Positions 1 through 64,000 of a stretch of 64,000 bases of DNA are shown here, piece after piece; position 1 is the stretch's first letter, and every line of letters begins with the position of its first letter. Under the pieces are notes generated by a model that saw only the letters and a program-made list of their open reading frames with translations, was not told the origin of the DNA and did not search any database. The translations under genes and the position numbers were made by a program. The DNA lies in contig NZ_CP115917.1 in assembly GCF_027941775.1 (NCBI RefSeq), positions 2,709,001 to 2,773,000 on the forward strand, read 5' to 3'. The DNA is from Tenacibaculum pacificus. Lineage in GTDB: Bacteria > Bacteroidota > Bacteroidia > Flavobacteriales > Flavobacteriaceae.

Positions 1-3
1 TTA

Positions 4-1584
4 TTAAGCTGAAAATTTAGCTGAAATTTCTTTTGCAGCTGCTGTTAAAGTATCAATTACTTCATCAGTTAATTTACCTGCTTTTAAAGTATTTAAAGTA
101 TCTCTATGCTTTGCATTTAAATACTGAATATAATCTCTTTCAAATTCCTTTACTTTATTTACCGGTACATCTTTTAACAAGTTTTTAGAACCTGCATAAA
201 TGATTGAAATTTGGTCTTCTACAGTATAAGGATCGTTTTGTGCTTGCTTTAAGATTTCAACATTACGTTGTCCTTTAGAAATCACATTTAAAGTTGCTGC
301 ATCTAAATCAGAACCAAACTTAGCGAATGCTTCTAATTCACGATATTGTGCTTGATCTAATTTTAAAGTACCAGATACTTTTTTCATCGCTTTAATCTGA
401 GCGTTACCACCAACACGAGATACAGAAATACCTACGTTAATTGCTGGACGAACACCAGAGTTAAATAAATCTCCATCTAAGAAAATTTGTCCATCAGTAA
501 TCGAAATTACGTTTGTTGGAATATATGCTGATACATCTCCTGCTTGTGTTTCAATAATCGGTAATGCAGTTAAAGAACCTCCACCTTTTACAACTCCTCT
601 TAAAGAATCTGGTAAATCGTTCATTTCACTAGCAATTTTATCATCATTGATAACCTTTGCAGCACGTTCTAATAATCTTGAGTGTAAGTAAAATACATCC
701 CCTGGATATGCCTCACGTCCCGGAGGTCTTCTTAATAATAAAGAAATCTCACGGTATGCAACTGCTTGTTTAGATAAATCATCATAAACAATTAAAGCTG
801 GTCTACCAGTATCTCTAAAGTATTCTCCAATTGCAGCTCCTGCAAATGGTGCATATACTTGCATTGCTGCAGGATCAGATGCATTTGCTGCTACAATTGT
901 AGTATAAGCTAAAGCTCCTTTTTCTTCTAAAACATTGGCAATAGCAGCTACAGTAGATGCTTTTTGACCAATAGCAACATATATACAATATACTGGGTTA
1001 CCAGCATCGTAAAATTCTTTTTGATTTAAAATTGTATCAATAGCAACTGTAGATTTACCAGTTTGACGGTCTCCAATAATTAACTCACGTTGACCACGTC
1101 CTACAGGAATCATAGCATCAATAGATTTGATACCAGTTTGCATTGGTTCAGTTACAGGCTCACGATAAATAACCCCAGGAGCTCTACGCTCTAAAGGCAT
1201 TTCGTAAGTTTTACCTTCAATAGGTCCTTTACCATCAATTGGCTGACCTAATGTATTTACAACACGTCCTACAATACCTTCTCCAGCTCTTAAAGAAGCA
1301 ATTCTTTCTGTACGTTTAACAACAGAACCTTCTCTTACTGATGTAGAAGCACCTAATAATACAACACCTGCATTATCTTCTTCTAAGTTTAATACGATAC
1401 CTTCTAATCCGTTATCGAATTCTACTAATTCACCATATTGTACATTAGACAAACCATAAACACGAGCAATACCATCACCTACTTGTAATACGGTACCAAC
1501 TTCATTTAATGAAGCTTTAGACTCGAAGTTTGTTAATTGTTCCTTTAAAATTGCTGAAACTTCAGCTGGTTTAATTCCTGCCAT
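4..1584 (-). CDS. atpA: F1Fo ATP synthase subunit alpha
   Basis: Alpha subunit of the F1 head, the non-catalytic nucleotide-binding partner of beta in the alpha3beta3 hexamer on the cytoplasmic face of the inner membrane. The 526 residues are full length for the family. The Walker A loop GDRQTGKST is near residue 171 and the alpha-specific stretch [23 protein letters not shown] lies near residue 283 (shown here only as [17 protein letters not shown]). It is the last atp gene visible; atpH lies 21 bases upstream. Two TAA codons occur in tandem at the end. The gamma gene is expected next, beyond the left edge. Confidence 0.98.
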
Positions 1585-1605
1585 CTTATTTCTTTGGATG
1601 TATAA

Positions 1606-2163
1606 TTAAATTTGTGGAATGTTATGACTATTGTCAAATTCTCTTCTTAACTCTTTGAATTGATTAGAAATACTTGCATCATACTGCACATCTCCAACAC
1701 GTAAAATAAATCCTCCTAAAATATTCGGATTTACTATATTTTCTATACTTGCGCTATTTCCTGTTAAAGAAACAATTTTCGCTTGTATTTTATCTTCTAA
1801 CTCTTTTGTTAAAACTACTGCTGTGGTAACTTTAGCAACCTGTACACCTTTATAGGCATCGTAAATAATAGAATATTGCTTTGCAATAGCTTCTAACATT
1901 ATCATACGTTTATTCTCTTCTAATAAGTTGAATAAATTTGTTATGATAGCATCTACTTTATCTCCAAAAAGTGCAACTAAAACCGTTTTTTTATCATTGG
2001 CTTTAACTACAGGGCTTTTAAGCATTCTGTTTAAATCGCTACTTTCGGCAATAGTACTTGCGATTAACTTCATGTTATCGTTAACTAAAGAATCTTTATT
2101 AGTTTCTTTAGCAAGATTTAATATTGCTTTTGCGTAACGTAATGCTGGTCTAGATCCTTTCAT
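1606..2163 (-). CDS. atpH: F1Fo ATP synthase subunit delta
   Basis: Delta (OSCP-type) subunit, which joins the top of the F1 head to the b-subunit peripheral stalk. The 185 residues fit the family: an N-terminal helical bundle beginning with RYAKAILNLA, the usual start of bacterial delta subunits, and a C-terminal part ending in GGFILRVGDVQYDASISNQF, where GGF/GG..I..GD is the family signature. It sits between atpF (7 bases upstream) and atpA in the standard order, so it is translated from the same operon. No oddity seen. Confidence 0.96.
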   Translation of the reverse strand: MKGSRPALRYAKAILNLAKETNKDSLVNDNMKLIASTIAESSDLNRMLKSPVVKANDKKTVLVALFGDKVDAIITNLFNLLEENKRMIMLEAIAKQYSIIYDAYKGVQVAKVTTAVVLTKELEDKIQAKIVSLTGNSASIENIVNPNILGGFILRVGDVQYDASISNQFKELRREFDNSHNIPQI

Positions 2164-2170
2164 CGATTGA

Positions 2171-2668
2171 TTAGTTTAAAGTAATCTCTTCTAACATTCC
2201 TTCAACTAGCTTTAAATGATCTGCTGGTGAAGTTAACTCTTTTTTCACTAACTGCTGAGCAATATCTAAAGATAAATCAGTTACTGTTTTCTTTAATTCA
2301 GAAATAGCAGCTTGTTGTTCTTGCTTTATTGTTGCTTTAGCATTTTCTATCATGCTAGAAGTTTGTGCTTGTGCTTCTTCTTTTGCTTCTGCTACAATAT
2401 TTTCTTTAATATCACGAGCTTCTTGCATCATTGCATCTCTTTCGGCACGTGCTTCTTTAAATAACCTATCGTTATCAGCTTGTAAATTTTGCATTTCTTT
2501 ACGAGCATTTTCAGCTTGATCTAATGCATTTTGGATACCTTCTTCTCTGTCATTTAATGCAGATAAGATTGGCTTCCAAGCAAACTTTACCATTAAAAAG
2601 ATTAATATTAATAAGATAAAAGCCTGCATGACAAATAATCCTATTGAAAAATCATTAAAAATTCCCAT
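2171..2668 (-). CDS. atpF: F1Fo ATP synthase subunit b
   Basis: Peripheral-stalk subunit b: one N-terminal membrane helix (about residues 8-28, FVMQAFILLILIFLMVKFAW) followed by a long charged alpha-helical coiled coil (residues 40-140) rich in Ala, Glu, Lys and Gln. The 165 residues are typical. Two copies hold F1 against subunit a. It follows atpE after about 90 bases that contain a strong hairpin (see 2704-2737), and precedes atpH by 7 bases. The start is the ATG directly before GIFNDFSIG, just ahead of the membrane helix. Confidence 0.96.
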   Translation of the reverse strand: MGIFNDFSIGLFVMQAFILLILIFLMVKFAWKPILSALNDREEGIQNALDQAENARKEMQNLQADNDRLFKEARAERDAMMQEARDIKENIVAEAKEEAQAQTSSMIENAKATIKQEQQAAISELKKTVTDLSLDIAQQLVKKELTSPADHLKLVEGMLEEITLN

Positions 2669-2703
2669 ACTAATTTATTTTGTATTTTTTTATTGTTTAA
2701 TAA

Positions 2704-2737
2704 AACACATCTGCAACCAACCGTTGCAGATAGTGTT
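2704..2737 (-). terminator. Strong hairpin between atpE and atpF
   Basis: Read on the minus strand, a perfect 9-bp stem ATCTGCAAC / GTTGCAGAT with a 5-base loop, extended by AACAC/GTGTT across a one-base bulge and followed by TTTTATT. It lies directly after atpE and before atpF. It could act as a partial terminator or as a 3' stabilising or processing structure that raises atpE (c-ring) output over the downstream genes. The function is inferred; the stem is seen. Confidence 0.6.
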
Positions 2738-2757
2738 TCTTTTTAATTTCTGGAAGA

Positions 2758-2964
<207 letters not shown>

Positions 2965-2991
2965 TTAAATTAAACAAAAAATTTCATTTTA

Positions 2992-4116
2992 CTAATGGTG
3001 ATCGTGTTCTTCTACAGCCATACCAATAAACAATGAAGATAACATTGTAAAAATATAGGCTTGTAAGAAGGCTACTAACACTTCGATTAACGTTAAAAAC
3101 AACGTTAAAAATACAGATACACCTGTTGCACCTGCTGTTCCAAACTTCGCTTTTAATATAATCATTAAAGCGGCAATACCCATTACTACTGAGTGACCTG
3201 CAGTAATATTGGCAAATAAACGCACAAATAAAGAAAAAGGCTTCGTTAAAATCCCTAAAAATTCGATAGGTGCTAAAATAAATTTCATAGCTACAGGTAC
3301 TCCTGGCATCCAAAAAATATGTTTCCAATAATCTTTATTTGCTGAAAACTGTACTATAAAAAAGGTAAAAAGAGCTAAACAAACTGTTACAGCTAATTGT
3401 CCTGTAATGTTAAATCCTAATGGAGTTAAACCTAATAAGTTTGAAACCCATATAAAAAAGAAAACAGTTAATAAGAACCCCATAAATTTACGGTAATGCT
3501 TTTCACCAATATTTGGTCTTGCTATTTCATCTCTAACATATAATACTAAAGGCTCTAAAACTCTTGCAAAACCTGTTGGTATTGCTCCTTTTTTGTATCC
3601 TTTAGCTAAAGATCTAAATCCGAAAATCATTAATAAACCTACTAAAAGCATCCCTACAACACTTTTTGTTATAGAAAAATCTAATGCTTTATGAGCATTT
3701 GTAGCACGGTGAGCTTCATCAAAAGAAACAGCAGTTTCTCCTTCGTTTAACTCATATATTTTACTGTGTATTTTAGTTAACTGTACTCCATCTGCTGGAA
3801 CAACTACGTGACCATCATCATTATGATGAAAAGCTGAAGACATAAAAGTTCTTAATCCTTTACTTGTCCAAACAATTATAGGTAAAGGAACACCTACGTG
3901 TTTTCTTTCGTTTTTATCATTTGTGTATGAAAACAAAGTAAAATCATGTGAATCTGCTAAGTGATGTTTCTTATAAGCTTCAATTTCTGCCTTTGTGTTT
4001 ACACGGCCACCATCATCTTGTAAAGTAGTATCTCCATTTTCAGCTGAAACTGAAAATGATGTAAAAACTAATGCAAGTATTGTTAAAAACTTGATAGATT
4101 TTTTTGCTATCATCAT
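2992..4116 (-). CDS. atpB: F1Fo ATP synthase subunit a
   Basis: Subunit a, the stator half of the proton channel. The essential Arg lies in SLFVRLFANITAGH, near residue 297. The protein is 374 residues, about 100 more than the E. coli form, because of an N-terminal extension: a signal-peptide-like segment ending FTSFSVSA, then about 120 polar residues before the first channel helix. This extension is a known feature of Bacteroidetes AtpB. The C-terminus ends in the His-rich tail EEHDHH. It is followed by atpE after 42 bases and preceded by the DUF6168-like gene after 138 bases. Confidence 0.96.
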   Translation of the reverse strand: MMIAKKSIKFLTILALVFTSFSVSAENGDTTLQDDGGRVNTKAEIEAYKKHHLADSHDFTLFSYTNDKNERKHVGVPLPIIVWTSKGLRTFMSSAFHHNDDGHVVVPADGVQLTKIHSKIYELNEGETAVSFDEAHRATNAHKALDFSITKSVVGMLLVGLLMIFGFRSLAKGYKKGAIPTGFARVLEPLVLYVRDEIARPNIGEKHYRKFMGFLLTVFFFIWVSNLLGLTPLGFNITGQLAVTVCLALFTFFIVQFSANKDYWKHIFWMPGVPVAMKFILAPIEFLGILTKPFSLFVRLFANITAGHSVVMGIAALMIILKAKFGTAGATGVSVFLTLFLTLIEVLVAFLQAYIFTMLSSLFIGMAVEEHDHH

Positions 4117-4254
4117 ATCTTAAATTTGAATAAAGGTTTAAGGTCTGTAAATTTCCGTGCAAAGGTACATATTTAATTAAAACTACAAACCGTTTTTAAA
4201 CTTAGTTTTGTTACAAATTTAACCTAGTGTTAAAACTACGTTTAAAAAAGCAAA

Positions 4255-4635
4255 CTACTTAGTGTTTAATAACTTAAAAACACCTGCTGCTTCTGTTATC
4301 AAAAATATAAATAACGGAATAACTAACGAAACCTTTTCTGGCTTAGTAAGCTGTACATCTGTAAACACATCTGCTTGAAAGATTAATACAAAAAAACCTA
4401 TTTTTAAAAGCATAGAAGCTAAGTACCCATATCCTGCTTCATTTGGCATTTGACTTACTAGAAGTTCTAATAAAACGTAAACAATACATGTACTTATTAC
4501 ATGAAATAAATATACTGATAGTAATGAGTATGATATACTATCTCCTAGCATATTTAAAATATAATTATGAGAAATATAACTCACTGCAAATAATACAAGA
4601 ACAGTGATAATAAAATATAAAATACGTTTAATCAT
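4255..4635 (-). CDS. Small membrane protein of the ATP synthase cluster (DUF6168/AtpI-like)
   Basis: A 126-residue protein with four predicted membrane helices (about residues 5-23, 35-62, 73-92 and 102-122) and little soluble sequence. It lies between atpZ and atpB, starting 2 bases after the atpZ stop, which is where other bacteria carry AtpI-type assembly helpers. It resembles the flavobacterial family DUF6168. A role in c-ring assembly or in ion supply to the synthase is inferred from position only; no catalytic motif is seen. Confidence 0.7.
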   Translation of the reverse strand: MIKRILYFIITVLVLFAVSYISHNYILNMLGDSISYSLLSVYLFHVISTCIVYVLLELLVSQMPNEAGYGYLASMLLKIGFFVLIFQADVFTDVQLTKPEKVSLVIPLFIFLITEAAGVFKLLNTK

Positions 4636-4637
4636 TT

Positions 4638-4859
4638 TTACTTAGATAATTTTGAAACTTGTAATATTACAGAAAACATAGCCCCAAAAACAGCGACCAA
4701 TGTGCAAATTTTAGTATATAATTGATTTTCATTTACATACTGAGTATCTAGCCATTCACCGAGTTTGTTACCCAAATAAATAGTTAATCCCATTTGAAAA
4801 GCAATACTTGTAAACCGAATATATTTACTAAGCGGTTTTTTCTTTTTGTTTTTGTCCAT
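4638..4859 (-). CDS. AtpZ/AtpI family protein
   Basis: 73 residues with two membrane helices and the conserved AtpZ-like stretch around FQMGLTIYLGNKLGEWLD. It belongs to the small AtpZ/AtpI family encoded just ahead of atp genes, thought to help c-ring assembly or cation supply. Its N-terminus (MDKNKKKKPLSKY) is strongly basic. Its start lies inside the 3' end of the bactofilin gene, a 32-base overlap, which suggests translational coupling. The gene symbol is left blank because atpZ and atpI are hard to tell apart here. Confidence 0.8.
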   Translation of the reverse strand: MDKNKKKKPLSKYIRFTSIAFQMGLTIYLGNKLGEWLDTQYVNENQLYTKICTLVAVFGAMFSVILQVSKLSK

Positions 4860-5232
4860 TATTTAATTCTTTTACCGCACCTTTCATTGCACAAGTTGCA
4901 TTAAATGATGCTCCTGGCTCTACCGAAAGCTTACCCGTAATAACATCTCCATTAATATTAGCAGCTGCTTTTACAGTTAATGTATTTGAAACAACTAAAT
5001 CTCCTGAAAACTTACCTTCAATATCTGCATTTGCACATTCTACTTTTCCTTTAATAAAACCTGCCGCACCAATAATAACTCTTCCATTGGTTTTTATAGT
5101 TCCTTCTAAAGTTCCATCAATTCTAAAGTCTCCTTCTGAAATAATATCACCCTTTATTTGAGTGTTTGTACCTATAACATTTCTTTCTGAAACTTTAGCT
5201 TCGCTTGTTTTTTTACTTTCTTTACTAAACAT
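4828..5232 (-). CDS. Bactofilin (polymer-forming cytoskeletal protein)
   Basis: A 134-residue bactofilin: a disordered N-terminus, then a right-handed beta-helix core (residues about 20-115) built of short repeats such as IKGDIISEGDFRIDGTLEG and IKGKVECANADIEGKFSG, with periodic G-[KDT]-[VIL] turns. Bactofilins form nucleotide-free filaments at the membrane and position wall enzymes or other machinery. It lies between porW and atpZ and overlaps atpZ by 32 bases. Pairing with porW upstream and ATP synthase genes downstream recurs in flavobacteria; whether it has a role in either is unknown. Confidence 0.92.
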   Translation of the reverse strand: MFSKESKKTSEAKVSERNVIGTNTQIKGDIISEGDFRIDGTLEGTIKTNGRVIIGAAGFIKGKVECANADIEGKFSGDLVVSNTLTVKAAANINGDVITGKLSVEPGASFNATCAMKGAVKELNNGQKQKEKTA

Positions 5233-5248
5233 ACTAACAATATTTTTT

Positions 5249-6175
5249 TTATTTTATTCTATCTAATATTTCTTTTGCTTTAACACCTTCAGCTTTATTC
5301 GCATAACGAATGGCCACAAATTCTAATGCTTTCCTATAAGTTTCTTTATCTTTATACTTTCCTAAAGACAATGCTTTTAAAAGTACAAGTTTAGGTGTTA
5401 ATTCAGATTCTTTAATTGTTGATAGAAAAACATCAATATCTTTTACAACAGCTTCGTATTTTTGTTCTTTATATAGATAGTATATTTCTTTGTACTTATC
5501 TAAAACAGCATCTTCTTTTTTATTTTCTGTTAATTTTCTAGTCGGATTTCTTATGATTTCCGCAAATGTTGTTTCAGAATACTTAGTTAAAATTACACTT
5601 TTGTATTCATTCGCTTTAGCCATATCGTTTATTTCACTATATATTTGATATAAATGATAACTTATCGGTAGTTCTAATGTATTATTTTGTTGTTCTTTTT
5701 GTAATCGTTCTAAATTTTTAATAGCAAGATTACTATTTTTAAACTGCTCTTTATAAATTAACCCTAACTGATATAAAGCATCATTACGATCTTCTTTTAA
5801 TGTTGTAATTATTTTTTCATCCGTAGGGATTTCGTCTAAATAAGTCGATAATTCGTAACGTAAATTAACTACAGGTTCGGTTGAGTCTTCATCAACCTCT
5901 TCAATTATTGTTGTTGATTTATCTGATAATCGCCAATTATCTTCTAACGGACGCATACCCCATGTATTCTGAAAAGCTTCTTTTCCAAAACCTAAAGCTT
6001 GCGAATTATAAAAATACCATTTCCCTTTATTACTACCATTATTAATAGCTTTTCCAGTTCCAAAAGAGCTACCAAAATTTTGTGCATTTAATAATAGTTG
6101 TTTTTTCTCTTCATCTTCTTTTTTAATTTTTTCGATATAAGTTTCAAAAAAAGAAGTTCTCTCAGTCGCTGTCAT
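5249..6175 (-). CDS. porW: PorW/SprE type IX secretion lipoprotein, C-terminal part (after frameshift)
   Basis: The C-terminal 308 residues of the same protein as the fragment at 6238-7473, in another frame. The coding frame does not begin at this ATG: it stays open upstream to about 6240 and reads KNKGLTTLRKYESLVKNNDS before the nominal Met, with no stop, so the Met is internal. Tetratricopeptide-like helices follow (YQLGLIYKEQFKNSNLAIKN). One added base between about 6240 and 6285 would join the two parts into one protein of about 741 residues. PorW/SprE is needed for type IX secretion and gliding. Bactofilin starts 16 bases downstream. Confidence 0.8.
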   Translation of the reverse strand: MTATERTSFFETYIEKIKKEDEEKKQLLLNAQNFGSSFGTGKAINNGSNKGKWYFYNSQALGFGKEAFQNTWGMRPLEDNWRLSDKSTTIIEEVDEDSTEPVVNLRYELSTYLDEIPTDEKIITTLKEDRNDALYQLGLIYKEQFKNSNLAIKNLERLQKEQQNNTLELPISYHLYQIYSEINDMAKANEYKSVILTKYSETTFAEIIRNPTRKLTENKKEDAVLDKYKEIYYLYKEQKYEAVVKDIDVFLSTIKESELTPKLVLLKALSLGKYKDKETYRKALEFVAIRYANKAEGVKAKEILDRIK

Positions 6176-6237
6176 AGCAACTAACTTAAGAATACTGTCA
6201 TTATTTTTAACAAGACTTTCGTATTTTCTTAAAGTTG

Positions 6238-7473
6238 TTAATCCTTTATTTTTTCTTCGGATTCTTCTAATTCTTTTTCTTGAGTAAATTCTTTAGAAGT
6301 AACAGTTAAAACACTATCGTAATAAGAACCAGCTAGCACATATTTTTCTTTATCAAAAGCAATATTTCCTAAACGTTCATAGGCATATGTTTTTTGATAA
6401 TCATTGTTATGCTTAGCGTTTAATGATTTTTTAAAATACTCAATCGCATTATCTGTTTTGTTTCGTCCTATTTCTAAAACTCCTGCCTGATAATAAAGTG
6501 CATTCAAAAACTTACGATTATCAGAATTTCTGATTAGTTTTTTCAACTTTGCTAAAACAACAATCGATGCAGAATCATTTTCTGTATTTTTTGCCATTTC
6601 GACACTTGCACGAATACGATATTTATAAGGTGCTTTTTTAGTATTTGCTAACTTATTGAATACAACACGAGCAGAATCTCTGTAATTTAATTCGCTATAA
6701 ATTTGCCCTAAAACAAACATATTACGTCCAGATTGCTCTTTATTTTTAAATATTTTTGATGCTGCTGTTAAATGCTGAATTACTTTTTGAATGGTATCTG
6801 TTTTTTGATACGCCATTGCCATAGCAGTATGTGCTTGTTCTCTTACTCCATCAGGAAGTTCGGCTTCATTTTCTTCAACTTCTAATAAAAATTTTAGCGA
6901 TTCTATGGCTAATTTTTCATTATCTAAACGAATATTTGTTTTAGCACGCCAAACTTTTGTTTCATTTATCAAACTAGCGTTTGGATAATTTGCGATAATA
7001 TAATTAAAAGCTTCAATTGCAGGAATAAAACGTTGAGTATAGTATCTTGATTTCCCTAATAATAAATAAGCGTCATCAATTTGACGATTTTTTTCATATC
7101 CGTTTATATTCATTGAATGCTTCTGAATCGCTTTTACGGCTTTTTCTTCGGCTCTATCAAACATTGTTAAAACTTCAACCTCTTCTTCTTCGTTTTCATC
7201 AAAACCAGAACCTAGTTGTAAAACAGGTGCTGAAATTTGATTTTCATCAAAAGTAATAGGTTCTATTTCTAAACGTTTCCAAAAATTATCTTTATGCTTA
7301 CTTTCAACATCTTCTAATCCTTTCAAATAAGCTTGTTCACCGTTAAAAAGTATGTTATATTTTGTAGTAAGTGCGTGAAAGTTTCGATTTAAAAACGCAT
7401 CTTTTTTCACACTACAAGAGTATATTGTAGCTAAAATCAGATTAAAAACTAAAAATTTCGATAGTTTATTCAT
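6238..7473 (-). CDS. porW: PorW/SprE type IX secretion lipoprotein, N-terminal part (before frameshift)
   Basis: 411 residues beginning with a lipoprotein signal (LILATIYSC) and the SprE-like N-terminus NRNFHALTTKYNILFNGEQA, then tetratricopeptide repeats (about residues 135-390). SprE/PorW is a periplasm-facing lipoprotein linking the PorLM motor to the outer-membrane translocon in the type IX secretion system. The frame stops at 6238-6240 after KIKD, while the rest of the protein continues in the frame of 5249-6175. The indel must lie downstream of a TAA in the other frame at TSKEF, in a stretch with several A-runs. Sequencing error is as likely as real loss, because the gene matters for gliding. 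A long inverted repeat ends 4 bases before the ATG. Confidence 0.85.
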   Translation of the reverse strand: MNKLSKFLVFNLILATIYSCSVKKDAFLNRNFHALTTKYNILFNGEQAYLKGLEDVESKHKDNFWKRLEIEPITFDENQISAPVLQLGSGFDENEEEEVEVLTMFDRAEEKAVKAIQKHSMNINGYEKNRQIDDAYLLLGKSRYYTQRFIPAIEAFNYIIANYPNASLINETKVWRAKTNIRLDNEKLAIESLKFLLEVEENEAELPDGVREQAHTAMAMAYQKTDTIQKVIQHLTAASKIFKNKEQSGRNMFVLGQIYSELNYRDSARVVFNKLANTKKAPYKYRIRASVEMAKNTENDSASIVVLAKLKKLIRNSDNRKFLNALYYQAGVLEIGRNKTDNAIEYFKKSLNAKHNNDYQKTYAYERLGNIAFDKEKYVLAGSYYDSVLTVTSKEFTQEKELEESEEKIKD

Positions 7474-7477
7474 ATAG

Positions 7478-7534
7478 TTACGCTTTTACTGTACAACAAG
7501 TATATTCATAATTTTATTGTACGTAAAAGCGTAA
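7478..7534 (-). repeat. Long inverted repeat immediately upstream of porW
   Basis: Two arms, 7478-7496 and 7517-7534, are reverse complements over 18 bases with a single inserted base; a 20-base spacer separates them. The minus-strand copy ends 4 bases before the porW start codon. There is no T-tract after either arm, so it is not a terminator. It could be a start-blocking RNA hairpin or a palindromic operator. The spacer also starts a 7-codon reading frame (MNILVVQ) that stops 12 bases before porW. Confidence 0.75.
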
Positions 7535-7663
7535 AAATAGCAATAAAAAGATAACTTTCAGTTACCTTATTAAATTTATACACCATCAAATAATTATTTC
7601 ACGTTAAAAGCTCATATAATTATAAGTATAATTTTTTATCAGAAAAAACATAAGAAAAATAAT

Positions 7664-7757
7664 TTGAAGCAATTTCCCGCTTTCCGCACTCGCTTCTGGC
7701 TAAAAAAAGCCAAAGAGCTCAAACAAATGCTTCAATCGGGGCTAGGCATTTTTACTC
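7664..7757 (+). repeat. Dispersed palindromic element, copy 1
   Basis: Shares the blocks CTTTCCGCACTCGCTT and GAGCTCAAACAA with copies at 33235-33337 and 56029-56127. Outer arms TTGAAGCAATTT / AAATGCTTCAA pair with one bulged base. The inner stem here is built on GGCT / AGCC, in place of the T-run/A-run stem of the other two copies, so the pairing is kept while the sequence changes. The intergenic region 7474-7857 holds only this, the porW inverted repeat and a terminator; I see no gene in it. Confidence 0.7.
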
Positions 7758-7803
7758 TAATTTTAACTATTAGATATAGTTGTTTATCTATTTTTAAAAT
7801 CAA

Positions 7804-7834
7804 AAAAAGCATCAATTTAAAATTGATGCTTTTT
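7804..7834 (-). terminator. Bidirectional hairpin terminator after the DUF4837 gene
   Basis: Stem AAAAGCATCAATTT / AAATTGATGCTTTT with T-tracts on both strands, 24 bases past the stop of the minus-strand DUF4837 gene. Confidence 0.8.
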
Positions 7835-7857
7835 GAATATTATTATTTAAACTATAA

Positions 7858-8844
7858 TTATTTTATTTTCATTGATTTTGCGATTGCTTCTAATTCAAAC
7901 AAAAAATCACGTTTATTTACAGAAGGTGCATAAGTGAATCCTTCAAAAATAACCAAACGATTATTTTTCTTATCAATTATAGTATAATTAACAAATGGTC
8001 CTGCCATAAAATCATTTTTAACTTCCCATTTCCCACGAGTTTCATATGCTTTTTTACCATCAATTATAGCATCAAAAGTAAAAGGTGTGTATGCTTGTTC
8101 GGTAATCATATACATACCTTCTTTACTTCCTGGTATGTGTTTTTTACCAATAGTATCACGTACTGCTGTAATATTATCAGCAACTGTATTTTCATCAACT
8201 AAAGGAATCGTATAAATTAAAACATTATTCGTACCATCTCCTCGAGCAATACCGCTTCTTAAATGCTGACGAAACCAGATAAAATCTCCAGAATCTTCTA
8301 CCAATCTGAATCGCTTAGGAATATCAATAGTTAATCCAATATTTTTAATTGTTTTAAATCCTGTTTCATCGATACGTTCTTTTTTAAAGATTCGCTGTGT
8401 AAACCTAACATCCTCATCTTTAAATAATTGAATAATCTCTTTACCTCTTTTATCTAACATATTTAAAATACCAGCTTCGTTCTTAGCCGTAGCATGTACT
8501 ATAATTTGAGGTTGTGCATATCTATCTTTTTCAACAGTAATACTTTCTTTAGCTCCTTTTTTGATAATTAAAACAGCTTTTCCATGTCGCATAAAACTAC
8601 TAAAACCACTAGGATCTATTTGGCTAACCGACAATAATGTTTCTGGCTGTGGCAATCCTACTTGATGCTCACCAAACACGGTACGTATTTGATTACCTAT
8701 TTTACCTTGCCAATCTTCTCCTTTTACAACCACCATTATTTTATTGGTGTTACCGTTAGATGTTGGTAAAATGTAGCCTTCATTACCTGTTTTGCATGAT
8801 ATCATTAAAAACATCAAAAAAAGCAAGCCTATTATTTTTTTCAT
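7858..8844 (-). CDS. DUF4837 family lipoprotein
   Basis: 328 residues with a lipoprotein signal peptide (LLFLMFLMISCKTG; lipobox Cys at residue 17). The rest matches the flavobacterial DUF4837 family as I recall it, including NKIMVVVKGEDWQGKIGNQI near the N-terminus and repeated mixed alpha/beta segments. The function is unknown; it is expected on the periplasmic face of a membrane. It is the last gene of the minus-strand run xth-mltD-DUF4837, with 71 bases between mltD and it. No catalytic motif is evident. The start is the ATG that gives the signal peptide. Confidence 0.85.
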   Translation of the reverse strand: MKKIIGLLFLMFLMISCKTGNEGYILPTSNGNTNKIMVVVKGEDWQGKIGNQIRTVFGEHQVGLPQPETLLSVSQIDPSGFSSFMRHGKAVLIIKKGAKESITVEKDRYAQPQIIVHATAKNEAGILNMLDKRGKEIIQLFKDEDVRFTQRIFKKERIDETGFKTIKNIGLTIDIPKRFRLVEDSGDFIWFRQHLRSGIARGDGTNNVLIYTIPLVDENTVADNITAVRDTIGKKHIPGSKEGMYMITEQAYTPFTFDAIIDGKKAYETRGKWEVKNDFMAGPFVNYTIIDKKNNRLVIFEGFTYAPSVNKRDFLFELEAIAKSMKIK

Positions 8845-8915
8845 AATTTGTAGTTTTTATAACTTTTAAAAATATGTTATATAGTAAGTTTTAGAATGAT
8901 TTTTTTTTTAAAATA

Positions 8916-10457
8916 CTAGCCTTTAAAAATTTTAAGTTTCATTCCTAATTTTAGTTTTTTTACACTCCAAATATTGTTCCACTTTTTAATTTGGTCAATA
9001 GAAACAGATGGGAATTTTTTTGATATTGTCCATAATGAATCTCCACTTTTAACAACATATATCTTATGTGGTCCTTTTGGAAGTTTATGTTTTTTTCTTG
9101 ATACTTTTTTTTGAGCAACTAATTTCTTCGGATAAATAACTAAAGATTGTCCTATTTTCAAACGATGATTTCGTATTCCGTTCCAACGCTTAATTTGGCT
9201 TACTTTTACCCCAAATTTATTTGCTATTTTCCCTAAATAATCACCATTTTGTACTTTGTAGCGTGTACGTTTATCTGTCTCAAAATACTTGGTTAATGGC
9301 TTTTCTCTTTTTCCATCTTCTTCATTTGCTAGCACATAAATATCTTCTTCTTTATCTAAAAAGTCAATCATGTTTTTTCGAGGCAAACGAACTGCATAAT
9401 TTTTATCTTTTACATAAGGAATCACATCTAATTTATACGATGGATTTAAAAACGATAATAAATCTGTATCAATATTTGTTTTTGCTGAAATCTGATCAAA
9501 AGTAACCGTTCTTTTTACTTGAATTGTATCTGTTTCAAAATGATAAATATTTGGTGGTTCAGGATAAATATTATGTGCATCAGCATATTCAAAAATATAC
9601 ATGGTTGCATAAAATGCAGGAACATAACTTGCTGTTTCACGAGGCAAATACGGACGAATATTCCAATAATTTCGATAACCTCCAGAACGTTTTATTGCTT
9701 TTGAAACATTTCCAGGTCCTGAATTATAAGCTGCCAAGGCTAAATCCCAATCGCCAAAAATTTTATGTAAATGACTTAAATATTTACACGCTGCAATTGT
9801 TGCTTTTACTGGGTTTTGACGTTCATCAACATATGAATTTACTTTTAAATCAAACTCAACTCCTGTTCCATACATAAATTGCCATAAACCTGTTGCGCCT
9901 ACTCTAGAACGAGCCGCAGGGCGTAAAGCAGATTCTACAATCGCTAAATATTTCATTTCTAACGGAACATCAAACTGATCTAAATACTGTTCAAACATCG
10001 GAAAATAATATTGTGCCTTTGCCATTAAAGCAGGATAATATTTTGTTCGATATTTTAAATAACTATTAATTACTTTTTCTAAAGATGGATTGTAAGCTAA
10101 ATGAAATGGTGTTTTTAAATTCAAATCATTCAAGCGTGTTTTTAATAAATCCGTAGAAAGCATTAATGTTGTATTACCAATAATATCTTTATCATCAATT
10201 ACATATTGAATACTATCAAATGATGATGCATTGAATTTTTTCTGAATCAATAAACTATCTACTTTTCTCAAATCTGCATCTGAAAAACAAGCATAAATCT
10301 TTTTTATTTTGATAGTATCTTTTACTATAGAATCTGTTGCTATAAAACTAGAATCAATCGCAATTGCTGTATTTTCTACAGGAACAAAAACACTATCAAC
10401 AGGTTCTTGTGCAAAGATTGATACCGTAAAAAAAAGTAGTATTAGTAAATTTTTCAT
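8916..10457 (-). CDS. mltD: LysM-containing lytic murein transglycosylase (MltD-like)
   Basis: 513 residues that cleave peptidoglycan glycan strands in the periplasm. Order: signal peptide (LLILLFFTVSIFA), a linker of about 100 residues, an SLT domain (about residues 155-290) with the catalytic Glu in AIVESALRP and the motifs GATGLWQFM and ALAAYNSGPGNV, then two LysM domains (about 400-445 with YKVQNGDYLGKIANKFGV, and 467-511 with YVVKSGDSLWTISKKFPSV) that bind the wall. It starts 7 bases after the xth stop, in an operon with it. Confidence 0.93.
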   Translation of the reverse strand: MKNLLILLFFTVSIFAQEPVDSVFVPVENTAIAIDSSFIATDSIVKDTIKIKKIYACFSDADLRKVDSLLIQKKFNASSFDSIQYVIDDKDIIGNTTLMLSTDLLKTRLNDLNLKTPFHLAYNPSLEKVINSYLKYRTKYYPALMAKAQYYFPMFEQYLDQFDVPLEMKYLAIVESALRPAARSRVGATGLWQFMYGTGVEFDLKVNSYVDERQNPVKATIAACKYLSHLHKIFGDWDLALAAYNSGPGNVSKAIKRSGGYRNYWNIRPYLPRETASYVPAFYATMYIFEYADAHNIYPEPPNIYHFETDTIQVKRTVTFDQISAKTNIDTDLLSFLNPSYKLDVIPYVKDKNYAVRLPRKNMIDFLDKEEDIYVLANEEDGKREKPLTKYFETDKRTRYKVQNGDYLGKIANKFGVKVSQIKRWNGIRNHRLKIGQSLVIYPKKLVAQKKVSRKKHKLPKGPHKIYVVKSGDSLWTISKKFPSVSIDQIKKWNNIWSVKKLKLGMKLKIFKG

Positions 10458-10464
10458 GTTTGAT

Positions 10465-11226
10465 TTATAAGTTTAATTCAACAACAATCGGGCAATGGTC
10501 AGAATGTTTTGCTTCTGGTAAAATGTAAGCTCTTGATATTTTATCTTTCAAAGGTTCAGCAACCATTGCATAATCTAAACGCCAACCTTTATTGTTTGCT
10601 CTCGAATTTGCTCGATAACTCCACCAAGAATATTCTTGTTTTTCAGGATTTAAAAATCGAAAACTATCTGTAAATCCCGTTTTTATAAACTCACTAAACC
10701 AAGTTCTTTCTTCAGGTAAAAACCCAGAAACACCTTTCATTTTCGGATTATGAATATCGATAGCTTCACGACAAATATTATAATCGCCACAAATAACTAA
10801 ATTTGGAATTTCTTGTTTTAAATTATTGATGTATTCTTGAAATTCATCCATATAATTTAATTTAAAATTCAAGCGTTCAGAATTTGTTCCTGACGGAAGA
10901 TATAAACTCATTACAGAAACTTCATCAAAATCTACACGCAAATTTCTTCCTTCAAAATCCATGCTTTCAATTCCTGTTCCATATTCAATATGATTTGGTT
11001 TTTCTTTACAAAAAATTGCGACAGATGAATAGCCTTTTTTTTGTGCTGAAAACCAATAATGATACGGATATCCTGCATTTTCAAAATCCGTTACATCTAA
11101 CTGTTCTTTATGAGCTTTGGTTTCTTGAATACAAATTACATCAGGATTTTCAGCTTGTAACCAGTCGATAAATCCTTTTTTTAAAGCGGCTCTAATTCCG
11201 TTTACGTTGTATGATATTATTTTCAT
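10465..11226 (-). CDS. xth: Exodeoxyribonuclease III (AP endonuclease)
   Basis: 253 residues of the exonuclease III/APE1 family, which cuts DNA at abasic sites in base excision repair. Visible motifs: the metal-binding Glu in ICIQETKAHKEQL, the catalytic Asp/Asn pair in ICGDYNICREAIDIHNPK, WWSYRANSRANNKGWRLDY, and the C-terminal SDHCPIVVEL with the active-site His. Its start overlaps the stop of the 75-residue gene upstream by one base, so it is co-transcribed with the sco genes; that link looks positional only. Confidence 0.95.
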   Translation of the reverse strand: MKIISYNVNGIRAALKKGFIDWLQAENPDVICIQETKAHKEQLDVTDFENAGYPYHYWFSAQKKGYSSVAIFCKEKPNHIEYGTGIESMDFEGRNLRVDFDEVSVMSLYLPSGTNSERLNFKLNYMDEFQEYINNLKQEIPNLVICGDYNICREAIDIHNPKMKGVSGFLPEERTWFSEFIKTGFTDSFRFLNPEKQEYSWWSYRANSRANNKGWRLDYAMVAEPLKDKISRAYILPEAKHSDHCPIVVELNL

Positions 11227-11453
11227 TAATCTAAAAATATAGGGTTTTTAAGAAAAATCCATGTTAATTGTTTTCTGTCTCCCGTTGGTGTTTGAATTAT
11301 TTTTTTTCTTGGTGATAAAACATAAGCTAAAGCAATTGCGACACCTATTCTTATCCAAGATTCTTGAACAAGAAATACTTTATCTAGCATAAAAATAAAA
11401 AACACTATTAATAATGGATAAATAGCTAAATAAAACTTTTTAAAATACTTCAT
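11226..11453 (-). CDS. Small membrane protein, unrecognised
   Basis: 75 residues: two hydrophobic helices (about residues 8-28 and 34-48), a basic stretch SPRKKII, then a short polar tail. I do not recognise a family with certainty. It is held tightly between scoB (1 base between its ATG and the scoB stop) and xth (1-base overlap), so it is very likely translated. No catalytic motif. Its place suggests housekeeping envelope function, but nothing in the sequence assigns one. Confidence 0.7.
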   Translation of the reverse strand: MKYFKKFYLAIYPLLIVFFIFMLDKVFLVQESWIRIGVAIALAYVLSPRKKIIQTPTGDRKQLTWIFLKNPIFLD

Positions 11454-11454
11454 A

Positions 11455-12111
11455 TTAAATATCCATTTCAGGAATTTCTCCTTCTACTATTAAAGTTGCT
11501 TCGGTGGCATTTTTTATTTCATCAACAGAAACACCAGGAGCTCTTTCTAATAAATAAAATGCGTTATTTTTCACTTCTAATACCGCTAAATTTGTAACTA
11601 CTTTTGTTACACAACCAACGCCAGTTAAAGGCAAAGAACATTTTTTTAATATTTTAGAAGCACCACGTTTATTAGTGTGCATCATTGCTACAATAATATT
11701 TTCTGCCGATGCTACTAAATCCATTGCTCCGCCCATTCCTTTTACCATTTTTCCAGGAATTTTCCAATTGGCAATATCTCCATTTTGAGCAACTTCCATT
11801 GCTCCTAAAACAGTTAATTGCACGTGTTTTCCACGGATCATAGCAAAACTTGTAGCTGAATCAAAAATAGATCCACCATCTAAAACTGTAACAGTTTGTT
11901 TTCCTGCGTTTATTAAATCAGCATCTTCAGTTCCTTCGATAGGAAATCCGCCCATTCCTAGTAATCCGTTTTCCGATTGAAATTCAACTTCAATTCCTTT
12001 AGGAATATAATTAGCTACTAACGTAGGAATTCCTATTCCTAAATTAACATACCATTTATCTTGTAATTCTTTTGCTATTCGCTGTGCTATTTGTTCTTTT
12101 GATAAAGCCAT
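11455..12111 (-). CDS. scoB: 3-oxoacid CoA-transferase subunit B
   Basis: 218 residues, the beta half of succinyl-CoA:3-ketoacid CoA transferase (CoA transferase family I), which moves CoA between succinate and acetoacetate in ketone-body or branched-chain breakdown. The catalytic Glu is in the SENG motif (EFQSENGLLGMG). GGAMDLV and PLTGVGCV are also family motifs. It starts 3 bases after scoA stops, as expected for two subunits made together. CoA-transferase specificity for acetoacetate is inferred from family resemblance. Confidence 0.93.
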   Translation of the reverse strand: MALSKEQIAQRIAKELQDKWYVNLGIGIPTLVANYIPKGIEVEFQSENGLLGMGGFPIEGTEDADLINAGKQTVTVLDGGSIFDSATSFAMIRGKHVQLTVLGAMEVAQNGDIANWKIPGKMVKGMGGAMDLVASAENIIVAMMHTNKRGASKILKKCSLPLTGVGCVTKVVTNLAVLEVKNNAFYLLERAPGVSVDEIKNATEATLIVEGEIPEMDI

Positions 12112-12114
12112 TTT

Positions 12115-12816
12115 TTACAGTTTAGGAGTTACAGTTCGTTGTTCAATTCTTTTTTCATATTTTTCTCCTTGAAAAATACGCTGTACAAAAATACCTGGAA
12201 TATGTATTTGATTTGGGTCAAGTGTTCCTGCAGGAACTAACTCTTCAACCTCAGCAATAGTTATGGTTGCTGCACCACACATATTCGGATTAAAATTACG
12301 AGCAGTTCCTTTAAAAATTAAATTACCTGCTGTATCTCCTTTCCATGCTTTTACAAAGGCAAAATCTGCTTTAAAAGCAGATTCTAACACGTACATTTTG
12401 CCATCAAATTCACGAGTTTCTTTTCCTTCTGCAACTTCCGTTCCATAACCTGCAGGAGTATAAAATGCAGGAAAACCTGCTTGTGCTGCTCTACATTTTT
12501 CGGCTAAAGTTCCTTGAGGCGTTAATTCTACTTCTAACTCACCAGAAAGCATTTGACGTTCAAATTCATCATTTTCTCCTACATACGAAGAAATCATTTT
12601 TTTAATTTGTTTATTTTGAAGTAATAAACCTAAGCCAAAATTATCTACACCTGCATTATTAGAAATACATGTTACCTCTCTAACATTTAATTTCACTAAT
12701 TGGGCAATAGCATTTTCTGGTATTCCACACAAACCGAAACCTCCTAACATAAAAGTCATTCCGCTTTTTACACCAACAAGTGCATCTTCTACGCTATTTA
12801 CTTTTTTATTTATCAT
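12115..12816 (-). CDS. scoA: 3-oxoacid CoA-transferase subunit A
   Basis: 233 residues, the alpha half of the CoA transferase, with the family glycine-rich signature [13 protein letters not shown] near residue 25 and the CoA-site region [18 protein letters not shown]. The alpha subunit binds CoA; the catalytic Glu is in scoB, 3 bases downstream. It is the first gene of the run scoA-scoB-small membrane protein-xth, and 59 bases separate it from the PBP1A stop upstream. Confidence 0.93.
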
Positions 12817-12875
12817 ATTAGTTATTTGTTATCTGTTAAAAAAACTCTTAGTTTATTCTCTAAAAAATATTTTAA

Positions 12876-15170
12876 TTAAAAATCAGTATCTCCGTCTTCT
12901 TTTTTATCATCATCACCATCATCGCTATTTTTTACTTCATTACAATTAATAGTAATTGTTAATTCCTCTGATGGTTTTTCAAAATCTTGTTTACTTATAT
13001 TTAATGTTTTATCAGCATAACATTTTTGCATAAATAATCCCCAAGTAGGTAATGACATTGTTGCTCCTTGACCTAAAGCTATTCCTTTAAAATGGGTTGC
13101 TCTATCTTCACCACCTGTCCAAACACCTGTTGCTAAATTAGGAACAACTCCCATAAACCAACCATCAGATTGATTTTGAGTAGTTCCTGTTTTTCCTGCT
13201 ATTGGATTCGTAAATTTATAAGGAAAACCTGTTGTAGCATCTTTTCTTCTAGTCCAGCCAGAGCGTAATCGTGCACCTGAACCCGATTGTGTAACTCCTT
13301 TTAATAAATCTAATACCACATAAGCTGATTCTTCACTTAAAACTTCTTTTGTTTTAGGTACAAAATCTTCTAAAACAGTTCCATTTTTATCTTCAATCCT
13401 AGTAATCATCATTGGACTAACACGTAATCCTTTATTTGCAAAAGTTGAATATGCACTTACCATTTCTATTAATGATAAATCAACTGCGCCTAAAGCAATA
13501 GATGGATTTGGGTCAATTTCTGATTTTATTCCTGCTGATTCAGCTAAACGTGCCACGTTTACAGGTGATACTTTATCTATCAATCGAGCTGTTATTACGT
13601 TTACAGAACGTGCTAAAGCCTCTTTTAATGTTAATTCACCACCATATTTATTGCTCGCATTTTCAGGTGTCCAATCTTTTGGCATTCCATATTTTTCCTT
13701 TGGAATCGTGTATAAAATATTAGGTAATTTATCACAAGGCGACATTTTTAATTGATTAATCGCTGTTGCATATACAAAAGGTTTAAAGGTAGAACCTACT
13801 TGACGTTTTTGTTGTTCTACTGCGTCATATTTAAAATATTTATGACTGATACCTCCTACCCAAGCTTTAATATGTCCCGTTTGAGGTTCAATAGAAACCA
13901 AACCAGAACGTAAAAAATGCTTATAATAACGAATAGAATCATAAGGAGTCATAACTGTATCACGATCGCCTTTCCATGAAAACACACGCATATCTGTATC
14001 AGTATTAAAAGATTTTTCAATTTCTTTTTCACTTTTTCCTGCTGCTTTCATTCGTTTATAACGTGTTGAGCTTCGTTTTCCTCTTTTTAAAATATTTAAA
14101 ACTTGAGATTTTTCTAAATCATAAAAAGGCGCATTTTTATTTTTCTTTTGTTCTTTAAAGAAAAATGATTGCAAATTAGCCACGTGTTCACTACTTGCTT
14201 CCTCTGCATATCTTTGCATACGAGAATCAATAGTAACATGTATTTTTAAGCCATCTTTATAAATATTATAAAACTCTCCGTTTTCTTTTGGATTTTCTTT
14301 TGCCCATTTTTTTAAACGTTGTTTTAAATTTTCTCTAAAATAAGTTGCCAATCCATCACTATGACTTTCTGGTGTAAAATTTATTTTTAAAGGTAATTTT
14401 TGTAACGAATCTTTTTCTTTCTCTGTAATAATATCATTTTTTGCCATTTGAGCAAAAACAACATTCCTACGCTGTAAAGATTTCTTTTTAGAACGCTCTC
14501 TATGCGGATTATACTGTCTAGGGTTTTTTAACATTGCAACTAAAATAGCAGCTTCTTGTATATCTAATTCCTTTGGTTCTTTACCAAAATAAATACGTGT
14601 TGCCGAACGAATACCTGTAGCGTTAAAAAGAAATCCTTGCGTATTTAAATACATCGTTGCAATTTCTGCTTTGGTATATTGACGCTCAAGTTTTATAGCA
14701 ACTACCCATTCTTTCAATTTTTGAGAAAGACGCTTAAATATATTACTAGATCCACCTTTATTAAAAAGGTTTTTAGCTAATTGCTGAGTAATTGTACTTG
14801 CACCTCCTTTTCTACCTAAATTTGAAACAGCTCTTGCTGTACCATAAAAATCAATACCTGAATGTTCGTAAAAACGTTCATCTTCAGTAGCTACTAAAGC
14901 TTTTATTAAAACCTCAGGTAAATCTTTATATTCAATAGGTGTTCTATTTGCTTTCACATAATATTTCCCTAATGTTTTTCCATCTGAAGAAATAACTTCT
15001 GTAGCTAAATCACTTTTAGGATTTTCTAATTCTTCAAAAGAAGGTAATTCACCAAAAGTACCTAAAGAAGCTAATAAAAATAATAGTCCTACAAAAAGGA
15101 ATCCACTTAATAATATACCCCAAAAACATTTGATATATCCACTAAAATTAGTTGTTTTATGCTCTGTCAT
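12876..15170 (-). CDS. Bifunctional penicillin-binding protein 1A
   Basis: 764 residues, a class A PBP that polymerises and cross-links peptidoglycan. One N-terminal membrane anchor (about residues 12-34); glycosyltransferase domain with catalytic Glu in ATEDERFYEHSGID and GGASTITQQLAKN; transpeptidase domain with SxxK (GSTFKPFVYA), SVN and KTGTT boxes (AGKTGTTQNQSDGWF). The tail is very acidic (NSDDGDDDKKEDGD). It follows gldH by 2 bases, a common flavobacterial arrangement ricT-gldH-PBP1A. Confidence 0.96.
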   Translation of the reverse strand: MTEHKTTNFSGYIKCFWGILLSGFLFVGLLFLLASLGTFGELPSFEELENPKSDLATEVISSDGKTLGKYYVKANRTPIEYKDLPEVLIKALVATEDERFYEHSGIDFYGTARAVSNLGRKGGASTITQQLAKNLFNKGGSSNIFKRLSQKLKEWVVAIKLERQYTKAEIATMYLNTQGFLFNATGIRSATRIYFGKEPKELDIQEAAILVAMLKNPRQYNPHRERSKKKSLQRRNVVFAQMAKNDIITEKEKDSLQKLPLKINFTPESHSDGLATYFRENLKQRLKKWAKENPKENGEFYNIYKDGLKIHVTIDSRMQRYAEEASSEHVANLQSFFFKEQKKNKNAPFYDLEKSQVLNILKRGKRSSTRYKRMKAAGKSEKEIEKSFNTDTDMRVFSWKGDRDTVMTPYDSIRYYKHFLRSGLVSIEPQTGHIKAWVGGISHKYFKYDAVEQQKRQVGSTFKPFVYATAINQLKMSPCDKLPNILYTIPKEKYGMPKDWTPENASNKYGGELTLKEALARSVNVITARLIDKVSPVNVARLAESAGIKSEIDPNPSIALGAVDLSLIEMVSAYSTFANKGLRVSPMMITRIEDKNGTVLEDFVPKTKEVLSEESAYVVLDLLKGVTQSGSGARLRSGWTRRKDATTGFPYKFTNPIAGKTGTTQNQSDGWFMGVVPNLATGVWTGGEDRATHFKGIALGQGATMSLPTWGLFMQKCYADKTLNISKQDFEKPSEELTITINCNEVKNSDDGDDDKKEDGDTDF

Positions 15171-15172
15171 TA

Positions 15173-15658
15173 TTATCTTTTTTCAATTCTAAATCCAACT
15201 TGAGATATTCCTTCAAGTTCTTTAATTCCTTCAATTTTACCATTTTTTCTCATAGCTTGTGTAACCTTAAAAGTGTATGTTCCTGTGTTTGGAAATAATA
15301 TATTTTCTTTATAAAAAAGTTTATTTTCTTTGATGCCCGAAATTCCTTTACCTAAAAACTTACCTGTTACATCTGCCATATCATACTCTAAAGTATCAAT
15401 AACTATCTGCCCATCAGGAAACCGTAATTGTGTTATCAAAAATAAATTACTATATGCATAGTCTTCATTATTTCTAAGATTTATAAAAAGATTTTTCTTG
15501 TTTATCGAATCATTCACATCAAAAATAAATGTAACTGCGTTATTTTTATTCCACGAACCTTCTGGTAACGTAATATACGCATCATAAACACTCTTTGAAT
15601 CACAAGATATGATTGCAAAGACAGCTAAAAAAAATATAACTATATTATTCCTTTTCAT
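15173..15658 (-). CDS. gldH: Gliding motility lipoprotein GldH
   Basis: 161 residues with a lipoprotein signal (FFLAVFAIISCDSK). It matches the GldH family: LPEGSWNKNNAVTFIFDVND at the start of the mature part and a beta-rich body ending GISQVGFRIEK. GldH is needed for gliding in Flavobacterium johnsoniae; how it works is not settled. It overlaps the ricT gene by 14 bases and precedes the PBP1A gene by 2 bases, so all three are one operon. porW in the same window supports a type IX/gliding system. Confidence 0.9.
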   Translation of the reverse strand: MKRNNIVIFFLAVFAIISCDSKSVYDAYITLPEGSWNKNNAVTFIFDVNDSINKKNLFINLRNNEDYAYSNLFLITQLRFPDGQIVIDTLEYDMADVTGKFLGKGISGIKENKLFYKENILFPNTGTYTFKVTQAMRKNGKIEGIKELEGISQVGFRIEKR

Positions 15659-17459
15659 TTTTTGTATCGTTATTTTTAGTAGGCTCTTTTGATGTTTCAG
15701 GACTTTTTATTTTAGAGGATACTTTTGACATAGGTTTTCTAGTATCCACAGTTTTTTCATCAATATTATTTTTTACAGCTCTTTTTTCGGGAGTTCTTTG
15801 AGGTCTTCGTTTTGGTTGACCTTCTACTGACTGATTTCCCTCTTTTTTATTAGCAGGTGCTCTTTGAGGTCTTCTTTTAGGTTGACCTTCTACTGGCTGA
15901 TTTCCTTCTCTTTTATTAACAGGTGCTCTTTGAGGTCTTCTTTTAGGTTGACCTTCTATTGGCTGATTTCCTTCTCTTTTATTAGCAGGTGCTCTTTGAG
16001 GTCTTTTATTTGGCTGTGTTTTAACAATTGAATTACCTTCTCTTTTATTAGTAGGTGCTCTTTGAGGTCTTTTATTTGGCTGTGTTTTAACAATTGAATT
16101 ACCTTCTCTTTTATTATCAGGTGCTCTTTGAGGTCTTTTATTTGGCTGTGTTTTAACAATTGAATTACCTTCTCTTTTATTATCAGGTGCTCTTTGAGGT
16201 CTTTTATTTGGCTGTGTTTTAACAATTGAATTACCTTCTCTTTTATTAGCAGATGCTCTTTGAGGTCTTTTGTTTGGTTGTATTTTTACTGGTAAATTAC
16301 CTCCTTTTTTTGCTACTGATTTTCTTGATTTTGACCTCGAATTATTACGAGATTTCTTAGGTGTATCAAAACGGGTTAAACTATCTTGACCTACTACATT
16401 TTCAAAATCAACAATTGGCTGTACAGTTATCTCTAACTCATACTCATCTAAAGGTAAAGCAAGTTCATTATTTTGATTCAAAATAATAATTTCTTGTACT
16501 TGTTCTAACGATAATCTAAACCACTTAAAACTTTCTTCTTTATAAGTATACCAAACTATTTTTTTAAAAATATCCATCTTTACAAAAACAGCATCTCCTT
16601 TTTCAGTTTTAAGTATTTTATCTTGCTTCGGGAAACTTTTTAAAGCATCTAAATACGTATCTAATTCAAAATTTAAACAACATTTTAATTTACCACATTG
16701 TCCTGCTAATTTTAGCGGATTTAACGATAATTGTTGATATCTTGCTGCTGCAGTATTTACTTTTCTAAAGTCTGTTAACCAAGTAGAGCAACATAATTCT
16801 CTACCACAAGAACCAACACCTCCTAAACGAGCTGCTTCTTGACGCATACCAACTTGTTTCATTTCTACACGTATAGAAAAAGTTCCTGCTAAATCTCTAA
16901 TTAACTGACGAAAATCTACACGTTCATCGGCTGTATAATAAAAAGTAGCTTTTGTACCATCTCCTTGATATTCTACATCAGAAAGTTTCATTTTCAGCTC
17001 TAAACGACTAATTATTTCTCGTCCTTTTCGCTGTGTTTCTTGCTCTCTATCTCTGGCTGTATGCCAAATATCAATATCTTTTTGCGATGCTTTTCTGTAT
17101 ATTTTTTTTACATCTTCACTATCTGCAGTAATTTTACGTTTTTTCATTTGAACTTTTACAAGTTCTCCTGCTAATGCTACAATACCGATATCATGTCCAG
17201 ATGATCCTTCAACTGCCACAACATCTCCCATCGAAATGGTTAATTTTTCGGTATTTTTAAAAAAATGTTTACGTCCGTTTTTAAATCGAACTTCATAAAT
17301 ATTAAATGATGCTTCGCCTGTTGGCAAAGTCATATTCGATAACCAATCAAAAACAGCCAATTTATTTCCGCTTCCACAAGTACCACTGGCACAATTTCCA
17401 TTACTCTTACATCCTCCAGGAACTCCGTCTTTACTAGTTGAACAACTGTTACAACTCAT
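15645..17459 (-). CDS. ricT: PSP1-domain protein RicT with a repeat tail
   Basis: 604 residues. The first 350 or so are the PSP1/RicT (YaaT) domain. In Bacillus this is part of the Fe-S Ric complex that acts in RNase Y-dependent RNA decay. The N-terminus has seven Cys in 30 residues, and the core has GSCGRELCCSTWL and GQCGKLKCCLNF, which fit Fe-S binding. The C-terminal 220 residues are basic and low-complexity: eight 22-residue repeats (residues 383-558) of the type NKREGNSIVKTQPNKRPQRA. Such tails often bind RNA; that role here is inferred. gldH overlaps the 3' end. Confidence 0.92.
   Translation of the reverse strand: MSCNSCSTSKDGVPGGCKSNGNCASGTCGSGNKLAVFDWLSNMTLPTGEASFNIYEVRFKNGRKHFFKNTEKLTISMGDVVAVEGSSGHDIGIVALAGELVKVQMKKRKITADSEDVKKIYRKASQKDIDIWHTARDREQETQRKGREIISRLELKMKLSDVEYQGDGTKATFYYTADERVDFRQLIRDLAGTFSIRVEMKQVGMRQEAARLGGVGSCGRELCCSTWLTDFRKVNTAAARYQQLSLNPLKLAGQCGKLKCCLNFELDTYLDALKSFPKQDKILKTEKGDAVFVKMDIFKKIVWYTYKEESFKWFRLSLEQVQEIIILNQNNELALPLDEYELEITVQPIVDFENVVGQDSLTRFDTPKKSRNNSRSKSRKSVAKKGGNLPVKIQPNKRPQRASANKREGNSIVKTQPNKRPQRAPDNKREGNSIVKTQPNKRPQRAPDNKREGNSIVKTQPNKRPQRAPTNKREGNSIVKTQPNKRPQRAPANKREGNQPIEGQPKRRPQRAPVNKREGNQPVEGQPKRRPQRAPANKKEGNQSVEGQPKRRPQRTPEKRAVKNNIDEKTVDTRKPMSKVSSKIKSPETSKEPTKNNDTKNEKE
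15786..16313 (-). repeat. Eight tandem 66-bp repeats in the ricT tail
   Basis: The region encodes eight 22-residue units. Units 2-5 are nearly identical (GNSIVKTQPNKRPQRAP) and units 6-8 form a second type (GNQPVEGQPKRRPQRAP), which indicates two rounds of local expansion. The unit length, 66 bp, keeps the frame, so copy number can change without breaking the gene. Another frame through the same DNA also stays open because of the periodicity; it is a shadow. Confidence 0.95.
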
Positions 17460-17795
17460 ATAATTATATATTTTAGAAGCATTTTTTAAATCTGATTTAA
17501 CCCAGTATCAAAAAACGCTTTTTTATGATTAATCTTCAGTTAGATAAAATTTATTATCATAACTTTCCTTAATCAGTAAAGATACGTATTCTCACGAAAA
17601 TGGAAAATTGATTTTTTGCATAAAAAATATAATAAATAATTATGAACAACTAATTATTTTAATATTCCATTTAAAAAAAGTATTCAAGTAATTTATTCAA
17701 AGATTTCTAAAATAAAAAAACCTCAGTCTTCGAATGAAAACTGAGGTTTTATTTTTTAAATAAATGATTATAAAAAGTAATTATATACAATACGC
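17460..17795. other. Intergenic region between ricT and glnS
   Basis: 336 bases without a supported gene. It holds the glnS terminator at 17716-17750 and, on the minus strand at 17577-17584, TATCTTTA, a one-mismatch -7 box that could drive ricT-gldH-PBP1A. The rest is AT-rich with no clear structure. Confidence 0.6.
17716..17750 (-). terminator. Hairpin terminator after glnS
   Basis: Stem AAAACCTCAGT / ACTGAGGTTTT with A/T tracts on both sides, 46 bases past the glnS stop on the minus strand. Confidence 0.8.
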
Positions 17796-19487
17796 CTATT
17801 TATTTGCATTTGCCCAATTATCTCTTAATCCAACTGTTTTATTGAATACTAAATTCTCTGAAGTTGAATCATCATCAACATTAAAATATCCTAAACGTTG
17901 AAACTGAAATTGCTCTCCAATTTTAGCAGTTTGTAAACTTGGTTCTACAAAAGCAGTAATTTTTTCTAATGAGTTAGGATTTACAAATTCCATAAAATCT
18001 TTGTCTTTATGAGAATCTGGAGCTTCATCAGAAAATAATCTATCGTAAACTCTAACCTCAGCTTTTACCGCATGTTTTACAGAAACCCAGTGTAAAGTAC
18101 CTTTTACTTTACGCTTACTTTCTTCAGTATTACTACCCGATTTTGTTAACGGATCATACATACAGTGAATTACTGTAATTTCTCCATTTTCATCTTTCTC
18201 ACAACTTGTTGCTGTTATAAAATAAGCATTTTTTAAACGAACTTCTTTTCCTAATTTTAATCGGAAGAATTTTTTATTAGCTTCTTCTCTAAAATCTTCT
18301 CTTTCGATATAAATTTCTCTTGAAAAAGGAACAATTCTTGTACCAGAATTTTCATCCTCAGGATTATTTTCTGCAATAAGAATTTCTTCTCTATCTTCAG
18401 GATAATTATCAATAATTACTTTTACAGGATCTAAAACTCCCATAACTCTATTGGCTTTTTTGTTTAAATCCTCACGAATTTTAAACTCTAATAAAGAAAC
18501 ATCAATTACATTTTCTCTTTTAGAAACTCCAACAGTTTCAATAAAATTACGGATTGAAGCAGGTGTATATCCACGTCTTCTTAATCCAGAAATTGTTGGC
18601 ATTCTAGGGTCATCCCATCCGTTTACAATTCCATTTTCTACCAATGTTAATAACTTACGCTTACTCATAATAGTGTAGCTTAAGTTTAAACGAGAAAACT
18701 CACGTTGTTTTGGTGCATTTGGAAATTCTGATTTACTATATTCGTAAACATTGTCACGAAACCAGTTATATAATTCTCTGTGAGGTTTAAATTCTAAAGA
18801 ACATAATGAGTGTGATATTTGCTCTAAATAATCACTTTCTCCATGTGTCCAATCGTACATTGGATAAATAACCCAATCATTACCTGTACGGTGATGTGCT
18901 TTCTTTAAAATACGATACATTAATGGGTCACGCAATAACATATTTGGCGATTCCATATCAATTTTTGCACGTAAAACATGTGTTCCTTCTTCAAACTCAC
19001 CAGCTTTCATTCTACTGAATAAATCTAAATTTTCATCAACAGTTCTATTTCTAAAAGGACTGTTAGTTCCTACTTGCGTTGGCGTTCCTTTTTGAACACG
19101 CATTTCTTCAGAAGATTGACTATCAATATACGCTTTTCCGTCTTTTATTAATAAAACAGCCCAATCGTATAATTGCTGAAAATAATCAGATGAGTATAAT
19201 TCATTTTCCCATTGATACCCTAACCAAGTAACATCTTTTTTAATAGCATCTACATATTCTTGCTCTTCTTTAGCAGGATTTGTATCATCAAAACGCAAGT
19301 TTACAGGAGCATTATATTTCTGTCCTAAACCGAAACTAATTCCGATAGCTTTTGTATGTCCGATATGTAAATACCCATTAGGTTCTGGAGGAAAACGAAA
19401 ACGTAAGCTTTCTTTTGGCATTCCGTTTGCTAAATCCTCTTCAATAATTTGTTCTAAAAAATTCAATGATTTTTTTTCTTCTGACAT
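17796..19487 (-). CDS. glnS: Glutaminyl-tRNA synthetase
   Basis: Class I synthetase charging tRNA-Gln. HIGH motif in PNGYLHIGHTK, KMSKS equivalent in TIMSKRKLL, GlnRS-type anticodon-binding beta-barrels at the C-terminus. The start is placed at the ATG before SEEKKSLNFLEQI (563 residues). An upstream in-frame ATG at 19562 would add 25 residues, but a perfect TAnnTTTG promoter box (19508-19515) falls inside that extension, so the longer form is unlikely. A terminator follows. Direct glutaminylation implies no need for the GatCAB route for tRNA-Gln. Confidence 0.95.
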   Translation of the reverse strand: MSEEKKSLNFLEQIIEEDLANGMPKESLRFRFPPEPNGYLHIGHTKAIGISFGLGQKYNAPVNLRFDDTNPAKEEQEYVDAIKKDVTWLGYQWENELYSSDYFQQLYDWAVLLIKDGKAYIDSQSSEEMRVQKGTPTQVGTNSPFRNRTVDENLDLFSRMKAGEFEEGTHVLRAKIDMESPNMLLRDPLMYRILKKAHHRTGNDWVIYPMYDWTHGESDYLEQISHSLCSLEFKPHRELYNWFRDNVYEYSKSEFPNAPKQREFSRLNLSYTIMSKRKLLTLVENGIVNGWDDPRMPTISGLRRRGYTPASIRNFIETVGVSKRENVIDVSLLEFKIREDLNKKANRVMGVLDPVKVIIDNYPEDREEILIAENNPEDENSGTRIVPFSREIYIEREDFREEANKKFFRLKLGKEVRLKNAYFITATSCEKDENGEITVIHCMYDPLTKSGSNTEESKRKVKGTLHWVSVKHAVKAEVRVYDRLFSDEAPDSHKDKDFMEFVNPNSLEKITAFVEPSLQTAKIGEQFQFQRLGYFNVDDDSTSENLVFNKTVGLRDNWANANK

Positions 19488-19507
19488 CTTCTGTTGAAAT
19501 TGAATTA

Positions 19508-19515
19508 CAAAATTA
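19508..19515 (-). promoter_or_regulatory. glnS promoter -7 box
   Basis: TAATTTTG on the minus strand, a full match to the Bacteroidetes -7 consensus TAnnTTTG, 20 bases before the chosen glnS ATG. It decides between two in-frame starts. Confidence 0.65.
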
Positions 19516-19589
19516 CGGAAAATTGTTGAAGAATATTTTATCCAAAAAAGAAACCCTTTCATTTAATTTGAAAGAGTTTCTGAAAAAAA

Positions 19590-20210
19590 CTAATTAGATG
19601 CTAAATGTATTACTGCAATCCCTTTGTAAATTCCATTTGTATCTTTTTTAAAGTCAATTATTCGACAACTATCAATATCTTCATCTGCTGTTGTCGGATC
19701 ACCTTTAAAATAGATTTGAGTAACTAATGTTTTATATCCATTTGCTGTTATTTTATAATGAAAATGACGAGGACGTCCTGGATACACCCCTGGACGAATA
19801 CTTTCAAATATATAATCGCCTTCTGCATTTGTATTTACAAACCCACGAAGTGTAATTTTATCGGCTTTATAATCGGATACATTCCCATCTCCTACAGGAT
19901 GATATATTCCATCACTATCGGCATGCCAAACTTCAATCATGGCATTAGCAATAGGCTTACTTTTATCTTCACCTCCGTATAATTTTCCTGAAACAATAAT
20001 TTTATCACCAGAGAAGTTTTGAGTATTCAAATTGGTAATTTGTGAACTTCCACTTACATAATAAGGACCTAACATATCTGATTTAGTAACCCCACAAGCT
20101 GCAGTAGTTGATTTTATTATATCATCTTTTGATGAGCAACTAATTGATGTTATTATTGGAGTAGCGACAAGCCCAAAACCTAAGTTTTTTAAGAATTTTT
20201 TTCTATCCAT
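19590..20210 (-). CDS. Intradiol ring-cleavage dioxygenase-like protein
   Basis: 206 residues. The N-terminal segment has a Tat/Sec-like signal with lipobox (ITSISCSS), so it is exported. The body resembles the protocatechuate 3,4-dioxygenase beta-sandwich: GPYYVSGS, NAMIEVWHADSDGIYHPV, LRGFVNTNAEGDYIFESIRPG and PRHFHYKI. Iron ligands in the true enzymes are two Tyr and two His; candidates here are the Tyr of GIYHPV, a Tyr near YPGRPRHFHY, and the two His of HFH. It may cleave aromatics outside the cytoplasm, but the substrate is unknown. It starts 11 bases after the upstream ClpP-like gene. Confidence 0.82.
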   Translation of the reverse strand: MDRKKFLKNLGFGLVATPIITSISCSSKDDIIKSTTAACGVTKSDMLGPYYVSGSSQITNLNTQNFSGDKIIVSGKLYGGEDKSKPIANAMIEVWHADSDGIYHPVGDGNVSDYKADKITLRGFVNTNAEGDYIFESIRPGVYPGRPRHFHYKITANGYKTLVTQIYFKGDPTTADEDIDSCRIIDFKKDTNGIYKGIAVIHLASN

Positions 20211-20221
20211 TTTAATTCATT

Positions 20222-20830
20222 TTATAGTTTTAGCATTTTATACGTTCCTATTTCAGCCTCTGTCATCCAATGTATGCTATTTGCTGCAGCGGCATTTATT
20301 GTAAAATAATAAAATGCTTTAGCGGCAGTATCCGTAAATCCAATAGATTTGTAGTATTCAATATATGGCAAATGATTGGCGTACCCTACAGGAAAATCTG
20401 TAGCTGTTGAGTCATCTCCAGCCCATGAGTGTACGCCTATTCTAGTTTCAGTTCCACGAGTTCGTTTTTTTCCAGCCAAGAAAAAATCTACGCCACCAGA
20501 TGCTATTTCAGCATTGTCTAATAAATGAATTTCAATATTTAAATCATACACTTTTTTAGACAACTTTAAATTTACTTCGTCATCTGATGATCCATCACAA
20601 TTTTTAATATTTATTTTCGTGATTGTTGGATATACTGCATACAGTTTATTGAAATTAATTAATGAAGAACTTCCTATAGTTCCGTTCATCTCTACTATTT
20701 TTTTATCACTAGCTATTTTAAAAATTCCAAAATCAGATTCAGTATTAGCAATATCATCATTAGTAGTACAATTAGTAAATAAAAGAAGAAATGATGCTGT
20801 AATTAATACAATTAATTTCTGTATTTTCAC
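20222..20830 (-). CDS. Exported lipoprotein, possibly ClpP/crotonase-fold (COG3904-like)
   Basis: 202 residues with a lipoprotein signal (ITASFLLLFTNCTT). The C-terminal half, ASGGVDFFLAGKKR...RIGVHSW...HLPYIEYYKSIGF...YYFTINAAAANSIHWMTEAEI, resembles periplasmic proteins of the COG3904 type, which have a ClpP-like fold; the Ser in ASGG would be the nucleophile. This assignment is from memory of the motif layout and is tentative. It forms an operon with the dioxygenase-like gene 11 bases downstream. No partner is evident. Confidence 0.6.
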   Translation of the reverse strand: MKIQKLIVLITASFLLLFTNCTTNDDIANTESDFGIFKIASDKKIVEMNGTIGSSSLINFNKLYAVYPTITKINIKNCDGSSDDEVNLKLSKKVYDLNIEIHLLDNAEIASGGVDFFLAGKKRTRGTETRIGVHSWAGDDSTATDFPVGYANHLPYIEYYKSIGFTDTAAKAFYYFTINAAAANSIHWMTEAEIGTYKMLKL

Positions 20831-20860
20831 GGTAAATTATTTTAGGTTTAATTAAAAAGT

Positions 20861-20905
20861 ACCTACTTATTACAATAATCTTTTCAATAGAATATCAAAG
20901 TAGGT
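20861..20905 (-). terminator. Possible terminator after the 20943-21800 gene
   Basis: Arms ACCTACTT / AAGTAGGT flanked by T-runs on both strands, with a 29-base loop. The long loop makes it uncertain. Confidence 0.35.
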
Positions 20906-20942
20906 GATTTTTATGTTTTTTTATCTTAAAAACAGCTAACTG

Positions 20943-21800
20943 CTACCTTTTATAAGTTCCATCAGGTAAAACCGTTGGGAATTTATATATTGAATTTGTT
21001 AACAATGCGTAGATAGCAGTATCTGTCGCTTGTACTTTTGCTTTAGTATTTAATTTCCACTCATCATTAATTTCACTTAGTCTATTTTCTTGAGCCCCTA
21101 AAATACTAGTCATTGCCCAATACATATATTCCGTTGCCTGACAATCATAAGTACAAGTTTTATCATCATAAGTATACCATGCTTTAACAGGATATGAACT
21201 TGGAATGCTTGTAAATTTACCAGCACGAGCAATATCCATCGCGTTAGATAATGATGTTCCTTCTTCCTCTCCAAAAATAGTAGGATACGCATTTGCATAA
21301 CCAACATGAGTAATTAAATGTAAAACTTCTTCTAAACCTGCATCAAAAGTTCCTGTTTTTCCATCAGAAACAAAAAGAGGATGTGTTTCATCATTTCCTA
21401 AATCTTGCCCCATTCTTCCTGATGGTTCACTTGAAAGCATATCTGCTTCTGTTTTCCACATAAATAAAAAAGCCTTATTTTTTATCATTTGATCAACTAC
21501 TAATTGATTATCTACAACCCCGTCTTCATTGTTATCTAAATATTGCGCCATAATATTAGCGGCATATAATAATTTATTATCTTCTACTGCTGAAGCAGCG
21601 TAAATATCAATTCCAAAAACAATTACTTTTCTATTATATTTTTCAAGCCCGACATCTGTATTAGCTACAATTTTAAAATTAGGGTCATTTCCTTCGTTTA
21701 TATTTCCTTTTGTAATATTATCACTATTATCTGAACACGAAATACAACCAAGAGTAATTATCGCAATTACCAAAACACTTAAACTCATTAATTTTTTCAT
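20943..21800 (-). CDS. Lipoprotein with an EExxHxxxH motif, unrecognised family
   Basis: 285 residues with a lipoprotein signal (IAIITLGCISCSD). I do not recognise the family. Visible features: a calcium-loop-like acidic motif DNNEDGVVD (about residues 92-100); LEEVLHLITHVGYANAYP (about 157-174), in which E-E-x-x-H-x-x-x-H could bind a metal; and DDKTCTYDCQATEYMYWA near the C-terminus, with a likely disulphide. The conserved-looking blocks suggest a surface enzyme, perhaps a metallohydrolase, but this is inference. A regulator of the AraC type lies 100 bases upstream on the same strand. Confidence 0.6.
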   Translation of the reverse strand: MKKLMSLSVLVIAIITLGCISCSDNSDNITKGNINEGNDPNFKIVANTDVGLEKYNRKVIVFGIDIYAASAVEDNKLLYAANIMAQYLDNNEDGVVDNQLVVDQMIKNKAFLFMWKTEADMLSSEPSGRMGQDLGNDETHPLFVSDGKTGTFDAGLEEVLHLITHVGYANAYPTIFGEEEGTSLSNAMDIARAGKFTSIPSSYPVKAWYTYDDKTCTYDCQATEYMYWAMTSILGAQENRLSEINDEWKLNTKAKVQATDTAIYALLTNSIYKFPTVLPDGTYKR

Positions 21801-21900
21801 AAATTTTAAATTTTAAATTCGACTTATTTTACTATAAATAGTTCACAGCAAATAAACGACCAAGCTTATAAAATATTCAATTAAACAAGTCCGTTTGCGG

Positions 21901-22950
21901 TTACTCGGACTTGTTTAATTGATTTTGGTATTGTTTCGGTGTCATATTTTCAATCTTTTTAAAAGCAGCGTAAAAAGTTGATTTTGAAGCAAACCCAGCC
22001 TCTGTAGCCATTCCTAAAATAGATAATTGTTTTGCTTTTGGAGATTTTAATAATTTTTTAAATTCTACAATACGAAAGTGATTAATAAAATAGTAAAAGT
22101 TATTATTAGTGTGTTTATTTATCAATACTGATAGTTCTTTTTCTTTTAACCCCAATTGATTAGCGAGTATTCTTAAATTTATATTCGTATTTGAAAAAAG
22201 TTTTTCTGTTTCTATTTTTAAAATAATTTCATTAAAAATACCTGCCGTTTCAGATAAGTCATTTATAACAATAAGTTCTTTTTCTTCATTTAAGAATAAA
22301 GAATATTTAAATATTTCCGATTGAGAAAATCCATTATACCCTATCCAATAAATCATAAAAAAAGTCAGCACATTTGAAATGTTTACAAAATACTCAATAA
22401 GTTCTTGGTTTTGTGAACCAACCATATCTTCAATAATCCAAAATAGATGAAAAAATAAATATATGTACAAAATTGTTTGAATCCATAAAAGTGTTTTATT
22501 TTCTAAATCAGAGTAAAAATCTGTTAATTTATTTTGATAATTTTTTACTATTATCAAAGCATATATCAAAATAAAAATATTAAAAATATACTCTAAATAT
22601 TTTATAATTGTAATATTAACAGTAGTACTCAAAAAGAAAAATCCGGGGATAAATAATAAGAAATAAAACCAAAAAATTTTTCTATTGAAAGTTTGATTGA
22701 TATATAAAAATAAAAAAGGAATCGTAAATAAACTTGATTTAGGAAAATTGAATAAGAAGACTTCATCTAATGGAATGAAAGCATCAAAAACTTCTATTGA
22801 TAAAGACCATAAAAAAAGACCTAAAAAAATATTTGCTTTTTTATTCTTAGACCTTATCGTTATAAAAAGTAATGCTAATATAAAAGAAGTTGCTATGGAT
22901 AATAACTCTATTATTGTTAATAAATTAAGTTCAATAATTATTTGATTCAT
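21901..22950 (-). CDS. Membrane-bound AraC family transcriptional regulator
   Basis: 349 residues: seven or so membrane helices (about residues 8-215), a linker, then an AraC/XylS DNA-binding domain (about 240-345) with two helix-turn-helices (LRILANQLGLKEKELSVLIN and SILGMATEAGFASKSTFYAAFKK, each only partly quoted by its first residues) and the family ending NMTPKQYQNQL. It likely senses a signal in the membrane and controls nearby genes, such as the lipoprotein gene 100 bases downstream; that target is inferred from position. Confidence 0.88.
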   Translation of the reverse strand: MNQIIIELNLLTIIELLSIATSFILALLFITIRSKNKKANIFLGLFLWSLSIEVFDAFIPLDEVFLFNFPKSSLFTIPFLFLYINQTFNRKIFWFYFLLFIPGFFFLSTTVNITIIKYLEYIFNIFILIYALIIVKNYQNKLTDFYSDLENKTLLWIQTILYIYLFFHLFWIIEDMVGSQNQELIEYFVNISNVLTFFMIYWIGYNGFSQSEIFKYSLFLNEEKELIVINDLSETAGIFNEIILKIETEKLFSNTNINLRILANQLGLKEKELSVLINKHTNNNFYYFINHFRIVEFKKLLKSPKAKQLSILGMATEAGFASKSTFYAAFKKIENMTPKQYQNQLNKSE

Positions 22951-23053
22951 TTTTTTAAATTATTAAAAAGTGTTTACTTATAATAGTTTAACGACTTATT
23001 GTTATACCTATTTTATAACAATACAACTCTTAAAAAAATTAATAAAACAATAA

Positions 23054-23083
23054 AAAAGGTTGAGAAAATTCCCCAACCTTTTT
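23054..23083 (-). terminator. Hairpin terminator after the M1 peptidase gene
   Basis: Stem AAAGGTTG / CAACCTTT with T-tract on the minus strand, about 20 bases past the stop. Confidence 0.8.
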
Positions 23084-23104
23084 CTAAAACTATTAAAACA
23101 TTTT

Positions 23105-24982
23105 TTAGTTTTTAGTAAAACTATCATTATTTAAATTAACATCAGCCATTAATTTCGAAGGATTAATTTGAACTGATTTTACAATTTTTGAAGTTGTAAA
23201 ACAATAAGTTGGATGTGCAAATGTCCAATCTTCAATAATGGTTGCTTTTGTTGGTTTTTCGCCACGCATCATTCGTAAAGGAATATTAAAAGATTCTTTA
23301 GATCCATCAGTATAAACTACCTCAACATCAATAGGCATTGGCATTTTTCCGATTCTTTCTAAAGTAATTTCTTTGCCGTTTACCGATTTTACACCGTAAT
23401 CTATAGTGTGTGTGGTTTGTGTCCATTCATTTAAAAACCAATCTAATTGAATTCCTGAAACTTTTTCAGCAGTTCTTTTGATATCATTTGGCGTTGGATG
23501 CTTAAAAGAGAAATCATTAAAGTATTTTTTTAATGTTTTTGCAGTATTTTCTTCACCAATAATATATTCTAAATGTGTTAAAAAAATATTTCCTTTCGAG
23601 TAACTTCCCATTCCGTACGCCATATTTGTATGATAACGGTCAGCATGTGTTGAAAGAGATTCTTCTAAATTATTTTCTACTACATAATTATAATATCTGT
23701 AAGAACCAGCATGCGGGTTTTCATCATTTTTACCAGAAATAACATTTTCTGCTTTGTTTGAAATGTACGTTGTAAATCCTTCATCCATCCAAGAATGTTT
23801 AGTTTCGTTACTTGCTAATAAAAACTGAAACCAAGTATGTGCTAATTCATGAGCTGTAACTCCAAATAAGCTTCCCCATTTACGTTTTGCTGTAATTAAA
23901 GTACTCATTGCATACTCCATTCCTCCGTCACCTCCTTGAATAACTGAATATTGTTTGTAAGGATATTGTCCGATATGCTTACTAAAATACGTCATTAATT
24001 CAGCAGTTTTAGGCTGTAATTTTTCCCAATTTTTTCTAAATTCACTAGGTAAATCTTTTTTGTATAAAAAGTGTAAATCGATACCATTATCCATAGTATA
24101 AACATCATGTTTATAATTCGGATCAGCAGCCCATGTAAAATCGTGTACATTTGGTGCAGTAAATTTCCAAGTCAATTTTTCTGTTGAAGGAATATTTAAA
24201 GCTTCTTTTTTATTCTCATATCCATGTCCTACTTCCTGCGGATTTTGAACATATCCAGTACCACCAACCGTATAATTTTTATCAATATGAAGCGTTACAT
24301 TAAAATCTCCCCAAACACCGTGAAATTCACGTCCTAAATACGGAGGTGTATGCCATCCTTCAAAATCATATTCAGCCATTTTAGGATACCATTGTGCCAT
24401 AGACAAAGCTACTCCTTCTTTATTATTTCTTCCAGAACGACGAATTTGTTTTGGTACTTGCGCATCAAAAAGCATATCAAAAGTTACGCTTTCACCTGGC
24501 TGAATTGCTTTATTTAAAGTAACTTCTAAAATAGTTCCAACAGTTTGATGTTTTACTATTGTTCCGTTTTGTTTTAAAGAGTTTACTTTGATGTAGCCTA
24601 TTTCTGATGATGATAATTTACTAATTCTATCACCTACTCTTTTGTCAGGGTCTTTTATATTTCTAGAACGCACATCCATTTGAGAATTTGGTTGAAATGC
24701 ATTGAAATATAAATGATAAAATACCTTTTCTAATTTATCAGGAGAATTATTGGTATATACTAATTTTTGAATTCCTTTATATTGATAAGTTTTTACATCC
24801 ATATCAATATCCATGTTATAATTAACATGTTGTTGCCAATAATTTTGACTTACTGGTGTATTGTTTACATTTTGAATTCTTGATTTTTGAATCGAATTTT
24901 TTACATTATTATTATTTACTGTACTTGTAGAAGCACAAGATACAATCGATAATAATGAAAGCCCTAAAACTATTTTTTTCAT
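23105..24982 (-). CDS. M1 family metallopeptidase, lipoprotein
   Basis: 625 residues of the gluzincin aminopeptidase family. A lipoprotein signal (LSLLSIVSCAS) puts it in the envelope. Zinc site HELAHTW with the third ligand Glu in WMDEGFTTY, and the substrate-binding motif GGMEYAM in place of the usual GAMEN. An N-terminal beta-sandwich precedes the catalytic domain. It probably trims peptides taken from outside. It starts 1 base after the stop of the small membrane gene upstream, which suggests coupling. The start fits the signal peptide. Confidence 0.93.
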   Translation of the reverse strand: MKKIVLGLSLLSIVSCASTSTVNNNNVKNSIQKSRIQNVNNTPVSQNYWQQHVNYNMDIDMDVKTYQYKGIQKLVYTNNSPDKLEKVFYHLYFNAFQPNSQMDVRSRNIKDPDKRVGDRISKLSSSEIGYIKVNSLKQNGTIVKHQTVGTILEVTLNKAIQPGESVTFDMLFDAQVPKQIRRSGRNNKEGVALSMAQWYPKMAEYDFEGWHTPPYLGREFHGVWGDFNVTLHIDKNYTVGGTGYVQNPQEVGHGYENKKEALNIPSTEKLTWKFTAPNVHDFTWAADPNYKHDVYTMDNGIDLHFLYKKDLPSEFRKNWEKLQPKTAELMTYFSKHIGQYPYKQYSVIQGGDGGMEYAMSTLITAKRKWGSLFGVTAHELAHTWFQFLLASNETKHSWMDEGFTTYISNKAENVISGKNDENPHAGSYRYYNYVVENNLEESLSTHADRYHTNMAYGMGSYSKGNIFLTHLEYIIGEENTAKTLKKYFNDFSFKHPTPNDIKRTAEKVSGIQLDWFLNEWTQTTHTIDYGVKSVNGKEITLERIGKMPMPIDVEVVYTDGSKESFNIPLRMMRGEKPTKATIIEDWTFAHPTYCFTTSKIVKSVQINPSKLMADVNLNNDSFTKN

Positions 24983-24983
24983 A

Positions 24984-25304
24984 TTATATTGATTTAATTC
25001 CTATAGATGTTAAGGTATTTTTAAGGTTAGTTAGTTCCTTTTCATTTTTCAATATTGAAAAACTTCTTTTTTTACCGTTTTTTAATTTTAAAGAAACACG
25101 CTCTCTACCAAAACTATTTTTAATTTCTATTCCTTGAATTTCAGAAAGTTTATATGTTTTTTTCCAAGATTTTTTAAATAGATAAAAAAACACCGCAATA
25201 AGTGAAGCTATTGCAAGTAACGTCATAAAAACAAAAAGTATTTCATTTTTAGAAAAACTTATGTAAAATAATTGAACACTCATATTAATTACATTTACTA
25301 ACAT
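24984..25304 (-). CDS. Small membrane protein, PH-domain-like tail
   Basis: 106 residues: an N-terminal hydrophobic pair of segments (about residues 8-45), then a basic linker and a beta-rich tail (YKLSEIQGIEIKNSFGRE, then LKLKNGKKRSFSILKNE) that looks like part of a bacterial PH-like domain. I cannot place the family with certainty. It sits 1 base upstream of the M1 peptidase gene on the same strand. No enzymatic motif is present. Confidence 0.65.
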   Translation of the reverse strand: MLVNVINMSVQLFYISFSKNEILFVFMTLLAIASLIAVFFYLFKKSWKKTYKLSEIQGIEIKNSFGRERVSLKLKNGKKRSFSILKNEKELTNLKNTLTSIGIKSI

Positions 25305-25404
25305 TAAAAAAATAACTAACCGTTAATTTGTAGGTACATCATCTTTAATATTTAGCTGTTTTTTTTGGGCATCAAACGTTAACTCCATAGGTTATTTTTA
25401 AAAC

Positions 25405-25437
25405 AAAAAAAGAGCATCAAAATAATGCTCTTTTTTT
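25405..25437 (-). terminator. Hairpin terminator after the S8 peptidase gene
   Basis: Stem AAAAGAGCAT / ATGCTCTTTT with T-tracts in both directions, 18 bases past the stop. Confidence 0.85.
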
Positions 25438-25454
25438 GAATTATATATTGTTTA

Positions 25455-27095
25455 TTATTTTTTTCCGTTTACCATTCTGTCAGCCATTTTAACTGCATTG
25501 TAAGCATTTACAACACGACCAGAAACTGATAAATCTGCAAAAGGAACTAAATCTCCAGTAGGGTTTTCTCTAGTTTGAGAACCTGGTTTTGTAACCATTA
25601 AATCAATTTTAGTACCAGAATTCATTAAAATATGTTTTACCTGACTTGCCGATAATTCAGGGTAATAAGAACGTACTAATGCAGCAACACCTGCAGCTGC
25701 AGGCGCTGCCATTGAAGTCCCACTCATTTTGCTATACGTATTATCTGGCATTGTTGAATGTACTTTTACTCCTGGAGCAAAAACATCAACATTCTTTTTA
25801 CCATAGTTAGAAAAACTTGCTGGTAAGTTTTCGTTATAATTTGCACTCATTGCCCCTAATGTTAATACATTATCAGAAATTTCGTTTATTAAATCTGGTG
25901 CATCATTAGGGAATGTTTTTTCAATATCAATATTTTCACCTGAATTTCCTGCTGCATTTACAATTAATACATCTTTTTTAGCGGCATACTTTAAAGCATC
26001 GTAAACCCATTCTTTATTTGGAGAAAAATCTTTACCAAAACTAGTATTTATAACTTTTGCACCATTATCAACAGCATAACGAATACCTAAAGCAACATCT
26101 TTATCATATTCATCTCCATCAGAAACAGAACGTACTGCCATCATTTTTACATTATCAGCAACACCATTCATTCCAATCTCATTGTTACGACTTGCTCCAA
26201 TAATACCCGAAACATGTGTACCATGTGCTTCTTTTTTTGTAGAATGACCTGTATTATTATCTCCGTAAATTGTTTTATCCTTAATATCGTAAGGATTATC
26301 ACCAACAACTTTACGGTAATCTGTTTTTAAATTATCTTCAGCAATTATTTTTTCTACTCTTTTTATTCCTTTTTCAAAGTATTCTTTTGTTTCAGATAAA
26401 TCTTTAAAATAACCTAACATACCTGCAGCAAACTCTTTCGATTTATTTAGAGTTTCATCAGTTGTATTAATTGCTGCAATTTCTTCTTTAGTATAAGTAG
26501 TTTTTCCAAAATATTTAGTAAAAGCTTTTTCTGATTCAACAGACATTTTTACTAATCCTGTATAACGAGTTTTTGTTTTTTTAGCTCCTTCAATTTTATT
26601 TGCATGATATTTTTTTACCTCAGCTAAAGTTTCAGCATCAACCAAAGAAGGATTCATTAAAATACGTTCGTATTCTAAATGTTCTTTATACGATTTTCCT
26701 AAAAAGTTCCAACCGTTAATATCATCAATATATCCATTTTTATCATCATCAATTCCGTTTCCAGCAATTTCGTTGATATTTACCCAAGCTACATCACCTA
26801 AATCTTCATGTTTTAAATCTGTACCAGAATCAACAACACCAACAATAACAGTAACATTTTTCTTTCCTTTTAAAAAGTCGTATGCTTTATTTACACTCAT
26901 TCCAGGAATAGTGTCTGTAGCTAAATCTAAATGTTGCCAATTATCTTTTTCGTAAGTTGTTAACTCCGCTTTTTTAGCTGAAATATTAACTACAGTATTA
27001 CTTCCTGTAGGCACTGCTGTTTTGCTTACTGATGAACAACTTGCTAATATTGAAATTGCTACTGCCGAATAAAACATTGGTCTTAAAACTCTCAT
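25455..27095 (-). CDS. S8 family (subtilisin-like) serine peptidase, lipoprotein
   Basis: 546 residues with a lipoprotein signal (AVAISILASCSS). Catalytic triad: Asp in GVVDSGTDLKHED (residue 89), His in EAHGTHVSG (about 291), Ser in MSGTSMAAPAAAG (near 458). The 200 residues between Asp and His are far more than the roughly 30 of subtilisin; the insert is mostly charged and helical and starts after a calcium-loop-like DDDKNGYIDD. It probably degrades or processes extracellular protein. It follows the MBL hydrolase gene by 10 bases and shares its transcript. Confidence 0.94.
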   Translation of the reverse strand: MRVLRPMFYSAVAISILASCSSVSKTAVPTGSNTVVNISAKKAELTTYEKDNWQHLDLATDTIPGMSVNKAYDFLKGKKNVTVIVGVVDSGTDLKHEDLGDVAWVNINEIAGNGIDDDKNGYIDDINGWNFLGKSYKEHLEYERILMNPSLVDAETLAEVKKYHANKIEGAKKTKTRYTGLVKMSVESEKAFTKYFGKTTYTKEEIAAINTTDETLNKSKEFAAGMLGYFKDLSETKEYFEKGIKRVEKIIAEDNLKTDYRKVVGDNPYDIKDKTIYGDNNTGHSTKKEAHGTHVSGIIGASRNNEIGMNGVADNVKMMAVRSVSDGDEYDKDVALGIRYAVDNGAKVINTSFGKDFSPNKEWVYDALKYAAKKDVLIVNAAGNSGENIDIEKTFPNDAPDLINEISDNVLTLGAMSANYNENLPASFSNYGKKNVDVFAPGVKVHSTMPDNTYSKMSGTSMAAPAAAGVAALVRSYYPELSASQVKHILMNSGTKIDLMVTKPGSQTRENPTGDLVPFADLSVSGRVVNAYNAVKMADRMVNGKK

Positions 27096-27105
27096 AATCT
27101 CTATC

Positions 27106-27951
27106 TTAATTAAATATATCTGTAAATTTATAACTCTCCTTTAAACGAACTCCTTTTTCGGTATGCTTAACTGTAATTAGCTCGTTATAAGCATCATGTT
27201 CTAAAAACAGATAAAAATCATTATCTGCTGCTTCGTTTAAAAATATTCTTTTTTCTTCTATGGTAAGTAAAGGTCTTGTATCATATCCCATTACATAAGG
27301 CAAAGGTATGTGTCCTACTGTTGGTAATAAATCGGCCATAAAAACAACTGTTTTTCCTTGATATTGAATTTTAGGAAGCATTTGTTTTTCGGTGTGTCCA
27401 TCCATAAAAAGCACATCAAAACCTAGTTGATTTTGGCTATTTTTATTGATGAAGTTTAATTGTCCGTTTTCTTGTATTGGTTGTATATTTTCTTTTAAAA
27501 AAGAAGCTTTTTCACGAGCATTAGGTACTGTAGCCCATTGCCAATGCTCTTTATTACTCCAAACTTTTGCATTTTTAAAAGCAGGCATATATCCTGTTTT
27601 ATCTTTATTCCATTTAATTACGCCTCCACAATGATCAAAATGTAAATGTGTTAAAAACACATCAGTAATATCATCTCTATGAAAACCATATTTTGCTAGT
27701 GAAGTATCTAATGAAAAATCGCCAAACATGTAATAATATCCAAAAAATTTATCGGACTGCTTATTTCCAACACCAGTATCAATTAAAGTAAGCCTATCGC
27801 CATCTTTAATAAGCATGCAGCGCATACTCATTGATATTAAGTTTTTATCGTCGGCTGGATTTGTTTTTTGCCAAATAGTTTTAGGAACTACGCCGAACAT
27901 AGCACCACCATCTAACTTAAAATTACCGGTTTCTATTGAAAAAATTTGCAT
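27106..27951 (-). CDS. MBL-fold metallo-hydrolase
   Basis: 281 residues with the metallo-beta-lactamase zinc motif HLHFDHCGG (about residues 103-111) and further ligands in MDGHTEKQM and a C-terminal LEHDAYN. No signal peptide, so cytoplasmic. The layout resembles the lactonase-like branch of the family (LIDTGVGNKQ before the metal motif), but the substrate cannot be named. A near-match -7 box (CATCTTTG) ends 5 bases before the ATG, which suggests a very short or absent leader. It is followed by the S8 peptidase gene. Confidence 0.9.
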   Translation of the reverse strand: MQIFSIETGNFKLDGGAMFGVVPKTIWQKTNPADDKNLISMSMRCMLIKDGDRLTLIDTGVGNKQSDKFFGYYYMFGDFSLDTSLAKYGFHRDDITDVFLTHLHFDHCGGVIKWNKDKTGYMPAFKNAKVWSNKEHWQWATVPNAREKASFLKENIQPIQENGQLNFINKNSQNQLGFDVLFMDGHTEKQMLPKIQYQGKTVVFMADLLPTVGHIPLPYVMGYDTRPLLTIEEKRIFLNEAADNDFYLFLEHDAYNELITVKHTEKGVRLKESYKFTDIFN

Positions 27952-28003
27952 AACTACAAAGATGCAGAAATTTAACGAAACTTTTTGTTAATGAAAACAA
28001 AAA

Positions 28004-28032
28004 AAAGGACATACTAAATTAGCATATCCTTT
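28004..28032 (-). terminator. Hairpin terminator after the Ppx/GppA-like lipoprotein gene
   Basis: Stem AAAGGATATGCTAA / TTAGTATGTCCTTT with one mismatch, then a T-run on the minus strand, 19 bases past the stop. Confidence 0.7.
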
Positions 28033-28050
28033 ATTTTATCTAAAAAAATG

Positions 28051-29010
28051 TTATTTATCGTTAAGTGATAGTAAAAAACCTATTGAAAAGTTAGCATCCC
28101 AATCAAAAACAAACCTTTTACAAGCTGTTTCATCTACAATTGCTTTAAGTATATTAAGTCCGCTTTCTACTTTTTTACCTTTCTTTTTTACAACATCTTT
28201 GTAAGAAACTATATCAGTTGCTAACATTGTGAATCTGTTCTTATTTTTTCTGATAGATTTAGCCATATTATAAGGTACACCTCCAATAATAAAACATAAT
28301 GATTTTTTTCCTTTAGGAATATGAGAAGCTATTGTTTTTACATCTTTATAAACAACATCATTTGCTATATTTTTTTGAAAATATTTTGAACCATATGAAT
28401 TTTCGGCAATAATATTTTCATCTTTATAATAAGAAATTTTTGTATTTCCAGAACCTATATCAACTACATAAGCAATACTTTTAAACCTATTTGGTAAAAC
28501 AGATTTTAATGCATAAATACCTTCTTCTTTTGCTGTAACTTGATTAACAACATAACCAATAGTTTTAAGTTGTTTTATAATAATTTTAGAAACATCAGAC
28601 ATTTTTGCTCCTGAACTTACTACAAAATGAATATCATTAGCTTTAACTCCATATTCAATAAAAGTTTGAATATAATTTTTTAATTTTTTGGTAATTTCAT
28701 TAACATTTGTCATTCCTTCTAAAATAAGGCTATTACCAAACTCTTTACTTTTTACCTCGTAATTATTATCTTTATCAATATCAACTATAAAAGAATTAAA
28801 ACCAGAAGCACCTAATTCAATAACACCTTTTAATACTCCATTAACAGGTCTATTTGGTGTATAATTAAACGAACTTTCTGTGTTTTTTACTGTTTGAAGT
28901 TCTGTGTTTTCTGATTTAGATATTTTTACATCTGAATCTTTTTTACTATCTCCACAAGCACCTAGTAAGAACACCACTATAAAAAGTGGTATTAACATTA
29001 AATTTTTCAT
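28051..29010 (-). CDS. Lipoprotein with a Ppx/GppA-like (actin-ATPase superfamily) fold
   Basis: 319 residues with a clear lipoprotein signal (LFIVVFLLGACGDS). The mature part has the layout of the sugar kinase/actin/Hsp70 fold as used by exopolyphosphatases: first phosphate loop GVIELGASGFNSFIV (about residues 62-76), second phosphate loop YVVDIGSGNTKISYY (about 181-195), and a late glycine motif FIIGGVP (about 240). That fold normally works on nucleotides or polyphosphate in the cytoplasm, so an exported version is unusual. Substrate unknown. It stands alone, with its own terminator. Confidence 0.65.
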   Translation of the reverse strand: MKNLMLIPLFIVVFLLGACGDSKKDSDVKISKSENTELQTVKNTESSFNYTPNRPVNGVLKGVIELGASGFNSFIVDIDKDNNYEVKSKEFGNSLILEGMTNVNEITKKLKNYIQTFIEYGVKANDIHFVVSSGAKMSDVSKIIIKQLKTIGYVVNQVTAKEEGIYALKSVLPNRFKSIAYVVDIGSGNTKISYYKDENIIAENSYGSKYFQKNIANDVVYKDVKTIASHIPKGKKSLCFIIGGVPYNMAKSIRKNKNRFTMLATDIVSYKDVVKKKGKKVESGLNILKAIVDETACKRFVFDWDANFSIGFLLSLNDK

Positions 29011-29079
29011 AAGTTTTTTTTTGCTAAAATACTCCTTTAAAAGGACTTAAAAAACTTATAAAAATTTCTTAAACATAAA

Positions 29080-29113
29080 AAAACCTTATAAATCAAAAGA
29101 CTTATAAGGTTTT
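29080..29113 (-). terminator. Terminator of the tRNA-Cys gene
   Basis: Stem AAAACCTTATAA / TTATAAGGTTTT beginning 1 base after the encoded CCA end, with a T-run on the minus strand. Confidence 0.85.
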
Positions 29114-29114
29114 C

Positions 29115-29188
29115 TGGAGGTGTCTAGCGGATTCGAACCGCTGTACACGGTTTTGCAAACCATTGCCTAGCCACTCGGCCAAGACACC
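29115..29188 (-). tRNA. tRNA-Cys (GCA)
   Basis: 74 bases folding as a cloverleaf: acceptor GGTGTCT / AGACACC, discriminator T as usual for cysteine, encoded CCA; anticodon stem ATGGT / ACCGT with loop TTGCAAA giving anticodon GCA; T-arm with GGTTCGAATCC. A perfect -7 box lies 20 bases upstream and a terminator directly follows. Confidence 0.97.
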
Positions 29189-29207
29189 TTTTTAATATTT
29201 AAGACTG

Positions 29208-29215
29208 CAAATTTA
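29208..29215 (-). promoter_or_regulatory. tRNA-Cys promoter -7 box
   Basis: TAAATTTG on the minus strand, a full TAnnTTTG match about 20 bases before the mature tRNA 5' end. Confidence 0.7.
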
Positions 29216-29292
29216 CACTTTTTATTTAAAACTTTCCTTTTTTTACAGGATTTTTTATGAAAATGTTATTAACATTCTGTCAACATCGTTTG

Positions 29293-29655
29293 TTAATTAG
29301 TACGTACATCTTTTAAAACAATAACAACTTCGGCTACATTTCCTCCAATTGGTGGATTAATTTTAGCAACGCTAACCTCAGCTTCATCAACAAGTTGTAT
29401 CTCTTTAAAAACTCTATTTAAAATACGTTGTGCAACGTGTTCTAATAATTCCGAACGAATTGCCATTTCTTCTTTTACAATATGATTTAAATGTACATAA
29501 TCAACAGTATCAACTAGTGCATCTGTTTTTGCTGATTTTTGCAAATTTGCTTTCACTTCGATATCAACTCTATATTCTGAGCCAATTTTTGCTTCTTCCT
29601 CTAAACATCCGTGATTTGTAAATAATCGAATGTCGTTTACACGTATAATTCCCAA
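29293..29655 (-). CDS. folB: Dihydroneopterin aldolase
   Basis: 120 residues, the folate-pathway enzyme that converts dihydroneopterin to 6-hydroxymethyl-dihydropterin. Motifs: the N-terminal FTNHGCLEEEAKIGSEY, in which Glu residues bind pterin; VDTVDYVHL; and the catalytic Lys in VSVAKINPPIGG. The length is typical. It is transcribed alone from a perfect -7 box 27 bases upstream, divergent from rimK. Confidence 0.93.
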   Translation of the reverse strand: MGIIRVNDIRLFTNHGCLEEEAKIGSEYRVDIEVKANLQKSAKTDALVDTVDYVHLNHIVKEEMAIRSELLEHVAQRILNRVFKEIQLVDEAEVSVAKINPPIGGNVAEVVIVLKDVRTN

Positions 29656-29681
29656 AATATATTTTATTGAATTTATAACTG

Positions 29682-29689
29682 CAAAAATA
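29682..29689 (-). promoter_or_regulatory. folB promoter -7 box
   Basis: TATTTTTG on the minus strand (TAnnTTTG), with a TTTT-containing -33 region about 20 bases further up; 26 bases before the folB ATG. Confidence 0.65.
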
Positions 29690-29783
29690 CGTTTTTTACT
29701 TTACTTAAAATATTAGTGTTTTCAATAGTTAATAAAGGTATAATCATTTTATTTAAAAGGTATTTTTCACTCAAAAAAAACAG

Positions 29784-29791
29784 TAAATTTG
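29784..29791 (+). promoter_or_regulatory. rimK promoter -7 box
   Basis: TAAATTTG (TAnnTTTG) with TTTTTC about 16-20 bases upstream as a -33 candidate; 24 bases before the rimK ATG. Confidence 0.65.
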
Positions 29792-29815
29792 TTTTAACCG
29801 AACAAGTATGTATTT

Positions 29816-30703
29816 ATGATTATTTTTATTCTTTCTGTGAACGACAAAATATATTCTACTCAAAGAATATATAATGAGGCTAATAGTCGTGGACATAATG
29901 TCCGTGTTATTAATCATCTAAAATGTAGTATAAAACTTACAAATGGTAAATCGGAAATAATATATAATGGCGAAAATATTATTGATATTCCTGATGTAAT
30001 TATTCCTAGAATTGGAGCTTCGGCTACACGTCACGGAGCTGCAGTTGTTAAACAATTTGAATTAAATGGTACCTATACAACAGTAAGTTGTTTAGGTATT
30101 TTACAAGCTCAAAATAAGGTTCGTACTTTACAAATTATGAATCAAAATAATATTCCGATTCCTGATACTATATTTTCTGTAAATCCTGATAATATTAATG
30201 AACAAATTAATTTATTAGGTGGCGCACCTATCATTATAAAATTACAAGAAGGTACACATGGCTCGGGAGTTATTTTAGCGGAAAGTAATAAATCAGCAAA
30301 ATCAATTATTGATACCATGTATAGCTCCAACGCTAATATTTTATTACAAGAGTTTATAAAAGAAAGTAATAGCGAAGATATTCGTGCTTTTGTAATTGGT
30401 AATAATGTTGTTGCAGCAATGAAACGAAAAGGTTTAGAAGATGATTTTCGTTCAAATATTCATCAAGGTGGAAGCGGATTTAAAGTTAATTTATCCGAAG
30501 AAGAAAAAGAAATTGCCATAAAAGCAACACAATATTTAAACTTACCTATTGCTGGAGTTGATTTAATTCGCTCAAAAAGAGGCTCTTTATTAATTGAAGT
30601 AAATACAGCTCCTGGTTTACAAGGAATTGAAAACTACACAAAACATAATACAGCCAAAGCAATTATTAAATTTTTAGAAGATAATGTTTACACAAAACTT
30701 TAA
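29816..30703 (+). CDS. rimK: RimK-like ATP-grasp ligase
   Basis: 295 residues of the RimK family, which uses ATP to add glutamate (or a related amino acid) to a protein or peptide C-terminus; E. coli RimK modifies ribosomal protein S6. ATP-grasp features: PIIIKLQEGTHGSGVILAES for phosphate/Lys binding, LLQEFIKES, and the metal-binding DLIRSKRGSLLIEVNTAPG. It overlaps the downstream aspartoacylase-like gene by 20 bases, so both are made together. The target protein is not shown by the sequence. Confidence 0.9.
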   Translation: MIIFILSVNDKIYSTQRIYNEANSRGHNVRVINHLKCSIKLTNGKSEIIYNGENIIDIPDVIIPRIGASATRHGAAVVKQFELNGTYTTVSCLGILQAQNKVRTLQIMNQNNIPIPDTIFSVNPDNINEQINLLGGAPIIIKLQEGTHGSGVILAESNKSAKSIIDTMYSSNANILLQEFIKESNSEDIRAFVIGNNVVAAMKRKGLEDDFRSNIHQGGSGFKVNLSEEEKEIAIKATQYLNLPIAGVDLIRSKRGSLLIEVNTAPGLQGIENYTKHNTAKAIIKFLEDNVYTKL

Positions 30704-31649
30704 AAATGAAGTTGTAGAAATTCGAGAACATAAAATTGGGCTTGGAAAATCTAAACTTATTAAAATTCCTGTAGATAGATTACCAACTGGTACAATAATC
30801 GAAATTCCTGTATATGTTTTTAATGGAACACAAAAAGGTCCTACCGTTTTATTGCAAGGCGGTTTACATGGTGATGAAGTTAATAGTATTGAATTAGTTC
30901 GTAGAATGCTAATTGATAAAAACTATAAAATTCATAAAGGTTGCGTTATTGTAGTGCCTTTATTAAATGTATTTGGATTTTTAAATTTATCAAGAGATAT
31001 CCACGGTAAAGATGTAAACAGAAGTTTTCCAGGGAATAAAAAAGGTTCTTTAGCTGGTAGAATGGCGTATTATTTAATGAAAGAAATCACTAAAAATGTT
31101 GATTTTGCTATTGATTTTCATACTGGTGGAGCTCAAAGAAGTAATTTTCCACAAATAAGATATACTTCTGAAGATAAAAATGCTTTTCAATTAGCTAAAA
31201 TATTTAATGCACCTTTATTATTTGCATCAAAATTAATTCCTAAATCATTTAGAAATCAATGTTATAAAAATAATATTCCTGTAATTGTGTATGAAGGAGG
31301 CGAATCTTTACGTTTAGATGAAAATGCAATTCAACAAGGAATAAACGGAACACTTCGAGTTTTAAAACATTTTGAAATGATTGATAAAAACATTGAAATT
31401 CCTAAAAACACTAGCGTTATAATCAGTAAAAAACGAATGTGGATTCGTGCTAAAGTTGCAGGTTTATTTAATCCGACAGTTAAAAATGGAGCATTTGTTT
31501 TAAAAGGTCAAGTTTTAGGACATATTATGGATACCTACGGAGAAACAAATTTTGCTGTAAAAGCTCCTGCCGATGGATACATTATTTCCAAAAATAATTT
31601 CCCGATTGTAAATATGGGCGATGCTTTATTTCACTTCGGAAATGCCTAA
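30684..31649 (+). CDS. Succinylglutamate desuccinylase/aspartoacylase family zinc hydrolase
   Basis: 321 residues of the M14-like AstE/AspA family. Zinc ligands: His and Glu in GGLHGDEVNSIE, the third His in AIDFHTGG; catalytic Glu probably in IVYEGGES. A C-terminal beta domain (VAGLFNPTVKNGAFVLKGQ) resembles a biotinyl-like fold. It cuts acyl or peptide bonds at an acidic amino acid. Its 20-base overlap with rimK suggests that one adds and the other removes the same amino-acid tag; that link is inferred. Confidence 0.88.
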   Translation: MFTQNFKNEVVEIREHKIGLGKSKLIKIPVDRLPTGTIIEIPVYVFNGTQKGPTVLLQGGLHGDEVNSIELVRRMLIDKNYKIHKGCVIVVPLLNVFGFLNLSRDIHGKDVNRSFPGNKKGSLAGRMAYYLMKEITKNVDFAIDFHTGGAQRSNFPQIRYTSEDKNAFQLAKIFNAPLLFASKLIPKSFRNQCYKNNIPVIVYEGGESLRLDENAIQQGINGTLRVLKHFEMIDKNIEIPKNTSVIISKKRMWIRAKVAGLFNPTVKNGAFVLKGQVLGHIMDTYGETNFAVKAPADGYIISKNNFPIVNMGDALFHFGNA

Positions 31650-31716
31650 TAATTCATCAAAAACAACAAAAAATAGCACTAAATTTATTAAAAATACACC
31701 TATAAATAAATAGCAG

Positions 31717-31724
31717 TATCTTTG
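31717..31724 (+). promoter_or_regulatory. DEAD-box helicase promoter -7 box
   Basis: TATCTTTG (TAnnTTTG), 47 bases before the helicase ATG; no strong -33 element. Confidence 0.6.
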
Positions 31725-31771
31725 CAGCTTCATAGAGATGCTTATTTTAGAGTATTTCTAAAAAAACATAT

Positions 31772-33115
31772 ATGACATTTAAATCTTTAGGATTATCCGA
31801 TGCTTTATTAAAAGCCATCGAAGAAAAAGGATACGATACTCCATCACCAATTCAAGCAAAAGCAATACCACCTATTTTAGAAGGGAAAGATGTATTAGCT
31901 TCAGCACAAACAGGAACAGGAAAAACTGCAGGTTTTACACTACCTGTTTTACAACGTTTAGCAGACTCTAAACATCCTAAATACAGACCCGTAAGAGCAT
32001 TAGTACTTACACCAACAAGAGAACTTGCTGCTCAGGTTCATGACAATGTAAGAGAATACAGTAAGTATTTAGATATCAGATCAGCAGTAGTTTTTGGAGG
32101 AGTAAAAGCTGCTAGCCAAATAAGAACATTAAGACAAGGAGTAGATATTTTAGTTGCCACTCCTGGTAGATTATTAGATTTACACGATCAAAAAGCAGTT
32201 TCATTTAATAGAATCGATGTTCTTATTTTAGATGAAGCTGATAGAATGTTAGACATGGGTTTTGTTAGAGATATTAACAAAATCATTAGTTTTATGCCTG
32301 CAAAACGTCAAAACTTGATGTTTTCAGCAACATTTTCAACAGAAATTAAAAGATTAGCTTCAGGGATTTTAAGAAATCCTGTTTCAGTAGAAGCTGAACC
32401 TGAAAATTCAACTGCCGAAAAAGTAGCTCAAAAAGTATATGCGGTAGATAAAGGTAAAAAAACAGAAGTAGTTATCAACTTAATTAAAGATGGTAACTGG
32501 AGTCAGGTTTTAATCTTTACAAGAACTAAACATGGTGCTAATAAATTAACTGAAAAGTTAATAAAATCAGGAATTTCTGCTGCGGCAATTCATGGAAATA
32601 AAAGTCAAGGTGCTCGTACAAAAGCATTGGCAAATTTCAAAAATAATACCAACCGAGTATTAGTAGCTACTGATATTGCGGCTCGTGGAATTGATATTCC
32701 TTTATTGCCACACGTTATAAACTTCGAATTACCAAATGTACCAGAAGATTACGTACACAGAATTGGTAGAACAGGTAGAGCGGGTGCAAAAGGTGAAGCG
32801 CTTTCATTAGTTTGTAGTGAAGAAACTGAGTATCAAAAGGAAATTGAAAAAATATTAAAGCAAAAATTAAAAACCGAAATTATCGCAGGATACGAACCTA
32901 GAGATACTGCTGGTCCTAAAAGAGCTTCAACACAAAAGAAAGGTTCTACTCCTAAGAAAAAAGGCGTAGGTGCAAGTCATAGAGGTGGTAGTACTGCTGC
33001 AAAACCAAAAAGACAGCGTCCTAGTAATAACTCAAGAAGCAATTCTGGGAGTTCTTCTAGAGGTCGTTCTTCAAGTAGTAACGAAAGTTCTTCAAAAAGA
33101 AATACAAGAAGATAA
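31772..33115 (+). CDS. rhlE: DEAD-box RNA helicase (RhlE-like)
   Basis: 447 residues. Q motif [19 protein letters not shown], Walker [26 protein letters not shown] in [12 protein letters not shown] in MFSATF, and the helicase C domain with [12 protein letters not shown] and [10 protein letters not shown]. The tail (residues about 375-447) is basic and Ser/Gly/Arg-rich, ending in [17 protein letters not shown], and probably binds RNA. Such helicases act in ribosome assembly, RNA decay and cold growth. A separate promoter and terminator flank the gene. Confidence 0.93.
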
Positions 33116-33140
33116 TTTTTTAAACTTCTTATAAAATACC

Positions 33141-33180
33141 AAAACCTCCAAAGTTTGATTTTTCAAATTTTGGAGGTTTT
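33141..33180 (+). terminator. Terminator of the DEAD-box helicase gene
   Basis: Long stem AAAACCTCCAAA / TTTGGAGGTTTT region followed by a T-run, 26 bases past the stop. Confidence 0.85.
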
Positions 33181-33234
33181 TTATTTTAACATCTTTTTTT
33201 ACTGTGATTCAAACACTTTTCATTAAAATTATTA

Positions 33235-33337
33235 GAAGCAATTTCCTGCTTTCCGCACTCGCTTTTTTTATTTTTTCAAAAGAAAAATAAAAAAGAGCTC
33301 AAACAATTGCTTCAATCAGGGCTAGGCTTTTTTACTG
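33235..33337 (+). repeat. Dispersed palindromic element, copy 2
   Basis: Outer arms GAAGCAATT (33235-33243) and AATTGCTTC (33305-33313); inner stem of a T-run with ATT pairing to an A-run, loop AAAA; shared blocks CTTTCCGCACTCGCTT and GAGCTCAAACAA. It ends with GGGCTAGGCTTTTTTAC, close to the end of copy 1. The 366-base gap 33116-33482 otherwise contains only the helicase terminator and the pepP promoter. Confidence 0.7.
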
Positions 33338-33449
33338 ATTTTTAAATTTTTACACAAAAAAATTCATCTAAAATAACAAAACAACAAAAAACACCTCATA
33401 AAAACACAAAATAATATTATATAATAAACTAGCAAAGCTATCTTTTAGC

Positions 33450-33457
33450 TACTTTTG
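33450..33457 (+). promoter_or_regulatory. pepP promoter -7 box
   Basis: TACTTTTG (TAnnTTTG), 25 bases before the pepP ATG; -33 region not clear. Confidence 0.55.
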
Positions 33458-33482
33458 AAGAAGAATTTTAATTATTAGCATT

Positions 33483-34775
33483 ATGAAATACGCCCCAATA
33501 AACAGTAATTTATTTATCAAAAATCGTAAAAACTTTATGGCACGAATGAAGCCAAATAGTTTAGCTATTTTTAATTCAAATGACATATATCCTGTAAGTG
33601 CTGACAGTGCACTTCCTTTTGAACAACATCGTGATATCTTTTTTTTAAGCGGTGTAGATCAAGAAGAAAGTATTTTAATTTTATTTCCTAATTGCCCAAA
33701 AGAACATTTACGTGAAGTATTATTTGTCCGTGAAACAAACGAACATATTGCCGTTTGGGAAGGTGCTAAATTAACCAAAGAAAAAGCTACAGAAACTAGT
33801 GGAGTAAAAACAGTATTCTGGTTACAAGATTTAGAAAAAGTACTTGCCGAAATGATGGCTCTTGCCGAAAATGTGTATATAAACACCAATGAACATTATC
33901 GTGCTTCCATAGAAACAGAAACTCGTGAAGCTCGTTTTACAAAATGGTTATTAGCAAAATATCCAGCACATTCTGTGGCGAAAAGTAATCCTATTTTACA
34001 GCATTTACGTTCTTTAAAAGACCAGATTGAATTAGATTTAATTCAAAAAGCTTGTGATATTACCGAAAAAGGATTCAGACGTATCTTAAATTTTGTAAAG
34101 CCTGATGTTTGGGAATATGAAATTGAAGCAGAATTTATTCATGAATTTATTAGAAATCGTTCTAAAAAATTCGCTTATACGCCAATTATTGCTTCAGGAA
34201 ATAATGCCAACGTATTACATTATATTGAAAATAATCAACAATGTAAAGCTGGCGATTTAATTTTAATGGATGTTGGTGCGCAATATGCAAATTATGCTTC
34301 GGATATGACTCGTGTAGTACCTGTTTCTGGTCGTTTTTCTGAGCGTCAAAAAGCAGTGTATAATGCAGTAAATTATGTAAAAGATGAAGCGACAAAATTA
34401 TTAGTTCCTGGAACTATTTGGGCTGATTATCATACAGAAGTTGGTAAAATAATGACTTCAGAATTGTTGAAATTAAAATTAATTGACAAAACTGATGTTC
34501 AAAATGAAGACCCTAACTGGCCTGCTTATAAAAAATATTTTATGCACGGAACTTCGCATCATATGGGCTTAGATACGCATGATTACGGATTATTACATCA
34601 ACCAATGGAAGTGAATATGGTTTTTACTGTTGAGCCTGGTATTTATCTTCCAAAAGAAGGTTTTGGTATTCGTTTAGAAGATGATGTGGTTATTCAACAA
34701 AAGGGAGAACCTTTTAATTTAATGCGCAATATTCCTATTAATGCTGATGAAATTGAAGACATTATGAATTCGTAA
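33483..34775 (+). CDS. pepP: Aminopeptidase P family protein (Xaa-Pro peptidase)
   Basis: 430 residues of the M24B family, which removes an N-terminal residue before proline. An N-terminal creatinase-like domain (residues 1-165) precedes the pita-bread catalytic domain. Metal ligands are visible: the two Asp in LMDVGAQYANYASDMTR, His in FMHGTSHHMG, Glu in VEPGIYLP, Glu in IRLEDDVVI. No signal peptide, so cytoplasmic peptide turnover. It has its own promoter and a terminator directly downstream. Confidence 0.94.
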   Translation: MKYAPINSNLFIKNRKNFMARMKPNSLAIFNSNDIYPVSADSALPFEQHRDIFFLSGVDQEESILILFPNCPKEHLREVLFVRETNEHIAVWEGAKLTKEKATETSGVKTVFWLQDLEKVLAEMMALAENVYINTNEHYRASIETETREARFTKWLLAKYPAHSVAKSNPILQHLRSLKDQIELDLIQKACDITEKGFRRILNFVKPDVWEYEIEAEFIHEFIRNRSKKFAYTPIIASGNNANVLHYIENNQQCKAGDLILMDVGAQYANYASDMTRVVPVSGRFSERQKAVYNAVNYVKDEATKLLVPGTIWADYHTEVGKIMTSELLKLKLIDKTDVQNEDPNWPAYKKYFMHGTSHHMGLDTHDYGLLHQPMEVNMVFTVEPGIYLPKEGFGIRLEDDVVIQQKGEPFNLMRNIPINADEIEDIMNS

Positions 34776-34814
34776 TATTTTTTTGTGGATAAAGTTCTGA
34801 AATATCATTATATA

Positions 34815-34843
34815 AAAACCTTAGCAAACCGCTAAGGTTTTTT
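34815..34843 (+). terminator. Terminator of pepP
   Basis: Stem AAAACCTTAGC / GCTAAGGTTTT followed by a run of T, 40 bases past the stop. Confidence 0.85.
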
Positions 34844-34891
34844 TGTTACTTTTAAATGCTATAAATTAGTTAAACTCAAACTTTTTAAAAA

Positions 34892-35794
34892 ATGATGAAA
34901 AAGATATTTACAATACTATTTATATTTCTTTTTATAAATTTTGGATTTTCTCAAAATGGAAAAATACTATCAAAAAAAATAATTGACATTTCAAAAACAC
35001 CTATTTGGAATAGCGTTTCTCAAAACAATGAATTACGTTCTAATTTTAAATATTTAAACAAATTAAATTTTTATCTTATTACCTATAAAAGTGATAATCT
35101 AAAAGTTAGTGGAGTCGTTATTGAACCAAAAAAAGAAGGTAAATATCCAGTCGTTATTTTTAATGGAGGATATAATAGAGTTCCGATGAAATCAACTATT
35201 AGAAAAACAATAATGTCAGTTTCAAAGTTAGCATCAGCAGGTTATGTTGTTATAGGAAGTAGTTATCGAGAAAAAGATGAATTTGGCGGTGCTAAAATTA
35301 ATGACCTTCTGAACTTAATAACGACTGTAAAAAATATTGAAAAAGCCGATTCGAATTGTATTGGAATGTTTGGATGGTCAAGAGGTGGAATGACAACATA
35401 TTTAGCACTTCAAAAATCAAAAAAAATAAAAACTGCTATTATAGGAAATACTGCCGTTGACTTATTTGAAACAATAAAATTTAGACCAGAAATGGAAACT
35501 GAAGTATTTACTGAATGTATTCCTAATTACTGGAAAAATAAAGAAACTGAATTAAAGAAACGTTCGGCTATTTATTGGGCTGATGAATTAGATAAAAACA
35601 GTAGTGTTTTAATAATCTGTGGAACAAATGATAAAAAAGTAAATCCTCAACAATCTGAAAGAATCGCTGAAAAATTAAAGAAAATAAATTATAATTTTGA
35701 ATTCAAAAAATTTGAAACGAATCATTTTTTTCATCAAAAAACAACTGAATTAAATGAATTGGTTATAAAATGGTTTGATAAAAACTTGAAATAG
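34892..35794 (+). CDS. Exported alpha/beta hydrolase (prolyl oligopeptidase-like)
   Basis: 300 residues with a signal peptide (FLFINFGFSQNGK; no lipobox). Alpha/beta hydrolase with nucleophile Ser in GMFGWSRGGMTT, Asp in CGTNDKKVNP and His in ETNHFFHQ, in the expected order. The layout GVVIEPKKEGKYPVVIFNGGYNR at the N-terminus, quoted in part (EPKKEGKYPVVIFNGGYNR), is that of S9-type peptidases or carbohydrate esterases. The substrate cannot be told. A bidirectional terminator follows. Confidence 0.85.
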   Translation: MMKKIFTILFIFLFINFGFSQNGKILSKKIIDISKTPIWNSVSQNNELRSNFKYLNKLNFYLITYKSDNLKVSGVVIEPKKEGKYPVVIFNGGYNRVPMKSTIRKTIMSVSKLASAGYVVIGSSYREKDEFGGAKINDLLNLITTVKNIEKADSNCIGMFGWSRGGMTTYLALQKSKKIKTAIIGNTAVDLFETIKFRPEMETEVFTECIPNYWKNKETELKKRSAIYWADELDKNSSVLIICGTNDKKVNPQQSERIAEKLKKINYNFEFKKFETNHFFHQKTTELNELVIKWFDKNLK

Positions 35795-35813
35795 AATAAT
35801 TAATACGAAAACA

Positions 35814-35839
35814 AAAAATCCGCCAAAAAGCGGATTTTT
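35814..35839. terminator. Bidirectional terminator between convergent genes
   Basis: Stem AAAAATCCGC / GCGGATTTTT with loop CAAAAA; serves the hydrolase (plus) and the cupredoxin-like gene (minus). Confidence 0.85.
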
Positions 35840-35858
35840 CTATCTTATATTTTAAAAC

Positions 35859-36221
35859 TTACTTAACCGTTAAAGTATATTGAGGTGTAGGATTTAAAGG
35901 ACAAAAATACACATACTCTCCTTTTTTTAAAGTTACTTTTTTAGAAGTAGATTTAGAATTATTTTTAACCAAAGAAGTTACATATGCGTTTTTAATATGA
36001 TGCTCTGCTTCTACTTTTCCTTTTGGTGCTAATACAAAACCTACATCTTTTCCGACATTAGAGTTTGAAATTTCAAAAATATAAGTTCCTTCAGAAAGTG
36101 TTATTGCTTTTTGAGTAAATGCTTCTTTGGTTTGTTCTAAAGAAACCGTTTTAACATCTTGTGCGTTTATATTAAATGTAAATCCTAATACTATTACGAT
36201 TACTGCTATTAATTTTTTCAA
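35859..36221 (-). CDS. Cupredoxin-like exported protein
   Basis: 120 residues: signal peptide (VIVLGFTFNINAQ), then a single beta-sandwich domain like a small blue copper protein. The end of the domain, EYVYFCPLNPTPQYTLTV, is where plastocyanin-type proteins have C-x2-H-x4-M; here Cys is kept but the His and Met positions are Asn and Gln. A His pair (AEHHIKN) is present earlier. It may bind copper in another way or not at all. A 39-residue Cys-rich gene lies upstream on the same strand. Confidence 0.78.
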   Translation of the reverse strand: MKKLIAVIVIVLGFTFNINAQDVKTVSLEQTKEAFTQKAITLSEGTYIFEISNSNVGKDVGFVLAPKGKVEAEHHIKNAYVTSLVKNNSKSTSKKVTLKKGEYVYFCPLNPTPQYTLTVK

Positions 36222-36309
36222 TGATTTTAAGTTTTAAACTTTATTTATTATGCTTTTGCACTAAATTTCCCTGTGATAGTTTTAATGTTTAATGTTGTAA
36301 TTCTTGTTC

Positions 36310-36429
36310 TCATTTTTTATATTCTTTATTCGTTTGTTCACATTTACATAATTCTCTATCAGACAATTGCTCATTGTACTCTTGATATCCCCAACAATTA
36401 GGGCATTGATACTCTTCTAGTGTTTTCAT
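36310..36429 (-). CDS. 39-residue zinc-ribbon-like small protein
   Basis: A short open frame starting ATG at 36429: MKTLEEYQCPNCWGYQEYNE, then a charged tail with CKC. Two pairs of Cys (CPNC and CKC, 16 residues apart) could bind a metal. I recall similar very small CPNCWG proteins in flavobacteria, without a known function. It lies 88 bases upstream of the cupredoxin-like gene on the same strand. It is below usual ORF-calling length; the coding-like composition and Cys spacing support it. Confidence 0.55.
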   Translation of the reverse strand: MKTLEEYQCPNCWGYQEYNEQLSDRELCKCEQTNKEYKK

Positions 36430-36599
36430 CTTTTTACTTTTTATTTCAACCAAAAAAATTGTTGATGATTAATACTGGTACAAAGATTCGACGAGAATAG
36501 ACTTTTAAAAATGGACAAAGGTTCCTTAAACTTGGACTAAATAATATTTTAAAAATATTTTGTTAACCTTAGCTTGCATTTTCAGTCGAAAAAACAATA

Positions 36600-36607
36600 T
36601 ATATTTG
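36600..36607 (+). promoter_or_regulatory. -7 box of small RNA unit A
   Basis: TATATTTG, full TAnnTTTG match; the upstream element is more divergent here than in units B-D. Confidence 0.65.
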
Positions 36608-36610
36608 TAG

Positions 36611-36698
36611 TGTTATTATAGGTTACATATCCCCCGTGTGTGAGTCCCCCCAGAAATAATAGCCAAACTCGTAGCCTTGTGTATTACGAGTTTTTTTT
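36611..36698 (+). ncRNA. Putative small RNA A
   Basis: About 88 bases from the predicted start to the end of the T-run. Two C-runs (CCCCC and CCCCCC, 10 bases apart), then AGAAATAATAGCC, then the terminator stem AAACTCGTA / TACGAGTTT. The C-runs and the AGAAAT/GGAAAT block are shared with unit D. No ATG-initiated frame. The exact start is inferred from the promoter box. Confidence 0.6.
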
Positions 36699-36778
36699 GT
36701 GTCTTTTTTTTAATAATGAATAACATAAATATCCTAATTTGTTAACATATACTCACATTTTAAGGCTAAGAAACAATA

Positions 36779-36786
36779 TATATTTG
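36779..36786 (+). promoter_or_regulatory. -7 box of small RNA unit B
   Basis: TATATTTG, full match; TTTTAA 17 bases upstream and the 25-base conserved element at 36740-36764. Confidence 0.65.
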
Positions 36787-36789
36787 CAG

Positions 36790-36864
36790 CGTTGTTGTTA
36801 TTTAGAACATGCGAATAGTATGTTTGCTCTCTAACTCGTAAACTTGTGTGTTACGAGTTTTTTT
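36790..36864 (+). ncRNA. Putative small RNA B
   Basis: About 75 bases: CGTTGTTGTT start, a middle ACATGCGAATAGTATGT that can form its own small hairpin (ACAT.../ATGT), then terminator stem AACTCGTAA / TTACGAGTT. Lacks the C-runs of units A and D. Confidence 0.55.
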
Positions 36865-36947
36865 ATGCCTTTTTTTTAATAATAATGAATAACATAAATA
36901 CCCTAATTTGTTAACATATACTCACATTTTAAGACTAATAAACAATC

Positions 36948-36955
36948 TATATTTA
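36948..36955 (+). promoter_or_regulatory. -7 box of small RNA unit C
   Basis: TATATTTA, one mismatch to TAnnTTTG; same 25-base upstream element as units B and D. Confidence 0.5.
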
Positions 36956-36958
36956 CAG

Positions 36959-37033
36959 TATCTTATATTCTTAATAATACATCCCCAAAAGATTGAATAC
37001 CTAACTCGTAAACTATGTATTACGAGTTTTTTT
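36959..37033 (+). ncRNA. Putative small RNA C
   Basis: About 75 bases with one short C-run (CCCC) and terminator stem AACTCGTAA / TTACGAGTT plus T-run. The weaker -7 box suggests lower expression or decay of this copy. Confidence 0.5.
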
Positions 37034-37383
37034 ATGCCTTTTTTTTAATAAATTTTAAATTTTACTCATACCTATTTCATATAAAATAAATAATAGCTCT
37101 AAAATTATTAAAGATTAAAAAAAGAGCTCTAATAATTGAATTATCTAACATTTAAAGTAATACATTATTAATTACATCAATATTACAATTAGCAAAAAGC
37201 TTGATTTTAAGCAATCTACAAACTCTTTTATCTTTTAAAAAAAATGACAATTAAGAATAATAAAACATCATTATAACACATCGCTATTTTTTAAAATTAA
37301 AGAACCTTTTTAAGGTTTTAATGATTAACAGAAACAATATGATTTGTTAACATATACTCACATTTTAATCTTAAAAAAACAAA

Positions 37384-37391
37384 TACATTTG
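37384..37391 (+). promoter_or_regulatory. -7 box of small RNA unit D
   Basis: TACATTTG, full TAnnTTTG match; conserved 25-base element at 37344-37368. Confidence 0.65.
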
Positions 37392-37394
37392 TAG

Positions 37395-37482
37395 TGTTGT
37401 TATTCTGTAGTAGCCCCCAGATACTAATTCCCCCGGAAATGATAATACCCAACTCGTATACTTGTGTCTTACGAGTTTTTTT
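37395..37482 (+). ncRNA. Putative small RNA D
   Basis: About 88 bases: GTGTTGTT start, C-runs CCCCC and CCCCC, then GGAAATGATAATACCC and terminator stem AACTCGTA / TACGAGTT. The C-run spacing and following block match unit A although the bases between differ. It ends 15 bases before the 3' end of the convergent AraC gene. Confidence 0.6.
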
Positions 37483-37497
37483 ATGCCTTTTTTTAAA

Positions 37498-38349
37498 TTA
37501 TGATGATTCTTTTTGTGCTTTTTGAAACTGTTTTGGAGATTGTCCTGTAGCTTTAGTAAAAAATCGAGAAAAATATGCAGGATCATTAAATCCTAAATCA
37601 AAAGCAATATATTTTATAGCATCAGTAGAATATAATAATTGACGCTTCGCCTCTATTACAATTCTATTTTTAATAAAATCGCTAGGTGTTTTTGAATTTA
37701 TTTTTTGAAAATGCTTCGTTAATGATTTTGGCGAAATACCCAAACGATTCGCATAATCAGAAACACTATGTAGTTTTTTAAAATTTTGAGAAACTAACAA
37801 ACTAAAATCTTTAAATAACTTTGTTTCTTCGTCTTCTTTAATTAAATTATATTCTTTTTTTATACGAACAGAATGAATAATAAATTGTTTTAAATACGCT
37901 TGTAACATATCATATTTTGCAGTTTCAGTATTTTCAAATTCATCAACTAAACTATCAATAATAAAATCTAATTTTTGACTATCTTTTTCACTTGGTTTTA
38001 CAAAAGGAGTTTCGTACACATTATTAAACAATACGCCGTTACAGGAAATTTCAGAATCATGAGCTTGAACACAATAAAAATCTTGATCAAAACTTAATTG
38101 ATACGCTTCTTTTATTTTTTCTGATGTTACTGAAAACATTTGTCCTGGAAATAAAAAAAATAATACACCATCATTAAAAGAATAGCGTTCAAAATCAATA
38201 TGATATATTCCAGATCCTTCTTTTATCCAAAAAATTTTGTAAGTATTAATTTGAGTTGGTTTATTAACTATACAAGCTTTTTCAAATTGTACAGTTTGTA
38301 GTGAAAATATCTCTTGATATTTATAAGTTTTTATATTTTGAATAGCCAT
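37498..38349 (-). CDS. AraC family transcriptional regulator
   Basis: 283 residues: an N-terminal cupin-like sensing domain (residues 1-165, with FFLFPGQMFSV) and a C-terminal AraC DNA-binding domain (about 180-283) with DYANRLGISPKSLTKHFQ and the second helix-turn-helix YIAFDLGFNDPAYFSRFFTK, ending GQSPKQFQKAQK. It is likely a soluble, ligand-responsive activator. It is convergent with the small RNA array, whose last unit ends 15 bases away. Its own promoter region is not clear. Confidence 0.93.
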   Translation of the reverse strand: MAIQNIKTYKYQEIFSLQTVQFEKACIVNKPTQINTYKIFWIKEGSGIYHIDFERYSFNDGVLFFLFPGQMFSVTSEKIKEAYQLSFDQDFYCVQAHDSEISCNGVLFNNVYETPFVKPSEKDSQKLDFIIDSLVDEFENTETAKYDMLQAYLKQFIIHSVRIKKEYNLIKEDEETKLFKDFSLLVSQNFKKLHSVSDYANRLGISPKSLTKHFQKINSKTPSDFIKNRIVIEAKRQLLYSTDAIKYIAFDLGFNDPAYFSRFFTKATGQSPKQFQKAQKESS

Positions 38350-38548
38350 TTTTATTTTTGGTCGAAAAAATATGAATAGCTAACAAAAATAAATTAATAT
38401 TACTCCTTCTATTTATTTTGATAAAATCATTTATTAAAATAAATAGAAAGAGTTAACTAATTTACTAAACTGTATTTGATTTTTAATAATTTCGTTATAT
38501 AAGCTATTATATTTAACGAGTTTAAATAATTATTTGACAACAAAAAAT

Positions 38549-39611
38549 ATGACACGTTTTATTAAAAAAAACAAAAAAGAAATTGGTCTTTCTCCAGATG
38601 ATTTAATTTTTAGAGGAGAAAAAAACAGATCAAGTTTTACTTAGAATCATTGACTTTGACGACAAAAGTCTGACTGAAAAAACCTCAAAAACTGTTAAGG
38701 AAATTAGCCAGTTGCAACATAAAGATACCGTGTCTTGGATAAATTTAGATGGTCTTCATAATACATCTATAATGCAAGAAATAACAACAACTTTTAACCT
38801 TGATACTTTAGTTGTTCCTGAAGTTTTAAATACTGATGCCAGACCAAGAGTTATTGAGTATGATAATTGTACACTGATAACAATTAAAATGCTAATGCTT
38901 AACGAAAGTGATGGTACAACAGTTATTGAAAATTTAAGTTTAATTCTTACAAAAACAGTATTAATTTCTTTTCAAGAACAAAAAGGTGATGTATTTGAAC
39001 CTGTAAGAGAAAGAATTAGAAAGCAAAAAAAGAGAATTAGAACTGGTGGAACTGACTATTTAACTTTTGCCTTGTTAGATATTGTAGTTGATAATTATTT
39101 ATATGTAATTAGTGTACTTGGTGATAAAATTGAAACACTAGAAGAAAACCTATTACTAAACCCTAATGAAAATACAATTACAGAAATTAATAACTATAAA
39201 CGAGAACTAAATTTTTTACGAAAAAATATAAAACCTGCTAAAGAAATGATTTTTTCATTAGCAAAAACCGACTCTGATTTTATTACCGAAAACACCTATA
39301 TACATTTTAAAGAACTGGAAGATAACATTAGTCAAGCAAATGATGCTACTGATAGTTACCGAGAAATACTATCCGATCAGCTTAATATATATCACACAAC
39401 TATTACAAGTAAGCTAAATGATATTATGAAATTTCTAACCGTTTTTTCTGTAATATTTATTCCTTTAACTTTTATCGCAGGTATTTATGGTACTAATTTC
39501 CAATATATACCAGAACTTTCTTATAAATACAGTTATTTTATAATGTGGTTTATAATGATAATTGTAGCAATAGGAATGTTACTATTTTTTAAAAAGAAAA
39601 AATGGTTTTAA
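38549..39611 (+). CDS. corA: CorA-like divalent cation transporter (frameshifted near the start)
   Basis: Membrane channel family for Mg2+ or similar ions. The coding frame begins at ATG 38549 (MTRFIKKNKKEIGLSPDD) but stops after 31 codons; from 38619 the continuation TDQVLLRIIDFDDKSL is in another frame, so one extra A in the A7 run 38619-38625 breaks it. The main body runs from 38712 (TTG) to 39611. Two C-terminal membrane helices are present, but the signature loop reads GIYGTNF rather than GMN. The indel may be a sequencing error. Confidence 0.85.
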
Positions 39612-39665
39612 TACCTAAAAAATTGTAATTTTATTTTAATCAGTACTTTCAAATTAACAAGTTTT

Positions 39666-40541
39666 ATGAATATAGATTTCCAAAAAATTTTTAGTGATTA
39701 TTTCGAGAAAATAAGCACTCTTATTCCAAATATTATTACAGGAATAATCATTGTAATAATAGCTATTATTGCAGGTAAAGTTGTTTATAAAATAATCAAT
39801 AAAACAACAGAAAAAAGATGGCAAGACAATATTATGTCTAATTTTTTAGCACAAGTTATAAAATGGTCTTTTTATTTATTCGGAATTATAATGGCATTAA
39901 CTGTAATTGGTTTTACAGAAATTGCTAGTACTATTTTTGCAGGTGCAGGTGTCAGCGCCATCGTGTTTGGTTTTGCTTTTAAAGATATTGGAGAAAATTT
40001 TTTAGCAGGAATTATTTTAGCATTAAAACGCCCTTTTGAAATAGGTGATATTATTGAAATTAATAGTACTAAAGGAACTGTAAAAGACCTAGATTTACGA
40101 TTAACACACTTAAGAAATTCAGAAGGTAAAGATATTTATATTCCAAATTCTACAATCTTAAAAAACACCTTAATTAACTATACAAAAGATGGTTACTTAA
40201 GAGTTAATTTTACTATTGGTATTGCACCAGAGTGCGATATTGAAACAACTCGAAAATTAATATTAGACTATCTTCTTACAAATGAAACTATTTTAAAAAC
40301 TCCTGACCCACGTGTTTTAGTACAAGAATTAGGTGAATTTACTACGGATATTCAAATATTATTTTGGGTAGATGTTTTAACTAATAAAAAATTACCAGAA
40401 AATTATTTAGGACATAATACAAGAAGTAAAATAATTACAGATGTAAAAATGATTTTAGATAAAAATAACATTGAAATGCCATCACAAGTTATTGAACATA
40501 AAATGTATCAAAAACATAAAATTAGTATTGATAAATACTAA
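39666..40541 (+). CDS. mscS: Small-conductance mechanosensitive channel (MscS family)
   Basis: 291 residues: three membrane helices (about residues 18-40, 62-85 and 90-118), with the pore helix AGVSAIVFGFAFKDIGENFLAG carrying the Gly/Ala pattern of MscS TM3, followed by the beta-domain motif LKRPFEIGDIIEI and a cytoplasmic cage domain. It releases solutes under hypo-osmotic shock. It follows corA by 54 bases on the same strand; co-transcription is possible. The length is typical of MscS. Confidence 0.92.
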   Translation: MNIDFQKIFSDYFEKISTLIPNIITGIIIVIIAIIAGKVVYKIINKTTEKRWQDNIMSNFLAQVIKWSFYLFGIIMALTVIGFTEIASTIFAGAGVSAIVFGFAFKDIGENFLAGIILALKRPFEIGDIIEINSTKGTVKDLDLRLTHLRNSEGKDIYIPNSTILKNTLINYTKDGYLRVNFTIGIAPECDIETTRKLILDYLLTNETILKTPDPRVLVQELGEFTTDIQILFWVDVLTNKKLPENYLGHNTRSKIITDVKMILDKNNIEMPSQVIEHKMYQKHKISIDKY

Positions 40542-40644
40542 AAAAATAACAGTTTAAATTGCTAAAAAAAACTATTTTATTTAAACCCATTCTAAATATT
40601 AAATAAAAAAATTCGTAAAGTTTGTGCAAGTAGCTTGTAGCCCT

Positions 40645-40652
40645 TAAATTTG
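40645..40652 (+). promoter_or_regulatory. sdhCAB promoter
   Basis: TAAATTTG at -7 with a TTTG at 40621-40624, 20 bases upstream: the best full match in the window to the Bacteroidetes TTTG-N(19-20)-TAnnTTTG promoter. It lies 30 bases before sdhC. Confidence 0.75.
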
Positions 40653-40682
40653 TTCTATATTCTTTAATAAACAAACAACATA

Positions 40683-41345
40683 ATGGGATTATTAAAATCT
40701 TCTATTGGAAGAAAATTTGCCATGGCACTTTCTGCCTTTTTCTTGATGTTCTTCTTATTACAACATTTTGTAATAAACATCACCTCAATTTTTCCTGACA
40801 ACGGAGCAACATTTAACGCGTTATCCCACTTTATGGGAACAAACCCGTTAATTCAATATGTTATGCAACCTGTCTTAATTTTTGGTGTAGTTTTTCACTT
40901 TGTAATGGGATTCGTCTTAGAATTAAAAAACAAGAAAGCAACTAATGTAAGTTATGCAAAAGATAACGGAGCAGCAAATTCTACTTGGATGAGTAGAAAC
41001 ATGATTTGGTCTGGTGCAGCTATTTTAGCATTCGTAGTATTACACTTTATTGATTTTTGGTTTCCAGAAATTAACCACAAGTATATTGCAATGTTACCAG
41101 AAGACCCAACTCGTTATTTCCACGAATTACAAGAGAAATTTGTAAACCCACTAAGAGTTGGTGCTTACGCAATAGCTTTTGTGTTTTTAGCATTACATTT
41201 ATTACACGGATTTACTTCAGCATTCCAATCGGTTGGAGCAAATAACAAATACACTAAAGGATTGAAAACATTTTGTAAAGTATATGCAATTGGTATTCCT
41301 GTAGGATTTATCATTATTGCGTTATTTCATTATTTCAATCATTAA
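40683..41345 (+). CDS. sdhC: Succinate dehydrogenase cytochrome b subunit
   Basis: 220 residues with five membrane helices, the single-chain di-heme cytochrome b of type B succinate dehydrogenase/fumarate reductase. Candidate heme His are in LLQHFVIN, FGVVFHFVMG, FVVLHFIDF and ALHLLHGFTSAF. It anchors SdhAB in the inner membrane and exchanges electrons with menaquinone. First gene of sdhCAB, with 12 bases to sdhA. Confidence 0.94.
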   Translation: MGLLKSSIGRKFAMALSAFFLMFFLLQHFVINITSIFPDNGATFNALSHFMGTNPLIQYVMQPVLIFGVVFHFVMGFVLELKNKKATNVSYAKDNGAANSTWMSRNMIWSGAAILAFVVLHFIDFWFPEINHKYIAMLPEDPTRYFHELQEKFVNPLRVGAYAIAFVFLALHLLHGFTSAFQSVGANNKYTKGLKTFCKVYAIGIPVGFIIIALFHYFNH

Positions 41346-41357
41346 TACGAAACTAGT

Positions 41358-43370
41358 ATGGCTTTAGATTCAAAAATTCCAAAGGGTCCATTAAAAGATA
41401 AATGGACAGATTATAAAAATCATATCGATTTAGTAAATCCAGCAAACAAACGTAATATTGATGTTATTGTTGTAGGTACTGGATTAGCGGGTGGTTCTGC
41501 TTCAGCAACTTTAGCTGAATTAGGGTACAACGTAAAAGCATTTGCTTATCAAGATTCTCCTCGTAGAGCACACTCTATTGCAGCACAAGGAGGTATTAAT
41601 GCAGCAAAAAATTATCAAGGTGATGGAGATTCTTTTTACAGATTATTTTATGATACTGTAAAGGGTGGAGATTACCGTTCTCGTGAAGCTAACGTATATC
41701 GTTTAGCTGAGGTTTCTGCAAATATTATTGACCAGTGTGTGGCACAAGGTGTTCCTTTTGCTCGTGATTATGGTGGTTTGTTAGATAACCGTTCGTTTGG
41801 TGGTGTATTAGTATCTCGTACTTTTTATGCTAAAGGACAAACAGGACAACAATTATTATTAGGTGCTTATTCTGCAATGAACCGTCAAATTGCTCGTGGT
41901 AAGATTGAAATGTTCAATCGTCATGAAATGTTAGACGTTGTTAAAGTTGATGGAAAAGCCCGTGGAATTATAGCTCGTAACTTAGTTACTGGTGAAATTG
42001 AGCGTCATTCAGCACATGCTGTTGTAATTGCTACTGGTGGATACGGAAATGTATATTTCTTATCAACAAATGCAATGGGTTCTAATGCTACTGCAGCTTG
42101 GAAAATTCATAAAAAAGGAGCATTTTTTGCAAATCCTTGTTATACACAAATTCACCCTACTTGTATTCCTCGTTCAGGTGATTATCAATCAAAGTTAACG
42201 TTAATGTCAGAATCATTACGTAACGATGGTCGTATTTGGGTACCAAAGAATTTAGATGATGTTAAGGCAATTAAAGAAGGTCGTAAAAAACCTACTGATT
42301 TATCTGAGAACGAAAGAGATTATTACTTAGAAAGAAGATATCCTGCCTTTGGTAACTTAGTGCCTCGTGATGTTGCATCTCGTGCAGCTAAAGAACGTTG
42401 TGATGCTGGTTATGGTGTAAATGCTACTGGTGAAGCTGTTTATTTAGATTTTGCTTCGGCAATTACTCGTTACGGTACAGAAAAAGCTAAAATTCAGAAT
42501 ATTTCTAATCCATCGGAAGCTAAGATTTACGAATTAGGACAAGCAATTGTTGAAGCTAAGTATGGAAACTTATTCCAGATGTACAATAAAATTGTAGATG
42601 AAGATCCTTATAAAACACCTATGATGATTTATCCTGCAGTTCACTACACAATGGGTGGTGTTTGGGTTGATTATAACTTAATGACAACTGTTGAAGGATT
42701 ATATTGTTTAGGAGAAGCTAATTTCTCTGATCATGGAGCTAACCGTTTAGGTGCATCTGCTTTAATGCAAGGTTTATCTGATGGATATTTTGTATTACCA
42801 TATACTATTGGTGATTATTTATCTAATGATATTAGAACAGGAAAAATTCCTACAGATACTAAAGAATTTGAACAAGCAGAGAAAGAAGTTACAGCACGTA
42901 TTGATTTCTTTGTAAATAATAAAGGACAACATTCTGTAGATTATTACCACAAGAAATTAGGAAAAATTATGTGGGAAAAATGTGGAATGTCTCGTAACGA
43001 AAAAGGTTTAATTGAAGCTATGGCTGAAATTAAAGCATTACGTGAAGATTTCTGGAAAAATGTAACAGTTCCTGGTATTTCGAATGAAATGAATCCTGAA
43101 TTAGAAAAAGCAGGTCGTGTAGCAGATTTCTTAGAATTAGGAGAATTGTTTGCCAAAGATGCTTTAGATAGAAATGAATCTTGTGGTGGTCACTTTAGAG
43201 AAGAATCTATTGAATTAGATGGATTACAAAAAGGTGAAGCTAAACGTAACGATAAAGATTTTGCTTACGTAGCTGCTTGGGAATACAAAGGTGAACCTGC
43301 TAATGCAGTTTTACACAAAGAAGAATTAGAGTTTAACGATATTGAATTAAAACAACGTTCATACAAATAA
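41358..43370 (+). CDS. sdhA: Succinate dehydrogenase flavoprotein subunit
   Basis: 670 residues, the FAD-bearing catalytic subunit of the TCA cycle enzyme and complex II. FAD-binding [19 protein letters not shown], the flavin-linking His region [18 protein letters not shown], and the active-site Arg/His stretches [14 protein letters not shown] and [12 protein letters not shown]. The size fits the type B flavoprotein. It is followed by sdhB after 9 bases. Confidence 0.96.
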
Positions 43371-43379
43371 GAAGATATT

Positions 43380-44126
43380 ATGAATTTAACACTTAAAGTT
43401 TGGCGTCAGAAAAACGCAAGTGATAAGGGAAAGATGGTCGATTACCAAGTAACCGAGATTTCTGAGCATATGTCTTTCTTAGAAATGATGGATGTACTTA
43501 ACGAGCAAATAATTAATAAAGGTGACGAGCCTGTTGCATTTGACCATGATTGTCGTGAAGGAATTTGCGGTATGTGTTCTATGTATATTAATGGTGAAGC
43601 TCATGGACCTGATAGAGGTGTAACTACGTGTCAATTACACATGCGTATGTTTAAAGATGGTGATACAATTACTATCGAACCATTTAGAGCTGCTGCTTTT
43701 CCTGTAATAAAAGATTTAGTTGTTGATAGAAGTTCTTTTGAACGTATTCAACAATCTGGTGGATATATTTCTGTAAACACATCTGGTAATACTCAAGATG
43801 CAAATGCAATTCCTGTTTCTAAAGAAGCTGCTGATAAAGCAATGGATGCTGCAACTTGTATTGGTTGTGGTGCTTGTGTTGCTACTTGTAAAAACTCTTC
43901 TGCAATGTTATTTGTAGGTGCTAAAGTATCTCAATATGCTTTATTACCTCAAGGACAAGTTGAAGCTACTGATCGTGTTTTAAACATGGTAGCTCAAATG
44001 GATGCTGAAGGTTTTGGTAACTGTACAAATACTGGTGCTTGTGAAGTGGAATGTCCTAAAGGAATTTCATTAGAAAACATTGCTCGTATGAATACTGAGT
44101 TTATGAAAGCTAGTTTAAAAGGATAA
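43380..44126 (+). CDS. sdhB: Succinate dehydrogenase iron-sulfur subunit
   Basis: 248 residues carrying the three Fe-S clusters that link FAD to the cytochrome. [2Fe-2S] Cys in [13 protein letters not shown] plus CQLH; [4Fe-4S] in [14 protein letters not shown]; [3Fe-4S] region in [15 protein letters not shown]. The last gene of sdhCAB; a terminator follows 22 bases after the stop. Confidence 0.96.
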
Positions 44127-44148
44127 ATCCTTTTTTATATATAAATTA

Positions 44149-44175
44149 AAAATCCCGAGTGAAAACTCGGGATTT
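44149..44175 (+). terminator. Terminator of sdhCAB
   Basis: Stem AATCCCGAGT / ACTCGGGATT with loop GAAA and a long T-run. A nearly identical hairpin lies at 45176-45207, on the other side of the M28 peptidase gene. Confidence 0.9.
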
Positions 44176-44184
44176 TTTTTGTTT

Positions 44185-44192
44185 AATTTTGC
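44185..44192 (+). promoter_or_regulatory. M28 peptidase promoter -7 box
   Basis: TAATTTTG (TAnnTTTG), directly after the sdh terminator and 22 bases before the peptidase ATG. Confidence 0.6.
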
Positions 44193-44213
44193 ATTCAATT
44201 TATTTAATCAATT

Positions 44214-45149
44214 ATGAAAAAATTACAATTTTTAATTATAACTATTTCAACAATCTTTTTAATTTCTTGTAAATCAGAAATACAAAAAACGACTCCTAGT
44301 ACACCGATTTCAAAATATAATTTTACAACCGATTTAATATTAAATGATATTAAAACTTTATCTTCTGATGAATTCGAAGGTAGAAAAACAGCTACTCAAG
44401 GAGGAATAAAAGCAAAAAATTATATAAAAGAGCGTTTTAAAAAACTAAATGTAACACCACTTATTGAAAACTTCGAACAACCTTTTACTTTCAATAAAGG
44501 AAAAGATACATATAATGCTATTAATGTTTTAGGACTTATTAAAGGTACAAAATATACTGATAAATACGTTGTATTATCTGCTCATTACGACCATTTAGGT
44601 ACTATAAATGGGAAGATTTTTAATGGTGCTGATGATAATGCTTCAGGTGTTGCTACCTTATTAGCTTTTGCTGAATATTTTAAAAAATATCCTCCAAAAC
44701 ATAATGTGATATTAGCTTCTTTTGATGCTGAAGAAATAGGTTTAAAAGGTGCTTATTATTATGCAGATAATTCTATAATTGATTTAAATAAAATAGTCTT
44801 AAACTTAAATTTTGATATGATTTCAAGAAGTGATAGTAAAAAACTATTCGCTGTAGGAACTCGTTATACACCAATATTAAAAGAAACAATAACTTCATTA
44901 GATAAAGTTGGAGAAGTTGAATTACTTATAGGACATGAAGGTTTAGATAGCTCGGAAAACTGGACAAACTCTAGTGATCATTCAGCCTTTCATAAAAAAG
45001 ATATTCCATTTATATATTTTGGTGTGCCAGATCATGAAGATTATCACAAAGCCACCGATATTTATGAAAACATCGATCAAAAATTTACCGTTGATGCTAT
45101 TCAAACAGTTTTAAATGTGTTCACTAAATTAGATGCTAAAGAATTATAA
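44214..45149 (+). CDS. M28 family metallopeptidase, lipoprotein
   Basis: 311 residues with a lipoprotein signal (ISTIFLISCKSE). Zinc aminopeptidase of the M28 family: HYDHLG for the first His, GADDNASGVATLL with the bridging Asp, catalytic Glu and ligand in DAEEIGLKGA, and the last His in DHEDYHKATD. It releases amino acids in the envelope. The gene is flanked by near-identical hairpins (44149 and 45176). Confidence 0.93.
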   Translation: MKKLQFLIITISTIFLISCKSEIQKTTPSTPISKYNFTTDLILNDIKTLSSDEFEGRKTATQGGIKAKNYIKERFKKLNVTPLIENFEQPFTFNKGKDTYNAINVLGLIKGTKYTDKYVVLSAHYDHLGTINGKIFNGADDNASGVATLLAFAEYFKKYPPKHNVILASFDAEEIGLKGAYYYADNSIIDLNKIVLNLNFDMISRSDSKKLFAVGTRYTPILKETITSLDKVGEVELLIGHEGLDSSENWTNSSDHSAFHKKDIPFIYFGVPDHEDYHKATDIYENIDQKFTVDAIQTVLNVFTKLDAKEL

Positions 45150-45175
45150 AACTACTATTATTTAACATTTTATAT

Positions 45176-45207
45176 AAAAAATCCCGAGTGAAAACTCAGG
45201 ATTTTTT
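45176..45207. terminator. Bidirectional terminator, near-copy of the sdh terminator
   Basis: Same hairpin as 44149-44175 (AATCCCGAGT, loop GAAA) except for one base that weakens the stem (ACTCAGG). Serves the M28 gene (plus) and the DUF1573 gene (minus). Confidence 0.85.
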
Positions 45208-45216
45208 GTTTAAAAT

Positions 45217-45594
45217 TTACTTAGAAGCTAGTGTATTTTTAGCACTTACATGCCCTTTAATTTTTATTCGTTTACTTTTTGCATTAGAAACAATAGTAAA
45301 CATTTTAGAAAAACCTCCTATTCTATTGGTATCATAAGAAACTGCTATTTTACCTTTTTCACCAGGCATAATTGGGTTTTCTGGTTTCTTTGGAACGGCA
45401 CATCCACAAGTAGATACCACTTGTTTAATAATTAAAGGAGCATCACCAATATTTGTAAACTCAAATACACGATTTTTTTCTGATCCTTGTGTAATTTTTC
45501 CGTAATCAATAGACTCTGTTACAAACTTAAATTCTTGTGCATTTACAGATAATGCCATTAAAAAAACAGCCGATAATGTTAAAATTGTTTTCAT
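45217..45594 (-). CDS. DUF1573 family exported protein
   Basis: 125 residues: signal peptide (TLSAVFLMALSVNAQ) and one Ig-like beta-sandwich of the DUF1573 type, with EFTNIGDAPLIIKQVVSTCGC and MPGEKGKIAVSYDT. Proteins of this type are common in Bacteroidetes envelopes and resemble ASPM/SPD-2 or chaperone-like folds; no function is established. It is convergent with the M28 gene and transcribed alone. Confidence 0.9.
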   Translation of the reverse strand: MKTILTLSAVFLMALSVNAQEFKFVTESIDYGKITQGSEKNRVFEFTNIGDAPLIIKQVVSTCGCAVPKKPENPIMPGEKGKIAVSYDTNRIGGFSKMFTIVSNAKSKRIKIKGHVSAKNTLASK

Positions 45595-45787
45595 ATTATT
45601 GAAGTTTTAGTATTAATTTACGTCGAAAGTAATTTTTTTTATCCTTGATAAAAAAACAAAGTATATACATCAAAAAAAGAAGTATAAACTGCAATTAAAA
45701 AGCTAAAACAGTATTATGTACTTAACAAATAGCCTTTAGTACTTATTATTTTGTTGAATCAGCAAATTTTAGTTACTTACAAAAACT

Positions 45788-46759
45788 ATGATTAAACTAA
45801 ATAAAAAAGATAGTGCTCAGGCATTAATTCACGTACTTTTTTGGCTACTTTTTACTTTTGTATCATTATTTGTATTTACACGCTATTATTGGACTGAAAA
45901 CCCATTTTTATATTATTTTTTTATCCTTGTAGTTATCGTTTATGCAAACAATCAAATACTGTTACCTTTTTTTGTAAAGAAGAAATGGTATGTATTATAC
46001 AGCGTTATTTTTATGCTGATTTCATTTTTAGCAACACAATTGTATTGCTATGTTTTTGCACGTTGCGGATGTTCAGTTATGAAATGTTTAAGTGATTATT
46101 TATGGCAAACTTTAACACCTTTATTGTTTTTTTCATTTATATGGATGTTATTTCGATATATAAATCAATCCGAAGAAGTAGCAAGAATTCAACAAGAAAA
46201 AACAGCTATGGAATTGAAATTTTTAAAATCGCAAATCAACCCACACGTGCTATTCAATAATTTAAATACTATTTATGCATACGCTATTGAAAAACCCGAA
46301 AAAGCACCCGATTTAATTTTAAAATTATCAGACAATTTAAAGCATGTTTTATATGAAAGTAATTCCGAAAAAGTAAGCTTAGCTAAAGAAATTCAGTTTT
46401 TAGATAATTATATAGTTTTCCATAAAATCAGAACAGAAGGACTCAAAGAAATAGAATATCAGACTTCAACAGATTCTGAAAATTATAAAATAGCACCACT
46501 ATTGTTAATTACTATTATTGAAAATGCTTTTAAACATAGTACTATTAATAGTGTTATATCAATAATAATTAAAGCAGATAAAAATAAATTAACCTGTATT
46601 TGTACGAATAATTATGATATCAAAAAGATAAAAAACACAAATACTATCGGGCTAGAAAATTTAAAAAAGCGATTGAACTTATTGTATAAAAACAACTATG
46701 AATTATCTATTGATGCTACAGATATTTTTACAGTATCATTAACGTTAAATTTAATCTAA
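45788..46759 (+). CDS. LytS-type sensor histidine kinase
   Basis: 323 residues: four membrane helices (about residues 14-120), a coiled linker, a His_kinase domain with QINPHVLFNNLN (phospho-acceptor His; the usual sequence is NPHFLFN), and a HATPase domain with IIENAFKHS and GLENLKKRL. Such kinases pair with LytTR response regulators, here the next gene 6 bases downstream. Several Cys in the fourth membrane region (CYVFARCGCSVMKC) might sense redox or metal; that is speculation. Confidence 0.93.
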   Translation: MIKLNKKDSAQALIHVLFWLLFTFVSLFVFTRYYWTENPFLYYFFILVVIVYANNQILLPFFVKKKWYVLYSVIFMLISFLATQLYCYVFARCGCSVMKCLSDYLWQTLTPLLFFSFIWMLFRYINQSEEVARIQQEKTAMELKFLKSQINPHVLFNNLNTIYAYAIEKPEKAPDLILKLSDNLKHVLYESNSEKVSLAKEIQFLDNYIVFHKIRTEGLKEIEYQTSTDSENYKIAPLLLITIIENAFKHSTINSVISIIIKADKNKLTCICTNNYDIKKIKNTNTIGLENLKKRLNLLYKNNYELSIDATDIFTVSLTLNLI

Positions 46760-46765
46760 AAAAGC

Positions 46766-47452
46766 ATGGATTGTATTATTATTGAAGATGAACTTCCTGC
46801 ACAAAATATCATAAAAAATTACATTCGTAAAATTCCAGATTTAGAAGTAATTGCTACTTTTCAAACTGCTATGAAGGCTAATGAATTTTTTAAAAATAAT
46901 ACTGTTGATATCGTTTTTTTAGATATTAATTTACCCGATATTTCTGGATTAGATTTTATAAAAACAATTAAAAACCCACCAAAGATAATTATTACAACTG
47001 CTTATCCTGATTATGCTGTTTCAAGTTTTGAACTAGATACTATTGTCGATTATTTAGTAAAACCTTTTTCTTTTGATAGATTTTTAAAAGCTGTTTCTAA
47101 AGTTGAAAAACAATTAAATTTATCCGAAGAAAAAAAGAAAGAAGCGCTCTTTTTAAATGTAGATAAAACAATTTATAAAATTTATATTGATGATATTTTG
47201 TACTTAGAATCGGACAGAAATTATGTAACTTTTTTTACTTCGGATAAAAAATTAACCATAATTGATTCTTTAAAAAATTGGAAAGACACTTTAAATGATA
47301 CTCAATTTATACAGATTCATAAATCGTATATTATAAATATCAAAAAAATGGTAAAATTCACAGGAACCAATCTTTTTATCGACTCTAAAAATTTACCGAT
47401 TGGAAGAACCTATAAAAAAACACTATTGGCGCATTTAAAAACGAACCAATAG
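46766..47452 (+). CDS. LytTR family response regulator
   Basis: 228 residues: receiver domain with phospho-acceptor Asp in DIVFLDINLPD, acidic pocket IIEDE and Lys in YLVKPFSF, then a LytTR DNA-binding domain (about residues 128-226) with DDILYLESDRNYVTFF and FIQIHKSYIINIKKM. It works with the kinase 6 bases upstream; the target genes are not shown by this window. It is convergent with the oxidoreductase gene after 15 bases. Confidence 0.95.
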   Translation: MDCIIIEDELPAQNIIKNYIRKIPDLEVIATFQTAMKANEFFKNNTVDIVFLDINLPDISGLDFIKTIKNPPKIIITTAYPDYAVSSFELDTIVDYLVKPFSFDRFLKAVSKVEKQLNLSEEKKKEALFLNVDKTIYKIYIDDILYLESDRNYVTFFTSDKKLTIIDSLKNWKDTLNDTQFIQIHKSYIINIKKMVKFTGTNLFIDSKNLPIGRTYKKTLLAHLKTNQ

Positions 47453-47467
47453 TATTTATCGATAATA

Positions 47468-48080
47468 TTAAACGGTTATTTTATCGTGTATTTTTGTTGG
47501 AGTATGATTATTCCAAATCGTTAATATATCAGTAGCTACACTTGCTCCACTACCAGCTGCTATTGCAAACTGACTACGCCAACCAGCTAAAGTTCCGCAA
47601 ACATATAAACCTTCTTTTATTAAGTGATTAAAGTTACGAAGCTGTATTCTATCTTTCATCACATTTGCTCGCATATGTGGCTCTATATATTGTTCTAAAC
47701 CTGCTATTTCAAACGGTTTTGCATAATTTAAAGCAACTACAACCAACTTACTGTAATGTTCACCTTTATTGGTGATAACTTTATAGCCATTTTCATCATC
47801 TAAAACAGCAATTACTTTTTCATTTTCAAATTGTAATACTGATGGATATTTCTTTTTTAACTGTGCTTTTCCTTCTTTTAAAATATCACTTCCTAATGTT
47901 GCTTCAGGTAAACCTAAAACATTATTAAATAAAGCATCTTGTAAATGAGAAGCTCTTTGATGCATTAAAATACCTATTTTTTTATCTTTGGCATACTCTT
48001 TTTACATGTGCCGATCCTAAAACCAAAGCACATTGCATCCCCGAAACTCCTCCTCCTATAATTAATACGTCAAAAATCAT
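47468..48080 (-). CDS. Compact FAD-dependent oxidoreductase (frameshifted)
   Basis: The frame from ATG 48080 reads MIFDVLIIGGGVSGMQCALV, a Rossmann FAD-binding motif, but goes off at a T5 run on the plus strand (47999-48003); the rest, from KEYAKDKKIGILMHQRASH to the stop, is in the other frame. One base removed would join them into about 203 residues. This is short for thioredoxin-reductase-like proteins (about 300): the pyridine-nucleotide domain is missing, though VCGTLAGWRSQFAIAAGSGA, the C-terminal FAD motif, is kept. Its ATG overlaps the marC stop, so it is coupled to marC. The indel may be a sequencing error. Confidence 0.75.
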
Positions 48081-48661
48081 TAAGAAAATAATATTTTAAT
48101 ATTGGCAGCAAACAATTTAACCGCTATTGCTAATAAAATAACTCCAAATATTTTTTGAATAATTTTAATACCATTGGCACCAATAAATTTCTCAATTTTT
48201 ACTGAAGTTTTTAAAACGATATATATCAATATTACGTTTAAAAAGATAGCTATTAATATATTTTCAAAATCATATTCTGTTTTGATAGATAATAAAGTTG
48301 TTAAACTTCCTGGACCAGCAATTAATGGAAAAGCAATAGGAAATACTGATGCATTTAATGCCTCATCTTCATCATCTTTATAAAGTGTAATTCCTAAAAT
48401 CATTTCTAAAGCGATAAAAAATAAAATAAAAGAACCAGCAACAGCAAACTCTTCTACTGCAACACCTAAAAACTTCAATAAATTTTCACCTAAAAATAAA
48501 AATACAACCATAATAACACCAGCTATTATTGATGCTTTTTCAGACTGAATATGTCCTGCTTTTTTACGCAAATTAATAATGATTGGAATGTTACCAATAA
48601 TATCAATAACAGCAAACAATACCATAAATGCCGTTATTATTTGTTTTAAATCAAAGTTCAT
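48080..48661 (-). CDS. MarC family membrane protein
   Basis: 193 residues with about six membrane helices of the MarC/UPF0056 family (MNFDLKQIITAFMVLFAVID, FPIAFPLIAGPGSLTTLLS). Despite the name, multidrug resistance is not established for this family, and its function is unknown. The stop and the start of the next gene share a TTAATG overlap, indicating translational coupling with the compact oxidoreductase. Confidence 0.9.
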   Translation of the reverse strand: MNFDLKQIITAFMVLFAVIDIIGNIPIIINLRKKAGHIQSEKASIIAGVIMVVFLFLGENLLKFLGVAVEEFAVAGSFILFFIALEMILGITLYKDDEDEALNASVFPIAFPLIAGPGSLTTLLSIKTEYDFENILIAIFLNVILIYIVLKTSVKIEKFIGANGIKIIQKIFGVILLAIAVKLFAANIKILFS

Positions 48662-48711
48662 TTATATTATTTTTTAAGTGACAAATTTATATATGTTAAA
48701 TAACAAAAACC

Positions 48712-48719
48712 TATTTTTG
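48712..48719 (+). promoter_or_regulatory. DUF3109 gene promoter -7 box
   Basis: TATTTTTG (TAnnTTTG), 55 bases before the preferred ATG at 48775. Confidence 0.55.
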
Positions 48720-48774
48720 CAGCCTAAATATACATTAAGTTTTTGTAAACGTAATGTTTTTAACTTTAGTATTT

Positions 48775-49347
48775 ATGTTCCAATTAGGAAAAACACTTGT
48801 GTCAGAAGATCTTTTTGATAAAGATTTTGTTTGTAATATAGCTGCCTGTAAAGGCGCTTGTTGTATTGATGGAGATGCTGGTGCGCCATTAGAAAAAGAA
48901 GAAACTAAAATTTTAGAAGATATCTACCCTAAAATTAAACCATTTCTTCGCAAAGAAGGTATTGATGCTATTGAAAAACAAGGTACATGGGTTACTGGTG
49001 ATTTTGGCGAGTTAGAAACTCCTTTAATTAACGGTGCTGACTGTGCGTATGTTATTTTTGATGATAAAAACACCGCTTTATGTGCCATTGAAGAAGCATA
49101 TAATCAAGGAGTTGTTGATTGGAAAAAACCTGTTTCTTGTCATTTATATCCTGTTCGAGTAAAAGAATATAGTGAGTTTTCGGCAGTAAATTATGATAAA
49201 TGGGATATTTGTGATGATGCTTGTTCTTTAGGAAAAGAGTTACAAGTACCTGTTTACAAATTCGTAAAACAAGCTTTGGTCAGAAAATTTGGTCAAAACT
49301 GGTATGACGAATTAGAAGAAATAGCCGAAAAAAGAAAAAAAGAGTAA
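48775..49347 (+). CDS. DUF3109 family protein (Cys-rich)
   Basis: 190 residues from ATG 48775 (FQLGKTLVSEDLFD); an in-frame ATG at 48754 would add seven hydrophobic residues and seems less likely. Ten or so Cys, in FVCNIAACKGACCIDGDAG, CAYVIF, CAIEEAY, SCHLYPVRV and CDDACSLG, as in the DUF3109 and related YkgJ-type proteins that may bind a metal cluster. Cytoplasmic; the function is unknown. Confidence 0.88.
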   Translation: MFQLGKTLVSEDLFDKDFVCNIAACKGACCIDGDAGAPLEKEETKILEDIYPKIKPFLRKEGIDAIEKQGTWVTGDFGELETPLINGADCAYVIFDDKNTALCAIEEAYNQGVVDWKKPVSCHLYPVRVKEYSEFSAVNYDKWDICDDACSLGKELQVPVYKFVKQALVRKFGQNWYDELEEIAEKRKKE

Positions 49348-49360
49348 TTATTTTTCAATA

Positions 49361-49388
49361 AAAAATGACGCTGTTAAGCGTCGTTTTT
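49361..49388 (+). terminator. Terminator of the DUF3109 gene
   Basis: Stem GACGCT / AGCGTC with loop GTTA, then GTTTTTG; 14 bases past the stop. Confidence 0.75.
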
Positions 49389-49449
49389 GTTTTTTATAAA
49401 TATAGTTTTGATATCTTTTTTAAACTGTATAAATGTTATCAAAAATAAA

Positions 49450-49475
49450 AAAGAGAAGCCTTTCGACTTCTCTTT
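49450..49475 (-). terminator. Terminator of nrdA
   Basis: Stem AAAGAGAAG / CTTCTCTTT with 8-base loop and a T-run on the minus strand, 32 bases past the nrdA stop. Confidence 0.8.
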
Positions 49476-49506
49476 AATATAATTTTTGACTTTTAATTTA
49501 TTGGTT

Positions 49507-51906
49507 TTAAGAACCACACATTAAGCAATCATCATCAGGAGCTCCATTTTTAGAAGCATCTATCATTGCTTTATATTCTTCAGCACTCATTGGTTTATCT
49601 TCTTCAACAACGTCTACTTTCTTTTCAATATTTAAGGTAAACTGCTTGGCATTTACTGCCGATTTAGTACGTAAATAATACATTCCTGTTTTTAAACCAA
49701 CTTTATGGGCATAAAAATGCATCGAAGTTAATTTAGCATAATCAGGATCTTTCATAAATAAATTTAACGATTGAGATTGATCGATAAAATATCCTCTATC
49801 ACGAGCCATATCAATAATATCTTTCATACTCATTTCCCAAACCGTTCGATATAAATCTTTTAAATCTTGTGGAATAGTCGCAATATGTTGGATAGATCCG
49901 TTTGCACGCATAATATCTTCCTTCATTGAATTATCCCATAAATTAAGCGCTACTAAGTCTTCTAATAAATGTTTGTTAACAACAATAAACTCACCAGATA
50001 ATACTCTACGAGTATAAATATTAGAAGTATATGGTTCAAAAGCTTCGTTATTTCCTAAAATTTGAGAAGTAGATGCAGTAGGCATTGGTGCTACTAATAA
50101 AGAGTTACGAACACCATGTTCTACAACTTCTTTACGTAAACTTTCCCAATCCCAACGACCGCTTAAATCGGCTTCTGTTACGCCCCACATATCTTGTTGA
50201 AACTCTCCTTTAGACATTGGCGAACCTTTAAAAGTAGAATATGGTTCTTTAGCTTTTGCAATTTCCATTGATGAAGTTACCGATGCAAAATACAAAGTTT
50301 CAAAGATTTCTTTATTTAACTTTTTAGCTTCATCCGAAGTAAAAGGCATGCGTAACATAATGAAAGCATCAGCAAGTCCTTGAATACCTAATCCTACCGG
50401 ACGATGACGCACATTAGAATTTTCTGCTTCAATAACAGGATAATAATTTCTATCAATAACCGTATCTAAGTTTCTAATTACTTTTTTAGTTACTTTATAT
50501 AATTCATCATGGTCAAAAAACTTTGTTCCGTTTTTATCTTCAGCAATAAACATTGGCATTGCTATAGATGCTAAATTACATACTGCTACCTCATCTTCGG
50601 CAGTATATTCCATAATTTCGGTACATAAGTTTGAAGAACGAATAGTTCCTAAATTCTTTTGATTCGATTTACGGTTTGCAGCATCTTTGTATAACATGTA
50701 CGGCGTACCTGTTTCAATTTGCGACTCTAAAATTTTCTCCCATAATTCACGTGCTTTTATGGTTTTTCTACCTTTTCCAGCAGCTTCATACCCTGTATAC
50801 AAACGGTTGAATTCTTCACCATAAGTATCAAATAAATTTGGGCATTCTTGCGGACACATTAATGTCCAATCAGCATCTTGCTGTACACGTTCCATAAATA
50901 AATCAGAAATCCACATAGCGTAAAATAAATCACGTGCTCTCATTTCTTCTTTACCATGATTTTTCTTTAAATCTAAAAAATCAAAAATATCAGCATGCCA
51001 AGGTTCTAAATACATGGCGAAAGAACCTTTACGTTTTCCTCCTCCTTGATCTACATAACGTGCCGTGTCGTTAAACACTTTTAACATCGGTACAATACCG
51101 TTCGATGTTCCGTTAGTTCCAGCAATATAACTTCCTGTAGCACGGATATTATGTAAAGACAAACCAATACCACCAGCTGATTGCGAAATTTTTGCAGTTT
51201 GCTTTAAAGTATCGTAAATTCCTTCGATACTATCATCTTGCATTTGTAATAAAAAACAAGAAGACATTTGTGGTTTAGGCGTTCCTGCATTAAATAATGT
51301 AGGCGTTGCATGGGTAAAATATTTTTTACTCATTAACTCATAAGTTGCTATTGCTTCATCAATATCATCTTTATGAATACCAATAGAAACACGCATTAAC
51401 ATGTGTTGCGGGCGCTCTGCAATAGTTCCATTTAATTTTAATAAATAAGAACGTTCTAAGGTTTTAAAACCAAAGTAATCATAATTAAAATCACGACTAT
51501 AAATAATTGTAGAGTCTAATTTATCAGCATTTTTTTGGATGATATCATATACATCATCAGCTAATAAAGGTGCTTTTTTATCTGTACGAGGATTTACATA
51601 TTGATATAAATCAGTCATCGTTTCAGAAAACGATTTTTTGGTACTTTTATGTAAGTTAGATACTGCTATTCTTGCCGCTAATTTTGCATAATCAGGATGA
51701 GCAGTAGTCATTGTAGCAGCAACTTCTGCCGCTAAATTATCTAATTCCGAAGAAGATACGCCATCATATAATCCTTCAATTACACGCATTGCTACTTTTA
51801 CAGGATCTACAATTTCATTTAACCTATAACATTCTCTTCGAACCCTTTCGGTAATTTTATCAAACATCACTGGCTCTTTACGACCATTTCTCTTTGTTAC
51901 ATACAT
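49507..51906 (-). CDS. nrdA: Class Ia ribonucleotide reductase alpha subunit
   Basis: 799 residues that reduce ribonucleotides to deoxyribonucleotides. N-terminal ATP cone ([17 protein letters not shown]) for activity control; active site with [14 protein letters not shown] (Cys and Glu that act on substrate), and YTSNIYTRR; the tail ends CLMCGS, the redox pair reduced by thioredoxin. The thioredoxin gene at 53287 and nrdB upstream fit a working set. The family size is normal. Confidence 0.97.
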
Positions 51907-52023
51907 ATTATTATTCGGTTTAATTTTATTGATAATATCACTAAAAAATAAAATTTAAAGTGAATTATCTATTTTTAAAAAAATTGAGAATTTAAAAAAT
52001 TATAATAATAATAATTTTTTTAT

Positions 52024-52995
52024 TTAAAATTCAGCATCAAAGCTGATATCACCTGTACCTCCACCAGAAACACCTGCTTTTTGATATTCTGAAACTCTTT
52101 TTTCAAAGAAATTTGTTTTCCCTTCTAAAGAAATCATTTCCATAAAATCAAATGGATTTGTAGAGTTATATTCTTTGTCACAACCAAACTCTAATAATAA
52201 TCTGTCAGTTACGTACTCTAAATACTGTGTCATTAATTTAGCATTCATACCAATTAAACTTACAGGTAACGATTCTGTGATAAATTCTCTTTCAATAGTA
52301 AGTGCATCTAAAATAATTTCACGAATACGTGATTTAGGCACTTTATTTACAATATGATGATTGTGTAAATGCACAGCAAAATCACAATGCATTCCTTCAT
52401 CTCTTGAAATTAATTCATTCGAAAAAGCCAATCCAGGTAATAAACCTCTTTTCTTTAACCAGAAAATTGAACAAAATGATCCTGAGAAGAAAATACCTTC
52501 AACAGCTGCAAAAGCAATTAAACGTTCTGCAAACGAATCTGATTCAATCCATTTTAATGCCCAATCTGCTTTCTTTTTAATTGCTGGAAAAATTTCAATT
52601 GCTTTGAATAATTGATCTTTTTCAGCTTCATTTTTTACATAACTATCTATTAATAATGAATATGTTTCTGAATGTACATTTTCCATCATTATTTGAAAAC
52701 CATAGAAAAATTTTGCTTCAGAATATTGTACTTCATTTACAAAATTTTCGGCTAAATTTTCATTTACAATTCCATCAGAAGCTGCAAAAAAAGCTAAAAC
52801 ATGTTTGATGAAATAACGTTCATCTTCGCTTAATTTAGTTTCCCAATCTATAATATCTACAGATAAATCTATTTCTTCGGCAGTCCAAAAACAAGCTTGT
52901 TGTTTTTTATACCAGTCCCATAAATCATCATGTTGAATTGGAAAAATTACAAATCTATCTTTATTTTCTTGTAAAATCGGTTCGATTGCAGCCAT
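52024..52995 (-). CDS. nrdB: Class Ia ribonucleotide reductase beta subunit
   Basis: About 323 residues from the ATG at 52995 ([14 protein letters not shown]), which matches the usual NrdB start; an in-frame ATG at 53055 would add 20 residues with an odd Cys/Pro-rich start, and is less likely but not excluded. Di-iron ligands: Glu in IVNENL, Glu and His in [11 protein letters not shown], and Glu/His in [10 protein letters not shown]. The Tyr in HSETY matches the radical Tyr, so this is class Ia. It is followed by nrdA after 117 bases. Confidence 0.95.
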
Positions 52996-53242
52996 TATTT
53001 TGTGTGCTAAATTATGTTTGTTATTTTGCGTTATTGGGGGGCAACAAATATCCATAAATTTACTAAAATTAGAAAGCTTTACTTATTCACAAATCCCTTG
53101 AAGTTTTCAACAAACTGAAAAAAAGTATAAAACAAATTTATTTCTATAAAATATTAAAACACTCAAAAACAAGTGTTTAAAAATAAAAAACAAGCTTGAG
53201 TAGTGATTATCACAGAGTTCCATGTTTTGATTTTATTCAAAA

Positions 53243-53270
53243 AAAAAGTGATGTAAAAACATCACTTTTT
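53243..53270 (-). terminator. Terminator of the thioredoxin gene
   Basis: Stem AAAGTGATGT / ACATCACTTT with loop AAAA and A/T tracts on both sides, 17 bases past the thioredoxin stop on the minus strand. Confidence 0.85.
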
Positions 53271-53286
53271 AAACACATTTTAAAGC

Positions 53287-53646
53287 TTATTTCTCTACTT
53301 TTAAAACATCTTTTATAATTTCTTCTAACTGTTTTTTAGGTAATGCACCATTAGCCCTTTGAGGCGCTTCTCCCATAGGACAAAATAACATTGAAGGAAT
53401 GCTTCTAATGTCAAAAGCTGCAGCTAATTCTTGTTCTGCCTCTGTATCTATTTTATAGATATCTATTTTACCTTCATATTCATTACTTAATTCTTCTAAA
53501 ATTGGTGCTAATGCTTTACAAGGACCACACCAATCTGCATAAAAATCAATTAATACAGGTTTATCTCCCTCAAACTTCCACTCTTTATTTTCTTCAAAAT
53601 TAAACACTTTTTTTAAAAAAGTTTCTTTCGTTAAATTTTCTGTCAT
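53287..53646 (-). CDS. trxA: Thioredoxin
   Basis: 119 residues of the thioredoxin fold with active site WCGPCKALAP, cis-Pro in IRSIPSML, and a longer N-terminus than E. coli TrxA by about 10 residues. It reduces disulphides in the cytoplasm and can serve ribonucleotide reductase encoded just downstream on the same strand. No signal peptide. The family includes more than one paralogue in most flavobacteria, so the symbol is provisional. Confidence 0.9.
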   Translation of the reverse strand: MTENLTKETFLKKVFNFEENKEWKFEGDKPVLIDFYADWCGPCKALAPILEELSNEYEGKIDIYKIDTEAEQELAAAFDIRSIPSMLFCPMGEAPQRANGALPKKQLEEIIKDVLKVEK

Positions 53647-53787
53647 CCTGTTTGTCTTAAATTACTACTTATTTTACTTGAAAATTTTCAAGTATAAAGA
53701 TAGTCGTTTTTATTTTTGAAAAGTTACAAGAGCTATACTTTAGTGTTAAAGTCATATTAAAAAAGTGTTTTACCTATTTTTTTCGGC

Positions 53788-53795
53788 TAACTTTG
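53788..53795 (+). promoter_or_regulatory. Prolyl oligopeptidase promoter -7 box
   Basis: TAACTTTG (TAnnTTTG) with TGTTTT about 17 bases upstream; 26 bases before the TTG start. Confidence 0.65.
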
Positions 53796-53820
53796 AAACA
53801 ATTAACTAACTTTTATATCA

Positions 53821-55965
53821 TTGAAAAAACTTCTATTTTCAGTTCTTTGCGCAAGTACAATGATAATATCTTGTAAAAAAGAAAATCAACTTAAAAAAAA
53901 TACGATTGTGAACTATCCAAAAACGACTAAAAAACCTATTGTAGATGATTATTTCGGAACAAAAATAACCGATAATTATCGTTGGTTAGAAGATGACAAA
54001 AGTTCAGAAACTGAAAATTGGGTAAAAGCCGAAAATGAAGTTACTTTTAATTATTTAAGTAAAATTCCGTATCGTGAGCAATTAAAAGATAGGTTGTCAG
54101 AATTATGGAATTACGAAAAATTAGGAACGCCTTTTAAAGAAGGTGACTATACCTATTTTTATAAAAATGACGGATTACAAAATCAAGCTGTTTTATATAG
54201 AAAAAACTCCGAAGGAAAAGAAGAAATTTTCTTAAATCCAAATACTTTTTCTGAAGATGGAACAACCTCATTAGGTTCGGTAAGTTTTACTAAAGATGGA
54301 AGTATTGTTGCCTATTCAATTTCTGAAGGAGGAAGTGATTGGCGAAAAATTATTGTTTTAAATACCAAAACTAAAGAAATTATTGGTGATACTTTAATCG
54401 ATGTAAAATTCTCTGGAATCGCTTGGAAAGGCAACGAAGGTTTTTACTATTCTAGCTACGATAAGCCTGAAGGAAGCGAATTATCAGCAAAAACAGACCA
54501 GCATAAATTATATTATCATGCTTTAAATACACCACAAAAAACTGATAAAGTTATTTTTGGAGCAACATCTGAAGAAAAAAACAGGTATGTAGGCGGTTAT
54601 TTAACTGAAGATAACAAATATTTAATTATTTCTGCGGCTACTTCAACATCAGGAAATAAATTATTTTTAAAAGATTTAACAACTACAAACAGTAAGTTAG
54701 TTACAATTACAGATAATTACGATAACGATACGTATGTAATTGACAGCCGTGGCGATAAATTATATTTAGTAACAAACTTAAATGCACCAAATAAAAAAAT
54801 AGTAACGGTGGATGCTAAAAATCCGACACCAGAAAATTGGACAGATTTTATTGCAGAAACTGAAAACGTATTATCACCATCAACAGGAGCTGGATATTTT
54901 TTTACAGAATATATGGTTGATGCTGTTTCTAAAGTTTTACAATATGATTTTGATGGAAAATTAATCCGTGAAGTAACACTTCCAGGTGTTGGTTCTGCTG
55001 GTAGTTTTGGCGGAAAAACGAAAGCTAAAGAAATCTATTTTTCATTTACAAACTACAATACACCAAGTTCATCTTATAAATTTAATCCTGAAGATGGAAC
55101 GTATGTTTTATCTTGGAAACCTGAAATTTCTTTCAATGCTGATGCTTACGAAAGTAAACAAGTATTTTATACATCAAAAGATGGAACAAAAGTTCCGATG
55201 ATAATTACCTATAAAAAAGGATTAGAATTAAACGGAAAAAACCCAACTATTTTATATGGTTATGGCGGATTTAATGTCAGTTTAACACCTGCTTTTAGCA
55301 TTGCAAACGCCGTTTGGATGGAACAAGGCGGAGTATATGCCGTTCCTAATTTACGTGGTGGTGGTGAATATGGTAAAAAATGGCACGATGCAGGAACGCA
55401 ATTAAAAAAACAAAATGTGTTTGACGATTTTATCGCTGCTGCCGAATATTTAATCAATCAAAAATATACTTCTTCTGATTATTTGGCAATTCGTGGAGGT
55501 TCAAACGGTGGATTATTAGTTGGTGCAACAATGACACAGCGCCCCGATTTAATGAAAGTCGCTTTGCCTGCCGTTGGAGTTTTAGATATGTTACGTTATC
55601 ACACGTTTACTGCGGGTGCAGGTTGGGCTTATGATTACGGAACATCTGCCGATAACAAAGAAATGTTCGATTATTTAAACGGATATTCTCCTGTGCACAA
55701 CGTTCAAAAAGTGGCGTATCCTGCAACTATGGTAACCACTGGCGATCATGATGATCGTGTAGTTCCTGCGCATAGTTTTAAGTTTGCGGCTGAGTTACAA
55801 GACAAGCAACAAGGCGAAAACCCTGTATTAATTCGTATTGAAACAAATGCTGGTCATGGTGCTGGAACTCCCGTTGCCAAAACTATCGAACAATATGCCG
55901 ATATTTTCGGATTCACATTATATAACATGGGATTTGAAAAATTACCTTATCAAGATAAAAAGTAA
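53821..55965 (+). CDS. Prolyl oligopeptidase (S9A), lipoprotein
   Basis: 714 residues, starting at TTG (no in-frame ATG gives the signal peptide). Lipoprotein signal [16 protein letters not shown]-terminal seven-blade propeller, then the alpha/beta hydrolase domain: Ser in [11 protein letters not shown], Asp in [10 protein letters not shown], His in NAGHGAGTP. It cleaves short peptides after proline, probably in the periplasm or at the surface. It has its own promoter and terminator. Confidence 0.95.
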
Positions 55966-55984
55966 AACATCAATAAAAATCATA

Positions 55985-56013
55985 AAAAACCGATGCGAAA
56001 GTATCGGTTTTTT
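55985..56013 (+). terminator. Terminator of the prolyl oligopeptidase gene
   Basis: Stem AAAACCGATGC / GTATCGGTTTT with loop GAAA, then T-run; 19 bases past the stop. Confidence 0.85.
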
Positions 56014-56028
56014 TATGTTTATAATTTG

Positions 56029-56127
56029 GGCGTTACCACAAGGGTCGCGCTTTCCGCACTCGCTTTTTTTATTTTTTCAAAAGAAAAATAAAAAAGAGCT
56101 CAAACAATTGCTTCAATCGCTAACGCA
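56029..56127 (+). repeat. Dispersed palindromic element, copy 3
   Basis: Same core blocks as copies 1 and 2. Its outer ends are GCGTTA (56030-56035) and TAACGC (56121-56126), a pair absent in the other two, which suggests that this copy preserves ends lost elsewhere or is a different subtype. It lies between a terminator and a promoter. Confidence 0.7.
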
Positions 56128-56182
56128 AGAAGTATTTAACTTTTAAAAATAATTTCGATAACTTTATTAAAATTAGAAACTT

Positions 56183-56190
56183 TATTTTTG
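56183..56190 (+). promoter_or_regulatory. ABC ATPase promoter -7 box
   Basis: TATTTTTG (TAnnTTTG) ending only 5 bases before the ATG at 56196, so the transcript probably has no leader or a very short one. Confidence 0.65.
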
Positions 56191-56195
56191 CATCT

Positions 56196-57128
56196 ATGCT
56201 ACAAGTTAACAATATTACCTTCGGATATTCTAAAGAAAAAATAATACTAAAAAACATTAATTTCTCTCTTAAAAAAGGAGAACATTTATGTCTTTTGGGT
56301 GAAAGTGGTTGCGGAAAATCAACTTTATTAAAAGCTATTTACGGGTTATTAAATCTAAACGAAGGAACTTTATTTTGGAACGATTTTCAAATTTTAGGAC
56401 CTTCACATCATTTAGTACCAGGTGTTGATTTTTTTAAATACGTTGCTCAAGATTTCGATTTAATGCCATTTATTTCTGTTAGCGAAAATATTAAAAAGTT
56501 CTTATCTCGTTTTTATCCTGAGGAATCTCAAAAAAGAACCGACGAATTATTAAACGTCATAGAAATGACCGAATTTGCAAACGTAAAAGTCAAAAATTTA
56601 AGTGGCGGACAACAACAACGAGTTGCAATTGCAAGGGCTTTAGCAAAAGAACCTGAATTATTATTACTAGATGAACCTTTCGGACAGATAGATAATTTCA
56701 AAAAAAACTCATTACGTAGAAACTTATTTTCTTATCTGAAAGAAAAAAATATTGCTTGTATTATAGCAACTCACGAAGGTAGTGATGCCCTTTCTTTTGC
56801 TGATAAAATGATTGTAATTAAAAACAGTCAAATAATTGCAAATGATACGCCCAAAAAAATATACGAAAATCCGAAGTTAAAGTATGTAGCAACTTTATTT
56901 GATGATGTAAACGAAATTAAAATTGATAATAATGTTGTTTTATTATATCCACATCAAATATCAATTGTTACAAATTCTTATGAGAAAGCTATTGTTTTAA
57001 AAACTTATTTTAAAGGTTCATATTGGTTAATTGAAGCGAATTATAATAGTCAGAATATCTTTTTTAAGCATTCTTTAAACATCGAAATAAACGAAATAAT
57101 ATCATTAAAATTTAATGATATTATTTAA
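56196..57128 (+). CDS. ABC transporter ATP-binding protein
   Basis: 310 residues: Walker A LLGESGCGKSTLLKA (about residues 34-48), signature LSGGQQQRVAIARA, Walker B LLLLDEPFGQID, switch His in IIATHEG. The last 90 residues form a TOBE-like beta domain as in ion or polyamine importers. No permease gene is adjacent, so its partner lies elsewhere. Five bases between promoter box and ATG suggest a leaderless transcript. Confidence 0.92.
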   Translation: MLQVNNITFGYSKEKIILKNINFSLKKGEHLCLLGESGCGKSTLLKAIYGLLNLNEGTLFWNDFQILGPSHHLVPGVDFFKYVAQDFDLMPFISVSENIKKFLSRFYPEESQKRTDELLNVIEMTEFANVKVKNLSGGQQQRVAIARALAKEPELLLLDEPFGQIDNFKKNSLRRNLFSYLKEKNIACIIATHEGSDALSFADKMIVIKNSQIIANDTPKKIYENPKLKYVATLFDDVNEIKIDNNVVLLYPHQISIVTNSYEKAIVLKTYFKGSYWLIEANYNSQNIFFKHSLNIEINEIISLKFNDII

Positions 57129-57194
57129 ATAAAAGATACACTTTTTTACCTGTATAATTATCAATATTAATAAAGTGTATCTTAAATTTAGTTA

Positions 57195-57643
57195 TTAAAA
57201 AACTGACATTACTTTTTGTTCCATATTATTAAAAACAAAAGTATCACCTGCTTTTTTACCTAATAATAAACTTCCTATTGGCGATGAAACAGAAACTGCA
57301 AAATAAGTTTCATCATCAACAATAATTTTTCCTGAACTAATACTTAAAAAAAAGAGGCTTTCGTTGTTTTAATAACGCTTCCTAAATGGGCAATTTCAGA
57401 GGTATTTTCAATATTTATTTTAGAAAGTATTTCTTTCATTTTTACAATTCCATGAAGTTGTTGCCCTGCTTTTTCCATTTCTAATTGTAGCATTGCTCTG
57501 CCTGTTTCGTGCTTATCACCTGCCGAACTTTTAGTTTCAGATTCTAATCCTTTTTGATTAGATATCATAATTTCTTCCACTGTTTTTAAACGATTTGCTA
57601 CATAAATAACGCATTGTTCATACAGTTTTTCTTTAATCTTCAT
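57195..57643 (-). CDS. GreA/GreB-family transcript-cleavage-like factor (frameshifted)
   Basis: The N-terminal part from ATG 57643 has a coiled-coil hairpin (ANRLKTVEEIMISNQKG, with ETKSSAGDKHETGRAMLQLE) and stops after KASFF at 57344. The end of the domain, reading SSGKIIVDDETYFAVSVSSP and IGSLLLGKKAGDT, continues in another frame to 57195. One base added to the A8 run at 57346-57353 gives a 149-residue protein. The typical GreA Asp-Glu tip is not clear; in this branch the hairpin carries ESETKSSAGDKHETG. It probably binds the RNA polymerase channel. The indel may be a sequencing error. Confidence 0.78.
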
Positions 57644-57757
57644 ATAAATATTTTGTATTGATAAGGTTTAAAAATTTTCAAGATATTATAAACCTTATCT
57701 TTTATAACTTGGTATATTAGTTGTAATGTATAAAATTAAACCTTAAAAAGTACTACT

Positions 57758-58207
57758 ATGAAATTATTTGGAATATTAATTTTTGTATGCATATTTACAC
57801 AATGTGCTAGTGTTAAATTAAATGATGATTTACCTTTTAGTATAAAAAAAGCATCTTATACTATTGTTAATAACACTGTTTATAACAGTAATTTAATAAT
57901 TGAATTTACATCCGATGAAATTGTTGATTTTAAAAAGGTGTATTTTCAAGATAAAATAATGAATCCTATTATTGAACATAAAATGGATAAAAAATATATT
58001 ATTGCACATCATAATTCATCAATAAATCAAGATAAAAAAGATTTCGTTTTAAATGCTGATTCTCAAAAAGAATACGGAAATACAGCTCCTAAAATCAATA
58101 AAAAATCCCCTTTTAATTTGAATGATAATGAAGCTATTATCAGCTATAAAATTGCTGATAAAATTTATACTTATAAAATTAAAAACATCAGTAAAAAAAC
58201 TAATTAA
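57758..58207 (+). CDS. Lipoprotein of unknown function
   Basis: 149 residues with a lipoprotein signal (LIFVCIFTQCASVK). The mature part is rich in Lys, Asn and Ile with beta-strand-like pattern (KASYTIVNNTVYNSNLIIEF). I do not recognise a family. It is followed 79 bases later by another lipoprotein gene on the same strand. No catalytic motif; probably an envelope protein. Confidence 0.7.
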   Translation: MKLFGILIFVCIFTQCASVKLNDDLPFSIKKASYTIVNNTVYNSNLIIEFTSDEIVDFKKVYFQDKIMNPIIEHKMDKKYIIAHHNSSINQDKKDFVLNADSQKEYGNTAPKINKKSPFNLNDNEAIISYKIADKIYTYKIKNISKKTN

Positions 58208-58286
58208 GTTCTATAAAAATCAAGTATTTAACTCTCAATTTTATTTTGGCATGTAATTTGATTTATTAAATATATCCATAAAATCA

Positions 58287-59225
58287 ATGCTTATGAAATC
58301 ATTAAAACTACTCTTATTATTTATTACCGCAAGTATAACATTTTCTTCTTGTGTGATTCAAGATAATATGATTAATAATTTTGAAGATGTTGATAACATT
58401 CCTTTTTCGTTAAGCGAATACATATCGAGCTATGATTTATGGTATGTTGATTATCATAGAACTGATGGTTCTGGCGATGTTCCTTTTTTATCAAGAGCCT
58501 TTACAATTTCGTTTATAAATGGAAATATGTATGCAAATAATAATATTGTTGATATCGGAAAAACAGGAAATGGACTTGGTATTTTAGTCGGGAATTATGG
58601 AACAAATGGTACTATTTTAGAAACTAAACATGATATTGATGGTTATCATACTTTTGAAGTATTTCAATTAACTGAAAATGAAATTAGAATTGATGATTTA
58701 AATGAAAATGTAAGTTATTTTTTAATTGGATATCAAAAAAACACTTTTGATTATGATAAATTGTTTTACGATAACATCGAATATTTTTTACAAGAATATG
58801 TTGCTTGGGAAAGAATAGATGAAGAAGGTGGATATGAAAATCCTTTTGATAATGAACACTTTTTGCAGTTTACCCCTGAAGATGATGTAACATTTTATTC
58901 TTCTCATGACTCTTTTGGTACGAACATTGATTACATTAAATGGGATTTTGTTGGAGGTTATAATATCGCTGATATTTCAGGTAATAATGATTTAAAAATT
59001 TTAACACTTAATTATGATAGTGGAGATACCGAAAAATTTAAACTAAGCGTTATAAATGATCAAACAATTTCATTGTTTCATTTAAGTTCAGAAACTACCT
59101 ATACTTTTTATGGTAAAGGATTTCTAGAACTTTTAAAAAGTAAAAATAAAAACACAATAAAATCAGCTGTAAGAAATAATAACAGAAAGCGTACTAAAAT
59201 AAAACGTAAAATGGTTGATCTATAA
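58287..59225 (+). CDS. Lipoprotein family often mislabelled as nicotinate-nucleotide adenylyltransferase
   Basis: 312 residues; signal SITFSSCVIQD with lipobox Cys (near residue 22). The body has two similar halves: SLSEYISSYDLWYVDYHRT...FTISFINGNMYANNNIVDIG, and a C-terminal half around DYDKLFYDNIEYFLQEYVAWE and LKILTLNYDSGDTEKFKL. I recall this flavobacterial family being listed as nicotinic acid mononucleotide adenylyltransferase, but there is no HxGH motif or Rossmann fold, so that label looks wrong. The function is unknown. The C-terminus is basic (NNNRKRTKIKRK). Confidence 0.72.
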   Translation: MLMKSLKLLLLFITASITFSSCVIQDNMINNFEDVDNIPFSLSEYISSYDLWYVDYHRTDGSGDVPFLSRAFTISFINGNMYANNNIVDIGKTGNGLGILVGNYGTNGTILETKHDIDGYHTFEVFQLTENEIRIDDLNENVSYFLIGYQKNTFDYDKLFYDNIEYFLQEYVAWERIDEEGGYENPFDNEHFLQFTPEDDVTFYSSHDSFGTNIDYIKWDFVGGYNIADISGNNDLKILTLNYDSGDTEKFKLSVINDQTISLFHLSSETTYTFYGKGFLELLKSKNKNTIKSAVRNNNRKRTKIKRKMVDL

Positions 59226-59279
59226 TATTTAAGAAAGTTTGGTTAGTTGATTTTGGTTGGGGTAGTAGCCGACTAAAAC

Positions 59280-59306
59280 AAACCGCTCTAGCAATAGAGC
59301 GGTTTT
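59280..59306 (+). terminator. Terminator after the lipoprotein gene
   Basis: Stem AAACCGCTCTA / TAGAGCGGTTT with loop GCAA, then T-run; 54 bases past the stop. Confidence 0.85.
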
Positions 59307-59364
59307 TGTTTTTTATAATTTTTCGATATACTTAAAATATTTTACCTTTATAAAAAACAAAAAC

Positions 59365-60120
59365 ATGCAACAAACCGCCTTAATTACAGGTGCCACCTCT
59401 GGTATTGGTAAAGCTACCGCAAAACTATTTGCTAAAAATAATATCAACCTTATTATTTGCGGAAGACGTCCTGAAAAACTAAAAGAACTTCAGCAAGAGC
59501 TTGCTACTTTAACAAAAGTACATACCCTACAATTTGATGTTCGTTATAAAGAACAAGTGCAAAATGCCATTAATAGTTTGCCTGATGACTTTAAACATAT
59601 TGATATTCTGATTAATAATGCAGGAAATGCTCATGGATTAAGTAGTATTCAAGACGGAAGTATTGATGATTGGGATGCAATGATTGATGGAAATGTAAAA
59701 GGATTATTGTATGTTTCAAAAGCAATAATTCCTCAAATGGTAGATAGAAATAATGGTTTTATTTTAAATATCGGTTCTATTGCTGGGAAGGAAGTGTATC
59801 CAAATGGAAATGTTTATTGTGCGTCTAAATTTGCTGTAAATGCTTTAAATAAAGGAATGCGTATTGATTTAAATAAACATAATATTAGAGTTTCAGCAAT
59901 TCATCCAGGTCTTGTAGAAACTGAATTTTCAGAGGTGCGTTTTAAAGGTGATACTGATAAAGCTAAAACTGTATATGAAGGCTACAAAGCTTTACAACCT
60001 GAAGATATTGCCGATATTATTTATTTTGTTATCAGCAGACCTTATCATGTAAATATTGAAGATTTAGTTGTGTATCCTACGGCACAAGCTAGTCCTACTA
60101 TTCTTAATAAAAATGTATAA
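59365..60120 (+). CDS. Short-chain dehydrogenase/reductase
   Basis: 251 residues of the classical SDR family: NAD(P)-binding TGATSGIGKATAKLF, NNAG in ILINNAGNAHG, catalytic Ser in GSIAG and YxxxK in YCASKFAVN. The Arg-rich ICGRRPEKL after the second strand suggests NADP(H). It resembles YdfG/serine dehydrogenase-like enzymes, but the substrate is not shown. It is transcribed alone. Confidence 0.93.
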   Translation: MQQTALITGATSGIGKATAKLFAKNNINLIICGRRPEKLKELQQELATLTKVHTLQFDVRYKEQVQNAINSLPDDFKHIDILINNAGNAHGLSSIQDGSIDDWDAMIDGNVKGLLYVSKAIIPQMVDRNNGFILNIGSIAGKEVYPNGNVYCASKFAVNALNKGMRIDLNKHNIRVSAIHPGLVETEFSEVRFKGDTDKAKTVYEGYKALQPEDIADIIYFVISRPYHVNIEDLVVYPTAQASPTILNKNV

Positions 60121-60149
60121 ATTGTATCTTTTTTAGTTTGATAAAATAA

Positions 60150-60182
60150 TAGCAGAAAAATAGAAGTTCTATTTTTCTGTTA
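60150..60182. terminator. Hairpin after the SDR gene
   Basis: Stem AGCAGAAAAATAGAA / TTCTATTTTTCTG (AT-rich, about 13 pairs) between convergent genes. Confidence 0.6.
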
Positions 60183-60220
60183 TTATTACATCATTTTAGT
60201 ATCCTTATCCTAAATACTTA

Positions 60221-60904
60221 TTACTCTTTTATATTTTTTTCTGATAACTGATTAATATATTTTCCAACAACAATAGCCGTTATTACAACTAAATAAATTT
60301 GTCCCATCAAACCGATTAATATGGCTGTTTTATGAGCTAATTTACTTACAGGATAAATATCTCCATAACCTATTGTTAAAAGTGTAATGTAACTAAAGTA
60401 CATTAGGTTTTCGAATAAAAATTCAGCTTTATCAACAATATTTGTTTGTACAAAATGAAATGATCCTGGAGTTGATATTTCAATACTTATACAAATAAAA
60501 AAACCAATTAAACCAAGCGAAATATAACCACTTATAAGTCCTAATATTACATTTTTATTAATTTCTACAGCCCTCCATACTTGCTTTATTATTTCATAAG
60601 TTACAACGATATAAAATAAAAAATAACTAATTAATTTTATATAATTCGATAATACTTGATTAGAATTACTTAATAAATCAGAACCAAAAAGAATCGCTGA
60701 AATTATCAATAGTAATACCGAAAACCACATCAATATTTTCCTTTTTGATATCAATAAAATACCTGCGGATAAATTAATTAGAAATAAAATAGGCGATAAT
60801 ATTTCATCAAAAAAAACTTGAGGAACAATTAACGACCCAAATAAAATTGCTAATTGACTGAAAAAGAAAAATTCAAAACGATGATTATATAATTTATCTA
60901 ACAT
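60221..60904 (-). CDS. Potassium channel family protein (two-helix pore type)
   Basis: 227 residues: about six hydrophobic segments, the last two enclosing the selectivity filter LLTIGYGDIYPVSK (about residues 174-187). The TIGYGD motif indicates K+ selectivity. No RCK or cyclic-nucleotide domain is fused, so gating is unclear. The N-terminal segments may form extra membrane helices of a two-transmembrane ion-channel superfamily member. Transcribed alone. Confidence 0.85.
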   Translation of the reverse strand: MLDKLYNHRFEFFFFSQLAILFGSLIVPQVFFDEILSPILFLINLSAGILLISKRKILMWFSVLLLIISAILFGSDLLSNSNQVLSNYIKLISYFLFYIVVTYEIIKQVWRAVEINKNVILGLISGYISLGLIGFFICISIEISTPGSFHFVQTNIVDKAEFLFENLMYFSYITLLTIGYGDIYPVSKLAHKTAILIGLMGQIYLVVITAIVVGKYINQLSEKNIKE

Positions 60905-61131
60905 TACTTAATATGTTTTATATAAAAAAAAGAATTAACTTTTAACTTTACTAATTCCTGCTATTTATCTGATTAATTTTTACACAAATTTACAGCAATA
61001 AAAGAAGTTTTACTTTTGATATTAAGTAGTATTTTTTACAAGTAATAATTTAAAAAAATCAAACTAATTTCTTCCTCTTATAATCTTTTTGTTAAGACTT
61101 CTTTTTATCAAAAAACAAGCGGTCTTTTTAA

Positions 61132-61140
61132 GTATCTTTA
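61132..61140 (+). promoter_or_regulatory. Possible -7 box of the AlbA_2-type gene
   Basis: TATCTTTA, one mismatch to TAnnTTTG, about 19 bases before the TTG start. Confidence 0.35.
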
Positions 61141-61158
61141 AACAAAAAAACTTGTCTC

Positions 61159-61785
61159 TTGATTAACAAACGCCTTTTAATTAAAAACTTACTTTCCCAT
61201 AACGATGAAAACAGTTTTTATGATAAAAAGCAAAAACTATCGTTACACTCGAAAGAAGGAAAAGCTAAATTTATAAAACATGTATGTGCTTTATCAAATT
61301 CAAATCCGGGAAACAATTCTTACATTGTAATTGGGGTTGAAGATGAAGATAATAAAATTATGGGAGTAGATTTTTATGATGATAGTAAAATTCAAAACCT
61401 AGTGAATGCTTACTTAAATAATTCGCCAAAAATAGAATACGAAAATGTTCCTTTTCCTCGATTACCACGCTATAAAGTTATAGGATTAATCACTATTTAC
61501 CCTAACGATAAAATTAGTTCTCTTGTTAAAACTATTTGGAAATACAATAAAGGAACTGTTTTTTTTCGCAGAGGAAGTAACTCTTTACCCGTTGAAAACA
61601 ATTTTATATCAAATGATTTAAATAGTAATATTGTTGCCGCTATTGAAAAAAATTCGAGTAACAACATACAACTAACCCTTGATGGTGTTTTTGATTTTAT
61701 CAATAATCACAAGTCTAAATACAATCCAAAATACAAGGTATTTAACGAGCAATTTGTGCTTTGTTGGGCAGGGAAAAAAAAGTAA
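61159..61785 (+). CDS. AlbA_2/Schlafen-like DNA-binding protein, N-terminal part (before frameshift)
   Basis: 208 residues from TTG 61159 (MINKRLLIKNLLSHNDENSFYDKKQKLSLHS is its start, here quoted as INKRLLIKNLLSHNDENSFY). The AlbA_2 (divergent AAA_4/Schlafen-type) core is visible: NNSYIVIGVEDEDNKIMGVD. The frame ends after AGKKK at 61785, while the rest of the protein is in the frame of 61761-62297. Adding one A to the A8 run 61774-61781 gives a 379-residue protein, matching related flavobacterial proteins as I recall them. The role, perhaps in nucleic-acid binding, is not known. Confidence 0.75.
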   Translation: MINKRLLIKNLLSHNDENSFYDKKQKLSLHSKEGKAKFIKHVCALSNSNPGNNSYIVIGVEDEDNKIMGVDFYDDSKIQNLVNAYLNNSPKIEYENVPFPRLPRYKVIGLITIYPNDKISSLVKTIWKYNKGTVFFRRGSNSLPVENNFISNDLNSNIVAAIEKNSSNNIQLTLDGVFDFINNHKSKYNPKYKVFNEQFVLCWAGKKK

Positions 61786-62297
61786 TTAACAATAAAGAAT
61801 TTTATACACGTGTTGATATTGAGTTGATAAATGAACAAGTACGTTTATTTTTTTCTGCCTTAGATGCTGTTAAAATTAACTATAATGAGCAATCATTTAT
61901 TGTTACCGAATATATTGTATTAGGTATTGATAAAAGTGAAAAACAGTATCCTCTAGAAAAAACTAGCATACATTTTAAAGATAATGGAAGGTATGATATT
62001 AGTACCGAGTTTTTATTTAAGCCTCCACTTTACAACCATACTATCCTTAAACATATATATAATAATAATAAAATGCTCATTTCAAAAATTGAACAACAGC
62101 AACCATTATCTATAACCGAACATAAAAACATTTTAAAACTGCCAACCTCTTCTTTAATTTGCTATTTAAATGGTTTTTTAGATGCACCTGAGCAATTAAA
62201 GAAAGTAAAAAATTACATTAAAAATTTAAGAGATAAAACTACTTATATCAAATATAAAGAAGCAATGCGAGTAATACGAAAAGTTAGATATAATTAA
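61761..62297 (+). CDS. AlbA_2/Schlafen-like protein, C-terminal part (after frameshift)
   Basis: 178 residues; the nominal start is internal, since the frame joins the upstream part at the A8 run. Conserved-looking segments follow: VINNKEFYTRVDIELINEQV and IKNLRDKTTYIKYKEAMRVI. No independent domain is recognised. It ends with a basic C-terminus. Together with the upstream fragment it is one gene, broken or mis-sequenced by one base. Confidence 0.7.
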   Translation: MLGREKKVINNKEFYTRVDIELINEQVRLFFSALDAVKINYNEQSFIVTEYIVLGIDKSEKQYPLEKTSIHFKDNGRYDISTEFLFKPPLYNHTILKHIYNNNKMLISKIEQQQPLSITEHKNILKLPTSSLICYLNGFLDAPEQLKKVKNYIKNLRDKTTYIKYKEAMRVIRKVRYN

Positions 62298-62448
62298 TGA
62301 GTTTTTATAATATGAAACTACTTTAGTCGAAGGTGAAATACTATGTATAAAAAAAATAAACAAATATTATTTAGAAAGAACATTTATACGTAAAAACAAG
62401 TCATAAAATTAACCTTATAAAAGATTTTTAAGTATTTAAATTTATATA

Positions 62449-62484
62449 AAAAAAGGCTTTACTAATAAAGTAAAGCCTTTTTTT
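62449..62484. terminator. Bidirectional terminator
   Basis: Stem AAAAAAGGCTTTACT / AGTAAAGCCTTTTTT region with loop AATA; serves the AlbA_2-type gene (plus) and the helix-hairpin-helix gene (minus). Confidence 0.88.
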
Positions 62485-62502
62485 ATATAACTAATTATTT
62501 AA

Positions 62503-63144
62503 TTATTTTCCACCATCTAATTCATCTTGCCACTTCAATAATGCTTCCCATTTCCCTTCATAAGCTAATTTAGCTTGTTTTGGCCACGTTGTTGGTTTAT
62601 GTATTCTGTAACGATCTCCACCGCTATTTAATACTTCTTGACATTTTTCTATAGAAGCTTCAGATAATTGTTTCCATGTCTTAATATCAAAATCATGAAA
62701 TAATCCTTCAATTTTAGGTCCTATACCTTCTACAATTTTCAAATCATTTTCTTTAATTTTTTTACCAAAAACACTTTTTGCTAATTCATTATTAAATGGT
62801 ATTAACGTTACAGTTGTTGTTTTTAAGGTAGTTAAAGAAGCTGCTAAACTTAAGTTTTTTGATTCTACCTCTTTTAAACTTAATGCTATACCTGATTTAT
62901 TCTTCTCACAATGTTTTAGATCTTTTTTAGTAGTATCTAAGGCTGTTTTTAATTTTGACTTTTCATCACTACAAGATTTTAAAGATACTTCAAGCTTACT
63001 TATCTTACTGTTTAAAATAGTAATATCTTCATTATTGTTGCCTTTTCTAAAAAGTCTACCCAATAAATATCCCAATAAAGCACATATAATTCCAACTAAT
63101 AATGGAATTAACCAACATGCTATGTGTATTATTAATAAATTCAT
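62503..63144 (-). CDS. Membrane-anchored helix-hairpin-helix protein
   Basis: 213 residues: one N-terminal membrane helix (about 5-27), a coiled-coil stretch (35-100), and a C-terminal helix-hairpin-helix domain with DLKIVEGIGPKIEGLFHDF and ASIEKCQEVLNSGGDRYRIH. Databases tend to call this class a predicted flap-endonuclease-like protein, but no nuclease residues are visible. It starts 13 bases after the OmpA-family gene. The association with an OmpA protein suggests an envelope role. Confidence 0.7.
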   Translation of the reverse strand: MNLLIIHIACWLIPLLVGIICALLGYLLGRLFRKGNNNEDITILNSKISKLEVSLKSCSDEKSKLKTALDTTKKDLKHCEKNKSGIALSLKEVESKNLSLAASLTTLKTTTVTLIPFNNELAKSVFGKKIKENDLKIVEGIGPKIEGLFHDFDIKTWKQLSEASIEKCQEVLNSGGDRYRIHKPTTWPKQAKLAYEGKWEALLKWQDELDGGK

Positions 63145-63157
63145 AATTTATTTATTT

Positions 63158-64000
63158 TTAGTTAATTGTTACAATTGATCTTCTATTTTTTGCTCTCCCT
63201 TCTTTAGTAGCATTAGTTGCTATAGGAGTTGTTTCACCTTTAGAAACGGTATTAATTCTTGTTTTTATTATTCCACTTCTTGTAAAATATTCTTTAATAA
63301 ATTCAGCTCTTTGTTTACCTATAACTAAATTTCTACTAGCACTTCCTGTATTATCTGTATGTCCAGTAATTAAACAAAATGAATTATCTACCTTATCTAA
63401 ATAAGTAGATATGTTTACTATTTTTCTACGCTGATTATGTGAGAAATTTAATGTTGTTTTTCCACTATTAAAGTTTAATAATAATGGGTTTGATTCTATT
63501 TCTTTAATAATTGAATTTATTAATTTAGAATAATCTTTTGATTTTCCAACACTTAATTTTAAAGGTGTTTTCATAACATTATTTTCATCAACAATCATAT
63601 TATCATCTAATTTACCTTCAATATCAATTATTTTTGTAGGTATTCCTTGACCAGCTACGTAATTTTTAAACGAAATAGCTCTAGCCATTCCTATGTTAGG
63701 AAAAATAGAATTGTTAACCTCATCACTAGTATAATAACCTGTAATAGATAATGATTTTTCATTTTCTTTCGCTAAAAAATCTTTTAACTTACCAATTTTA
63801 GAATTTAACTCACCCGATATTGGTGATGAAAAATTTATACTTGATTTATTAAACTTTACTCCATCATTTAAGGGTATTCCAATAGTACCATTAGCATTAT
63901 ATGTACCAAAAGATAGTGTAGGTTGCTTATCAACTACTACTTCAACTTTTTTGGGTATTTTTTCATTTTTTTTAATTTCTTTTTTACAACAACAAAATTT
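63158..64000 (-). CDS. OmpA family protein (5' end beyond the window)
   Basis: The C-terminal OmpA domain (about the last 125 residues) has the peptidoglycan-binding motif ITGHTDNTGSASRNLVIGKQ and ends with GRAKNRRSIVTIN. The same frame stays open to the right edge of the window, through a Lys-rich stretch with CCCKKEIKK; the Met at 63688 is internal, so the real start lies further on. OmpA-like proteins anchor the outer membrane or a complex to the wall. Here it shares a transcript with the helix-hairpin-helix protein. Confidence 0.85.
   Translation of the reverse strand, partial: KFCCCKKEIKKNEKIPKKVEVVVDKQPTLSFGTYNANGTIGIPLNDGVKFNKSSINFSSPISGELNSKIGKLKDFLAKENEKSLSITGYYTSDEVNNSIFPNIGMARAISFKNYVAGQGIPTKIIDIEGKLDDNMIVDENNVMKTPLKLSVGKSKDYSKLINSIIKEIESNPLLLNFNSGKTTLNFSHNQRRKIVNISTYLDKVDNSFCLITGHTDNTGSASRNLVIGKQRAEFIKEYFTRSGIIKTRINTVSKGETTPIATNATKEGRAKNRRSIVTIN

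Follow-up and report, generated by a model that had tools for sequence, protein, structure and literature searches.

Known small RNA systems and their comparison with the Tenacibaculum RNAs

In Caulobacter crescentus, four sibling small RNAs (sRNAs) of the alphaR8 family, SisA-D, carry the C-rich stretch UUUCCUCCCU, and CrfA counters them through a G/A-rich stem loop; according to the available part of the source, CrfA acts as the sponge and SisA-D regulate mRNAs (PMC12559287). By analogy, and with no claim of homology, this is the nearest known logic to the C-run and G-loop RNAs of Tenacibaculum described below. In both cases, C-rich sibling sRNAs are faced by an RNA with G-rich or G/A-rich loops in a two-RNA decoy logic, but in Tenacibaculum both families are multicopy. 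Moreover, because the C motif also stands in some mRNA leaders here, a reversal of the roles known from CrfA/SisA-D is suggested.

The nearest known type of array, again by analogy and without a claim of homology, is LhrC1-5 of Listeria monocytogenes. These sRNAs are multicopy and G-poor and carry UCCC-type motifs at three places, namely loop A, a single strand, and the terminator loop; all five copies are under the control of the two-component system LisRK and bind lapB mRNA, as stated in the available part of the report (PMC4132741). The likeness consists of multicopy sRNAs with C motifs (C-runs in units A, C, and D of the locus studied here) and of one regulator, which is putative here. Unlike LhrC, for which the same partial source describes no such RNA, Tenacibaculum has a candidate G-loop counter-RNA, and the phylum is a different one (PMC4132741).

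Within the phylum, the nearest known system by analogy is FopS of Bacteroides thetaiotaomicron, for which homology is not claimed either. It comprises 14 paralogous short sRNAs that have an R1 seed, bind RbpB, and pair near the start codons of their SusC-type target mRNAs; compared by description, and as far as the available text goes, FopS is described without the C-run motif, palindrome, and G-loop partner of the Tenacibaculum RNAs (PMC11697453). Another conserved flavobacterial sRNA, Rfp18 of Flavobacterium psychrophilum, affects mRNAs. Unlike the C-run RNAs, and compared by its partial description, it is strongly folded, and its third stem-loop is predicted to mediate an action on protease mRNAs (PMC9723704). 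A literature search, which covered titles and abstract starts of mostly open-access papers other than preprints, found no description of a circuit such as that proposed below, and few post-transcriptional circuits of Flavobacteriia were found by the same search.

Four-unit sRNA array

The initial annotation of the window (the whole stretch of 64,000 nucleotides analyzed here) had described four repeated modules, each consisting of an upstream element, a -7 box, and a terminator. All four were found at that place on the + strand with the parts in this order (Table 1), and by their sequence they are very probably genuine sRNA genes. The starts of TTGTTAAC were located at 36560, 36739, 36908, and 37344, and the -7 boxes of the TAnnTTTG type at 36600, 36779, 36948, and 37384 read TATATTTG, TATATTTG, TATATTTA, and TACATTTG, respectively. 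The distance from TTAAC to the -7 box was 37 bases in all four units (usually 36 in relatives). The terminator arms ACTCGTA...TACGAGT (AACTCGTA/TACGAGTT), followed by 7-8 T, were likewise present in every unit, and transcripts of approximately 69-82 nt were predicted. With at most three mismatches allowed, a terminator pattern recovered a single unit out of four; a short pattern for the upstream element was far too loose, with 890+850 sites vs. 1567+1581 for the reversed control.

The high conservation ascribed to the upstream element held for units B, C, and D, which were identical over 20 bases, but not for unit A, which matched at only 14 of the 20. As had been observed, units A and D each contained two C-runs of at least four bases (C5 and C6 in A, C5 and C5 in D), while these were lost in B and reduced to one C4 in C. 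The absence of a common reading frame was also verified, the longest ATG frames within the drawn transcripts being of 10 and 12 codons, and a peptide reading was dropped for this reason. Unit D had both an outer stem and an inner hairpin in addition to its terminator, and the middle of unit C was weakly structured.

A known riboregulator had been considered as well. When the 4227 families of Rfam release 15, including Flavo-1, were compared with the array, no match was obtained at the gathering score; the top match at E≤5 reached 20.2 bits vs. a gathering score of 102. Fifteen loci of relatives also gave no Rfam match. Over the window, Rfam detected tRNA and Flavo-1 only, the latter outside the array. 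This Flavo-1 RNA (RF01705) at 33238-33327 on the - strand scored 46.4 bits (gathering score, 42) and sits between a putative DEAD-box helicase gene and a putative M24 peptidase gene; it is unrelated to the array.

Table 1. Features of the array and its neighboring genes (positions in the window)
Feature	Position	Strand	Remarks
Putative sRNA gene, unit A	36560..36698	+	element 36560, -7 box 36600
Unit A C-runs	36631 (C5), 36646 (C6)	+	
Unit A terminator arms	36667, 36685	+	T-run to 36698
Putative sRNA gene, unit B	36739..36864	+	promoter and terminator as in A; hairpin kept
Putative sRNA gene, unit C	36908..37033	+	-7 box TATATTTA; C-run CCCC at 36983
Putative sRNA gene, unit D	37344..37482	+	-7 box TACATTTG; C-runs 37414, 37430
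Shared upstream element, unit A copy (TTGTTAACCTTAGCTTGCAT)	36560..36579	+	most diverged copy
AraC-type regulator gene (HTH_18)	37498..38349	-	convergent with array; conserved but not constant neighbor
Cupredoxin-like small protein gene	35859..36221	-	conserved neighbor
21-codon frame	36248..36313	-	where relatives carry a full CMD (AhpD-like) gene
Small cysteine-containing peptide frame	36310-36429	-	adjoins probable CMD remnant

The gene names lysA, pepT, truA, lepB, WbqC, TilS, M24, and DEAD-box are putative, as they were assigned by reading sequences. In relatives, reading by eye showed that the array is separated from the cupredoxin gene by a CMD (AhpD-like) gene together with a small cysteine peptide; the CMD assignment was tested on the copy of one locus (L149), and the 21-codon frame of the window is probably a deletion remnant of this gene. 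An AraC gene adjoined the RNA gene or array in 13 of the 18 genomes with fetched regions. Its proposed role as the controller of the array, which the initial annotation had based on position, was not supported because four genomes (G018, G070, G073, and G008) carry the RNA gene but no AraC gene in the region fetched; moreover, the element of the relatives is of the Crp/Fnr type.

C-run sRNA family in relatives

The first homologues (L003 and L004) were obtained by a DNA search of 59 genomes. A covariance model of the C-run RNAs (R1), built from window units A and D and L004, covers the promoter, outer stem, inner hairpin, and terminator. When relatives were searched with it, as the initial annotation had suggested, the family was found, with a threshold of E≤0.01, in 20 of 166 congeneric genomes, including that of the window, often in tandem. 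These matches, and that of unit A, as a DNA query, to unit D (E 6e-14), are more than expected by chance. The paralogous sRNA array with common control that had been proposed is supported. Units A and D scored 157.5 and 156.5 bits, which, as for L004, holds by construction because they were model rows; units B and C, which were not rows, scored 81.9 and 65.7 bits. Judged by these matches, the window array belongs to a Tenacibaculum family of C-run sRNAs. In G083, the model matched one isolated RNA next to Crp/Fnr genes (L048) and not the array.

An alignment of 32 units was prepared from 39 model matches, from which three weak matches, the units of G073 and G179, and window units B and C were removed. 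Single folds of most units contained an outer stem and an inner hairpin whose loop carried a C-run; another C-run followed this hairpin, the linker often held further ones, and a terminator was present. The RNAs contained one to five runs of at least three C, often as CCCCUUA. In the alignment, 86.0% of cells were paired vs. 82.7% in shuffles (0/500) and the covariation score was 0.110 vs. 0.089 (3/500), while pairs changed on both sides were not above shuffles (7 vs. 5.2; 93/500); these counts lean toward the structure counted, because it was named by the analyst from single folds. RNAalifold returned zero pairs for the 32 units. The structural support for the C-run RNA fold is moderate. A special exposure of the C-runs by folding was rejected, as the unpaired value was 0.852 vs. 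0.839 in dinucleotide shuffles.

Upstream palindrome and Crp/Fnr-like genes

According to the available parts of the sources, the PrfA box is tTAACanntGTtAa (PMC5359189), and PrfA is kin to Crp (PMC3443378). The upstream element of the relatives is the PrfA-box-like palindrome TTAACNTATGTTAA, which in most cases lies 22 nt away from the -7 box, and the PrfA box matches the relatives' TTAACATATGTTAA (PMC5359189). The palindrome is a 14-bp TTAAC-N4-GTTAA centered near -41, with the start inferred from the -7 box. Unlike PrfA, the candidate regulator here is an approximately 190-aa cNMP-domain protein of Flavobacteriaceae, a putative binder. On sequence grounds, the shared element of the relatives is a Crp/Fnr-type palindrome and not an AraC site.

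When the palindrome and -7 box were searched without demanding a C-run, 69 sites were found in 46 of the 162 genomes, and the reversed pattern gave one site. In the window genome, the exact palindrome TTAACNTATGTTAA with a -7 box gave no site; the window element is its cognate, with the left arm retained and the right arm altered. Two sets of sites, 31 and 23, were read, which makes 53 of the 69 because one site falls in both. The spacer was 22 in 26/31 and 19/23 sites, and CCCC lay within 130 nt downstream in 28/31 and 20/23, while GGGG lay there in none (0/31 and 0/23). Over 84,980 species, the palindrome motif with CCCC was found in 41 stretches, a count that stands without a computed chance number; 39 of them were titled Tenacibaculum, Polaribacter, or Flavobacteriaceae, one Eubacterium, and one Bacteroidia.

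The palindrome precedes several unrelated RNA scaffolds, most with CCCC. Besides those of the arrays, there are scaffolds flanked by truA and a metallophosphoesterase gene and others next to Crp/Fnr or DUF6122 genes; a few sites point toward protein genes. At L132 (G002:C1:2733000-2743000), positions 4516-5299 on the - strand, four tandem palindrome-driven C-run RNAs lie between truA and the metallophosphoesterase gene, and by its sequence this is an independent array on another scaffold. At L145, L151, L118, L122, and L130, the palindrome promoter is followed by CCCC (only CCC in L145) with no obvious terminator. These sites may be mRNA leaders of the same regulon, because a secreted-looking protein gene follows in L145 and L151; the L151 protein had no Pfam match.

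Crp/Fnr-like genes were found beside the sRNA in 8 of the 20 regions read, encoding one to three proteins of approximately 190 aa. All four of these proteins tested contained a cNMP-binding domain, and 13 were aligned. With this alignment, to which G078, G102, and G184 supplied rows, an orthologue of at least 249 bits was detected in 13 of the 14 genomes outside the window clade (180 in G003), while the best value in the six window-clade genomes was only 114 bits. From this linkage and co-absence, we infer Crp/Fnr control of the C-run promoters.

G-loop RNA family and its complementarity to the C-runs

A second structured RNA family surfaced from the target search TAAGGGGN{0,20}ATG. These RNAs have two G-run hairpin loops, commonly UAAGGGG, and a terminator. 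They occur between pepT and lysA and also beyond the far side of lysA, with up to five in tandem, and at least two GGG runs were present in 58 of the 60 units. All five folded units beat shuffles (z -5.5 to -8.4). In the alignment of the 60 units, which was fitted to the model, 96.6% of cells were paired vs. 83.8% in shuffles, the covariation was 0.392 vs. 0.156, and none of 500 shuffles reached the real value on any of the five measures. The RNAs are preceded by an inverted repeat AAGG...CCTT, which suggests a second regulator acting on them. Tandem G-loop RNAs with their own AAGG...CCTT were observed at L216 (G078:C1:71000-75500), L212, L213, and L214.

Strong G-loop matches (E≤3e-5) were obtained in 30 of the 166 genomes. 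They were found in all 14 genomes outside the window clade with a C-run model match, five of which supplied rows to the G-loop model, in none of the six inside it, and also in 16 of the 146 genomes without a C-run model match. In the window genome (G000), no G-loop RNA was detected at E≤0.01 with strict filters. In G000, G018, G070, and G071, pepT still neighbors lysA, but by eye their spacer was without G-loop hairpins.

The UAAGGGG of the G-loops is complementary to the CCCCUUA of the C-run RNAs. Among the units of G-loop genomes, 35 of 81 C-runs were followed by UUA (background, 6%), compared with 0 of 8 in the window clade; these eight omit the C-run of unit C, which is followed by AAA, because units B and C were dropped from the alignment. 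UAA preceded the G-run in 50 of 111 cases. This complementarity is partly built in because the family was found by searching TAAGGGG: the first G-loop was part of the search key, which included neither the second loop nor the letters that follow the G-run. Whole-RNA duplexes of C-run and G-loop RNAs were barely better than shuffles keeping the C-runs (mean z -0.58; 8/23 below -1).

Candidate mRNA leaders and the proposed circuit

Leaders were searched with CCCCTTAN{0,20}ATG, and nine regions picked for recurrence were read among all sites. The start-codon searches yielded fewer sites than the reversed controls (CCCCTTA, 426 vs. 743; TAAGGGG, 398 vs. 774), and gene-start-like sites were found in just 3 of the 28 CCCCTTA loci and 0 of the 30 TAAGGGG loci examined. 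CCCC was not enriched before genes, with 7/277 leaders at -35..-1, three of which were known beforehand, vs. 10/277 at -235..-201; in window-clade loci, it was 0/128 vs. 2 further up. GGGG occurred in 1 of the 277 leaders.

The gene starts with recurrent CCCCTTA were those of MARAM (a 65-aa protein named here after its first residues, without a Pfam or NCBIfam family), a DsbD-like gene, and a TonB-like gene. In the last, the motif precedes the AUG, and in two of the three copies read it also occurs in codons 4-6. The MARAM leader contained CCCC in 13 of the 14 G-loop genomes (seven as CCCCUUA) and also in G003, and it read CCCCCG in all six window-clade genomes. It was without CCCC in all seven other genomes lacking a C-run model match, four of which (G020, G064, G068, and G076) do carry other palindrome-driven CCCC RNAs. 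The DsbD leaders of the 14 G-loop genomes contained CCCCTTA in seven, other CCCC in five, and neither in two; in the window clade, CCCCTTA was present in G008 only, although G008 has no G-loop match.

The pairing of C-rich strands with G-rich targets, as proposed in the initial annotation, thus stands in part: a G-rich partner is plausible, but as a second sRNA family and not as G-rich mRNA starts. Direct G-rich mRNA targets were rejected, with matches below the reversed control and no gene-start-like locus among the 30 examined. The same results bear on the possibility that the C-run sRNAs act directly on G-rich mRNAs and that the G-loop RNAs are their sponges. Multicopy sRNAs bearing UCCC act in this way in Listeria, according to the available description of LhrC, and the complementarity of C-run and G-loop fits either way; however, recurrent G-rich mRNA starts were not seen, and MARAM and many dsbD starts carry the C motif itself rather than its complement. 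This arrangement is considered unlikely.

We prefer a decoy circuit, with a probability of approximately 45%, in which the G-loop RNAs would silence CCCC-tagged mRNAs and the C-run RNAs would be target-mimic decoys. The ancestral C-run gene was probably turned on by a Crp/Fnr-like activator at TTAACNTATGTTAA, approximately 41 nt before the start. The G-loop RNAs would pair with the CCCC tag of the MARAM, DsbD-like, and TonB-like mRNAs and repress them, and the Crp/Fnr-driven C-run RNAs would mimic the tag and absorb the G-loop RNA, by which the mRNAs would be released. More broadly, and tentatively, this would be a self-contained RNA circuit of marine Bacteroidota, with Crp/Fnr-driven C-run decoys, a two-loop G-RNA effector, and CCCC-tagged leaders co-evolving; the predicted co-evolving pairs are CCCCUUA with UAAGGGG and, in the window clade, CCCCCG with a CGGGGG partner. 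The regulator, candidate decoy arrays, well-covarying counter-RNA, and named candidate mRNAs, all indicated by sequence alone, make up a testable two-RNA circuit.

RNAs that titrate an RNA-binding protein are known from CsrB/RsmZ, and the CCCC tag could similarly be a protein-binding site, with the C-run RNAs titrating the protein and the G-loop match being incidental or acting on this. Such a protein would suit the presence of a single short motif, in one to five copies, on several unrelated scaffolds, and the CCCC core persists in the window clade without the known G-loop RNA. However, a CCCC-binding protein by itself does not account for the UUA extension being common alongside the G-loop RNA but missing from the window clade, and this explanation seems improbable.

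State of the window clade

A DsbD tree was prepared for 25 of the 28 genomes (G064, G065, and G068 were left out), with a midpoint root and several poorly resolved inner forks. The six window-clade genomes grouped together (100/100), and the clade nested in a group also holding G-loop genomes (92/94). The clade has neither the Crp/Fnr orthologue nor the known G-loop RNA, and its palindrome is without the right arm. Because of its place in the tree, the loss of these three parts and of UUA is probably derived, and because the six genomes form one clade, these losses count as approximately one event statistically. The clade is a natural case in which several parts of the circuit were lost or changed together.

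Within the decoy circuit, the window array would have been rewired to an unseen partner or would be a decaying remnant (no C-run in B, a short one in C), because its clade has no regulator orthologue, does not carry the known G-loop RNA, and has C-runs without UUA. That the array is a non-functional remnant, with its regulator and partner lost and the C-runs lost or shortened in two of the four copies, would also agree with the changed palindrome arm and with the adjoining CMD gene being a probable 21-codon remnant. However, the promoters and terminators look intact in all four units, TTGTTAACATATACT is common to window units B, C, and D and to G018, G070, and G073, and the MARAM leader retains its motif throughout the clade. 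A purely non-functional array is regarded as quite unlikely.

In the window clade, the C-runs of the sRNAs are followed by G or A and not by UUA, and both the sRNAs and the MARAM leader read CCCCC; therefore, an altered partner is predicted. In approximately 0.5 Mb of the window genome, no matching partner was proven among 302 runs of at least four G, 95 of which lay outside long frames. Near position 18935 of L367 on the - strand (approximately C1:2478935 of the window genome), a terminator-like hairpin with UCCGGGGGGA lies downstream of a promoter-like box and is a possible G-loop partner in this genome.
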